A stretch of DNA of 40,097 nucleotides, taken from positions 1 through 40,097 of IMG/VR virus record IMGVR_UViG_3300045918_000038; one strand, 5' to 3'. The stretch comes from a virus. A program made the translations under genes and the position numbers. The notes under the pieces are model-generated. The model did not search any database. It had not been told where the DNA came from and saw only the letters and a program-made list of their open reading frames with translations. Below, piece by piece: positions 1-40,097 of this stretch. Position 1 is the stretch's first letter, and each line of letters starts with the position of its first letter.

Positions 1-329
1 CCGACGATTCGGGGCGTATGTAGTACCCGTTGTCACTGGCAGTGCAGGAACCTGAAAACTCATCAGGATTGCATCAGTTGCCAGTGCCAGCGTTCCTGTC
101 TCGACATAAATACCGCCAAGCGAGGATAGCGTGGATGTAGCCGTATTAGGTACAGCCGCTGCGGGGCGGGTGATACCTGTAGTGGTGATTGCCTGAATCT
201 GTGTGGTTGTCAGTGTGCCAATCGAGTAAATAGATTCGGCAGCACGGGCAGCAAGCACGTTCAACGTTGTACCGATATTTGTACCGCCACGACGCACGTT
301 ATAGCGTGACAACTGGAAGTTGGAAGCTA
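1..329. repeat. Left terminal homologous segment
   Basis: Aligns without gaps to 39769-40097 (offset 39768) with 13 substitutions in 329 positions, at left coordinates 1, 28, 84, 85, 106, 109, 115, 136, 217, 238, 277, 280 and 289. All 13 are silent in the minus-strand frame that crosses both copies. I infer an assembly overlap at the joint of a circular or permuted genome, sampled from two related variants. A true terminal repeat would normally be identical. Confidence 0.9.
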
Positions 330-1149
330 CCGACGCACCAGATGGCAAATAGTGACGCAAGAACATGGGCAGCGCTTGCGAGGCCGTGGGTGCGCCATAG
401 CCAGCGGGTGTAGCAGTCTCACCAGCCAGCCAAATTTGATCGTTTACGGGGTCGTTAATCCACCACTCAACAGCACGGGTAGTTGCATAGATGATGAACT
501 GGTACTTGCGTCCATTGACGGGAGTCCAAGCTGCACCTGTGAAATCGTTAAATGGGCCAGCAGCAGAGGTATCGGTTGCGCTGTTGTTGCGGATAACACC
601 GTAAACACCAGAGTTATTAGCACGCAAATACAAGCCATCGAAACAATCGTTGGGGGTGGCATTGGCAGTAAGGCCAAAACCAAACTCGATAGTCGTATTG
701 GCTGGAATGGTAGAACCAGATGCCCACGAGAATGCGCCTTCAAGGTCAAGCGCTAGAGTCTCTGTGCCTTCAATAGAAAACGGCTTGTAGGTCTTGATCG
801 TAGCGCAGGCAAGGGTCGTGACTACGTTGGTTGGGTTGGTGTTAAAACCAACAACCGTCCAAGAGGGAACCATTGGCGTTGCACCTGACGCAAGCATGAA
901 GTGCTTGGTAAAGTTCTGTGTTGAATACGTTAAATCTTCTTCATCAAGAATAACGTCATTCGACACGCGCAAACGAAAGTCGTCATCAACTTCTGGAGAA
1001 ACCAGATATGGAGTGCCTGTGGCTAACCCCGCATCATTCTCTGAGAAGTTGCGAACACTGCCCACATAGGCTGGAGTGTTTGTCAGCGCTGTTTTGATAT
1101 TGCCACCAGCATCTAGATTAGTGCCAGTGATGAGTGTGTCGAGTGCCAT
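1..1149 (-). CDS. Virion structural protein, N-terminal part (runs off window)
   Basis: Open minus-strand frame from ATG at 1149 to the window edge without a stop: 383 codons. GGAG six bases upstream of the ATG supports this start. Residues about 165-255 (around FDGLYLRANNSGVYGVIRNN and GRKYQFIIYATTRAVEWWI) resemble the lectin/laminin-G-like beta-sandwich seen in phage virion proteins; this is a family-level impression. The frame continues exactly into the fragment at 39406-40097 if the ends are joined, giving a 503-residue protein. It lies in the late operon between two small virion genes and the superrepeat protein, so a head or tail surface role is likely. It could be a fibre, head decoration or other adsorption protein; the sequence does not decide. 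Confidence 0.8.
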   Translation of the reverse strand, partial: MALDTLITGTNLDAGGNIKTALTNTPAYVGSVRNFSENDAGLATGTPYLVSPEVDDDFRLRVSNDVILDEEDLTYSTQNFTKHFMLASGATPMVPSWTVVGFNTNPTNVVTTLACATIKTYKPFSIEGTETLALDLEGAFSWASGSTIPANTTIEFGFGLTANATPNDCFDGLYLRANNSGVYGVIRNNSATDTSAAGPFNDFTGAAWTPVNGRKYQFIIYATTRAVEWWINDPVNDQIWLAGETATPAGYGAPTASQALPMFLRHYLPSGASVASNFQLSRYNVRRGGTNIGTTLNVLAARAAESIYSIGTLTTTQIQAITTTGITRPAAAVPNTATSTLSSLGGIYVETGTLALATDAILMSFQVPALPVTTGTTYAPNRR

Positions 1150-1159
1150 GTATTACTCC

Positions 1160-1453
1160 TTAATCTGCCCATACCCAACGCACAGACCAAGTGCCTTGCA
1201 GCTTGTCCAATGCGCGAGCGTAAATAGTGAAACCTGTTCCTGCCGATGGTGTGCCGCAGGTAAGCCCCACTAGCGCTGCCACGTATCGGTGATCTGCCGC
1301 AGTGTGTGAACTGCTTGTGTCATCGCCCATGATGAACGCCTCAGCCTTGCTCCCAGAGCCGATACCTGTTTGACCAGTGACGGCAATAGATGCCTCGCTC
1401 GATCCGGGGTAAGCCCCGAAGTCGAGTGTTGCGGTTCCTTGTCCTGTTGCCAT
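1160..1453 (-). CDS. Small putative virion protein
   Basis: 97 residues, starting with MATGQGTATLDFGAYPGSSE. The start overlaps the stop of the upstream gene (TAATG at 1453), so translation is probably coupled. The composition is Gly/Ala/Ser/Thr-rich with no signal peptide, cysteine cluster or membrane segment. The C-terminal half (TIYARALDKLQGTWSVRWVWAD) looks like a beta-rich phage structural domain. Small genes of this kind often accompany head or tail genes; I do not recognise a named family. It is 10 bases from the large virion gene that starts at 1149. Confidence 0.7.
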   Translation of the reverse strand: MATGQGTATLDFGAYPGSSEASIAVTGQTGIGSGSKAEAFIMGDDTSSSHTAADHRYVAALVGLTCGTPSAGTGFTIYARALDKLQGTWSVRWVWAD

Positions 1454-1857
1454 TAGACGATCGAGTAAACACCGTTAGTGCCATCGAGTGTGACTGTTAC
1501 TGTCTCAGTAGCAGCAACGGCTTGAGAACTACCGTAATCCCAATAACCCACCTGAATATTGTTGGTCTTATTGACTAAAGTAGCATATCGGAAGGTGAAT
1601 CCTGTCGTGGCAGTCCAGACTGCTGGATTACCCAGAATCAGCTTATAGGTGCCAGCAGACTCACTAGAACTCGTTGTAGTGACGTTATTGCCACCTTGGG
1701 TATAACCGCCACCTGTCGCAAGGTCAGAAGTACCTGCTGTGAAGGTCGTTCCACTAGGGGTTGTATTAGTCAAGGCAATCGCCCACTGGTCAGTACCAGC
1801 GTTCAGTGCTTCTTGCAAGAAGTCAATCGCACCTGCGATTTTGTTATACGTTGCCAT
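1453..1857 (-). CDS. Putative virion protein, beta-rich
   Basis: 134 residues from ATG at 1857, preceded by AGGAG at normal spacing. It begins MATYNKIAGAIDFLQEALNA, then becomes Thr/Ser/Gly-rich and beta-like (WTATTGFTFRYATLVNKTNN). This pattern of a short helix followed by a beta sandwich is common in phage proteins encoded near portal genes. No catalytic motif is visible. It is probably a virion or head-decoration component, by position; the exact function is unknown. Confidence 0.75.
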   Translation of the reverse strand: MATYNKIAGAIDFLQEALNAGTDQWAIALTNTTPSGTTFTAGTSDLATGGGYTQGGNNVTTTSSSESAGTYKLILGNPAVWTATTGFTFRYATLVNKTNNIQVGYWDYGSSQAVAATETVTVTLDGTNGVYSIV

Positions 1858-1865
1858 GAATACTC

Positions 1866-2363
1866 CTACGAAATGTCATACCACAAGTCATTAACTTGTG
1901 GGGACTGTGGTGCTGTAGATGATACTACGATCTGGTAATTAGACAACTGTTTCAAATATGTCTGACTACTTTTGGTAATTTGCTGGACTATCTCACCAGC
2001 GTCAATGATATTTCCGTTACTCAGTTTAATGACCAAGTTACCATCAAGAGCGACTTCGGCATCAACAACGGATACCCCTTGCGGTCCTGTTTTTCCCACA
2101 GGTCCAGTGTCACCCTTAGCACCTTTTGCGCCCGGTGCACCATCCTTACCATCTGTTCCCTTTGGACCAGTCGGTCCAACTGGCCCTGCAACTGATTCTC
2201 CCTTATCACCCTTATCACCCTTCAATAGTTGTCGTTTTTCAAGCTCAATGACCCGATTATCGAAGTTATCCAGGGTTTTACCGAGGAATACACCGACTCC
2301 CCGCAGCTTGACATCAGGGTCAACTGAGGGGGTTATGAGGGTCTTTAACTTGTCAGAAATCAT
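1866..2363 (-). CDS. Collagen-like virion protein
   Basis: 165 residues. Its ATG overlaps the portal stop (ATGA, 2360-2363). Residues 1-48 are a helical head. Residues 49-96 form about 16 Gly-X-Y triplets rich in Pro, Lys and Asp (GDKGDKGES, then GPVGPTGPKGTDGKDGAPG) with one break at residues 58-59. A C-terminal domain of about 65 residues ends in NDLWYDIS, a tail common in phage fibre-like proteins. Gly-X-Y repeats make trimeric triple helices in phage fibres, so a thin trimeric stalk on the head or tail is likely. The GXY block is acidic/basic alternating rather than hydroxyproline-dependent, as expected in bacteria. Confidence 0.85.
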   Translation of the reverse strand: MISDKLKTLITPSVDPDVKLRGVGVFLGKTLDNFDNRVIELEKRQLLKGDKGDKGESVAGPVGPTGPKGTDGKDGAPGAKGAKGDTGPVGKTGPQGVSVVDAEVALDGNLVIKLSNGNIIDAGEIVQQITKSSQTYLKQLSNYQIVVSSTAPQSPQVNDLWYDIS

Positions 2364-4399
2364 GCAGATTCAGCAGTTTTAGCATAAGCAGCCTCAGACG
2401 CAGCCTTGTGAGCCATCTGTGCATGGGCAATACGCTCATTAGAGGCAATATCTTCCGCTTTCAGGTGCAAGTCCTTCTCCTTAAGCATGAGATCCGCAAT
2501 CTTGGCACGTTGTTGGAAGTCGCCTTCCTCGTTGCCATTGGTCAGATTATTACTCAAAGCCGCCACCAGCTTGGCCTGCGCCACTTGTGGGGTAACTTGG
2601 GCTTCTGCTGTCGCCTTAGCTGCTTCAGCCTGTGTTTTCTGCACCTGGGCCTGCTTAAGTGCGCCATCCAACATAATACCCTGCTGCTGCAACTGTTGTG
2701 CCTGTGGATCAGGTTGAGCCGCCTTCTGCAACTGCGCCAACATCTCCTCGCGGTTGGTCAGAGAACTGTTCTTGATGACCGACTGCATCAGGATCGGTGT
2801 CAGAGGGCTATTCGCACCCAGGGTCTGGATCAGGAATGCCAACTGCTTCTGCTCATACTCACGGGCAATGATACCCAAGGTAGCTGTTGGGATGAATTTC
2901 ACATCTATAGAGGGGTAGCGCTGTGGGTCGAACTGCATATAGCGCCATGCAGCCTTGTTGACGAACGGGATCAGGAAATCCTCTTGGAAGTTCACCAGTA
3001 CCCGCTTGTACTTCTTGATCATGGTCGCTGTCGCCATATCAATACCACCCGCATCACGACTCACCTGGGTCGGTGCACCTGCGGAGTCCACGGTAGAGGT
3101 TGCCATCAGCATCATGCGTTCAAACTCTTTGGAAGTCTGCATCGCCTGACCATCATTGGTACCGAACTTGAACGGGAAGATGATCTCGGAGGGTGTGCCG
3201 TTGGTCAGGAACGCCTTACCCGGTTTCACCTCAAACTTCGCACCACGGGGAAGTCGGCTGGCATCCAGTCCCACCATAGGGGCTACGGTCAGTGCCAGTG
3301 CGTCCATGTGACTACGCATCGACCCATCTACCGCCGACTGCATATTGAATGCCTTCTCAGCCGTACCGCGACCCATCAGTCGCCCAGGCACGGTATCCGC
3401 TTGGTAGCTGAGTACCGGGCGATCCTTCATCATGTAGGGTGATTCTTCACACTTGAGCAGCAAAGAGCCGTTACCAATGACTATGATCGCCTCAACCATG
3501 TCCTTGTAGTCCTCAGTGTCAGACTCGTTGAACAGGTCAACCACATCTTCTTTCCCGAGGTACTCACGGGGTACCAGACCATAGTAAGTCAGCAAAAGGA
3601 CCTTGTTGTCCTCAAAATTCTTGGATTGCTGGGTCTCCTCAAGGGACTCATCCTCATAGAAGGACGAAATATCGACGTTACGGTACTTCCCCTCAGCGAT
3701 ACCAGCAGCAACCTTGTGAATACCCACATACTTCTCAATCGCCACCCCCATGCAGTCGTCAACTGACACGCCATTGGGGTCATACAGGAAGTTTTTGGGG
3801 TTAATCGGGTTAATCTTGACCGATGTACGGGTTTTCTCACCCGAACCATAGGCAGATTGGTTCCCACCCATTGGTACCGTCATGGGAATGAACTGTTTCT
3901 CATCCCCAGTCACCACTTCACCGATACCCGTACCGTAAATCTCACCCAGAAGCACAATCTGGTCAATAGATTTACGAATTTTGTCCTGTTTGAAGTCTTC
4001 TTTGAGTTGATTCTTCAACTTTTCGACATCGATCGCACCATTCTGGTCGTTAATATCATCAGAAATGTCAAAGAAGTCACCTTGCCCAAAGATCCCCTCG
4101 ATAATCTCAGCATGACGAGTCTCAATAGCCTGCTGTGTCGCTGGGGAGATGACCCGGCTGCGCTCTGACGAACGGTTTACATCCTCAGCGGCCCAGATTC
4201 CCCTCCAGGTGCGCTCATACTTGAGCCAGTCGTCCATGTAGTTCTGGTCGCGGTACTCTCTCCAGCGGTCACAGTGATCAACAATAAACGAAATTAGCTC
4301 CTTCTCATTCTCCGAAGGCTCCACATACTCTTTAGGGGTGGCATCAGGGGTCAGATCAACAATCTCACCGCTGTTGGAAAAGCCTTCGGTAATAGCCAT
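2360..4399 (-). CDS. Portal protein
   Basis: 679 residues, starting at an ATG preceded by AAGGAA. The length and order (directly after TerL) fit the head-to-tail portal of podoviruses: the dodecameric ring through which DNA enters and leaves the capsid. The N-terminal part (SFIVDHCDRWREYRDQNYMD, then ISPATQQAIETRHAEIIEGI) has the pattern of the long P22/T7-type portal superfamily. The C-terminal 120 residues are Gln/Ala-rich and helical, consistent with the portal barrel or crown. No frameshift is seen. Identification rests on context and the general sequence pattern. Confidence 0.85.
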   Translation of the reverse strand: MAITEGFSNSGEIVDLTPDATPKEYVEPSENEKELISFIVDHCDRWREYRDQNYMDDWLKYERTWRGIWAAEDVNRSSERSRVISPATQQAIETRHAEIIEGIFGQGDFFDISDDINDQNGAIDVEKLKNQLKEDFKQDKIRKSIDQIVLLGEIYGTGIGEVVTGDEKQFIPMTVPMGGNQSAYGSGEKTRTSVKINPINPKNFLYDPNGVSVDDCMGVAIEKYVGIHKVAAGIAEGKYRNVDISSFYEDESLEETQQSKNFEDNKVLLLTYYGLVPREYLGKEDVVDLFNESDTEDYKDMVEAIIVIGNGSLLLKCEESPYMMKDRPVLSYQADTVPGRLMGRGTAEKAFNMQSAVDGSMRSHMDALALTVAPMVGLDASRLPRGAKFEVKPGKAFLTNGTPSEIIFPFKFGTNDGQAMQTSKEFERMMLMATSTVDSAGAPTQVSRDAGGIDMATATMIKKYKRVLVNFQEDFLIPFVNKAAWRYMQFDPQRYPSIDVKFIPTATLGIIAREYEQKQLAFLIQTLGANSPLTPILMQSVIKNSSLTNREEMLAQLQKAAQPDPQAQQLQQQGIMLDGALKQAQVQKTQAEAAKATAEAQVTPQVAQAKLVAALSNNLTNGNEEGDFQQRAKIADLMLKEKDLHLKAEDIASNERIAHAQMAHKAASEAAYAKTAESA

Positions 4400-4440
4400 G
4401 TATGGTTCCTTTGGGCATATCTACCCCTTAGTTCAAGCGA

Positions 4441-4446
4441 ATTATA
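4441..4446 (-). promoter_or_regulatory. Possible late promoter -10 upstream of portal
   Basis: A perfect TATAAT reads on the minus strand in the 56-base gap between terL and the portal gene, about 40 bases before the portal ATG. The -35 position about 17 bases upstream (TAGCTG) is poor, so it would be an internal booster promoter at best. Confidence 0.35.
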
Positions 4447-4455
4447 GCCCTTATA

Positions 4456-5721
4456 TCACACCCCAGCTACCTCGTCTAGCGGTTCCCACTCTCGAACACC
4501 ATCCTCATACTTGGAATAGGTTGTTGTCACGAGGTTCTGAATCAGAGACAGACTATCCAACAGGTCGTCATGTACTTTCTTAGATGGAAAGTTCATGTAT
4601 TCTTTCTTGAAAGTATCCCAGTTTTCCCTAGAGTTGTGAGTTATACGACCATGCTCGTACATGCCCTGAAGCGCGTAAGTTACACGATTCGTCTTGCTGG
4701 ACCCACCTATCTGAATCTGTTCAATATGAGCGTAGATACCATTCTTGCGTGATAGGTCTTGATAGTACGGGAGAAGTGCCCTTGCTAATGATCCCCGTTC
4801 TATCCCTACAGCAATTGGTCGGTAAGTTCTGATGGCGAGTAGTAATTGAACAGCAGTCTCACGAACATCGAATCGCCCAAAGACGATCTTTTTCACCCAC
4901 CACTTCCCATCCTCTGTGACTTTTACTACAGCGATAGCAGTGTTGTCTAAGTAACGCTTTTTATTAGGGTCATCTACTGATTCAAACCCCGCTGGGTCAC
5001 ATGCAATGTAGTAATCTCCATCGTTGGGTTCATTCTCAGAAAACTTCAACCATTCTTCTTTAAATACATTTTGCCCATAGGTATTGAAGTCAGCCTCATA
5101 TTCCTGTGCATACTGCTGAGAACTCAAAGTTCTTCTGGCAGCAGCTAACTCCTTCGGGTCGATAAGTTCATTACATGATGTTGGAAACAGCCAGCTCTTC
5201 CACTCATCATCCTCACCAGCTAACCCTAATTCATACTGGTCACGGAACTGACTCTCACCAGGCTCAGGTGTTCCGATAATCAGTGCACCACCCTTCAAGT
5301 CAGACAGGGCAGGTCGGATTACCAATGGCCATACGTTCTCACGCATGTCTTTAGACTCATCGAGAACCGCATAGTACAACTTGTATCCACGGAGACTATC
5401 TGGATTGTCAGCACCGCGAATACGAATCTTGACACCATTCACCAGGGTCAATTCACCATCATTGATGTTCACTTTAGCCAGTACAGGCCTAGCAAGCTCC
5501 TGCACCAAGTCCCACATAAGGACTTTCGCCATCGAGAATGTTGGAGCGGCATATAGGATAGTGGCATCTTTGGCAGTGCATTCAAGTGCCTTGATGATTA
5601 GCATGGTGGCAGCAAACCGGGTTTTACCTGTGCGCCTTCCAGCGACAACAACCTTGAATCGAGTGGTGTTATTGAATACTTCCTTCTGCCACTTCAAAAA
5701 TTCAAAATTTAGTTCACTCAT
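4456..5721 (-). CDS. terL: Terminase large subunit
   Basis: 421 residues. It is the ATP-driven packaging motor and headful/cos nuclease. Visible motifs: Walker A GRRTGKT (28-34), Walker B YYAVLDE (116-122), coupling motif IIGTPEPGES (148-157), and RNase H-like nuclease acidic residues D242 (ACDPAGFES), E308 (VGIERG) and D386/D389 (DDLLDS). The protein is compact, about 420 residues, shorter than lambda- or T4-type terminases. The start overlaps the GIY-YIG stop by 4 bases. The gene looks more AT-rich than TerS and the portal, which could reflect homing-linked conversion beside the endonuclease. Confidence 0.95.
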   Translation of the reverse strand: MSELNFEFLKWQKEVFNNTTRFKVVVAGRRTGKTRFAATMLIIKALECTAKDATILYAAPTFSMAKVLMWDLVQELARPVLAKVNINDGELTLVNGVKIRIRGADNPDSLRGYKLYYAVLDESKDMRENVWPLVIRPALSDLKGGALIIGTPEPGESQFRDQYELGLAGEDDEWKSWLFPTSCNELIDPKELAAARRTLSSQQYAQEYEADFNTYGQNVFKEEWLKFSENEPNDGDYYIACDPAGFESVDDPNKKRYLDNTAIAVVKVTEDGKWWVKKIVFGRFDVRETAVQLLLAIRTYRPIAVGIERGSLARALLPYYQDLSRKNGIYAHIEQIQIGGSSKTNRVTYALQGMYEHGRITHNSRENWDTFKKEYMNFPSKKVHDDLLDSLSLIQNLVTTTYSKYEDGVREWEPLDEVAGV

Positions 5722-6416
5722 ACAACATACTCGAATTTAAGCCCACATACATGAATTGTCCGTCCTCGACAGTTACCTGAGATATTCGAGTTAGAGCATC
5801 CCATTCTCATAGCAGCATCCTTAACTCCAGCGAACACTTCACCAGTATTGATACATCTCACAGGCTTCTTCTTTTTTGGGTTTAGTACACCACGCTTCGC
5901 ATCAGACAGATTCACCTTCGTCTGCTCAGACCTCTTTTGTCCAAGATTTGACTCACGAATCTTCTCCTTCGTGGCATCACTCACTATTCGCAACGATAGA
6001 GCAGTAGATATCTTTTCGCATACCTCTCTTGATCGCTTTACACCGATTTTAGCGATAGACAACTTCTGCTTGTGGTCATCAGTCAGTTTCTTACCTCGCA
6101 ATGCTGAGCCGATCTTCTCTCGGGTCTCCGCTGAAAAGATAGCACCACTCATTCCCTCACCACCATCAGTCTTGTTCACTAATTCAAACCCCATCTCTCG
6201 GAAGGTCTTGATCAGGAACTTCTCATGAGCGAATGCACTAACCTCGTCTTCCCAACTGGCAAGTATTTCCACGGTTCTCCCATGCTTGTTTACAACCCTA
6301 TTCCAGAAGGTACTGCGCCTAGCACTCGTCTGGTACGCACGCTTCCCTTTACCCTTACCGATATAGAACAACCTCCCATCATCCTTCCTGTAATGCGCAT
6401 AGGTATAGAACATCAT
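5718..6416 (-). CDS. GIY-YIG homing endonuclease with NUMOD repeats
   Basis: 232 residues. The N-terminal GIY-YIG nuclease domain shows the variant signature YTYAHYRKDDGRLFYIGKG (4-22) with a likely metal-binding Glu at about 65. It is followed by NUMOD3-like DNA-binding repeats (ETREKIGSALRGKKLT, then DHKQKLSIAKIGVKRS, at about 97-170) and a C-terminal NUMOD1-like helix-turn-helix segment (VFAGVKDAAMRMGCSNSNIS, about 194-213). This is the classic free-standing homing endonuclease layout. It is inserted between terS and terL and overlaps each by 4 bases (ATGA junctions). Selfish spread into intron- or endonuclease-free relatives is its expected role. Confidence 0.92.
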   Translation of the reverse strand: MMFYTYAHYRKDDGRLFYIGKGKGKRAYQTSARRSTFWNRVVNKHGRTVEILASWEDEVSAFAHEKFLIKTFREMGFELVNKTDGGEGMSGAIFSAETREKIGSALRGKKLTDDHKQKLSIAKIGVKRSREVCEKISTALSLRIVSDATKEKIRESNLGQKRSEQTKVNLSDAKRGVLNPKKKKPVRCINTGEVFAGVKDAAMRMGCSNSNISGNCRGRTIHVCGLKFEYVV

Positions 6417-7003
6417 TTGACCTCCACGTCAGTTACTGACTCAACAAGATCAGAACCAGCAGTATCACGATGATCCACAACATAAGGACTCTCCACTTGA
6501 CCAATGTTAATGACAATGCCGCCACCCCCAGTGTTGCCACTAGTGATACCAGCCTCCTTACCGAAACGCTTGGGTGAGTACGCCGCGGCAATCTTCCAGT
6601 TGTTATTGACCCGCAACGTTGATCGGTTGGTGTCCTCTATCGAGTCCAACCCCTCAGCGATACCGATCGTCTGCATTACCAACACCTCAGCAGCAATCTC
6701 CTCAGCCTCTTTCAACCGTTCCTTACGGGTCTTATCTTTCCTGACCCAGCGGAGGTACTCCACGATAGGGATGTCCCTAGGGTCGTCAGCGATGATGTCC
6801 CTGAGTGGATGACCAAGGGCGATACGGTCGATCGAGCCTTCGAAGAAGTTGTCGAATGTCAACTCCATCAGGGTGAGTTCTTGTGAGGTGCGCGGGTACT
6901 TGACCAGCGGGGAGTGCGATGTGGTCGCGGGGCTGGAGGGGGCTGGTTCTGTGGCGCTGGTTGTTGGATCAGAGTCCAGCCAGTTGGGTATAGATAAGTC
7001 CAT
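6413..7003 (-). CDS. terS: Terminase small subunit
   Basis: 196 residues; first gene of the late operon. A Ser/Thr/Pro-rich head (1-40) precedes a helical core with DIPIVEYLRWVRKDKTRKER and NWKIAAAYSPKRFGKEAG, the pattern of small terminase subunits that recognise phage DNA and load TerL. The C-terminal 40 residues include a Gly stretch and VINIGQVESPY, a TerL-interaction-like tail. No good Shine-Dalgarno precedes the ATG at 7003. An internal ATG at 6868 is possible but would remove only the low-complexity head. Confidence 0.85.
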   Translation of the reverse strand: MDLSIPNWLDSDPTTSATEPAPSSPATTSHSPLVKYPRTSQELTLMELTFDNFFEGSIDRIALGHPLRDIIADDPRDIPIVEYLRWVRKDKTRKERLKEAEEIAAEVLVMQTIGIAEGLDSIEDTNRSTLRVNNNWKIAAAYSPKRFGKEAGITSGNTGGGGIVINIGQVESPYVVDHRDTAGSDLVESVTDVEVK

Positions 7004-7093
7004 GTTTTAGAGGGTAGCAGAATCAGGGTTGATTGGCAAGTCAGTGAGTTTATGACTCATTTGGATTATTGCTTTCCTGCGTTGGGGTGCTTA

Positions 7094-7151
7094 GTAAAAA
7101 TAAAAAATAAATCTGCATGACCCTCCCCCCGTGGGTCTGTGGGTCAGTGCA
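7094..7151 (-). terminator. Possible minus-strand terminator upstream of terS
   Basis: On the minus strand the arms TGCACTGACCC (7141-7151) and GGGTCATGCA (7114-7123) can pair with one bulge, followed by a U-rich run (complement of 7094-7113). It would insulate the late operon from antisense transcription coming from the early region. The loop is long, so strength is uncertain. Confidence 0.4.
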
Positions 7152-7354
7152 TCAGCGCTGCAAGGCAGCACAGCATCGAGAGCCAGGCAGCATGGTACCC
7201 CACCCCTAGGGGCACAGCGTCAGGGGCTGGTCGCGCACCATTGCCCATGATACATGCGCGTATTAAGGGCTAATAGATACAAGGTTCAATATGTTAATAA
7301 AGAACCCTGGATTTATGCATCATGATGCAGGTTTCTTACTTGACTGGGCCTAAA

Positions 7355-7373
7355 GTCATAAGTCATAAGACTT
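7355..7373. repeat. Left arm of 19-bp perfect inverted repeat
   Basis: GTCATAAGTCATAAGACTT here is the exact reverse complement of 7517-7535. Each arm contains a tandem GTCATAA heptamer. The arms lie 143 bases apart and bracket a candidate promoter (7429-7458), which suggests paired operator or origin sites allowing DNA looping. Confidence 0.85.
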
Positions 7374-7428
7374 GAAAGCATGTAAACGTTTTGAATCAAA
7401 ACTAATACTGCTCAAAAAAGAGGCAGAA

Positions 7429-7458
7429 TTGACAAAATAAGTTAGTACCTGCTAACTA
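7429..7458 (+). promoter_or_regulatory. Candidate sigma70 promoter
   Basis: TTGACA (7429-7434), an 18-base spacer, and TAACTA (7453-7458) preceded by TGC, an extended -10. It lies between the two arms of the inverted repeat, about 360 bases before the first plausible small gene. Confidence 0.45.
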
Positions 7459-7516
7459 TTGAATCAAATGTATTAGTTCTGACATTTGTACGAACACTAT
7501 TGTAAAAAGTGTATGT

Positions 7517-7535
7517 AAGTCTTATGACTTATGAC
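7517..7535. repeat. Right arm of 19-bp perfect inverted repeat
   Basis: AAGTCTTATGACTTATGAC, exact reverse complement of 7355-7373. It is immediately followed by a TGACA box (7532-7536), so the regulatory motifs are interleaved. Confidence 0.85.
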
Positions 7536-7669
7536 AAATTGGCTGGGTTTTTGTTTCACAAGAAAGGGTATTTAGGTATATTTCCAATTTGGGTCTTTTT
7601 GAATACGTTTATACTTTTCCCAGAGAAATTCAGACACTTTGACACAAGTCATCTGACCCTTGACATTTA

Positions 7670-7724
7670 TGACAAAAATTGTCACATGACATTTATTGTC
7701 ACAAGGTTCTGACAAAAATTGTCA
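7670..7724. promoter_or_regulatory. Array of three TGACA-N5-TGTCA palindromes (operators)
   Basis: Perfect palindromes occupy 7670-7684, 7687-7701 and 7710-7724. The first and third are identical, with 6-bp arms (TGACAA-AAA-TTGTCA); the middle one is TGACA-TTTAT-TGTCA. Centres are 17 and 23 bases apart. Extra TGACA half-sites occur at 7480, 7532, 7640 and 7661, and TGTCA at 7746. The right arm of the third site coincides with a possible -35 (TTGTCA 7719-7724, TATTGT 7743-7748, 18-base spacer). The layout is typical of cooperative dimer binding. The regulator is unknown: a phage ribbon-helix-helix protein (12124) or a host factor are both possible. Confidence 0.65.
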
Positions 7725-7758
7725 CTATCGACCCCTAAATGGTATTGTCATAAGGCTT

Positions 7759-7787
7759 TTGAACATGGCACGGGGCTTGCATGTATC
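7759..7787 (+). promoter_or_regulatory. Candidate early promoter
   Basis: TTGAAC (7759-7764), a 17-base spacer, and TGTATC (7782-7787). It sits 35 bases downstream of the operator array and just before the small early genes, so it is the natural early promoter candidate under control of the array. Confidence 0.45.
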
Positions 7788-7816
7788 AAGGCACCACTAA
7801 CCAAATTGAGTAACCA

Positions 7817-7909
7817 ATGACCTACCTGCACCATCTCGCACACTGCAACGCTATGCACATCAAGCCACTGAGCTACGTGCGCTTTCTGACCATCATCAAC
7901 TCACTGTAA
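7817..7909 (+). CDS. Very small early ORF (30 aa), possible leader peptide
   Basis: ATG at 7817 to TAA at 7907-7909 encodes 30 residues, MTYLHHLAHCNAMHIKPLSY followed by a short hydrophobic end. No strong Shine-Dalgarno is visible. Its position as first ORF after the candidate early promoter and the good spacing to the next gene make it plausible. Four His in the first 14 residues are unusual. It may equally be untranslated leader. Confidence 0.4.
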   Translation: MTYLHHLAHCNAMHIKPLSYVRFLTIINSL

Positions 7910-7927
7910 CTACTTGGAGCTAAGACC

Positions 7928-8254
7928 ATGAAACAAACTGTTGACCTGTACACCTTCCGCCGTGACTTTGAACAATGTCGACCTACTAACTTCAGCTATG
8001 AGGGTTTACAGGTGCTATTCGACTATTTAGAAGCCTATGAGAGCGATTGTGGGACCGAGTTAGAGCTTGACGTTATCGCACTGTGCTGTGAGTACAGCGA
8101 AGACACCTACGAAGATGTGGCTTCTAATTACGGTATCGACATTACAGACTGTAATTACCATACCAGCCTACGCGACACCGTGGTCGACTACTTAGAAGGC
8201 GAAACCGTGGTGTGCGGTACTCTTGACGATACCGTTATATACCAAATCTTTTAA
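7928..8254 (+). CDS. Acidic early protein, conserved phage type
   Basis: 108 residues, strongly acidic, starting at an ATG with GGAG eight bases upstream. The segment LFDYLEAYESDCGTELELDV followed by IALCCEYSE matches a pattern I know from many small uncharacterised phage early proteins. No catalytic motif or membrane segment is visible. The acidity would suit a DNA mimic or a host-enzyme inhibitor, but that is speculation. First robust gene of the 7.9-9.4 kb early cluster. Confidence 0.75.
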   Translation: MKQTVDLYTFRRDFEQCRPTNFSYEGLQVLFDYLEAYESDCGTELELDVIALCCEYSEDTYEDVASNYGIDITDCNYHTSLRDTVVDYLEGETVVCGTLDDTVIYQIF

Positions 8255-8262
8255 GGCTTGAT

Positions 8263-8358
8263 ATGACCCCAAGAGAATGGATTGAAGGCATAGCGTGCGG
8301 CCTGGTCATTAGCTCGCCACTATGGATACAAATAATTTTTGAATTGATTGGAGAATAA
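8263..8358 (+). CDS. Small single-pass membrane protein (31 aa)
   Basis: ATG 8263 to TAA 8356-8358: MTPREWIEGIACGLVISSPL, then a hydrophobic stretch ending FELIGE. One membrane helix is predicted at residues 9-27. A weak AAGG precedes the start. It is followed with four bases between stop and next ATG, whose GGAG lies in its last codons. Function unknown. Confidence 0.5.
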   Translation: MTPREWIEGIACGLVISSPLWIQIIFELIGE

Positions 8359-8362
8359 CGCT

Positions 8363-8620
8363 ATGTACTATTTCGTAGAGATAACAGACACATTTGGTGG
8401 CGAAGCCAACTACTCGTGGGTAACACGTCATAAGGTGTTAGCTAACACTGTACGCGGTGCCATGTGGAAAGTATCGCGCGATAGCGGCCTATCGTGGTGC
8501 CGTGTGGGGGACTATTGCGATATGACGCGTTACGACAGCAGATCGGGCGCCACATGCGCGTTCGTATCCTTGTTTGATACCGATACACACTCAGACTATT
8601 TGAACATCAACACAATTTAG
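8363..8620 (+). CDS. Conserved small phage protein
   Basis: 85 residues starting MYYFVEITDTFGGEANYSWV. I choose ATG 8363 because GGAG lies at good spacing, while upstream in-frame starts lie inside the preceding ORF. The opening resembles a widespread uncharacterised phage protein with an ITDTFGGEANYSWV signature. It appears globular with alternating beta strands and no cysteine cluster of note. Function unknown; early expression is inferred from context. Confidence 0.75.
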   Translation: MYYFVEITDTFGGEANYSWVTRHKVLANTVRGAMWKVSRDSGLSWCRVGDYCDMTRYDSRSGATCAFVSLFDTDTHSDYLNINTI

Positions 8621-8632
8621 GAGAATAAGATC

Positions 8633-8764
8633 ATGCTTACTAAACGTAAAACCCGGTTCACATGGCGTGAATGGTCATACACCAGTGCAGAGGAAAGCCT
8701 ATTCAGTCTTACCCGTAGTGAACTGTTCATTTATCGCGCTATCGAAAAAGGAGAGACAGAATGA
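8633..8764 (+). CDS. Small basic early protein (43 aa)
   Basis: ATG 8633 to TGA 8762-8764, with AGGAG eight bases upstream. It begins MLTKRKTRFTWREWSYTSAE, basic and aromatic at the N-terminus, acidic at the C-terminus. The stop overlaps the next start (ATGA). No known family recognised. Confidence 0.65.
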   Translation: MLTKRKTRFTWREWSYTSAEESLFSLTRSELFIYRAIEKGETE

Positions 8765-9042
8765 ACACACTTAAGTTGAGAGAATTCACCCGGTCCAATG
8801 GCATCGCGTGGCCAGGATGCTATCCAGTGGTTGCCATTATGGGTGACTGTGAGTGTATGTGCGCTAAGTGTATCCGTGACAATTACAAGCTAGTGCTACG
8901 TGCTACTAGGGATAGTGGGACCGATGAACAGTGGGAATTCTCCGAGCCTATGATCCATTGGGAAGGAGATGCAATTATCTGTGCACATTGTGGTGAGGGT
9001 GTGGAATCAGCCTATGGAAACCCTGAAGGGGAAGCAGAATGA
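8761..9042 (+). CDS. Putative zinc-binding phage protein
   Basis: 93 residues with two cysteine groups: GDCECMCAKC (28-37) and CAHCGEGVESAYG near residues 75-87, suggesting one or two zinc sites. The WPGCYPVVAIMGD opening and the HCGE...ESAYG end fit an uncharacterised family common in phages of Proteobacteria. AAGGAG precedes the ATG. It overlaps both neighbours by 4 bases (ATGA), so it is translationally coupled. Confidence 0.75.
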   Translation: MNTLKLREFTRSNGIAWPGCYPVVAIMGDCECMCAKCIRDNYKLVLRATRDSGTDEQWEFSEPMIHWEGDAIICAHCGEGVESAYGNPEGEAE

Positions 9043-9188
9043 AAACCCAAATAGCAGACTTCTATCTCACGTTTCTTAATGACTGGTTGACAGTAGAGCG
9101 CTATGCCGAATGGCTTGATATGTCAGTAACTGACTGCGAATCCCTACTACGCATGGGCAGACAGTACCATGGGGAGCGCACCGAATGA
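9039..9188 (+). CDS. Small helical early protein (49 aa)
   Basis: ATG 9039 to TGA 9186-9188: MKTQIADFYLTFLNDWLTVE and on to RQYHGERTE. The LTVERYAEWLDMSVTDCESL stretch has a helix-turn-helix-like spacing, as in a minimal DNA-binding or excisionase-like fold, but it is too short to be sure. Coupled to both neighbours by ATGA overlaps. Confidence 0.65.
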   Translation: MKTQIADFYLTFLNDWLTVERYAEWLDMSVTDCESLLRMGRQYHGERTE

Positions 9189-9247
9189 CCATAGCACTAA
9201 TAACCCTGGGTATCGTGTTCATTGTCACAGCCACACTTGACGCATAA
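9185..9247 (+). CDS. Tiny membrane peptide (20 aa)
   Basis: ATG 9185 to TAA 9245-9247: MTIALITLGIVFIVTATLDA, essentially one hydrophobic helix. GGAG precedes it by eight bases and it overlaps the previous stop. Small hydrophobic peptides occur in many phage early regions; function unknown. Confidence 0.45.
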   Translation: MTIALITLGIVFIVTATLDA

Positions 9248-9260
9248 AGGAGAATTTAAA

Positions 9261-9416
9261 ATGCGTAAAACTATCTATTTTCATGAGTTGCCTATTGGTG
9301 CAAAATTTCACTGTAACGGTAACTCATGCATCAAGAAAAGCACTAGAACGGCATGGATAAGCCCAACCCTATGGTTTTACTTTGGTATGCGTGAGGGTGT
9401 TTCTATCGAAGTCTGA
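9261..9416 (+). CDS. Conserved small phage protein with CNGN/CIKKS motif
   Basis: 51 residues. Start chosen at ATG 9261 because AAGGAG lies directly upstream. The FHELPIGAKFHCNGNSCIKK block (7-26) followed by S-TRTAW is a pattern found in many uncharacterised small phage proteins. It is the last gene before the terminator at 9473, ending the first early unit. Confidence 0.7.
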   Translation: MRKTIYFHELPIGAKFHCNGNSCIKKSTRTAWISPTLWFYFGMREGVSIEV

Positions 9417-9472
9417 TACACTCTAACCCGCTAGTGTTATCTCCCTGATGTAGTGGCGTGCTGCACTACTTA

Positions 9473-9507
9473 ACCCGGACCTGTAGAAATACAGTCCGGG
9501 TATTTTT
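9473..9507 (+). terminator. Strong rho-independent terminator ending early cluster
   Basis: ACCCGGAC-c-TGTA, a GAAA tetraloop, then TACAGTCCGGGT form a 12-bp stem with one bulged C, followed by ATTTTTT. It stops plus-strand transcription just before the convergent primase-helicase gene ends at 9511. The minus-strand side lacks a good U run. Confidence 0.9.
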
Positions 9508-9510
9508 TGG

Positions 9511-12039
9511 TCACTCCATTGTCTCAGGGTCAAACCCCTTTACAAACCGCCGTGGGGTGTACTGCCCCTTAGCTAACACAATGGCACGCGATGCATCCTG
9601 CCTGCGCTGTTTGGCTTTAATGATCTCTATTCGGTATGCCTCATGCTGCACCGCTATACCGGGGTTAATAGCCCATGTTTTCCTGTCCCGATTATCGTTG
9701 ATCACTGTAACCCAGTGGCATAGTTCCAATGGCTCCATGGCATCCGTTATCGCTTGGTGTACCTGATGGCGCGGAATGTTCAATAGTCTGTTCTTAGCTG
9801 CATGCTTTAACTCAGGTAGGGATACCGTGGGCACGTTACCCGACAGCGTCACGATACGGTCCGCAATCCAGCGCTCCAAGCTATCGTCAGTCAGCCCACC
9901 CGTATCACCCAGTGCATAACGGTACGCTGGCACCAGATACCCTTTGGCTATGTCAATAGCTTTGGAAGTCGTATAGGCAGGAATCAGGGTGCTATAGGGT
10001 GAGGTTAGAACGTGCATCAAAAGTATGATGCGGCCACATGTGCCTTCCAACTTACCAAACGCCTGCATAAAGACGGGGTCAGCCTTGAGTAAGCGCTCAT
10101 CAGCTTTGGTCTGCTCGTACCATAGCTGGAAATCACGAAATAATTGGTATGACTCTGAGTCCAGCTTATAGGTCGTGATTGGGAGCGCGTAGATTTCCCT
10201 GACTTTCATTTCCCACTGGTGCTTAGTGGTGAACATATCAGGCAGTGGCTCACCACGTTTGGTGTGGTGTGCTGATAGGACTGCGGGGATAAAGCGCTGC
10301 AGTAGACCATCATTAGACATTTGACGCAGCTTCTCACGGAACACAGCAGGCTGGATATTCCCATAGATAGCCACTGCCATGTTAGACGCATAGATGGTAT
10401 TCTGCTCACCCACACGATCCATAGCATAGGGGTCGGCCTCATAGGACTTAGTCCAGCAGGACCGATCCTCACCCGAGCGTGGGTCCGTCAGCTTACTCAC
10501 CCAGCTTGACATCTCATCCAGGTGGCACATCACACCCCTAGGTCTATCTGCCACTATACGCACCAGCTTCTGACTGGTGATGTCATTGACTACCAGCTTG
10601 ATATCCACGGGCTTGGATGGGGGTTCTGGTGCCACTGGTGGCAGGGTCGAGTTGTCTAGCTGCCCGGTCAAGATAGTCTCGGTGTTCTGCCCTGCTGCCA
10701 GCATATAGGCTTTGCGTGACTGCTGGTGCACACTGTCCAGCGCCTCCCACTCCAAGAGGGCGCGGCGGTAGCGGGTCAGATCTTCCTTCTCGATGTCGTG
10801 CAGCACACCCATCATAGGTCGGGCACCGGGTGTCTTCTTGTCTGCTGGGTCACCGATGGTCATTAGCCACAGGACAGGGGGCACCTCATACCCCGGCATC
10901 AGTTCGAGTCGGGTCTCTGCGTTGATGGCGCCGCATATGGTGGCGAGTCCTGCGAACAGGGGCACTAATGGGTCACAGCCCACCATCTCGCTCACCTCTA
11001 TAGCGCGGGTTCTGAGTACATCGGGCCATAGGCTCATGTCCATAGCAGGGGCTGGGATACGCATACCCTCAGCGACTAACTCAGGTGATGCAGGCGCTAC
11101 TGCTTTGAACAGGTCAGCCACATCAGGCATAGGGCGTTTGTAGCCGTGCTTATAGGCTATGTGGAACAGGGAGCCTGTCTTGATGCCAGTGGGGTTATCA
11201 GCCTTGAAGCTACGCCACACGATCTCGATGTCGCGTGGTCCTTTGTACTTTGTCGGTGCGGTGGCTGACCATGCGTGAAAAAACTCCAGTGCTTGGTCAA
11301 GCTGATTGACCTGTGTGCCTGCATGGTGCAGAGCCATAGCCACGGTCAGCCATTCCTCTCTATCACATTCTGCTGGTATGTGTTCCAGCGCACTACGTAT
11401 CTCATCCCACGAAGCGGATACTGTATCTGTGGGAATTGTTCGCTCCGAATCCTGTTTAGCCAAGTCTTGCCACAGATTGAGTAGGGCTTGGGGGATGGTG
11501 GGGAGGTTGTCCCAGCGTCCTCTACCACCCCATTGATACGGGCGATTGGTCAGCGGATGGATGGTAGGTGGCAGTACGTCCTGCACCGACAAGCCGTTGG
11601 TACTGGCACAGCGCAACTCATAGGCCACCTGCCGTGTGCCCGTGGGGTCGGTATAGCTGATCTTCTTGGAGGGTAGTGTGATACCGAACGGCATGGTATA
11701 GAGCAGCTTGCCCCGTGACTGTCTACCTGACTCGATGGTGACTGCATCAAGGGCACTATAGAGCGCAGTCAGATCGATACCGTGGTCCTTGAGCAGTCCC
11801 TCAGCCGAGTCCCAATGGTCGATGTCAATAGCACATGTACCACTATAGGCATGGGCCAGCCCCACACCATAACCCGGTGGCACTTGGGTTGAGTCGGTGA
11901 TCGTGTTCTCTACCTTGTTCCATGCTGGTGTGCTGGGCCCCTTGCTACCCGGTGGTATAGCCACGAGTCTCCAGCCATGTCGGATGTAGGAGTCGAAGGA
12001 GACTGGGAGGCTGTGGATGACCTGATTGGGTTGACTCAT
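9511..12039 (-). CDS. Bifunctional primase-polymerase/helicase-like replication protein
   Basis: 842 residues from ATG 12039 (an upstream in-frame start at 12096 would overlap the divergent promoter). The N-terminal Prim-Pol (AEP-type) domain shows the catalytic AIDIDHWD (D72, D74), an E141 region and a PPTIHP histidine near 161. A PriCT-like helical segment follows (about 220-310, EWLTVAMALHHAG). The C-terminal half resembles DUF3987 helicase-like proteins, with a degenerate P-loop GDPADKKTPG. It would make primers and perhaps unwind DNA at the fork. It is the only replication gene on the minus strand and converges on the 9473 terminator. No strong ribosome site precedes the ATG, only an A/T-rich leader. 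Confidence 0.85.
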   Translation of the reverse strand: MSQPNQVIHSLPVSFDSYIRHGWRLVAIPPGSKGPSTPAWNKVENTITDSTQVPPGYGVGLAHAYSGTCAIDIDHWDSAEGLLKDHGIDLTALYSALDAVTIESGRQSRGKLLYTMPFGITLPSKKISYTDPTGTRQVAYELRCASTNGLSVQDVLPPTIHPLTNRPYQWGGRGRWDNLPTIPQALLNLWQDLAKQDSERTIPTDTVSASWDEIRSALEHIPAECDREEWLTVAMALHHAGTQVNQLDQALEFFHAWSATAPTKYKGPRDIEIVWRSFKADNPTGIKTGSLFHIAYKHGYKRPMPDVADLFKAVAPASPELVAEGMRIPAPAMDMSLWPDVLRTRAIEVSEMVGCDPLVPLFAGLATICGAINAETRLELMPGYEVPPVLWLMTIGDPADKKTPGARPMMGVLHDIEKEDLTRYRRALLEWEALDSVHQQSRKAYMLAAGQNTETILTGQLDNSTLPPVAPEPPSKPVDIKLVVNDITSQKLVRIVADRPRGVMCHLDEMSSWVSKLTDPRSGEDRSCWTKSYEADPYAMDRVGEQNTIYASNMAVAIYGNIQPAVFREKLRQMSNDGLLQRFIPAVLSAHHTKRGEPLPDMFTTKHQWEMKVREIYALPITTYKLDSESYQLFRDFQLWYEQTKADERLLKADPVFMQAFGKLEGTCGRIILLMHVLTSPYSTLIPAYTTSKAIDIAKGYLVPAYRYALGDTGGLTDDSLERWIADRIVTLSGNVPTVSLPELKHAAKNRLLNIPRHQVHQAITDAMEPLELCHWVTVINDNRDRKTWAINPGIAVQHEAYRIEIIKAKQRRQDASRAIVLAKGQYTPRRFVKGFDPETME

Positions 12040-12061
12040 AAATTTATTTTTAAAAAAGTTG

Positions 12062-12089
12062 TTGACGTGTGTGCAGAGTGTACTACAAT
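12062..12089 (+). promoter_or_regulatory. Promoter of the replication operon
   Basis: TTGACG (12062-12067), a 16-base spacer, and TACAAT (12084-12089), 35 bases before the ribbon-helix-helix gene. It lies in the divergent gap with the primase-helicase. A weaker overlapping minus-strand promoter (TTGTTT and TGTAGT) may serve that gene, so one bound regulator could switch both. Confidence 0.7.
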
Positions 12090-12123
12090 CGCTCACATCT
12101 GTTAAACAATTTGAAAGGACGTG

Positions 12124-12312
12124 ATGATTAAACCAGCTAACAATTCAGTGGCAGTGCGACTAGCCCCAGCGCTGCTCCGTACCTTCACTACCAAAGCCTC
12201 TAAGTACGGTGGGCGTAGTGAAGTGATGCGAGAACTGATCCGGGCTTTCTGTGAAAACCGTTTGACTATTCAACAACCTACTACTGAAGGAACTTTGTAT
12301 GAACCTCGATGA
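12124..12312 (+). CDS. Ribbon-helix-helix DNA-binding regulator
   Basis: 62 residues. NSVAVRLAPALLRTFTTKAS gives the beta strand and first helix, and GGRSEVMRELIRAFCEN the second helix: the CopG/Arc/MetJ-type ribbon-helix-helix fold, which dimerises and binds short repeated operators. I take ATG 12124 over GTG 12121 because AAGGA spacing is better. As the first gene after the divergent promoter it is the best candidate for autoregulation of the replication genes, and possibly for binding the TGACA palindromes at 7.7 kb. Confidence 0.75.
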   Translation: MIKPANNSVAVRLAPALLRTFTTKASKYGGRSEVMRELIRAFCENRLTIQQPTTEGTLYEPR

Positions 12313-12676
12313 TATGACCTATGGGCAACTGAAGCAAATTGCTCAGATGATGAAATCTTCTATTGCACAACTGCAGCAGAGCGAGAAACCGCATCCATAC
12401 ATAGGTAAATATGTTATTGCCCGTTGCTATTCGGCTGGCGTTCATGCTGGAACTGTGGTTAGCGTAGACGGTGAAACATGCCTACTTGCAGACTCCTGCC
12501 GATTGTGGTCATGGAAAGCCAAAGACGGAGTTGCACTTTCTGGCGTTGCTCAGTCTGGTGTGCAGTCAGGTTGCAAGATTGATGTGGCAAATCCAGAAAT
12601 TTACCTGACTGGAATTTGCGAACTCATCCCATGCAGTGATGCAGCCAAGGAGTCTATCAATGGCTTCAAAAAATAA
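12299..12676 (+). CDS. Conserved phage protein, DUF6948-like
   Basis: 125 residues. The start overlaps the previous gene by 14 bases and has AAGGA seven bases upstream. A short coiled N-terminus (QLKQIAQMMKSSIAQLQQ) is followed by a beta-rich domain YIGKYVIARCYSAGVHAGTV, which resembles the DUF6948 family of phage proteins. Function unknown; these genes usually accompany replication genes. Confidence 0.75.
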   Translation: MNLDDMTYGQLKQIAQMMKSSIAQLQQSEKPHPYIGKYVIARCYSAGVHAGTVVSVDGETCLLADSCRLWSWKAKDGVALSGVAQSGVQSGCKIDVANPEIYLTGICELIPCSDAAKESINGFKK

Positions 12677-12890
12677 AACGTTTACATACAGCGATGGCGA
12701 TGGCTCTGGCTATGGCTATGGCGATGGCTCTGGCTCTGGCGATGGCTCTGGCTCTGGCTATGGCGATGGCTCTGGCTCTGGCGATGGCTCTGGCTATGGC
12801 TCTGGCTCTGGCTCTGGCTATGGCTCTGGCGATGGCTCTGGCTATGGCGATGGCTCTGGCTATGGCTCTGGCTATGGCTCTGGCTCTTAA
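12660..12890 (+). CDS. Low-complexity XG-dipeptide repeat protein
   Basis: 76 residues. After an 11-residue basic/aromatic head (MASKNKTFTYS) the whole protein is 32 consecutive X-Gly dipeptides, where X is Ser (16), Tyr (8) or Asp (8), ending in Ser. The codons are almost invariant (tct, tat or gat followed by ggc), so the DNA is a degenerate hexanucleotide repeat. There are no hydrophobic residues other than Tyr. The composition resembles SYG-type disordered segments that self-associate in eukaryotic proteins, and silk-like repeats; a similar role here is conjecture. It overlaps the upstream gene end by 17 bases. Another frame gives a Met-Ala/Leu-Ala polymer, which I regard as a shadow. Confidence 0.7.
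   Translation: MASKNKTFTYSDGDGSGYGYGDGSGSGDGSGSGYGDGSGSGDGSGYGSGSGSGYGSGDGSGYGDGSGYGSGYGSGS
12693..12884 (+). repeat. Hexanucleotide repeat tract (NNT-GGC)32
   Basis: 32 in-frame units of gatggc, tctggc or tatggc. In-frame gain or loss of units by slippage or recombination would change protein length without frameshift. Confidence 0.95.
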
Positions 12891-12910
12891 ACTTAACTTT
12901 GAAAGAAATT

Positions 12911-13336
12911 ATGACAATCGAAAATAATCTGGCATCTATTGCTAAATCTCTGGAACTGATTGCTACCGCACTGACAAAGAATGCGAATCCTACTCCTGTT
13001 GCTGCTCCTGCTCAACCTGTTTCTGTTCCTGTACCTGCTGCTCCTATAGCTGTGGTCACCCAGACACCTGCTCCCTTTGCGATGCCTGCACCTCCTGTAT
13101 TCGCACCTGTTGCTGCCCCTGCCCCAGTCGCGGCACCCATTGTGGACTCGACACCCCAAGCCTTCACAGACAAGAATGCCATGATGGACTTTGTACTGTC
13201 CAGTTACAAGGCACTTGGGTCTGAGAAGGGTGCCAAGATTCAAGACGTTCTTGTAGCTATTGGTTATAAGAACATCAATGATGTGCCACCTGCCCAGTGG
13301 GGTCAGTTGAAGGCTGGAATCGAGGCACTGAAATGA
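12911..13336 (+). CDS. Pro/Ala-linker replication-region protein
   Basis: 141 residues from ATG 12911. A short N-terminal helix (NLASIAKSLELIATALT) is joined by an about 65-residue Pro/Ala/Val-rich linker (26-80) to a C-terminal helical domain (AMMDFVLSSYKALGSEKGAK, then INDVPPAQWGQLKAGIEAL). Phages often carry such a protein next to single-strand-binding or nuclease genes; the C-terminal domain resembles rC-like domains following PAPAP linkers. It may be a replisome adaptor. No catalytic motif. Confidence 0.75.
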   Translation: MTIENNLASIAKSLELIATALTKNANPTPVAAPAQPVSVPVPAAPIAVVTQTPAPFAMPAPPVFAPVAAPAPVAAPIVDSTPQAFTDKNAMMDFVLSSYKALGSEKGAKIQDVLVAIGYKNINDVPPAQWGQLKAGIEALK

Positions 13337-13428
13337 ATAAGGAAGACTTTACAGTGATGAAGATACTCATTGGTCTTGCTACGTGCCTCGGGTTTATCTT
13401 GGGCTTTATTACAAGGGGTCTAGCATGA
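13333..13428 (+). CDS. Small membrane protein (31 aa)
   Basis: MNKEDFTVMKILIGLATCLG followed by FILGFITRGLA: one membrane helix at residues 9-27, with a positively charged end. It overlaps both neighbours (ATGA at 13333 and 13425), so it is coupled into the operon. Function unknown. Confidence 0.6.
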   Translation: MNKEDFTVMKILIGLATCLGFILGFITRGLA

Positions 13429-14696
13429 GTACCCACTCAAACCTCTCCCCATCCAAGCGGGTGCGCTGGGCTAACTGCCCTGGCTCTATTCGTGAGGAGG
13501 CCAAGTACCCATATAAGCCTAGTGGTCCTGCTGCTATCGACGGTACCCACACCCATACCCTGCTGGAGAAGTGCATCACTGACTGTAACGATGCATCCAA
13601 GTACATCGGTGTCGTGCTGACTGACCATGAGGGTGACTTCATGGTGGATGCTGAACGCGCCGAACGTGCACAGGTAGCGGTGGACTATATCGAGAAGCGT
13701 GTGGTAGACCTGAACGCTGACATCGTGATCAGTGAGCGCAAGGTGTCCACCTATGGCCTGACAGGTCGCTATGACCTCGATGGTACGGTGGACATCACGA
13801 TCCTCAGCGGTGACTCCAAGACCTTGGAGTTGATAGACTACAAAGATGGGATGAACCCAACCGACGCCAAGGAGCAGTTGGAGCAGTACGCTGTGGGTGT
13901 GGTGTCAGAGATCCAAGCTAAGGGTCACCTGTCACCAATCCACATTGTCCTGACCGTGGTCCAGCCCAAGCTGCGTATCAAGGGTATGAACCCCATTAGT
14001 ACCCGCACCATCACCCTGGGTGAACTGATGAAGATCAAAGACCAGATCGTCGCTGAAGCTGCGGCTACCGATGCACCTGACGCACCGCTGGTCGCTGGTG
14101 ACAAACAGTGCAAATACTGTGCCCATGCGGGTAGCTGTACAGCGCTGAGTCAGAAGGCACTCGGTGACTCGGGTATCGCGTTCTCTGCTGTCGATGTCAC
14201 AACACAGGCTGCGGGTAAAGAGCCTACTGAGATGACTGACCAGCAACTGGTGGAGATCATTGAGTCTGCCCCACTGCTACGTCAGATGATCGAGGGTGCT
14301 GAGGCTGAGGCTATGCGCCGCCTTGAGGCTGGTAAGACTATTGAGGGTATCAAGGCTGTACGTGGTCGTGGTAGCCGAGGCTGGTCTGTCAATGATGAGA
14401 ATGAGATGGCTGAGAAGCTGAAGAAGATGGGTCTACCCAAGGACGTTATCTGGACCACCAAGTTGATCTCTGTGGCACAGGCTGAGAAAGCCCAGTGGAC
14501 CAAGAAGAAGGGTGATGAGGAGATCAAGATGCAACTGTCCGATCGTCAGTTGAAAACCTTGAAGTCTGAGTACACAAAAACAACAGAAGGAAAATTATCT
14601 GTTGCTCCTGCTTCTGATCCACGGCCTGCTGTTACACTGTCTGTTGCACCAATGTTTACAGCGGTGCAATCTGAACTTCCTTCTTTCTTACTTTGA
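13425..14696 (+). CDS. DUF2800 Cas4-like Fe-S nuclease
   Basis: 423 residues. PD-(D/E)XK signatures: D123 (GTVD), E135-x-x-D138-Y-K140 (LELIDYKDG) and motif QLEQYAVG (151-158). One N-terminal cysteine (C18, WANCPGS) plus three C-terminal cysteines (C229, C232, C238; CKYCAHAGSC) match the four-Cys iron-sulfur arrangement of Cas4/AddB nucleases. DUF2800 proteins are found in phage replication modules beside DUF2815. A likely role is 5'-3' end resection or recombination. A Shine-Dalgarno-like AAGGGG lies upstream of ATG 13425. Confidence 0.85.
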   Translation: MSTHSNLSPSKRVRWANCPGSIREEAKYPYKPSGPAAIDGTHTHTLLEKCITDCNDASKYIGVVLTDHEGDFMVDAERAERAQVAVDYIEKRVVDLNADIVISERKVSTYGLTGRYDLDGTVDITILSGDSKTLELIDYKDGMNPTDAKEQLEQYAVGVVSEIQAKGHLSPIHIVLTVVQPKLRIKGMNPISTRTITLGELMKIKDQIVAEAAATDAPDAPLVAGDKQCKYCAHAGSCTALSQKALGDSGIAFSAVDVTTQAAGKEPTEMTDQQLVEIIESAPLLRQMIEGAEAEAMRRLEAGKTIEGIKAVRGRGSRGWSVNDENEMAEKLKKMGLPKDVIWTTKLISVAQAEKAQWTKKKGDEEIKMQLSDRQLKTLKSEYTKTTEGKLSVAPASDPRPAVTLSVAPMFTAVQSELPSFLL

Positions 14697-14713
14697 TTTA
14701 ACTGGAGATTTTT

Positions 14714-15403
14714 ATGTCTGATACCTCTAACCTGATTTTCGTTTCTGCCCGTGCCTCCTTCCCTTGGATCGTCAGTCCCCAAGAGCAAGTGAATGACAAA
14801 GGTGAGAAGACCTACAGCTACTCTGTAGACCTGATCTTCCCGCCCAATGACCCCGGTGTTGCCAAGTTCATGCAAGCCTATGCAGCCATTGCACAGGATA
14901 AATGGAAAGAGAATGCCCAAGCTGCTATGCAGCAAATCCACTCCGATAAGCGTACCCGCTGCTATGGTATGGGTGATGAGAAGAAGTCCCAAAAGACCTT
15001 CCAAATCCACCCTGGTTATGCTGGCAATAGCTACATCACTGCCCGTAACACCAACCAGCCCCAGATCATCGACGTAGATGGTAAGCAGATTGACCCAAGT
15101 AACACCTTGGCTCTGCGTGCTGTCGCATCGAAGATTTACGGTGGTGCATACGTCAATGCAGTGATCAAGCCTTGGGCACAGGCCAACACCAAGGGCATTG
15201 GTATCCGCTGTGAACTGGTGGCGATTCAGTTTGCCAAGGACGGTGAAGCGTTTGGTGCGGGTGCCCCTGCTGATGTGTCGAATATGTTCGGTGCATCCGT
15301 GTCTGCTGCCCCACAAGGTGCTAACCCCTTCGCACCACAGGCACCTGCTGCTGGTATGCCTGCTGTACCGTTTGGTGTGCCCGGTATCCCTAGTTTCATG
15401 TAA
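14714..15403 (+). CDS. DUF2815 single-stranded DNA-binding protein
   Basis: 229 residues. The start MSDTSNLIFVSARASFPWIV, with the following YSVDLIFPPND and the central KIYGGAYVNAVIKPWAQ, is characteristic of the DUF2815 ssDNA-binding family (OB-like fold). The C-terminal 40 residues are Ala/Pro/Gly-rich. GGAG precedes the ATG by eight bases. It lies directly after DUF2800 and before the polymerase region, the usual order of this module, and would coat single-stranded DNA during replication. Confidence 0.85.
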   Translation: MSDTSNLIFVSARASFPWIVSPQEQVNDKGEKTYSYSVDLIFPPNDPGVAKFMQAYAAIAQDKWKENAQAAMQQIHSDKRTRCYGMGDEKKSQKTFQIHPGYAGNSYITARNTNQPQIIDVDGKQIDPSNTLALRAVASKIYGGAYVNAVIKPWAQANTKGIGIRCELVAIQFAKDGEAFGAGAPADVSNMFGASVSAAPQGANPFAPQAPAAGMPAVPFGVPGIPSFM

Positions 15404-15411
15404 TTGAAATA

Positions 15412-15463
15412 GGGGTTGACTAGGGTAGCTCCCGAATAGCGTCTAGTCAACGCTGTCAACCCC
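15412..15463 (+). promoter_or_regulatory. Alternative-pairing hairpin in ssb-to-HNH gap
   Basis: The left arm GGGGTTGACTAG (15412-15423) can pair with CTAGTCAAC (15443-15451, nine bases) or with GTCAACCCC (15455-15463, nine bases), but not fully with both. No U run follows, so it is not a simple terminator. It could be an RNA processing or attenuation element, or the scar of the endonuclease insertion. Confidence 0.5.
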
Positions 15464-15494
15464 ACCTCTGACTACCTTATGACAAGGATTCAAT

Positions 15495-15941
15495 ATGTCT
15501 CGATCAAAACCACATGGTTTAAAAGGTACTCCTGAATATAACGCTTGGGTAGGAATGCGCCAGCGTTGTAACAACCCTTATGGTCATGATGCCCATTACT
15601 ACAGTGGTATCACGGTATGTCCTGAGTGGGATGATGTCACTCAATTCGTTGATGACATGGGTACTCGACCGTCAGAGAAACATCAGATTGATCGTATTGA
15701 TAACACTAAGGGTTACTCACCTGATAACTGTCATTGGGTTGATAAGTACTCTCAGATGAGAAATACCCGTGCATCAAAACGCTGGTTTGTTTATGGAACT
15801 ATGTATATGAGTCTAGGTCAAGCAGCAAATGAATTCAATACAACACCGACGCGAATAAAGGCATGGTGTGAAGGTAGAAGTGATGGCGGGTATATCTATC
15901 CACCTAGAGAGAACTGCTGGTCCGAGAAGGTCTACAAATGA
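15495..15941 (+). CDS. HNH homing endonuclease 1
   Basis: 148 residues with the pattern ITVCPEWDDVTQFVDDMGTR (39-58), IDRIDNTKGYSPDNCHW (65-81): the HNH variant of phage intron-less homing endonucleases (D66-R-I-D69-N70, N78-C-H80). The C-terminal 45 residues (SLGQAANEFNTTPTRIKAW) form a helix-turn-helix DNA-binding segment. AAGGA precedes the ATG. Its stop overlaps the DNA polymerase start (ATGA, 15938-15941), and its last codons supply the polymerase Shine-Dalgarno. Confidence 0.85.
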   Translation: MSRSKPHGLKGTPEYNAWVGMRQRCNNPYGHDAHYYSGITVCPEWDDVTQFVDDMGTRPSEKHQIDRIDNTKGYSPDNCHWVDKYSQMRNTRASKRWFVYGTMYMSLGQAANEFNTTPTRIKAWCEGRSDGGYIYPPRENCWSEKVYK

Positions 15942-17335
15942 GAGTAGCGTATGACATCGAGACAATGCCCAACTGCTTCACCCTCGCAGCAGAGGACTGT
16001 GATTCTCCTATCAAGTGGGCGTTTGAGATCAGCGCCTTCAGGGATGACTCACGCCCTCTGATTGAGTGGTTGCAGTGGTTGGTAGGTCATAACGCACAGA
16101 TGGTCGGGTTCAATAATGTTGGATTCGACTACCCAGTGCTTCACACCCTTATCCAGATGGGTAAGGCTACACCACAGATACTGTATGACAAGGCCATGAG
16201 CATCATCCATGCACAGGACACGAACCGCTTTGCCTCTATTGTGTACCCCAAGGACCGATATGTAGAGCAGATTGACCTGTTCAAGATCGCACACTTCGAC
16301 AACAAGGCTCGGGCTACCTCACTGAAGGCCTTGGAGTTCGTGATGAAGATGGATGACATTGAGGACTTACCATTCCCAGTGGGCACATCGCTGACCCAAG
16401 AGCAGGTCCCTGTACTCAAGGACTACAACGCACACGATGTGACTGCAACTAAGCTGTTCTATCTCCAGATGCTGGAGCAGATCGAGTTCCGTGCTGCGCT
16501 GACTGCGAAGCATGGTCGTGACTTTATGAACCACTCTGATGTGAAGATCGGTAAAGAGATATTCCAGATGGAGTTGGAGAAGGTCGGTGTCCAGTGCTAC
16601 AAGTACGGACCTGATGGTCGTGAGCCAATGCAGACTAAGCGACCTGTGATCCGACTGGCTGAGTGTATCCCCGACTTCATTCAGTTCACTCATCCCGAGT
16701 TCCAGCGGGTACACGGCTACCTTAAGCAGCAGGTGATCACCGAGACTAAGGGTGTCTTCAATGACTTGACTGCCCATGTGGGTGGGCTTGACTTTGTGTT
16801 CGGTACAGGTGGTATCCATGCCTCGGTAGAGAACCAAGTGTTCGAGGCTAATGAGGACTGGATGATCCTCGATGTGGATGTGACCTCACTGTACCCATCC
16901 ATTGCCATTGAGCAGGGCTACTACCCTGAACACCTGGGCAAGCAGTTCATCAGTGTGTACCGCACCCTACGCACCCAGCGTATCGGCTATGCCAAGGGTA
17001 CTGCTGAGAACGCCATGCTCAAGCTGGCACTGAATGGTGTGTACGGTGCATCGAATGACCAGTTCTCAGTGTTCTTTGACCCCTTGTTCACACTCAAAGT
17101 AACTATCACTGGGCAATTATCTCTGGCTATGTTAGCTGAGAAATTAATTGAATATTCTAAAATAATTCAAACGAATACTGACGGGATTTCTATATATCTT
17201 CATCGTAAGGATGAGGATGTCATCAGGAATATTTGCACACAATGGGAAAAACTGACAAAACTTACCCTTGAATATGTCGAGTATTCTAAAATGTGTATTA
17301 GAGATGTAAATAACTATCTAGCTGTGGGAGTTTAA
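15938..17335 (+). CDS. DNA polymerase family B, N-terminal fragment (exonuclease + palm)
   Basis: 465 residues. 3'-5' exonuclease motifs: YDIETMPN (D6, E8), NNVGFDYP (D64), YNAHD (Y163, D167). Polymerase motif A is DVTSLYPS (D314-S321), motif B KLALNGVYG (K362, N366) and motif C NTDG (catalytic D415; N413 replaces the usual first Asp). It ends NNYLAVGV just before the KxRY-like motif, which starts the next fragment at 17828. From about 17100 to the end the codon use changes to AT-rich (tta, ata, aat, ttt), unlike the GC-richer start. It probably forms a two-chain polymerase with 17828-18250. Confidence 0.92.
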   Translation: MRVAYDIETMPNCFTLAAEDCDSPIKWAFEISAFRDDSRPLIEWLQWLVGHNAQMVGFNNVGFDYPVLHTLIQMGKATPQILYDKAMSIIHAQDTNRFASIVYPKDRYVEQIDLFKIAHFDNKARATSLKALEFVMKMDDIEDLPFPVGTSLTQEQVPVLKDYNAHDVTATKLFYLQMLEQIEFRAALTAKHGRDFMNHSDVKIGKEIFQMELEKVGVQCYKYGPDGREPMQTKRPVIRLAECIPDFIQFTHPEFQRVHGYLKQQVITETKGVFNDLTAHVGGLDFVFGTGGIHASVENQVFEANEDWMILDVDVTSLYPSIAIEQGYYPEHLGKQFISVYRTLRTQRIGYAKGTAENAMLKLALNGVYGASNDQFSVFFDPLFTLKVTITGQLSLAMLAEKLIEYSKIIQTNTDGISIYLHRKDEDVIRNICTQWEKLTKLTLEYVEYSKMCIRDVNNYLAVGV

Positions 17336-17336
17336 T

Positions 17337-17831
17337 ATGATTACTCAGGAAGTATTAAAGGCTCATTTACTTTATGATCCTTTAACTGGAATATTTACAA
17401 GAAAAATATCACTTTGCAATAGGGTCAGTATCGGTGATACCGCTGGAAATAAGAATATGCAGGGGTATATCGCAATACGTATATTGGGAAAACTTTATAA
17501 GGCACACCGATTAGCATGGTTGTACTCCTATGGGGAAATTCCTGATGATATTGACCATATCAATGGAATAAAGTTTGATAACAGAATTTCCAATCTTAGA
17601 AATTGTACTAGGAAACAGAACTCTGAGAACCAGAAATTACGCTCTACAAATGGGTCTGGTCATAGAGGGGTTTATTGGGTTCCACTGGAGGGTAAGTTCA
17701 AAGCACAAGTTGGTCACAATGGATTGAAATACCACTTAGGTACGTTTGCTGATATTAATGATGCGATTCATGCTGTCCGAGAATTTAGAGACTCTAATTA
17801 CACCCATGATAAGACGGAGTATTCGGCATGA
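17337..17831 (+). CDS. HNH homing endonuclease 2, inserted in the polymerase gene
   Basis: 164 residues, AT-rich. HNH_3-type core AHRLAWLYSYGEIPDDIDHI (H57, D73, H74) with NGIKFDNRISNLR completing the site, then a C-terminal AP2-like DNA-binding domain (GHRGVYWVPLEGKFKAQVGH, about 107-126, and YHLGTF). It starts two bases after the polymerase fragment stop (GGGAG seven bases before the ATG), and its TGA overlaps the C-fragment ATG. The ORF fills the whole gap, leaving no obvious room for a group I intron core, so it looks like a free-standing insertion. Confidence 0.88.
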   Translation: MITQEVLKAHLLYDPLTGIFTRKISLCNRVSIGDTAGNKNMQGYIAIRILGKLYKAHRLAWLYSYGEIPDDIDHINGIKFDNRISNLRNCTRKQNSENQKLRSTNGSGHRGVYWVPLEGKFKAQVGHNGLKYHLGTFADINDAIHAVREFRDSNYTHDKTEYSA

Positions 17832-18250
17832 AAATAAAAAGAAAAGGTGCCTACGAGTATGACCTAGAGTACCACCAGAACCACAGTGCCTTGGTCATCC
17901 CCAAGGTAGCAGAGCAGGTGCTGGTGCACGGTAAACCGATCCGTGAGACAGTAGAGCAGTGGCCTGACTTCATGGACTTCATGCTACGGGTCAAGGTACC
18001 ACGCAGCAGCAAGCTGTACTGGGGTGAGACTCAGATACAGAACACCACACGCTACTACGTCACGACTGCGGGTAAGCCTCTCACCAAGGTCATGCCTCCT
18101 CTGGCAAAGAACCCTGAGAAGTGGCGCACGTTCGCTATTGAGAGTGGTTGGGTAGTGCAGGTGTGCAATGACATCAAGCAGGCTACGCAGCCTATTAACT
18201 ATGACTACTATGTGCGAGAGATTGAGAAACTTGTATTGGGGATGAAATGA
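17828..18250 (+). CDS. DNA polymerase family B, C-terminal fragment (thumb)
   Basis: 140 residues. It begins MKIKRKGAYEYDLEYHQNHS: KIKRKGAYEY corresponds to the KKRY/KxRY motif that follows motif C in family B polymerases and contacts the primer end. The rest is the thumb region. GGAG lies seven bases upstream of the ATG, inside the HNH gene, so it is translated as a separate chain. Composition returns to the GC-rich style of the first part within about 25 bases. The two fragments sum to about 605 residues. Confidence 0.85.
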   Translation: MKIKRKGAYEYDLEYHQNHSALVIPKVAEQVLVHGKPIRETVEQWPDFMDFMLRVKVPRSSKLYWGETQIQNTTRYYVTTAGKPLTKVMPPLAKNPEKWRTFAIESGWVVQVCNDIKQATQPINYDYYVREIEKLVLGMK

Positions 18251-18540
18251 AACAACCTTGGAAACATTACTGCCCTTCTAGGGGTACTGTGTGGAATACT
18301 TTTTTGGATAGTTGTGATCGGTGTCCTTCAAATAGACCATTTGAAAAAGTAAATCAAGACATCGAGAAACAAGTCTGTGCTGACATCCTAGATCGTCAGG
18401 ATAAGGGTATCGCCAAGTATGGTACCACTGTGGCTAAGAACCCTCTGGAGTTGCGCCAATGGCTCCAGCACCAGTACGAAGAACTACTCGACGCTGCGGT
18501 GTACTGCCGCCGCGCTATTCAGGAGATTGACAATGCTTGA
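18247..18540 (+). CDS. MazG-like phage protein with cysteine-rich head
   Basis: 97 residues. The C-terminal half (KGIAKYGTTVAKNPLELRQW, then LQHQYEELLDAAVYCRRAIQ) has the helical E-E-L-L-D pattern of phage MazG-like nucleotide pyrophosphatases. The first 30 residues hold C9, C23 and C26 (YCP and CDRCP), a possible partial zinc ribbon, in a stretch with more AT-rich codons. It overlaps the polymerase C-fragment by 4 bases. Likely role: nucleotide-pool cleaning or (d)NTP hydrolysis; the enzyme activity is inferred from the family pattern. Confidence 0.65.
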   Translation: MKQPWKHYCPSRGTVWNTFLDSCDRCPSNRPFEKVNQDIEKQVCADILDRQDKGIAKYGTTVAKNPLELRQWLQHQYEELLDAAVYCRRAIQEIDNA

Positions 18541-18817
18541 GCGTGATATTGAGAAAGCGGTGAAAGCCTATGCTGAGTCAAAGGGCTGGCTGACCCGCAA
18601 GTGGACCAGCCCAGGACACTCGTTTGTACCTGACCAGATATTCATTCGACCCAATGGTCAGGTGATCTTTGTCGAGTTCAAGCGTAATGGGGGTAAGTGC
18701 ACACCGGGTCAACTGCGTGAGCATATCAAGCTAACAAACCAAGGGTGCCGGGTCCATGTGATCGACTCGGTAGCTGCGGGTAAAGAGATGGTTGACTGCT
18801 ATGCTAACTCAAACTGA
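18533..18817 (+). CDS. VRR-NUC domain nuclease
   Basis: 94 residues, a minimal VRR-NUC PD-(D/E)XK nuclease. E7 in the first helix, SPGHSFVPDQIFI with D34, VIFVEFKRNGG with E48 and K50, and Q60 (TPGQLREH) form the active site. Stand-alone VRR-NUC proteins of phages cut branched DNA such as Holliday junctions, and normally lie next to SNF2 helicases, as here. Start chosen at ATG 18533, overlapping the MazG-like gene end by 8 bases. Confidence 0.9.
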   Translation: MLERDIEKAVKAYAESKGWLTRKWTSPGHSFVPDQIFIRPNGQVIFVEFKRNGGKCTPGQLREHIKLTNQGCRVHVIDSVAAGKEMVDCYANSN

Positions 18818-19298
18818 ACTGATTGCCATGTTTGACTATGATCCTGCGCCTGGAGAGTTGAGGAGAATCTTTACAAGTAAGGGTTACCCCCCTGGTCGCA
18901 TCATTACTCGAAAGAATGACCACGGGTATCTGGTTACGACAGTCAATCGTAAGACCTATCGAGTCCATCATCTTGTATGGATGTACTTTAATGGTGAACT
19001 ACCTGACTCACTTGATCATGTGAACCGAGTTCGTGATGATAACCGAATAGAGAATCTACGCCCCTGTGCGATCTACCAGAACTCAGGGAACTGTGTAGCG
19101 AGAGTACACAAATACAAAGGCGTGACATTCGATAAGGTTAATCAGAAATGGGTAGCCCAGATTGGCATTCAGTATGAGTGTGTGAAGCTGGGAAGGTTCA
19201 AGACCATTGAGGAGGCTGCATTAGCTTACAACAAGGCTGCACTTGATTACTTCGGTGAGTTTGCTGTATTGAATGAGGTGGATCATGCTGCACCCTAG
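18801..19298 (+). CDS. HNH homing endonuclease 3
   Basis: 165 residues. HNH_3 core with H56/H57 (VHHLVWMYFNGELPDSLDHV), D72-H73 and N75, followed by NRIENLRPC, then an AP2-like domain (YKGVTFDKVNQKWVAQIG). Start at ATG 18801, overlapping the VRR-NUC end by 17 bases. Its 3' end overlaps the helicase start by 14 bases and provides that gene's GAGGTG ribosome site. It separates VRR-NUC from SNF2, which are usually adjacent, so it is an insertion. Confidence 0.85.
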   Translation: MLTQTELIAMFDYDPAPGELRRIFTSKGYPPGRIITRKNDHGYLVTTVNRKTYRVHHLVWMYFNGELPDSLDHVNRVRDDNRIENLRPCAIYQNSGNCVARVHKYKGVTFDKVNQKWVAQIGIQYECVKLGRFKTIEEAALAYNKAALDYFGEFAVLNEVDHAAP

Positions 19299-20697
19299 TC
19301 AATTGCATGAATATCAAAAGAGAATGGTTGACTTCCAATGCTCGCTTCCCGAGACTGCGATATGGGCTGATATGGGATTGGGTAAGACGATAGTTACGTT
19401 GACTAGTGTTGCCCACTTGATAAATGCTCAATTCCTGAAGGCGGTAATCATTGTCGCACCCATTCGTGTATGCCGACTTGTATGGCGTCAAGAGTCGAAA
19501 AAATGGCTTCACACTGAAAAACTTAGGTTCTCTATGGTGATGGGAACGCGTGACCAGCGTACCCGAGCCTTAATGAAGGAGGCTGATGTTTACCTAACAA
19601 ACTTTGAAAACCTGGGCTGGTTGGCAGAGACTCTACACACCTATTTCATAAGTAAGAATCGTGATATGCCATTCGATGGTGTTGTGTGGGACGAACTATC
19701 GAAAATGAAGAACAGCACCACACAGCGAGTCAAGTCAGTTCGCAAGATTCTCCCTCATATGAAGTGGAAGACAGGGTTAACTGGAACTCCCGCGAGTAAT
19801 GGTGTAGGTGACCTTCATGGTCAGTTTCTCGTACTTGATGAGGGTAAGCGACTCGGTACCAGTAAGACCGCTTTCCGCACCCGGTTCTACCGCAAGGTGG
19901 GTCCATTCAAAGAGGTTGCGTTTGAGGACACCGAGACTACGATCAAGAACCTCATTGGGGACATGACCATTGAGATGAGTGCGGCTGACTACCTGAAGAT
20001 GCCTGACCTGATTGTCAACAATGTCTGGGTAGAGTTTGACGACGATACCCGCAGACGCTACGACAAGATGGAGAAGGAGTTCTTCATCAAACTAGATAGC
20101 GGTGCCGAGAAGGAGATGTTCAACCAAGCCAGTCTGATGAACACCTGTCTCCAGTTCTCCAATGGTGCTATCTACCCGATAGCTGGGGCACCACTGTGGG
20201 AGCCGATACACCAGTTGAAGCTGGATGCACTGGAAGATATTATTGAGGAGGCTGCGGGTAAGCCAGTGCTGTGCTGGTATGCGTACCGTAGTGATGCAGC
20301 GCGGATCATGGAGAAGTTCAAAGATCTGAACCCAATCAACCTGACCGAGTGCAAGAGTGAACACGCACTCAATAATGCAATGCATCGCTGGAAGATAGGT
20401 GACTGTCAACTGATGATCTCCCACCCTCTGTCAGCAGGACATGGTATCGATGGACTCCAAGCCGCTGGGCACACGATGGTCTGGTTCGGACTCACCTGGA
20501 GCCTTGACAGCTATGACCAAGCGGTAGCACGTCTACATCGCCAGGGGCAGGGACAACCTGTGATCTGCCACCGTATTGTGACCAAGGACACCTTGGACCA
20601 AGCCCAGATTGATGCACTGGACATGAAGGCTGATAACCAGATTGCTCTGAGAAACGCAGTCAAAAATTATCGTGAAAATAAGTTAAATAGTTCTTGA
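19285..20697 (+). CDS. SNF2-type DEAD-like helicase
   Basis: 470 residues. Superfamily 2 motifs: Walker A ADMGLGKT (28-35), Walker B DE (136-137, VVWDELSK), TGTP (166-169) and motif VI SYDQAVARLHRQGQ near 409-422. Start ATG 19285 with GAGGTG five bases upstream. Phage SNF2 proteins partner VRR-NUC and act in replication or recombination-dependent DNA remodelling. The first about 550 bases, next to HNH 3, look less GC-rich than the rest, which might again be a homing conversion tract. Confidence 0.92.
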   Translation: MLHPSQLHEYQKRMVDFQCSLPETAIWADMGLGKTIVTLTSVAHLINAQFLKAVIIVAPIRVCRLVWRQESKKWLHTEKLRFSMVMGTRDQRTRALMKEADVYLTNFENLGWLAETLHTYFISKNRDMPFDGVVWDELSKMKNSTTQRVKSVRKILPHMKWKTGLTGTPASNGVGDLHGQFLVLDEGKRLGTSKTAFRTRFYRKVGPFKEVAFEDTETTIKNLIGDMTIEMSAADYLKMPDLIVNNVWVEFDDDTRRRYDKMEKEFFIKLDSGAEKEMFNQASLMNTCLQFSNGAIYPIAGAPLWEPIHQLKLDALEDIIEEAAGKPVLCWYAYRSDAARIMEKFKDLNPINLTECKSEHALNNAMHRWKIGDCQLMISHPLSAGHGIDGLQAAGHTMVWFGLTWSLDSYDQAVARLHRQGQGQPVICHRIVTKDTLDQAQIDALDMKADNQIALRNAVKNYRENKLNSS

Positions 20698-20721
20698 CAC
20701 GTTACACTACTGTGCTACACT
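20694..20721 (+). promoter_or_regulatory. Promoter of distal early operon
   Basis: Perfect TTGACA (20694-20699), a 16-base spacer, and TACACT (20716-20721) preceded by TGC as an extended -10. It overlaps the helicase stop codon and lies 32 bases before the next gene, which has GGAG before its ATG. Confidence 0.75.
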
Positions 20722-20752
20722 TGCATCACATTAATACCACGGAGAGATTGAA

Positions 20753-20995
20753 ATGACCAAAGACGAAATTGACAATGTGCTGCGTAGCTGGCACACCATT
20801 AACAAGGCTATCGGCACCATGACCGAAGCTGACTGCAAGGCTGCATTAGAGCGTGAACTGACAGGTAGTCGCCGCAAGGACATCGCTATACGGGTCCACC
20901 AGAAGTACAACTCCTTGCGCCTTGCCCGTGAGCGCAGTGAAGTGATCAACGCTGTGTCGGACGTGCCTGCGTTCATGCTGGCAGTAGGAGCCTGA
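20753..20995 (+). CDS. Small conserved phage protein
   Basis: 80 residues starting MTKDEIDNVLRSWHTINKAI. The motif GSRRKDIAIRVHQKYNSLR (about 38-56) resembles a family of small helical, charged proteins in phages of Proteobacteria. Function unknown. First gene behind the 20694 promoter. Confidence 0.7.
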   Translation: MTKDEIDNVLRSWHTINKAIGTMTEADCKAALERELTGSRRKDIAIRVHQKYNSLRLARERSEVINAVSDVPAFMLAVGA

Positions 20996-20996
20996 G

Positions 20997-21128
20997 ATGG
21001 ACGAAGATGAAGACATCCCACCCCTTACCCTTAATAGGATGATAGATCTGGTGTTCGGATTCTTTGCTGCCCTGGGACTGATTGGGTCTATTATGGTAGC
21101 GGGTTACTTCTGGGGAGTGATGAAATGA
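20997..21128 (+). CDS. Small membrane protein (43 aa)
   Basis: ATG 20997 to TGA 21126-21128. An acidic head (MDEDEDIPP) followed by one hydrophobic segment, FGFFAALGLIGSIMVAGYFW. It overlaps the next start (ATGA). Likely inner-membrane; function unknown. Confidence 0.65.
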   Translation: MDEDEDIPPLTLNRMIDLVFGFFAALGLIGSIMVAGYFWGVMK

Positions 21129-21571
21129 CAACACCAGAACAAATCCAACAGTGGGCGCGTGATGCTGGCTTCGATGTGGACGACGATACATTCCCAAAGA
21201 TTAAAACATCATGGCTCTTGCACATGGAGCGCTTCGCCGCCCTCGCCCGTGCTGATCTTGAAGCGGAGAACGCTGATTTGACCGCGCAGATGGCTGACCA
21301 AGGGCCGTACATCAACAAGCTGCGCGACAAGATTAACTCCCTGCGCGATGAACTGTTTGCAGTGCGTGTTCACGGTAAGCATGAGGCCACAAAGAGAGTG
21401 CTTGCAAAACTCTCCGAACTCAAAGCACAAACATTGCAGGACGCGGCTGATGCTGCACGGTATCGGTGGATACGCAGACCCGACAACCTGTTTATGGATG
21501 TGTGGGTCATAGGACTATCCGATGACGTTCTAGACAAGCGAATCGACGCAGAAATGAAGGAAACACTATGA
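21125..21571 (+). CDS. Coiled-coil early protein
   Basis: 148 residues. An N-terminal acidic segment is followed by a coiled coil (ADLEAENADLTAQMADQGPY through KINSLRDELFAV, about 43-80) and a C-terminal DAARYRWIRRPDNL motif that recurs in uncharacterised accessory proteins of burkholderial and enterobacterial phages. No catalytic site recognised. Coupled to both neighbours by 4-base overlaps. Confidence 0.7.
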   Translation: MTTPEQIQQWARDAGFDVDDDTFPKIKTSWLLHMERFAALARADLEAENADLTAQMADQGPYINKLRDKINSLRDELFAVRVHGKHEATKRVLAKLSELKAQTLQDAADAARYRWIRRPDNLFMDVWVIGLSDDVLDKRIDAEMKETL

Positions 21572-22005
21572 AAGCAAAACTACAACCCGTGCTTGATGCG
21601 CTTGAGCAGTGGACTGACGAAACACCTAGCTGCGACCTTGGTGCGCTGGATGCCAAGATTTACGAAGCCATCGCAACAGTCAAAGAGTTGATGCAGCCAG
21701 CGCAGACAGTACGGGAGCAAGAGCCTGTAGCGTGGGCAGTTGTTGGCGAAGGCGGCTACGACAGGCTTGATGGTCACAAGCAGTTTATAGGGCTGTCAAT
21801 ACAGAAGCCAGTGACATTTTTCGGAAGCACAGCGATGCCACTCTACGCAGCACTACAAGGAGCGCCCAAGCCGCTGACGAATGAGCAGATAAAAGAAGGG
21901 TATTTAGAGCATGACCTTAAATATGCTTTTGTTTCATCGGCATGGAGTTTTACGGCTGGCGTCGAATTTGCAGAAGCCGCGCATGGGATTGGGGGCGTGG
22001 AATGA
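21568..22005 (+). CDS. Conserved accessory protein (EPVAWA type)
   Basis: 145 residues. The mosaic of short modules (EPVAWAVVGEGGYDRLDGHK, then MPLYAAL, then PLTNEQIKEGY) is typical of uncharacterised variable phage proteins that share the AWA...PLYA... pattern. No membrane segment or catalytic motif. Overlaps neighbours by 4 bases. Confidence 0.7.
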   Translation: MKAKLQPVLDALEQWTDETPSCDLGALDAKIYEAIATVKELMQPAQTVREQEPVAWAVVGEGGYDRLDGHKQFIGLSIQKPVTFFGSTAMPLYAALQGAPKPLTNEQIKEGYLEHDLKYAFVSSAWSFTAGVEFAEAAHGIGGVE

Positions 22006-22196
22006 CTCACACCCTCAACTCTGACAAGTCAGTCGCAGTAGCCGTGGACTACTACTGGTTACCTATTGACAACGATACCCCGCATGGGGCCAAGCTACAG
22101 CTACTCGGTAAGGGTGGTGTCGCTATCTACGGTACCTACGATGGTAAGGCTACCTTCTTCACCCACTGGGCACCATTGCCGAGGAAACCTGAATGA
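22002..22196 (+). CDS. Small beta-rich phage protein
   Basis: 64 residues from ATG 22002, overlapping the previous stop by 4 bases. DYYWLPIDNDTPHGAKLQLL, then GGVAIYGTYDG and HWAPLPRKPE, is a pattern of small uncharacterised phage accessory proteins. Function unknown. Confidence 0.7.
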   Translation: MTHTLNSDKSVAVAVDYYWLPIDNDTPHGAKLQLLGKGGVAIYGTYDGKATFFTHWAPLPRKPE

Positions 22197-22366
22197 CTAG
22201 GCAGGAGAAGATGTTGAGTAATCTCATGGCTGCTCTGACACCTGAGTTGCAGAAAGAGATTACTCTACTCAAGCGTAAGTTAGTCAAGATGGAGCAGCAG
22301 CGGGATAATTGGAAAGAGACCGCACTACGTTACCAAAAGAACCTAATCGAGAGATCTAAGAAATGA
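22193..22366 (+). CDS. Small helical protein (57 aa)
   Basis: ATG 22193 to TGA 22364-22366, coupled by ATGA overlaps on both sides. Almost entirely helical and charged (LQKEITLLKRKLVKMEQQRD), likely a short coiled coil. No family recognised. Confidence 0.6.
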   Translation: MTRQEKMLSNLMAALTPELQKEITLLKRKLVKMEQQRDNWKETALRYQKNLIERSKK

Positions 22367-22545
22367 ATACCAATAGCCCTTTTCTGTGGAAAGAAAAACC
22401 CTCAATCCTGTCTACAGATCCTGATTTTAATGGTCTGAATCATGGGAAATCGATCACTGCTATCAAGAATGTGAAGTACAGTCCTATATCCCTGCCAGGG
22501 GGATCAAAGCACCTCAGACCCCAGACGATGAAGAAACCGAAATGA
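22363..22545 (+). CDS. Small basic protein (60 aa)
   Basis: MNTNSPFLWKEKPSILSTDP onward, Lys/Ser/Pro-rich with no clear fold. It overlaps both neighbours by 4 bases, which is the main support. It could be a translated but poorly folded spacer ORF. Confidence 0.5.
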   Translation: MNTNSPFLWKEKPSILSTDPDFNGLNHGKSITAIKNVKYSPISLPGGSKHLRPQTMKKPK

Positions 22546-22709
22546 ACAAAGACGCACCCAACTTCGCAGCATGGTCCTTAGAGAATCTGGTCAAGTTCTC
22601 TACAGACTCGTACCAGCGGCTGATCGAGCAGGAGCAGGCTATTGAGCAACTCCGACTTGATCTGCGGGATGCTATGAAGTTAGCACGTCGGCAGCACGAG
22701 AGTCTATGA
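22542..22709 (+). CDS. Small helical protein, last gene of plus operon
   Basis: 55 residues, MNKDAPNFAAWSLENLVKFS followed by a coiled segment rich in Glu, Gln and Arg. It resembles small uncharacterised phage proteins with a QEQAIEQLRLDLRDA-type helix. Its stop is one base from the stop of the convergent minus-strand gene; no terminator is visible between them. Confidence 0.65.
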   Translation: MNKDAPNFAAWSLENLVKFSTDSYQRLIEQEQAIEQLRLDLRDAMKLARRQHESL

Positions 22710-22710
22710 C

Positions 22711-22962
22711 CTACTGCCCTGTCATCATTCCACGGGGATCTGATGCAGGTAATGCGTCGGGTGTTACACCGGGTCGATTGTTTGGATTGAGAGGAGATGT
22801 AGGACGTGCACTGTTCATCTTCTCAAGAAAGTATTGTTGGAGAATGCGTAGTAGTTCTTCACTTTGTGCGCCTGGGTTGGCAAGCATTTTCTTGATTGCG
22901 TCCCATTGTGTCCCTGTTGTATCGGGTAACGCTGGTACTGGTTGTTGAATTGGCTGGTCCAT
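22711..22962 (-). CDS. Small Pro-rich late protein
   Basis: 83 residues, starting MDQPIQQPVPALPDTTGTQW. AGGAG precedes the ATG by seven bases. A central helix (LLRILQQYFLEKMNSA) is flanked by Pro/Asn-rich disordered ends. It is the last gene of the late operon as read on the minus strand, after the spanins, and is separated from them by an opposite-strand gene. Function unknown. Confidence 0.6.
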   Translation of the reverse strand: MDQPIQQPVPALPDTTGTQWDAIKKMLANPGAQSEELLRILQQYFLEKMNSARPTSPLNPNNRPGVTPDALPASDPRGMMTGQ

Positions 22963-22974
22963 TTGGAGACTCCT

Positions 22975-23208
22975 ATGTTCGTAAGAAACTTCTATCTTCT
23001 GGTATTCGCACCCGCGCTAATCATCATTGCGTTTCTGTTCGGGTTTGAACCATTCCTGATAATCTGCTCACTTATTGCATACGTCAACTATGGACATACA
23101 CAAGAGTGGTCGATATGGGGCTTTACATGGCGTTCAGTAGTTATCACAGAAACTCTGTACTTCGGAGTAATTTATGGTGAATACTACTTCCGACTCTGGC
23201 TCACTTAG
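22975..23208 (+). CDS. Antisense membrane protein within late operon
   Basis: 77 residues from ATG 22975 (GGAG seven bases upstream). Two to three hydrophobic segments: NFYLLVFAPALIIIAFLF, LIICSLIAYV and a C-terminal aromatic region (VVITETLYFGVIYGEYYF). It is the only plus-strand gene inside the late minus-strand block, and its 3' end overlaps the Rz gene by 8 bases tail to tail. It might be an extension of the early operon or a lysis/exclusion modulator; the function is not evident. Confidence 0.55.
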   Translation: MFVRNFYLLVFAPALIIIAFLFGFEPFLIICSLIAYVNYGHTQEWSIWGFTWRSVVITETLYFGVIYGEYYFRLWLT

Positions 23209-23686
23209 GCCAAGCATCTACTAGGGTTTGGGCATCGTTGGCGTGACCGTCAGCTTTTCCCGCCAAGTCGATATATCGTGCGCTGCACTGGAGGAATAAC
23301 TCTGAGAGGGGATCGGCGTAGTCAAGGCTGGGGGCGAGGGTAGCTGTACTCGATGTGAGCCTTGGTCTGGTGTAGTCGGATAGAGCAATCCGCAAGCGCT
23401 CAAGTTCAGCACTAGCAACATTAGTATCGCGGCGAATAGAAGCCTCACGGATACGCTGTGCTTTAGCTGCGTCACTTGCTTTCCGTTCCAGTTCCAGTGC
23501 TTGCTTTTGTGCGTCGGCATCGGCTTGAGCCATTGTGGTCTGGAGTTGGGCGATGTGTGTTTCATGTTTCTCTACCTCAAGTGTTAGGTTGCCATTTTCA
23601 AGTTTTAGCTTGCAGGATGTAGCGGATAAGGCAGCGACAATCGCCAGCCAAACCCACTTAGGAACCAGATCGAGTAGGACCATCAT
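23201..23686 (-). CDS. Rz-like inner-membrane spanin (i-spanin)
   Basis: 161 residues from ATG 23686 (GGAG nine bases upstream). An N-terminal membrane anchor (LVPKWVWLAIVAALSATS, 7-24) is followed by a long periplasmic coiled coil (about 30-110; AQKQALELERKASDAAKAQR). This is the layout of Rz proteins, which link to the outer-membrane lipoprotein Rz1 and fuse the membranes in the last step of lysis. The Rz1 gene is wholly nested in another frame of this gene. Confidence 0.8.
   Translation of the reverse strand: MMVLLDLVPKWVWLAIVAALSATSCKLKLENGNLTLEVEKHETHIAQLQTTMAQADADAQKQALELERKASDAAKAQRIREASIRRDTNVASAELERLRIALSDYTRPRLTSSTATLAPSLDYADPLSELFLQCSARYIDLAGKADGHANDAQTLVDAWPK
23221..23448 (-). 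CDS. Rz1-like outer-membrane spanin lipoprotein, nested in Rz
   Basis: 75 residues in a shifted frame inside the Rz gene. GTG at 23448 is chosen because it gives a compact signal peptide, MRLLFAAILMLLVLNLSAC, with an LSAC lipobox and lipid-attachment C19. The 57-residue mature part has ten prolines (LPSPPALTTPIPS, VTPTMPKP), typical of Rz1. A longer in-frame ORF begins upstream, but its extra residues are polar and would bury the signal. Nested Rz1 genes are known from lambda. No obvious Shine-Dalgarno is seen before the GTG. Confidence 0.75.
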   Translation of the reverse strand: MRLLFAAILMLLVLNLSACGLLYPTTPDQGSHRVQLPSPPALTTPIPSQSYSSSAAHDISTWREKLTVTPTMPKP

Positions 23687-23873
23687 GTTTAGGTACTCCG
23701 TATTTGTTGTCCATTGTGCCGCCTGCAATATAGGCACCCACGGTACCCGCTATAACCAGTGCATAGGTGCTACCAGCAGGGTCTAGTTTGCCGAACCATT
23801 GCAACACAGTAGTCATCATTCCAGCACCAATAGTGACCAAGAATCTCCGACCACCCATTGATGTAAAACTCAT
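23658..23873 (-). CDS. Putative holin (two membrane segments)
   Basis: 71 residues from ATG 23873 (ATGA overlap with the upstream stop). GRRFLVTIGAGMMTTVLQWF and STYALVIAGTVGAYIAGGTM are two membrane helices, and the whole matches the common small phage membrane protein of the G-x-x-F-x-x-T...GAYI-A-G pattern found in lysis cassettes. Its C-terminal 28 bases overlap the Rz start. A holin role is inferred from context. Confidence 0.65.
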   Translation of the reverse strand: MSFTSMGGRRFLVTIGAGMMTTVLQWFGKLDPAGSTYALVIAGTVGAYIAGGTMDNKYGVPKHDGPTRSGS

Positions 23874-24079
23874 AGTGACCCCCATCCTGTTGGCTCGGTT
23901 TCTTGAAAATCAGGACTGTATGCCCGTGCCAACATCCTGAATCCCTTGGCTATTCCATTAGCTTCCCAGAGTCTTCCCTGCAACTTGTACTGGCGGTATT
24001 TATCACCCATATTGCGCAGCACGAGGCGCACCTCTGGCGGGATCTCGGGCTGGTTGAAGTCATAGTCCAGAAGGCTCAC
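23870..24079 (-). CDS. Small lysis-cassette protein, unknown
   Basis: 69 residues, MSLLDYDFNQPEIPPEVRLV onward, helical and charged without membrane segment. It is coupled to the endolysin upstream and the putative holin downstream by 4-base overlaps. Not recognised. Confidence 0.65.
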   Translation of the reverse strand: MSLLDYDFNQPEIPPEVRLVLRNMGDKYRQYKLQGRLWEANGIAKGFRMLARAYSPDFQETEPTGWGSL

Positions 24080-24486
24080 GGCAGGAAAGTACGGTTACCA
24101 GAGTGAGGGGCACGGGTTGTCAGGTGACACCAACCAGGCGTAGCGTTAGGGTGTTCACGATAAAGCTGGTACTGTGCCAGGATGGTGTCGTTCAGCACAT
24201 CATCAAGTGAGTTCTGAGGATCATAGATATCAACACCAAGACCTTCTTTGTGGCTTGAGTTAGAAGCACCCTGTGGACAACTCTGTGGACGGAACCCACC
24301 AAATGTCTCACCACTGACCTGTGAACCAGTATTCGGGTTCACTTCTGGGATGATCTCGTACCGGGTAGTCATCTCCTCCAAGAGAGCATTGACCTGAAGT
24401 AGGAGGTGATCAGCATTGTCAAGCCGTTCTAGCGTCCAATCAGGACTGCAACCGTGGGGACCAATATACTCCTCAATGGTGATCAT
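24076..24486 (-). CDS. Endolysin, M15-type peptidase
   Basis: 136 residues from ATG 24486, which overlaps the upstream stop (ATGA); the longer in-frame ORF is not needed. M15 zinc-peptidase motifs: GGFRP (63-67), SSHKEGLGVDIYD (77-89, H79 and D86) and WCHL (119-122, H121). This subfamily (peptidase M15_3-like, as in T5-type endolysins) cuts peptide crosslinks of peptidoglycan. No signal peptide, so release depends on a holin. Confidence 0.9.
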   Translation of the reverse strand: MITIEEYIGPHGCSPDWTLERLDNADHLLLQVNALLEEMTTRYEIIPEVNPNTGSQVSGETFGGFRPQSCPQGASNSSHKEGLGVDIYDPQNSLDDVLNDTILAQYQLYREHPNATPGWCHLTTRAPHSGNRTFLP

Positions 24487-24725
24487 GGCTTGTACCCGTG
24501 AGCAGCCGCCCACTCTTTGCAGATATAGAAAATACCCAGTAACGCAGCCCATGCTAAGCCGGATAGAGTCTTTTCAATGATGGCCTGACGCAGTGCGATC
24601 TGCTGCTCCTGCTTCCTTATAAGCTGACGAATTGCTGTTACTTCTTCTTCAGTCAATACAGTGATATGGGTCTGGATTGCAGCCGCAATATCCAAGCTAA
24701 ACTGTTGGCGTTCTTCGGGTGTCAT
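24483..24725 (-). CDS. Putative holin-like single-pass membrane protein
   Basis: 80 residues. A helical, charged N-terminal region (MTPEERQQFSLDIAAAIQTH) is followed by a membrane helix near residues 53-69 (TLSGLAWAALLGIFYIC). The pattern matches a common lysis-cassette protein of burkholderial phages. It could be the holin or an antiholin. Coupled by ATGA overlaps to the membrane gene upstream and the endolysin downstream. Confidence 0.65.
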   Translation of the reverse strand: MTPEERQQFSLDIAAAIQTHITVLTEEEVTAIRQLIRKQEQQIALRQAIIEKTLSGLAWAALLGIFYICKEWAAAHGYKP

Positions 24726-25045
24726 CAGCAGTGCGCTCCAGTTGGGTCAAGTTCATTTAGCAGCCCACAAACAAAGTCTGCGGTTTGGCGTTTGAATCCA
24801 ATCTCGGTTTTGCGGTAGTCCTCGAACCGTGTGGAGATAGTCCACGCACCTTTTGGAGGTAGGCCAAACAACACGAGTAGCACGGTGTAGTTCAACGCTA
24901 CATCGATCAATGTGAAGGTGACCAAAGGAACTGCAAAGATGAATTTGTTGGTGAATGACAGCGTGCCTTTTTGCCACTGGCGGTAGACACCAACGCAGAG
25001 CGCAAAGCCGTAATAGAAGGCGATTAGGTAAGCGACGACTATCAT
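24725..25045 (-). CDS. Membrane protein of lysis cassette
   Basis: 106 residues. Two membrane segments (VVAYLIAFYYGFALCVGVY, 3-21, and AVPLVTFTLIDVALNYTVLL, about 38-57) and a cytoplasmic tail ending LLNELDPTGAHC, a C-terminal signature (LDP-G-HC) shared by phage proteins of unknown function located before holins. It may modulate lysis timing. Confidence 0.65.
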   Translation of the reverse strand: MIVVAYLIAFYYGFALCVGVYRQWQKGTLSFTNKFIFAVPLVTFTLIDVALNYTVLLVLFGLPPKGAWTISTRFEDYRKTEIGFKRQTADFVCGLLNELDPTGAHC

Positions 25046-25048
25046 GGT

Positions 25049-25996
25049 CTATTCAACAAGTATATTCCAAGACCCACCATCAAAAGTATCGGAGCCATTG
25101 ATGGAAATGATACGGAGATAATCCAGCACACCAGCAAGTTGTAATTTACCACCTAGCGTTATGGTCATCACTACGTTAGCAGAACTGCCTACAACCCCAG
25201 AAGCCACCCATAGATTACTACCCATGTGATGGAGTGTAATAACCCCACTGAATATGAATAGGGCGCTATCAGCATTGAAGTCAAACCCCGATGCAGAGGC
25301 TGTAGCCGATGGACCACCCGCATATACCCGACCTGTTGCACCGTCATACCCAGAGGTGGTGGCTGACCCGCCTGTGCCAAGCTGGAGTCTCCAGCCAGAC
25401 GATCCGTTTGTAGTAACACTATTGATCATCACTGTGATCTTCTTAGCCCAGCTTGGGATACCCGATATGCTGTATGACGCAGCACCTGAAGTAGATGCAG
25501 TAGACCCCAGAGTCGGAGGCTGTGACAGCATCGTTGGTGTCACTCCTCCCGTAGCTACACCCAAGGCTCCGCTTGCCAGTGTTAGCGATGCACCTGGGGT
25601 AATCTCCTCAATAGCACCAGTGGATGCGGTAGTGCGACCAAGGATCTTCCCTGTACTCAGGGTGAGTCCCGAAGCAGTCGCAGCACCAGAAGTGGCATAA
25701 CTACCCGAAGCCTGCGCACCGAGTGCGGTACGTGCGGTAGCAGCATCTACGGCAACGAATACAGCATCACCCACCGTAGTGGACCCGAGCGCAGTACGTG
25801 CAGTAGCCGCAGTAGACGACCCCGTACCACCATTGGCGATAGGGGTTACAGTGGAACTATCATACTTGCTACCGATAGCTGTAGAGATAGCCGTGAACTC
25901 AGCATCAATCTCAGTACCCTTCACCAGCTTGGATGGATTACCCGTTAGGAGTGAGTCCTTTGCCGTGAAATTCGTAGCCTTAGTGTAATTTGTCAT
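25049..25996 (-). CDS. Tail fibre protein
   Basis: 315 residues. The opening MTNYTKATNFTAKDSLLTGN and the ANGGTGSSTAATARTALG repeats (about 53-71, with ARTALG again at 66-71 and 87-92) are typical of phage tail fibres. The C-terminal half (about 160-315) is beta-rich and probably forms the receptor-binding trimer. Overlaps the nozzle stop by 4 bases. Confidence 0.8.
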   Translation of the reverse strand: MTNYTKATNFTAKDSLLTGNPSKLVKGTEIDAEFTAISTAIGSKYDSSTVTPIANGGTGSSTAATARTALGSTTVGDAVFVAVDAATARTALGAQASGSYATSGAATASGLTLSTGKILGRTTASTGAIEEITPGASLTLASGALGVATGGVTPTMLSQPPTLGSTASTSGAASYSISGIPSWAKKITVMINSVTTNGSSGWRLQLGTGGSATTSGYDGATGRVYAGGPSATASASGFDFNADSALFIFSGVITLHHMGSNLWVASGVVGSSANVVMTITLGGKLQLAGVLDYLRIISINGSDTFDGGSWNILVE

Positions 25997-27540
25997 TTAT
26001 ATGCACCGTCTTTTGTGAAAATATCAATCCGTTGAATAGATATTTGGCTACCGTTTACATCGCACTCAGTACCCATCTGGATTACTTTTCCGCTACCACC
26101 TACATTGCAGTTCACGGCACCGACTACCAAGCTGGCAGTATATTCTGCAATACCGTATTCAGCAATACCATACTCAGCACGGGCACCTTGTGATGGAATA
26201 GTAGTTTGTGCTGAATGAGCCTGACCCACATAGTCAAACCCCCACTTATAAGTAATCACCTGACTGGCAGCACCATATATTGTATTGCTGATTTTCTTCA
26301 GGATACTCTGACGAATGGGGTCACCGAAGTCAAGCCATGATGTGTAGTAACTCATACGGTAGGTTGACCCATTATCTTGGTATCCGGTATGCCGACTCAC
26401 TGAGCCTGCCTGACCCAGATAAAGGGATCGGTCCATTGAGTAGCAGTAGCACCGAGGTACTAATGATGTCCATGTGGTTGCCCGTGCAGACCCATCTGGC
26501 ATCGGTGCGCGTAGGTCGAAGCAGTAGGTGATCTGGGAGGTGATAAATGTCAGAAGGTAGAACGAATCAATAGGTGAGTAGACTGCCTTGATGGTGGTGG
26601 CACTGTTCTCATTGACAACATACTTTAGGACATCATCGTTCACCATCCGACTCATTACGGTCATAGGTGCAGACTTCTCTTGGATAGTACGAGCGATAGA
26701 CCGCACACCACCCGATGACAGGAATACCACATCATCAGGAGTGTTCTGAATCGTATCCCGACCAATACAGCCGCAATTGCTAATTGAGTCTGAGAGTGTC
26801 ATCGTGGAGGGGTCTTTGGCACCTGTATAAATCAGAATCTGTTTGGAGCCGAAAATGTACAGAAAATTATTATGTACTGCCAGTCCAACAATCTCATCAC
26901 CGCCCTGGGGCCAAACTCCATACAGGTTCAATGATCCAGCAGTACCCGCAGTCCACTTCTGGAATGTCAAGGTATCGGTCCATGTGAGCGTGTTCTTATC
27001 CGTTGATGTACTCGCAGCCCAGATACGCCCATACGCAGAGATAGCACAGTTGGCTTGTGGGACAGTACCGCTATAGGTAGGGTGTTCACTAAGTCTACGG
27101 AACGCAGTAGTAGATAACGCCGTGTCATAGATCAGTGGGTCATAACCTTCTTGGAAGAACAGCAGTGCACTATTCAGCATACAGGTCTGCCAGTTGTTAG
27201 CTGAGATCGTAGGTGCTACACCGCCACCACCATAGGTCAATGTAGTCAGGGTGGTCCCTACCAGTTTGAACAGTTTCCCGTTACCCGCGGCTACGATAGT
27301 CTTGGCACCCGCTGCGTCGATATGCTCACCAATACACTCGATATTGTTGCTACCGAGATCGACGTTGGTGGTGTGAGCAGGTAACCAGCCCTTACGTGAG
27401 CCGACCCGTCCAAACTTGTCAATGATGCAGTTGTTCGCTTCCAGTGCGAACTTGCTGTCCATGTCAACAGGTGCGTCCTGGGTGTTCAGCCCCGCGAAGC
27501 CCGGTGCTGTGATCGAGAAGGTATGGGAAGGCTGCGCCAT
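25993..27540 (-). CDS. Tail nozzle / tubular protein B-like
   Basis: 515 residues from ATG 27540, which overlaps the adaptor stop (TAATG). The opening FSITAPGFAGLNTQDAPVDM and CIIDKFGRVGSRKGW matches podovirus tail tubular or stabilisation proteins with a beta-propeller-like core (GRIWAASTSTDKNTLTW, HNNFLYIFGSKQILIYTGA). It probably forms the tail nozzle below the adaptor ring. Confidence 0.8.
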   Translation of the reverse strand: MAQPSHTFSITAPGFAGLNTQDAPVDMDSKFALEANNCIIDKFGRVGSRKGWLPAHTTNVDLGSNNIECIGEHIDAAGAKTIVAAGNGKLFKLVGTTLTTLTYGGGGVAPTISANNWQTCMLNSALLFFQEGYDPLIYDTALSTTAFRRLSEHPTYSGTVPQANCAISAYGRIWAASTSTDKNTLTWTDTLTFQKWTAGTAGSLNLYGVWPQGGDEIVGLAVHNNFLYIFGSKQILIYTGAKDPSTMTLSDSISNCGCIGRDTIQNTPDDVVFLSSGGVRSIARTIQEKSAPMTVMSRMVNDDVLKYVVNENSATTIKAVYSPIDSFYLLTFITSQITYCFDLRAPMPDGSARATTWTSLVPRCYCYSMDRSLYLGQAGSVSRHTGYQDNGSTYRMSYYTSWLDFGDPIRQSILKKISNTIYGAASQVITYKWGFDYVGQAHSAQTTIPSQGARAEYGIAEYGIAEYTASLVVGAVNCNVGGSGKVIQMGTECDVNGSQISIQRIDIFTKDGAYK

Positions 27541-28232
27541 TAGGTCGCATCCCAAACATCGTATTCCTCAGATCGGGTCTGCTCAATAGCAATGCGATCA
27601 GCCAGAAGACCTTTGTAAAGTCCATAAGCCTCACTAGAGGACAACCCACCATCCTCACCGCGCTCCACCAGGGCACGGGCAAAGGCACCTGCCACCACAG
27701 GCTCTGATGGGACTAGGATAATGTCCGAATCAGCACTCAGGTCAATCTGAGGCACATTCATATTGACCATCAGGTCGAATGTCGCACTGGGGTTAGGCCA
27801 GATTGCCACAATACCATCAGTACCGTTGTTCCCATACCATGCGTACCACGCTGGGGCAGCACTGACTACACTACTTGCCATCTGCTCCCGTTGCAGCAGA
27901 TCACCATAGGCAACCCGACGCACGGGGTGCTTATACCCATTGCTGACGTTGTTGATAAATACATTCTTGAACCGGGTACCCGACCCAGGCACTGTGTACC
28001 GGGTAGTACCGGGTGTGAGGGTGATGGGGATAGAGGATGTCAGAGCATCCCAGTCCCATGCTTCCTCAACCTGCTTCTTAGCATCGTTGACGTAGAGGCC
28101 AATCATCTTGGAATAGCTGGTCTGAGCCACAGTCGTCACAGGGTCTTCACGCAGTCGCGCTAACACCTCATTGACCATACTCAGGTAACTACCCGATGAT
28201 GTACTAGATGGAGGGGTTAAAACAATGGTCAT
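27540..28232 (-). CDS. Head-tail adaptor (gp4/gp11-like)
   Basis: 230 residues. SMVNEVLARLREDPVTTVAQ followed by YVNDAKKQVEEAWDWDAL is a clear adaptor signature of podoviruses (P22 gp4/T7 gp11 family): a ring that seals the portal and binds the nozzle. It precedes the nozzle gene, as usual. Confidence 0.85.
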   Translation of the reverse strand: MTIVLTPPSSTSSGSYLSMVNEVLARLREDPVTTVAQTSYSKMIGLYVNDAKKQVEEAWDWDALTSSIPITLTPGTTRYTVPGSGTRFKNVFINNVSNGYKHPVRRVAYGDLLQREQMASSVVSAAPAWYAWYGNNGTDGIVAIWPNPSATFDLMVNMNVPQIDLSADSDIILVPSEPVVAGAFARALVERGEDGGLSSSEAYGLYKGLLADRIAIEQTRSEEYDVWDAT

Positions 28233-28235
28233 GTA

Positions 28236-28307
28236 TTACCTTGAGAACTGAGTAGCCAGCAGATAGATTGCAAGCACGATGAAGGCTAGGCGTAGTGCGT
28301 AGGTCAT
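28236..28307 (-). CDS. Tiny membrane peptide (23 aa)
   Basis: MTYALRLAFIVLAIYLLATQ, then FSR. One hydrophobic helix filling the gap between the spike and adaptor genes. Stop at 28236-28238. No clear ribosome site, so coding status is uncertain. Confidence 0.4.
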   Translation of the reverse strand: MTYALRLAFIVLAIYLLATQFSR

Positions 28308-28311
28308 GGGG

Positions 28312-29832
28312 TTACAGACCGAGCTTTGTAAGATTCACACAAATAGGGCGATTTACTTCAAAGTAACCCGTACCAGAAGCAAAGAAATTCAAATTCACAT
28401 TTGTTCCTGATGCAATGGTCACTATTTGTTGCAGCGTGTATGAATCCCCGGTTGCCCCACCCTTTTCACCGAACATTGGCTGCAATGAGCCAACAGTTGC
28501 TATGCCTGTGAAATAGGTGTTATTTGTCATCGACTGCGAAGCATCAACCCATCGGTATTTGCAGCCTACAAATAACCTATCGCCAGCAGTCCAGCCAAGA
28601 CTTGCAAGTGACACCGCAGTTGGAGTAAATCCAACGTTAGTGCCTGCTGTGATCGCACAGCGTTGCCATGAGCCAAAATCATTTGCATCGGGTGGCTGTA
28701 CTGTATAAGTGCCACCTGTTCCGCTTGCAAACCATCCAGTTGCAGGAGGCCCACCAGCAAAAGAAATAGCATTTGAAACAAATCCGCTAGCATCAGCAGC
28801 AGTGTCCGTATATGCCAGAAGTGGAGATGCCTGTTCTGCCCCATTCATCACAGCATAGATTGCATCAGCCACCGCATTTTGTGCAACCGTGTTGGGATGA
28901 ACTGCATCAGCAAAATACCCTGTTGCAAATGCACCGGTAGCTTGCGCCATTAGTGGCCAAACGTCTATGTGAACAATCCCATTAAAACGGCAGTATAGTT
29001 TTCGCCAGATATTGTGCTGTACGTACCTGGGGACATTTCCTGCGGTGTTTGTTGGAGGTAATGATAGGTCAATTACTTGAACACCTTTTCCTCTTAAGTA
29101 CGCCCATATAGCGATTGCATTAGTACGCAAAGTGGCCTCAGCAACGCTCTGAGAGATGTCGTTTACACCGAATTGGGTAATGACAGTTTTTGCACCAGAT
29201 GCAACTACGGCAGCAAGTCGCGCATAAATCTGGTCTGATCGTTCCCCCGCTACCCCGAAATTACCGCAGTCTACAAATCTGCCACCAGACTTGAACAATA
29301 GCTTGTAGTAGTGCGAGTTTCCATTTGCAGTAGCGGCTGTGATGCTGTCACCAACACCAGCGACGAGCATTGTTCGAGTCTGGCGAATATTGAAAGATTC
29401 ACTGTTCGGCCCCACCAACCCAGTAACGTTGCCACTACCGTCAACCGAGTAAGACGCGACATTGCGCCCTGCAAGCGTCATCGTCGTTGCAGCTACCGTT
29501 GTTGAGTTGGTAGTAGTCGCGTTAACAGTCGTTGCAGTCAGCGTAGTAGCACTAATCGCATTCGCATTAGCAGGGTCATCGAGCAGGATATCGGTGATCG
29601 TCTGTGTCGAGTACCCACTAGCTGTGATAGATAGGGTGTATCGACCATCAGCAGCGTAGAAGCTAAACGAGCCATTTACATCTGTACCTATAGGGTTTGA
29701 TGCAGGAGTGGTGCCAGCAGAATCAGAGTAGACACTAGCAAGGGTTGTGGTACCGTAGGTATAGACGGATACCGTAGCACCCGCGATAGGTCGCCCAGTA
29801 GGTGAGAGAATAGTATCAAAGTATTTCTGCAT
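28312..29832 (-). CDS. Tail spike with SGNH/GDSL hydrolase domain
   Basis: 506 residues. N-terminal carboxypeptidase-regulatory-like domain (MQKYFDTILSPTGRPIAGAT through 85), a Thr/Asn-rich connector (93-118), then an SGNH hydrolase domain: GDS (161-163), G193 (NFGVAGERS), GVND (222-225) and DAVH (309-312) form blocks I, II, III and V with Ser, Asp and His. A C-terminal beta-rich domain follows (about 340-506). It probably de-acetylates or cleaves host surface polysaccharide during adsorption. Start overlaps the upstream stop (TAATG). Confidence 0.88.
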   Translation of the reverse strand: MQKYFDTILSPTGRPIAGATVSVYTYGTTTLASVYSDSAGTTPASNPIGTDVNGSFSFYAADGRYTLSITASGYSTQTITDILLDDPANANAISATTLTATTVNATTTNSTTVAATTMTLAGRNVASYSVDGSGNVTGLVGPNSESFNIRQTRTMLVAGVGDSITAATANGNSHYYKLLFKSGGRFVDCGNFGVAGERSDQIYARLAAVVASGAKTVITQFGVNDISQSVAEATLRTNAIAIWAYLRGKGVQVIDLSLPPTNTAGNVPRYVQHNIWRKLYCRFNGIVHIDVWPLMAQATGAFATGYFADAVHPNTVAQNAVADAIYAVMNGAEQASPLLAYTDTAADASGFVSNAISFAGGPPATGWFASGTGGTYTVQPPDANDFGSWQRCAITAGTNVGFTPTAVSLASLGWTAGDRLFVGCKYRWVDASQSMTNNTYFTGIATVGSLQPMFGEKGGATGDSYTLQQIVTIASGTNVNLNFFASGTGYFEVNRPICVNLTKLGL

Positions 29833-32021
29833 TATTTACCCCTGCTATTTCCGATAACTGCACCAGCGGTACCCATGTTACCAAGTTCCTGACCCACTTG
29901 GGTGAAGATCAATAGTGCTTTGTTGCGTTCTGACGTGGGTAGTGTGTTCAACATCTCTGTCGCGGTCTTACCGTTACGCATACCCTCAGCAATAGCCTTA
30001 TAAGTATTCTGATTCAAATACTTGTCAGCATATTCCAAAACCTTATTAACTAGTGCAGCCTTCTGGTTCATCATGTTAGGCAACCGTAGGCGTGAGTCGA
30101 TGCCTGCAAGGTCACCTGCACCAGCGGTAGCCTGTGATGCGAGGGTCTTGTCACGGATCAGTTGACCCTCGACGTTCTTCACTGCGCCAAACTGGGTCGG
30201 AGTCAGAACATCGGAGGTATCACCGAAACGTGCGTCAAGGCCCGACTTTTTCAGTGCTGAACCCTCACCGCGACCCAGTGCGTTGGTGAAGGGGAGTACC
30301 CGTTCTTTACCCACTGTATTGTCAAGGGTTTCAGATAGGTTGGTCAGAACCTTGGACTGATTGACTGGTTTGTACAACTCTATAGCATTCTGACGTGCAG
30401 CACTATACTCGGGAGAGGATGCAGTCATAGCACCTGTCAACCGAGACTTTATCTCTGTAAGTTCAGCATCCCGCACATTCTGCAAGCTGGAAGGCATCGA
30501 TGGGTTCTTGAACCGATCGTCAATAGCCATCTTGATAAAATGCAGCCCCTGCATACTCGCAGCAGGGTCTTCAGCAAGACGTTGACGCACTGCTGGAGGG
30601 ATGTTTGCATTGTTGAGGATCGACTTCTTAGCCTCCTCAACTGCCGCTTTGAACGCTGGTGTCGAGGAGATGTCTTCAAGACCTTGGATAGTGCTGACTT
30701 GTCGCGGAGATCTAATCAGTTCTTCAGTTTTCACGGAAGGTACTGACCTAGAACTTACCTTGGAGGTCACATTCTCAGGTTGCGAATAAATAGGCATACC
30801 AGCAGAGTCTGTGCCTACCACAGTAGGTTGAATAGGTAGACCCAGTGCATCTTTCTCAGGGGTTATCCGGGTAGCGGATACTGTTCGACTACCTGCACCA
30901 GCAGTAGGTGCTGCAACTGGTGGATTAACGTCCGAATGCAACATACCGAAACTATCTCGCCACTGGTACAGAGGAGGTCGCACAGAGGTTTGTAGTGCTG
31001 CGAGTCGTGATTGGTCAGCTTTGGCAGCATTACCGTAGTTGACAGTATTACCCACCTTCAAGTTAGTCTCAGCCGTAGCCAGATCAGGAGTCACTCCCGA
31101 CAGCATCCCCTGACGTGCAGCAGCTTGCTCCTTGGCGAGATCATAATAATACTTACTCTGACCACCCTTGGACTTGGCAAACGCATCCAGCGCAGACCAT
31201 GATGGCTGGTTCACATCCACTGCTGCCTGACCTGCGGTGATATTAGTCGGTGCACCCGCCAGAGCAGCGCGTACCTGTGGAAGTTGGTCACCTGCTGCTT
31301 TACGGGCAATGTCACCCGCAGCCACTTGACCTGACCGACCCGTGAGCCAGTCAATACCCCCACCGATTACCTTACTACCTAGCTTGAACACTGATGGTAA
31401 TGTGCCACCAAATAGTCCACCGTAGCCAGCACCCTTAGCTGCTTCTTCAGTGTCACCATCTGATGCACCATAACCTACAACACCACCCGTAGCAGCACCC
31501 GTGATAGCAGGTGCTACAACTTGGGTAGTAATCTGTGCTGCGCGTGGAGCAGCACGTTCAGCGAGTCGAGCAGCCTCAACAGTCTTGGTGGCATTGGCTA
31601 CGAATGGGAGTGCCTGAACACCTTTTCCAATAACGCCGCCTACAGCCAGCGCAGCAGGGTCGAGGACTTGACCAAGCATATACCCACCCGACTCCTTGTC
31701 GAGTTCCTGAGTAGGCCAGATCTGATCACCCCACTTGGTACCTGCGAATGCCTGCCCGATGATATTTCCTGTACCACGCATCAGGGTTGTCGCACCACCC
31801 AGCAGGTTAGCACCCCGAGTAACAGATTCACCCGCATTGAATTTAGGTAGGGTATTAGTTACTACCGCACCGTCATCTATATGGAGCAGTTGCTTCTCGG
31901 TAAGACCACCAGCGGGGGGTTTAATCCGTATTGGTTTGTCAGGCGCATCAAGAAATGCATCATGTCGTGTGTCTTCCTGCACCGCATCGGGTGCATCCAA
32001 GAAGCTGCTATGGTCTGCCAT
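29832..32021 (-). CDS. Large internal virion (DNA ejection) protein
   Basis: 729 residues. N-terminal tandem SFLDAPD/AFLDAPD (6-12 and 22-28), a Gly/Ala-rich region with membrane-like segments (about 115-215, LDPAALAVGGVIGKG, AITGAATGGVVGYGA), and a helical C-terminal half. The Gly-rich membrane segments and position after scaffold, capsid and two other Ala/Gln-rich proteins fit podovirus ejection proteins that form a periplasm-spanning channel. No lysozyme motif is visible. Confidence 0.75.
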   Translation of the reverse strand: MADHSSFLDAPDAVQEDTRHDAFLDAPDKPIRIKPPAGGLTEKQLLHIDDGAVVTNTLPKFNAGESVTRGANLLGGATTLMRGTGNIIGQAFAGTKWGDQIWPTQELDKESGGYMLGQVLDPAALAVGGVIGKGVQALPFVANATKTVEAARLAERAAPRAAQITTQVVAPAITGAATGGVVGYGASDGDTEEAAKGAGYGGLFGGTLPSVFKLGSKVIGGGIDWLTGRSGQVAAGDIARKAAGDQLPQVRAALAGAPTNITAGQAAVDVNQPSWSALDAFAKSKGGQSKYYYDLAKEQAAARQGMLSGVTPDLATAETNLKVGNTVNYGNAAKADQSRLAALQTSVRPPLYQWRDSFGMLHSDVNPPVAAPTAGAGSRTVSATRITPEKDALGLPIQPTVVGTDSAGMPIYSQPENVTSKVSSRSVPSVKTEELIRSPRQVSTIQGLEDISSTPAFKAAVEEAKKSILNNANIPPAVRQRLAEDPAASMQGLHFIKMAIDDRFKNPSMPSSLQNVRDAELTEIKSRLTGAMTASSPEYSAARQNAIELYKPVNQSKVLTNLSETLDNTVGKERVLPFTNALGRGEGSALKKSGLDARFGDTSDVLTPTQFGAVKNVEGQLIRDKTLASQATAGAGDLAGIDSRLRLPNMMNQKAALVNKVLEYADKYLNQNTYKAIAEGMRNGKTATEMLNTLPTSERNKALLIFTQVGQELGNMGTAGAVIGNSRGK

Positions 32022-33325
32022 TAGAACAACCCTCTCGACTTCATATCATCAAGAATTGCATTGGCCTGCGCCTTGGTCAGTTTACCCCCTTGGTATAGCG
32101 ACTTCACCTGCTGAGGTGTAGTCACACCCGACATAGGTGGTGTGGCTGACTGAGTGGGGGCTGGTTCAGCAGGAGGTGCCATTGTTTGAGTAATAGGACT
32201 GGTTGGGGTCAGAGCAGCCTTCTTCTTCAGGCGGTCCAAGCCAGTGCGGATGACACCCATATATTCACGAACGGCATCCTTGAACTCATTCTCACTCTGA
32301 CTTGTCTGGGCACGTAACAGAGCCTGTGTAGCTTTCTGACCCTCGACATCAGTAATCTGACCACCGCCGCGGAGACTCTTGAAGGCTTGCAGGAATACAC
32401 CACCCTTGATCTGATCGAACCGTGCGGCAAAGTCAGCCTCCTTAGAGCCTGGAATCTTACTAGCCATAGGGAGTGTAAGACCCACAGCACCCGATAATCC
32501 AGGGTGCGCGAGTAACTGGTCCAACTGGCGTAGCTGAACCTCAGCCATTGGTTCAGCGTCAATGAGATCAATTTGAGCACCTGCTGAAGCCTTACCAATC
32601 TCCACACCACCTGACTTAGCGGCAGCCACTTTAGCGATAAGTTCTGGTGAATACTCAGCGGGAGTCATTACTGTACCGTCCTGTTTGACTACCTCTGTCC
32701 TGCCACCAATGCCTTTCTCAATACGAACAGTAACAGGTTGACCATCAACAATCATGTTCTTAACCGTAACACTATTACTATTACCCCCAGAACCACCTGT
32801 TTTCTTGGCATTCAAAGCGGCGATACGGTCTTTGGCAAACTGTACTTCTTCAGGAGTGGAATCTGGATCGGTGACAATATCTACCTGATCTTGGTACTCT
32901 TTGGTGTTACCGTATCCAGTGGGTTGATATGCAAGTGCCTTCTTAGCCTGTGCATCTTCCAGTGCCATCTTGGAGTTCTGCATCTTCAGAGCCTGAGAAG
33001 CCTGAACATACTTAGCAGCAAGGCCAGGGTTCACATCCTTCAACTGCTGTGCACCAGCCATCAACCCTTCAGGAGTCGAGTGGTTGATACCCTTCTGGAG
33101 AATCTGTGTCTGACTAGCTAATTGTTGCTGAGGGTTCACCATCCCCATTGCATTCGCAGCCGCACCGCCCAGCATCCCACCTGCTTGGTACATACCAGCA
33201 GCGGCGCGTTGTAGGGGAGACTGGTTAGCATAGGCAGCAGCACCCTGCTGGAGAGCAGTGTTCTGTTGGGCTTGGATCTGGTCAGGCGTGGGTCCAAACA
33301 GACCGTCAAGTGCTTCGGTAGCCAT
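32021..33325 (-). CDS. Internal virion protein
   Basis: 434 residues. Gln/Ala/Gly-rich start (IQAQQNTALQQGAAAYANQS), long helical middle, and a C-terminal motif FKSLRGGGQITDVEGQKATQ near 316-335, common in phage ejection proteins. The end (QVKSLYQGGKLTKAQANAIL) is a short helical hairpin. Overlaps both neighbours by one base (TAATG type). Confidence 0.75.
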   Translation of the reverse strand: MATEALDGLFGPTPDQIQAQQNTALQQGAAAYANQSPLQRAAAGMYQAGGMLGGAAANAMGMVNPQQQLASQTQILQKGINHSTPEGLMAGAQQLKDVNPGLAAKYVQASQALKMQNSKMALEDAQAKKALAYQPTGYGNTKEYQDQVDIVTDPDSTPEEVQFAKDRIAALNAKKTGGSGGNSNSVTVKNMIVDGQPVTVRIEKGIGGRTEVVKQDGTVMTPAEYSPELIAKVAAAKSGGVEIGKASAGAQIDLIDAEPMAEVQLRQLDQLLAHPGLSGAVGLTLPMASKIPGSKEADFAARFDQIKGGVFLQAFKSLRGGGQITDVEGQKATQALLRAQTSQSENEFKDAVREYMGVIRTGLDRLKKKAALTPTSPITQTMAPPAEPAPTQSATPPMSGVTTPQQVKSLYQGGKLTKAQANAILDDMKSRGLF

Positions 33326-34758
33326 TACAGTGCCTTTCCGGTCGTGGGGTCAAACTTATAACCTGCTGTCGCCTGCCCCGCACCGGAGAGCATTGCACCC
33401 CAAGGACTATAGGCATTAGCGGGTGCCATTGTAGCGGCTGCGCTGGTCATACCATTTGCCAGTAAGCTACCAGACTGTGCATTGGCAGCGGTAGTCTGAC
33501 CACCCAGTAACATACCCTGTGTGAGTGCCTGCTGACCCAACCCTTCGATATTCTGGGCACCTGTCAGTGCGGTACCGTAGGGACTATATGCAGCAGATTG
33601 CGTACTATACATACCCTTCAACATATCGCCACCTGTGCCCACCATACCCGCGCCAAACTTAGCGTAGTCCATACCACCCTGTGTCGCATTGGCTGCGAGG
33701 GTAGTGTCCTGCTGATGGTTGGCATTGAGCAGAGCCTGTAGCTGCGGGTTAGCCGCACCTTGACCGCCGACACCGCCGCCGATAGCGAACCCACCGCGAC
33801 CCTGAGCCTGCATCTGAGCCTGTAGCGCTGCCATTGAGTCAGCACGACCTGGGGCCAGGATAGCCTGCTGGTCTTGGTAATACTTCGCAGCCTGTGCCGC
33901 TGGGTCGGTAGTCAGGTATCCATTACCCAAGGTCATAGCCGACTGTGCAGCCTGCGCCATTGGTGCGGTAGCAGCTTGTGAGCCTGTGAACTGATCTAGC
34001 ATACCTTGGGAGGCACCCATGATCTGGTTCTGCTGACCCTGTAACACTGGGCTTAAGGCATAACCAGCGCTGTTCAGGTTACCGTTGGAGTCATAACCGA
34101 ACTGGGATCGTCCGAAGTTGGTCGTGACACCAATGGGTCGGAACTTCGCAGCATCTGCGGCAATCTGTGCTGCACGGATCTGGGCATCGGCTTGGGTCTG
34201 TGCGGCACCTTGTGCTGCTCTGGCATTGAGATAGGAGCCTGCCATACCGAGGCTACCTGATACTAGATTGGATGAGTTCGCAGCACCTGTGAGCAGACCA
34301 CCGCCTGCTGCTGCAGCAGCGCCTGCGCCTGCGGTAGACGCTACTCCTGCACCACCCGCATTAACCACTTCCCATGCAGCACTAGGGGAGTACCCTTGTG
34401 CAATCAGTGCCTGTGCAGCACCTTGCTCGGCAGCAGTAGCACCTGTAGCAGCAGAAGATCCACCACCCAATAGTCCCGATGCACCACCTTGACCGAACAC
34501 ACTACCTGTTGAGTTGTAGTTGTTGACACCTGTTCCAACAAGATATGACCCTCCTGCGGCAGCTAATCCCGCACCAATGTCACCAGATTGACCCGCACTA
34601 TTAGCACCTAGTGCGGCAGCGGTAACTTCAGGAGGAACACCGAAGTAAGCGGCACCTGCAGATACGGCAGCTTGCGCTATGGGGCTAGACGCAACAACCT
34701 CTCCCACATGGGATACCGTGTCGGATGTTGACTTAACTGGGTCAGCTAAGAATCCCAT
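33325..34758 (-). CDS. Gly/Ala-rich internal virion protein
   Basis: 477 residues. Very rich in Gly, Ala, Ser and Gln with membrane-like stretches (SAGAAYFGVPPEVTAAALGA, ASTAGAGAAAAAGGGLL). Together with the next two genes it forms the typical set of three podovirus ejection proteins. No enzyme motif is visible. Confidence 0.75.
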   Translation of the reverse strand: MGFLADPVKSTSDTVSHVGEVVASSPIAQAAVSAGAAYFGVPPEVTAAALGANSAGQSGDIGAGLAAAGGSYLVGTGVNNYNSTGSVFGQGGASGLLGGGSSAATGATAAEQGAAQALIAQGYSPSAAWEVVNAGGAGVASTAGAGAAAAAGGGLLTGAANSSNLVSGSLGMAGSYLNARAAQGAAQTQADAQIRAAQIAADAAKFRPIGVTTNFGRSQFGYDSNGNLNSAGYALSPVLQGQQNQIMGASQGMLDQFTGSQAATAPMAQAAQSAMTLGNGYLTTDPAAQAAKYYQDQQAILAPGRADSMAALQAQMQAQGRGGFAIGGGVGGQGAANPQLQALLNANHQQDTTLAANATQGGMDYAKFGAGMVGTGGDMLKGMYSTQSAAYSPYGTALTGAQNIEGLGQQALTQGMLLGGQTTAANAQSGSLLANGMTSAAATMAPANAYSPWGAMLSGAGQATAGYKFDPTTGKAL

Positions 34759-35153
34759 TATTTAACCCCTAGATCAAAATACATTCCGTATGTCCTATAC
34801 ACACCCTCGTCAATCTTTCTGACTGTCGCAGGGAAATATGAATACTTAGCTAATTCTGAAATTCTAGGGTTATCGTAATAGGTAACGGCCCGTTCAAATT
34901 GGTCAGCAACTGACTTCAGTAAAGAGTTTATCGCATTTGTCAAGTCTTTACCAGACCCAGCATTCATGCAATGAAATTCAATTGTCTTGTCATCCTGTCT
35001 GGAGAACCGGATTAATACGTTCTCTGACTCAAATATCTGATTAGCATGGATGAGATCACCCACCAGCTTCAGTGCATACTCTTGGATATACCCACTATCC
35101 TGATAGTGTCGGTTGAAATCAGTGACAACAATATGTCTCAGATCACTGGACAT
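34758..35153 (-). CDS. Unknown late protein (131 aa)
   Basis: MSSDLRHIVVTDFNRHYQDS onward. A soluble, mixed alpha/beta protein without known motif. Codons are more AT-rich than its neighbours. The start overlaps the upstream gene by 11 bases. Encoded between a small head protein and the ejection proteins, so possibly a head-completion or chaperone-like function; not recognised. Confidence 0.7.
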   Translation of the reverse strand: MSSDLRHIVVTDFNRHYQDSGYIQEYALKLVGDLIHANQIFESENVLIRFSRQDDKTIEFHCMNAGSGKDLTNAINSLLKSVADQFERAVTYYDNPRISELAKYSYFPATVRKIDEGVYRTYGMYFDLGVK

Positions 35154-35457
35154 ATCCCTTAGCCTGCATTTCTTTCAGGTACTTCTCATCCGCTGGGACA
35201 AACTGATCACCCTCAATGTGACCCACAAGGTTGCCCTTAGCGTCCAGTACCAAAGTACCATCATCGGAAACAATATAGGGTTTACCATCAACCTGCGCCA
35301 CACCTGCTTTAACATCGACTGGTTTTCCTTCAACGATCACTTGACCATTGAACTTCCCGTGACTCAGTGCGGGATCTTGTGACTGTTGTGCACCACCCAT
35401 CATACCCTGCTGTGGGGCTGGTGCTGCCTGGGGAGGCATTTGGTCCATCATACCCAT
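35143..35457 (-). CDS. Small late protein with Met/Gln/Pro head
   Basis: 104 residues. The N-terminal 30 are Met/Gln/Pro-rich (MGMMDQMPPQAAPAPQQGMM). The rest holds a beta-hairpin-like repeat (GQVIVEGKPVDVKAGVAQVD, then GTLVLDAKGNLVG). Probably a small virion or assembly factor, by position. Confidence 0.65.
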   Translation of the reverse strand: MGMMDQMPPQAAPAPQQGMMGGAQQSQDPALSHGKFNGQVIVEGKPVDVKAGVAQVDGKPYIVSDDGTLVLDAKGNLVGHIEGDQFVPADEKYLKEMQAKGYVQ

Positions 35458-35460
35458 GAG

Positions 35461-35688
35461 TTACTCCTGAAGGAACGAGGGCATGACACCCTTAGCGGGA
35501 CGACCTCGTTTGAGGCTCAACACTTCTTTGGGGGTCGCTTGGACCGGGACTGCTTGGATGGCTTCTGCGGCTTGATCATCCTTGACCTCCACATAACCCT
35601 CATGCTTACGCAACCCTGCAATATCGTCCTCATTGGTAAAGGATACGAAGTTGCCTGATCGGACACACTTGAAGGTAATTTTGTTCAT
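35461..35688 (-). CDS. Small late protein with AT-hook-like tail
   Basis: 75 residues. The first 35 (MNKITFKCVRSGNFVSFTNE) resemble a small beta domain found next to phage head genes. The C-terminus carries KRGRPAKGV (60-68), close to an AT-hook (R-G-R-P). It may bind DNA during packaging, or simply be basic. It is the first gene after the 35692 terminator, so its expression would need read-through. Confidence 0.6.
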   Translation of the reverse strand: MNKITFKCVRSGNFVSFTNEDDIAGLRKHEGYVEVKDDQAAEAIQAVPVQATPKEVLSLKRGRPAKGVMPSFLQE

Positions 35689-35691
35689 AAT

Positions 35692-35714
35692 AAAAAGCCC
35701 CGGTTAAGGGGCTT
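35692..35714 (-). terminator. Rho-independent terminator inside late operon
   Basis: On the minus strand GAAGCCCC, loop TTAACC, then GGGGCTTTTTATT: a 7-8 bp stem followed directly by a U run. It sits after the decoration-like gene and would cut most transcripts there, giving capsid genes higher expression than the ejection genes. Confidence 0.8.
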
Positions 35715-35718
35715 CAGT

Positions 35719-36057
35719 TTACCAGATGGGACGGGCAACCATTACTTTCCAGGTCGAGGTAGCCAGATCCAGTGCAGCAGCACCGTTCAAGTTACTCAAA
35801 CGGACGGTAACAGTATTGGCAGCAGACACAAAGGCATTGAAGTCAGCGTCAACAGTCTGGTTCACACCAGCGGAGAAGCCAACTACCATATCACCCAGTG
35901 CGACACCCGGTACAGTCAAAGTACCTGTGTCTTCAGCGCCAGCAGCGACAGAGTTAGGGTCAATAGTTGCAGTGACAAACCACATTTCACTGAATGCGCC
36001 TTGCAACTGCTTATTACCCTGCTCTACGCGAATTGCGGTAGACGTAGTAAAAGCCAT
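35719..36057 (-). CDS. Putative capsid decoration protein
   Basis: 112 residues, MAFTTSTAIRVEQGNKQLQG onward, an all-beta-looking sequence (GTLTVPGVALGDMVVGFSAG, TVTVRLSNLNGAAALDLA). It is close to the capsid gene and between two hairpins, within the highly transcribed part. Position and beta-sandwich pattern suggest a decoration or head-fibre protein; not proven. Confidence 0.65.
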   Translation of the reverse strand: MAFTTSTAIRVEQGNKQLQGAFSEMWFVTATIDPNSVAAGAEDTGTLTVPGVALGDMVVGFSAGVNQTVDADFNAFVSAANTVTVRLSNLNGAAALDLATSTWKVMVARPIW

Positions 36058-36066
36058 GATTTATCC

Positions 36067-36213
36067 TTATTTACGGTGTTTAGCAGGGGTCATCTGCTTG
36101 CGGTCAAAGGCTTCCTCTTTTTTGGAACCCTCTTTACCTTGACGACCAGTTTCCTTGTCACCCTTGGTGGTTTCCCACTTACCTGGGTGGCTGGAGTGCT
36201 TTGATGGAACCAT
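36067..36213 (-). CDS. Small basic late protein (48 aa)
   Basis: MVPSKHSSHPGKWETTKGDK, ending KQMTPAKHRK: 48 residues, highly charged and Lys-rich, probably disordered. AGGAG lies seven bases before the ATG. Too short for the usual ORF cutoffs, but well supported by its ribosome site and position between capsid and decoration genes. Such proteins may aid packaged-DNA neutralisation. Confidence 0.65.
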   Translation of the reverse strand: MVPSKHSSHPGKWETTKGDKETGRQGKEGSKKEEAFDRKQMTPAKHRK

Positions 36214-36229
36214 TTGATACTCCTAGAAA

Positions 36230-36249
36230 CTAGGGGCCGAAGCCCCTAG
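36230..36249 (-). terminator. UUCG hairpin after capsid gene
   Basis: Minus-strand CTAGGGGC-TTCG-GCCCCTAG: an 8-bp perfect stem closed by a UUCG tetraloop, five bases after the capsid stop. Only a short U run (TTT) follows, so it is either a weak terminator or a 3'-end stabiliser of the capsid mRNA. Confidence 0.7.
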
Positions 36250-36254
36250 ATCAT

Positions 36255-37289
36255 TTAGGCCGGGACAACGACTGCCAAGGCAGCATAATCACGTAGCTCT
36301 TTCGTACCGTAGATAGTGTCAGAAGTCACCAAAGTACCAAGGTACTCTTGTTTGTACTGAGACTGGGTACGGATGTCTTGCTGGGTAGCCAAAGCCATAG
36401 CGTCTTTGTGCAGCATCAAGCAAGCACGGAACTTGGCATCGGTGGGGCTGGAAGTAGACCAGTCAATGGTGTTACCCAGTTCGTCAACGTAGGCTGCACC
36501 AGTAGGAGCAGTACCGCTGAAGGTCACAGACTGAGTGGAGGTCACGCTGTTGACATGAATCCAAGGGCAGTTTGTGGAGGTATAGACCTCAACGCCGTAC
36601 AGGTTACCCAAGCGGCCTGTCTTCAGGGTTTCACCGTCGCCACGGAACGCTTGTTCAGTGAATCGGGCAATACCGCGCAGCACAGCAGCTTCGACTGGAG
36701 GGATCACGAATGACAACTCATCGCTGTTCATATCGACATCTTCCAAGCCTTGGATCACCTTACGGATACCAGCGTCGGTCAGAGCCGTGCCGTTACCTGG
36801 GGTAGTACCCGAGAAGTTGGTAGAACCGTCGCCACCGATAACAGCCTTCTCATACGAGTTAGTGCCGCCACTGATCGAGCCAGCTTGAAAGCCTGCGCCC
36901 AAGAGGTGCAAGTCACGGTCAATACGCTTTGCCAATGCATAACCAGCGTCATCCGTATAGAACTGACGCATGGATTGCAGAGCCTGCATAGCTGCAATAT
37001 CTTCATACAGCTTGCTGTACTCGAAGTGGCGGTTGATCAGAACCTGAACTTCAGAAGCGGTATCTGCAATCAGTGTGACCTGAGTAGATGCGGCCTTTTG
37101 AGAAGCATCGCCGCGCGCTGGCACTGGAATGTGCAGCGTGTCACCCTTTTTGCCCTTGAAGCTGATCTGAGTAACCAAGTTACCGAGAACCAACTTCTGC
37201 TTGTAGGCGGCAAGTGTTTCGTCAGACCACAGTTGGGGGATGAATTTAGCACTTGTGGTTAGCGTGCTGTGATTGGTACCGAGACCCAT
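36255..37289 (-). CDS. Major capsid protein
   Basis: 344 residues. MGLGTNHSTLTTSAKFIPQL at the start; TASEVQVLINRHFEYSKLYE and QFYTDDAGYALAKRIDRDLH in the middle are typical of the T7-like HK97-fold capsid family, and the length fits. It follows scaffold and precedes the tail-side genes. Two hairpins downstream suggest high mRNA levels. Confidence 0.92.
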   Translation of the reverse strand: MGLGTNHSTLTTSAKFIPQLWSDETLAAYKQKLVLGNLVTQISFKGKKGDTLHIPVPARGDASQKAASTQVTLIADTASEVQVLINRHFEYSKLYEDIAAMQALQSMRQFYTDDAGYALAKRIDRDLHLLGAGFQAGSISGGTNSYEKAVIGGDGSTNFSGTTPGNGTALTDAGIRKVIQGLEDVDMNSDELSFVIPPVEAAVLRGIARFTEQAFRGDGETLKTGRLGNLYGVEVYTSTNCPWIHVNSVTSTQSVTFSGTAPTGAAYVDELGNTIDWSTSSPTDAKFRACLMLHKDAMALATQQDIRTQSQYKQEYLGTLVTSDTIYGTKELRDYAALAVVVPA

Positions 37290-37308
37290 AATTAACTCCT
37301 AAGTAGAC

Positions 37309-38067
37309 TTATTTAACCCGACCCTGCGAATAGGCATCCATGATTTCGTCTTGCATAGATGCGTACTTGTTAGGGTCACGCATTTTCAAACGGATGAGGT
37401 CAGCGCGTCGATAGACCTTCTTGGTACTCTCTCCAGACCCACCAGTATCCACAGAAGCTGCTCTCAGAGTCTCGCTACGGGCAGTATTATCTACTTCCGT
37501 AACCTTCTGCTGACGCACACTACGCAGTTCCTTGTAGGTCGAAAGTAACTCGTTCGCAGCATCAAGATCGTAGTTATCGGCATCAGCAAATAGCTTCTGA
37601 CGAACCTTACTCGCAGCTACCCAGCTTTTGAACTCAGGGTCAGCCACAACGTTTGTAACGTCAGGGTGCATCTGAGCCAATATCTGTTTATTCTGCACCG
37701 CTTGTGTCTGCCGAGCATATTGCTCTGCCGCTAACACTCGCGGATTATTCTCAATCTGTTGACGAATCGCTTCCTGAGGATTCTCAAAAAAATCTACAGG
37801 TCTCACTTCCTCGACTTTTGGCTTCGGTGTCAGTTGTGACTTAATCAGTTCATCCGCAAGTTTACGGACCTCATTCACCTCATTCATGGTGCGCCCGACC
37901 AGCTTTTCAGCCTCTTGGTGCATCTTGACAACATCGCTGACACTCTTGCCGCGATATTTCTCAGGTAAATCAGATACTGCTTGCTTAGGCTCCTCGATCT
38001 GCTGGTTCTCAACAGTCTCAAGTTCACCCATCTCCAAACCGTCATTCACATCTTCAATATCAGCCAT
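37309..38067 (-). CDS. Scaffolding protein
   Basis: 252 residues. An acidic N-terminus (ELETVENQQIEEPKQAVSDL), a central helical region (YRGKSVSDVVKMHQEAEKLV) and a basic C-terminus match podovirus scaffolds, which template the procapsid and leave before DNA entry. GGAGAG precedes the ATG. Located directly upstream of the capsid gene. Confidence 0.88.
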   Translation of the reverse strand: MADIEDVNDGLEMGELETVENQQIEEPKQAVSDLPEKYRGKSVSDVVKMHQEAEKLVGRTMNEVNEVRKLADELIKSQLTPKPKVEEVRPVDFFENPQEAIRQQIENNPRVLAAEQYARQTQAVQNKQILAQMHPDVTNVVADPEFKSWVAASKVRQKLFADADNYDLDAANELLSTYKELRSVRQQKVTEVDNTARSETLRAASVDTGGSGESTKKVYRRADLIRLKMRDPNKYASMQDEIMDAYSQGRVK

Positions 38068-38145
38068 ACTTCTCTCCGGCCCAAAATGGGTTGTCGGTTA
38101 CATAAATCCACTGCCTAAGATCAGGTTGTAGTGGTACACAATTGC

Positions 38146-38173
38146 TTTATATCACAAAAAGGTAAGTAATCAA
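38146..38173 (-). promoter_or_regulatory. Late promoter upstream of scaffold/capsid
   Basis: Reading on the minus strand: TTGATT (complement of 38168-38173), a 16-base spacer and TATAAA (complement of 38146-38151), about 80 bases before the scaffold ATG. The 102-base gap is the longest in this part of the late operon, consistent with a separate capsid promoter. Confidence 0.6.
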
Positions 38174-38400
38174 CTTCTTTTTGCCTTTATTCGTGCGTTT
38201 TCCTCACGTACTCGCGCCCAGCGTTCCGCAGCACCAGGGAATGCCCCGGTGATACCCTCAAGTCGCACTGTGGGCATACTCATCAACTGCACTGCTTCAC
38301 CCTGACATTCAGGGCACTCGATAGTACGGAACTCGGTATCAATCATCTTCTCACTGACTGTCCCGCAACTGGAGCAGCAGAAGTCACGTAGTGTTCTCAT
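38170..38400 (-). CDS. FmdB-like zinc-ribbon protein
   Basis: 76 residues. A CSSCG (about 9-13) and CPECQG (about 29-34) zinc ribbon followed by VRLEGITGAFPGAAERWARV, a combination common in phage proteins encoded near the capsid. The role is unknown; it may be an assembly factor or regulator. The start overlaps the upstream gene by 4 bases. Confidence 0.75.
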   Translation of the reverse strand: MRTLRDFCCSSCGTVSEKMIDTEFRTIECPECQGEAVQLMSMPTVRLEGITGAFPGAAERWARVREENARIKAKRS

Positions 38401-38633
38401 TGGTCTTCCTTCAGGCGTTCATAGGCTTCTTCACTGACATCCGCAATACTCAGCATCCAGCGCATCATGGATACCTCACCCTTTCGGAAGTCCAGTGAGT
38501 GGGTATCCGATACTGAGGATAGGGTATCTGTGGCCCTGAGCATCGCTGCAATATCAGTCATCAGTTCCTTCCAAGGATCTGTACTGCACATACTGAGGCG
38601 ATCTTCGTAATACCGTTGAAGTGTCACATCCAT
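38397..38633 (-). CDS. Small helical late protein
   Basis: 78 residues if started at ATG 38633 (MDVTLQRYYEDRLSMCSTDP); another ATG lies five codons upstream at 38648. The helical pattern PWKELMTDIAAMLRATDTLS and RKGEVSMMRWMLSI resembles small proteins next to phage scaffold genes. It overlaps the superrepeat gene by about 10 bases. Function unknown. Confidence 0.7.
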   Translation of the reverse strand: MDVTLQRYYEDRLSMCSTDPWKELMTDIAAMLRATDTLSSVSDTHSLDFRKGEVSMMRWMLSIADVSEEAYERLKEDQ

Positions 38634-39400
38634 ACTGTTCCATTCCATGACCGTAGGCCGTTAGTTTCCCAAGCTGTACCATTCCAGCGTTTCAATCGGT
38701 TTGCTGGCGCAGTACCCACATATTCAGTCCCAGTGGGTCCGTATGCTACCCCAAGGCGTACATCGGATGGGTTAGGCCATACTGCTGAACCACCTGTAGA
38801 CCATGTAATTGAGGCATTGTTACCAGCGTAGCTATATGCCCCAGTAACTGCATTCAAAACCCGAGTACGAGTGATTATTGCAGCCCTACCTGTGATCGAG
38901 TAGCTACCTGCATCAGCAACCAGTGTATATGCCCCAGCTACTGGCGTATAGGTGATTGTTGCTGCTCGACCAGTCTGTGAGTAACTGCCACTAATAGCAG
39001 AAATTACCCTAGAGCGTAGTAATGTAGCTACCTGACCCGAGTATGTATAGGTGCCTGCACTTGACGACAGTGACCTAAACCTCAGTATTGAGGCTGACTG
39101 ACCCGATATGGCATAACTGCCTGCATTAGCAGTCAGGGTGTAGTTTGCAACACCCGGTGTATAAGTGATTGTCGCAGCCTGACCACTTAGAGCGTATGAT
39201 CCGGCAGACGCAGAGAGCGCCTTGGACCGTAGCAGGGTAGCTGCAACACCAGAGTATGAGTAACTGCCCGCAGAAGCACTCAGTGACTTGCTTCTAAGCA
39301 GTGTGGCAGTTTGACCGGATAGGCTGTACGACCCTGAACTTGCATTCAGGGTGTAATTAGTCGGCCCACCACCGCTAGTTAGGGCTAGCAGCAGGGACAT
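38624..39400 (-). CDS. Virion protein with eight Ser/Gly/Tyr repeats
   Basis: 258 residues. Eight G-S/T/A-Y units begin at residues 23, 45, 67, 94, 116, 138, 165 and 187, with spacing 22-22-27-22-22-27-22, i.e. a 71-residue superrepeat. Each unit reads like LSASAGSYSLSGQAATLLRS; every third has TITYTP instead. The C-terminal domain (VRLGVAYGPTGTEYVGTAPA) and WNGTAW-type ending are common in phage fibre or adhesin proteins. It is probably an extended beta-rich surface stalk. It lies five bases after the joint-spanning virion gene. Confidence 0.8.
   Translation of the reverse strand: MSLLLALTSGGGPTNYTLNASSGSYSLSGQTATLLRSKSLSASAGSYSYSGVAATLLRSKALSASAGSYALSGQAATITYTPGVANYTLTANAGSYAISGQSASILRFRSLSSSAGTYTYSGQVATLLRSRVISAISGSYSQTGRAATITYTPVAGAYTLVADAGSYSITGRAAIITRTRVLNAVTGAYSYAGNNASITWSTGGSAVWPNPSDVRLGVAYGPTGTEYVGTAPANRLKRWNGTAWETNGLRSWNGTVWM
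38812..39352 (-). repeat. Tandem repeat block in virion gene
   Basis: Coding DNA for the eight repeats, with 66-base short periods and a 213-base superperiod. Copies have diverged in synonymous and conservative positions, so the repetition is old rather than a recent slip. Confidence 0.8.
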
Positions 39401-39405
39401 TTAGC

Positions 39406-40097
39406 TTACTCCCAGCTAAAGTCGAACTGGAGTGCGTGGGTGATTACGCCGACCGTGCCGACTGTGCCTTGGTGGTATGTAGCGAGTACAAGGAACTCAC
39501 CAGGATTCACATAAAGCGGGGTCTGGAATGCACAATACGTCGCCGCGCCGTTGAATACACCAGGCGCATGAGTAGCTGTGTAGTACTGAACAATGGGGAG
39601 GTGGACTCGGCGGTGTGCCTTGGTTCCACCAGCAGCGTCAGCAGATGCACCCGTACTAATCAAAGTCAACGCAGTGCCACCGTAGGCAATGTAGAAGTGC
39701 TTTTGAAATCCACCCGTAGCAAATGCTGTAGTGACACCCGATGCGATGCTGATACCGTCCACACGGAGGCGACGATTCGGGGCGTATGTAGTACCTGTTG
39801 TCACTGGCAGTGCAGGAACCTGAAAACTCATCAGGATTGCATCAGTTGCCAACGCCAGCGTTCCTGTCTCGACGTAGATACCACCAAGCGAGGATAGCGT
39901 GGACGTAGCCGTATTAGGTACAGCCGCTGCGGGGCGGGTGATACCTGTAGTGGTGATTGCCTGAATCTGTGTGGTTGTCAGTGTTCCAATCGAGTAAATA
40001 GATTCAGCAGCACGGGCAGCAAGCACGTTCAACGTTGTACCGATGTTAGTACCGCCCCGACGCACGTTATAGCGTGACAACTGGAAGTTGGAAGCTA
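39406..40097 (-). CDS. Virion structural protein, C-terminal part (start lies beyond window)
   Basis: Open frame from the right edge to the stop at 39406. The TTG at 40080 is not a real start: the frame reads ASNFQLSRYNVRRGG through it, as in the left fragment. Residues match the left fragment exactly over the shared 329 bases and then add 121 codons (RLRVDGISIASGVTTAFATG onward) to a C-terminal beta-rich domain ending HALQFDFSWE. With 1-1149 it makes one 503-residue gene. Confidence 0.8.
   Translation of the reverse strand, partial: ASNFQLSRYNVRRGGTNIGTTLNVLAARAAESIYSIGTLTTTQIQAITTTGITRPAAAVPNTATSTLSSLGGIYVETGTLALATDAILMSFQVPALPVTTGTTYAPNRRLRVDGISIASGVTTAFATGGFQKHFYIAYGGTALTLISTGASADAAGGTKAHRRVHLPIVQYYTATHAPGVFNGAATYCAFQTPLYVNPGEFLVLATYHQGTVGTVGVITHALQFDFSWE
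39769..40097. repeat. Right terminal homologous segment
   Basis: Partner of 1-329: 96% identical, 13 silent differences, no indel. Removing one copy gives a circular map of about 39768 bases. Confidence 0.9.

Follow-up and report, generated by a model that had tools for sequence, protein, structure and literature searches.

A family B DNA polymerase gene is divided into two open reading frames (ORFs) by an HNH endonuclease gene in the window, the whole stretch of 40,097 nt of viral DNA analysed here (IMG/VR record IMGVR_UViG_3300045918_000038, positions 1 to 40,097). The same turn of the polymerase is interrupted in 20 further loci and by nuclease genes of three types. Taken together, the sequence evidence makes it very probable that the arrangement is a homing-endonuclease "gene in pieces" at a new recurrent site of the polymerase, with a predicted two-chain enzyme as its product.

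Anatomy of the Split Locus

The three ORFs and the features around them are listed in Table 1. The N-fragment matches positions 54–506 of the phrog_1252 DNA polymerase profile (E 2e-152) and the C-fragment matches positions 512–648 (E 9e-29). Because these segments are adjacent, the two fragments are consecutive parts of one family. The middle ORF matches homing-endonuclease families, namely HNH_3 (Pfam E 2e-16) and the phrog_99 HNH endonuclease (E 1e-61). An earlier, sequence-only reading of the window had proposed that an HNH gene splits the polymerase here, and the three ORFs at the positions in Table 1, with their PHROG and Pfam matches, bear this out. It had also given each ORF a Shine-Dalgarno sequence of its own and described the three as tightly coupled. 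This too agrees with the data: predicted anti-Shine-Dalgarno pairing is -5.6 kcal/mol at the N-fragment start, with the HNH and C-fragment values given in Table 1, a 1-nt gap separates the N-fragment stop from the HNH start, and the HNH stop and the C-fragment start overlap as ATGA. An intein was rejected, as the N-fragment ends in TAA and the HNH ORF lies in another frame.

Table 1. Features of the split polymerase locus and of its surroundings in the window.
Feature	Position	Strand	Size or evidence
Second HNH-type ORF, intergenic between the SSB and polymerase genes, outside the split	15495–15941	+	phrog_374, E 1e-35
N-fragment of family B DNA polymerase (exonuclease, palm, fingers; motifs A, B and C and KxRY-equivalent DVNNYLAV)	15938–17335	+	465 aa
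Low-GC polymerase tract adjoining the insert, read as a putative co-conversion tract	17091–17335	+	codon composition, change-point
Shine-Dalgarno-like GGGAG for the HNH ORF, within the final N-fragment codons	17326–17330	+	-6.8 kcal/mol
HNH_3/phrog_99 endonuclease ORF occupying the entire gap; candidate homing endonuclease of the free-standing kind	17337–17831	+	164 aa
Shine-Dalgarno-like GGAG for the C-fragment, within the HNH ORF 3' end	17816–17819	+	-6.1 kcal/mol
C-fragment (thumb), beginning MKIKRKGAYEYD; its start ATG overlaps the HNH stop	17828–18250	+	140 aa
Third HNH_3-AP2 ORF, between a nuclease gene and a SNF2 helicase gene	18792–19298	+	Pfam HNH_3 and AP2

Two more HNH genes lie close to the split. 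Homologues of the upstream one (15495–15941), 63–64% identical, are found at the same place in loci L054, L078, and L106. The downstream one (18792–19298) has a homologue 76% identical in L005, and L100 also has a homologue near the same intergenic place. With these two genes and the homologues near the same intergenic places in relatives, the replication module is rich in nuclease genes. Elsewhere in the window, a periodic repeat of 12 and 18 nt (TGGCTATGGCGATGGCTC...) occupies positions 12653–12890, before a DUF2800 gene, and can be read through without a stop in one or more forward frames (ALAMA repeats). A direct repeat of 300 nt, 96% identical, is present at both contig ends (2–301 and 39770–40069). 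The genome may be complete, with its ends joined from two variants.

Position of the Cut in the Polymerase

A profile of 43 sequences aligned NNYIAVKEDGKVKRKG with KKKYAVIDEEGKITTRG of a KOD-type polymerase, so that NNYIAV lines up with KKKYAV and the turn with DEEG. By this alignment the KxRY-equivalent is DVNNYLAV, the final motif of the N-fragment, just ahead of the cut. The sequence-only reading had placed the cut between motif C and KxRY, with KxRY in the C-fragment, and had taken it to separate two active-site elements. Both claims have to be corrected, since the KxRY-equivalent ends the N-fragment and the cut falls after motif C and KxRY alike, at a hairpin turn. Intact relatives read NNYIAV-KxDG-xxKRKGAYEYD through this region; the window reads NNYLAVGV followed by a stop, and then MKIKRKGAYEYD. 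Compared with the intact relatives, the window is missing just the turn residues, and the codons of the conserved turn have been lost in its split.

Structure prediction gives the same position. In an AF2 model of an intact relative (L002; mean pLDDT 90), the cut falls in the turn between strands 459–464 and 469–472, so that the cut site is, on the model, the surface turn of a beta-hairpin at the palm-thumb border. The best Foldseek matches of this model are archaeal family B polymerases (E ~1e-14). When the C-fragment was modeled alone, residues 17–140 were well folded and residues 1–16 were disordered. Loss of the turn codons counts against a working two-chain enzyme, as does a report that a loop-equivalent residue, D714, is essential in RB69 polymerase (PMC3792054).

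Occurrence of the Split among Relatives

An uninterrupted gene is present in eight IMG/VR relatives (63–77% identical) and in phage DSL-LC05 (57%), and loci L002–L010 are all intact. The N-fragment is 75–77% identical to its nearest intact relatives. The sequence-only reading had suggested that uninterrupted homologues be sought to define the insertion point; they are found in all close relatives and place it at the hairpin turn. The window C-fragment is ~72% identical to relatives, vs. ~80% for the N part, and the relatives are 82–92% identical among themselves. This extra divergence of the C-fragment may reflect either faster change after the split or recombination.

In a wider locus scan, the same turn was found to be split in three further loci. 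When an ATG immediately preceding the KRKGAYE motif was searched for in two pattern scans, 21 matches were obtained, including L091 again, and each match is a restarted C-fragment. After deduplication, 21 unique loci are split (window included) vs. 154 intact, the split count being biased upward because the pattern scans selected for splits. In the scans that did not select splits, 0/80 and 3/80 loci are split, and the split state is therefore a minority of a few per cent. Among the 20 non-redundant split loci besides the window, 10 carry an HNH gene, seven a GIY-YIG gene and one a T5orf172-type gene, and two are without a nuclease. With the window included, the nuclease-bearing split loci number 19 (11 HNH_3, seven GIY-YIG, some with NUMOD3, and one of the T5orf172/MUG113 type). 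The insert is always at the same turn, whichever nuclease family it belongs to. The split had been treated as a single oddity in the sequence-only reading; with 20 further loci, it is recurrent at one site.

On a tree of 69 N-parts, built by a quick method that does not distinguish gains from losses, the split and intact states change at least 14 times, and at least 12 of these changes are forced by starred branches. Split and intact sisters are adjacent on the tree in four pairs (L091/L052, L163/L187, L164/L197, and L110/L016). The window HNH is 34–42% identical to the other split-site HNHs, vs. 45–50% to its best phage matches elsewhere. Given these identities, invasion of the window looks independent. 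No close homologues of the window HNH were found in viral contigs, and no restart pattern was found in bacterial genomes. No nuclease gene accompanies the split at this turn in two loci: L169 (8738–8748), an IMG/VR contig whose ORFs overlap, and Vibrio phage LMAVpH (L183, 2901–2906), which has been cultured. Nuclease loss and sequencing error are both possible origins of these two nuclease-free splits.

Cultured phages also carry the split. It was read in sequence, at the same turn, in four additional isolates, namely Klebsiella phages KpVB3 (HNH) and KpTRp1 (GIY-YIG), Edwardsiella phage PVN06 (HNH), and Acinetobacter phage phiAB441 (GIY-YIG), the N-part of the last being itself annotated as two ORFs. 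By annotation only, the Jedunavirus phages JD001, KpV79, FZ14, BUCT_49532, and others have two polymerase genes with a gene between them. The polymerase is intact in PCCM_KpP_22 and PEi21. Flavobacterium phage FPSV-F12 (L182, 2550–3495), in which a GIY-YIG gene interrupts the polymerase at motif A, was rejected as a case of the same event; its different site and its non-coding flanks indicate a separate event, probably a group I intron.

Footprints of Homing

Co-conversion footprints are present in two other split/intact pairs. L091, which carries a GIY-YIG gene, is 96% identical to intact L052 until 41 nt before the insert and 54% identical in that tract; downstream, identity is 61% over the 107 nt after the C-fragment ATG and then 98%. 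PVN06, with an HNH gene, is 97% identical to intact PEi21 until 579 nt before the insert, then 56%, and then 99% from 12 nt after the C-fragment ATG. Sharply bounded tracts such as these are clearly what co-conversion during homing would leave.

A similar trace is visible in the composition of the window. GC3 is 0.295 in the 236 nt from 17091 to 17326 and 0.329 in the HNH gene, vs. 0.661 in the polymerase upstream and 0.659 downstream. The composition change-point lies at 17084–17115, with a log-likelihood ratio of 14.5 vs. at most 7.2 in 500 codon shuffles. The right edge of the shift is at ~17846, 18 nt into the C-fragment, and the left tract measures ~240 nt; a long left and a short right arm match the shape seen in PVN06. 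The low-GC tract fits co-conversion during homing, as judged from its composition. No donor of the tract and no intact, near-identical sister of the window were found, and amino-acid divergence of the tract is no higher than in other pairs, so that the case for co-conversion in the window rests on GC3.

Expression, Selection, and Alternative Explanations

In 19/19 nuclease-bearing loci, the C-fragment begins within the final codons of the nuclease gene. The translation start of the thumb is thus supplied by the nuclease gene, an arrangement that could tie retention of the nuclease to polymerase function. Anti-Shine-Dalgarno pairing at the C-fragment ATG, taken over the 19 nuclease-bearing loci, two nuclease-free loci, and four cultured phages, has a median of -5.8 kcal/mol vs. 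-1.5 kcal/mol at 3734 internal Met codons (p 3e-12). Purifying selection on both fragments is seen in two stably split clades, with dN/dS of 0.03–0.06 for the N-fragment and 0.09–0.10 for the C-fragment (dS is near saturation in most pairs).

These data bear first on splicing. The HNH gene might lie within a compact self-splicing (group I or II) intron, in which case the polymerase would be one chain after splicing. HNH and GIY-YIG genes are often intron-borne, the HEG-interrupted genes of ICP1, including the tape-measure gene, have been shown to be spliced (PMC10448857), and 43B of Aeromonas phage 25 carries a group I intron (annotation; Rfam 64 bits). The insert in the window, however, is filled by its ORF, as the sequence-only reading had observed (a 495-nt ORF, with 492 nt from the N-fragment stop to the C-fragment start). 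No Rfam intron match was obtained in the window at E ≤ 10 or in five other split loci at E ≤ 1; the same search recovers the phage 25 intron at 64 bits, with incomplete sensitivity in that it missed the probable intron of FPSV-F12. A spliced second exon would need neither an ATG nor a ribosome site, yet both are seen in the split loci, and the stop-start layout recurs with unrelated nucleases. The two-chain reading is preferred on these grounds, namely the missing intron match, the compact and coupled ORFs, the restart codon with its ribosome site, and a layout shared by 19 loci, and an intron is considered unlikely.

A second alternative is that the insertion inactivated the polymerase, that a host or other polymerase is used instead, and that the fragments are decaying. 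Loss of the conserved turn would agree with decay, as would the 72% identity of the window C-fragment vs. 82–92% among intact relatives for the same part. Against this, the family-invariant residues are all kept in both window fragments, both polymerase ORFs retain their ribosome sites, purifying selection acts on both fragments in other split clades, and the split is present in cultured phages; inactivation is accordingly very improbable. An assembly chimera, or a variant confined to a minority of the population, can hardly be credited as the source of the split, for although the window is a metagenomic contig and no second copy of its exact split was found, frames, ribosome sites, and the ATGA overlap are intact at both junctions and 20 other loci as well as isolate genomes share the architecture.

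Proposed Origin and Significance

In the two-chain reading, a free-standing HNH gene would have entered the turn codons after the KxRY-equivalent by homing, through break repair from a nuclease-bearing phage, and, to go by composition, would have brought along ~240 nt of upstream donor polymerase sequence. One mRNA would then serve three coupled cistrons (exonuclease-palm-fingers, HNH, and thumb), the putative ribosome site and start codon of the thumb being located within the 3'-terminal part of the HNH gene. Most likely, the two chains of the polymerase come together again without a covalent link. The N-terminal arm of the thumb, KIKRKGAYEYD, which is predicted to be disordered alone, would re-form the second hairpin strand against NNYLAV, and the severed hairpin would in this way be restored by strand complementation. 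The window HNH presumably cleaves DNA, and we infer that the transcript is not spliced and that the two chains are active together.

A broader proposal, on which our judgment is evenly balanced, is that the palm-thumb surface turn is a general split-tolerant homing site: unrelated nucleases would colonize it, the polymerase would work as two chains, and loss of the nuclease would cost thumb expression, a form of addiction. Until now, splitting of replicative enzymes by homing endonucleases was known in a small number of T4-type phages. In the present polymerase family, which is widespread among phages, a single site has been split repeatedly, and in phages that can be grown, so that the function of a two-chain processive polymerase becomes testable. 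Also open to test are the means by which a nuclease gene links its persistence to an essential gene and the question of which polymerase turns tolerate breakage, the latter being useful for the engineering of split polymerases. The split also explains the recurrent annotation of two polymerase genes in Jedunavirus-type phages.

Comparison with Known Systems

In gene 43 of Aeromonas phages 25 and 44RR, a family B phage polymerase is likewise made in two chains. A GIY-YIG gene lies between the halves in phage 25, whereas 44RR is without a nuclease gene. These are T4-type polymerases, and in phage 25 the group I intron is inside 43B. The first chain, 43A, has 498 codons in both phages, which places their cut elsewhere than the palm-thumb hairpin turn of the window; we take it to lie in the fingers by T4/RB69 numbering. 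The gp43A and gp43B proteins of phage 25 have been reported to co-purify and to be active (PMC2988022). The nrdA/mobE locus of Aeh1 resembles the window in having a free-standing HNH gene in an essential gene, with two functional chains there (PMC2988022), but the gene encodes ribonucleotide reductase and stands as an isolated instance, not a recurrent site. In the OM43 phages MEP401 and MEP402, too, the polymerase spans two ORFs, which a small ORF separates (PMC10580990); unlike that of the window, this polymerase belongs to family A, and the inserted ORF is of unknown family. The split PolB of Methanothermobacter might be a further parallel. Jedunavirus records annotated "DNA polymerase (x2)" (JD001, KpV79, FZ14, and BUCT_49532) have the same polymerase family and an HNH, T5orf172, or hypothetical gene between the two parts; the split is at the same turn in the KpVB3 and KpTRp1 sequences and is known from annotation only in the other records. 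No report of a split phage polymerase or a recurrent homing site at this turn was found in the literature covered, most subscription journals being outside it. Overall, HEG-split genes are already known; what is new is that a single turn has been interrupted repeatedly, by nucleases of three types.
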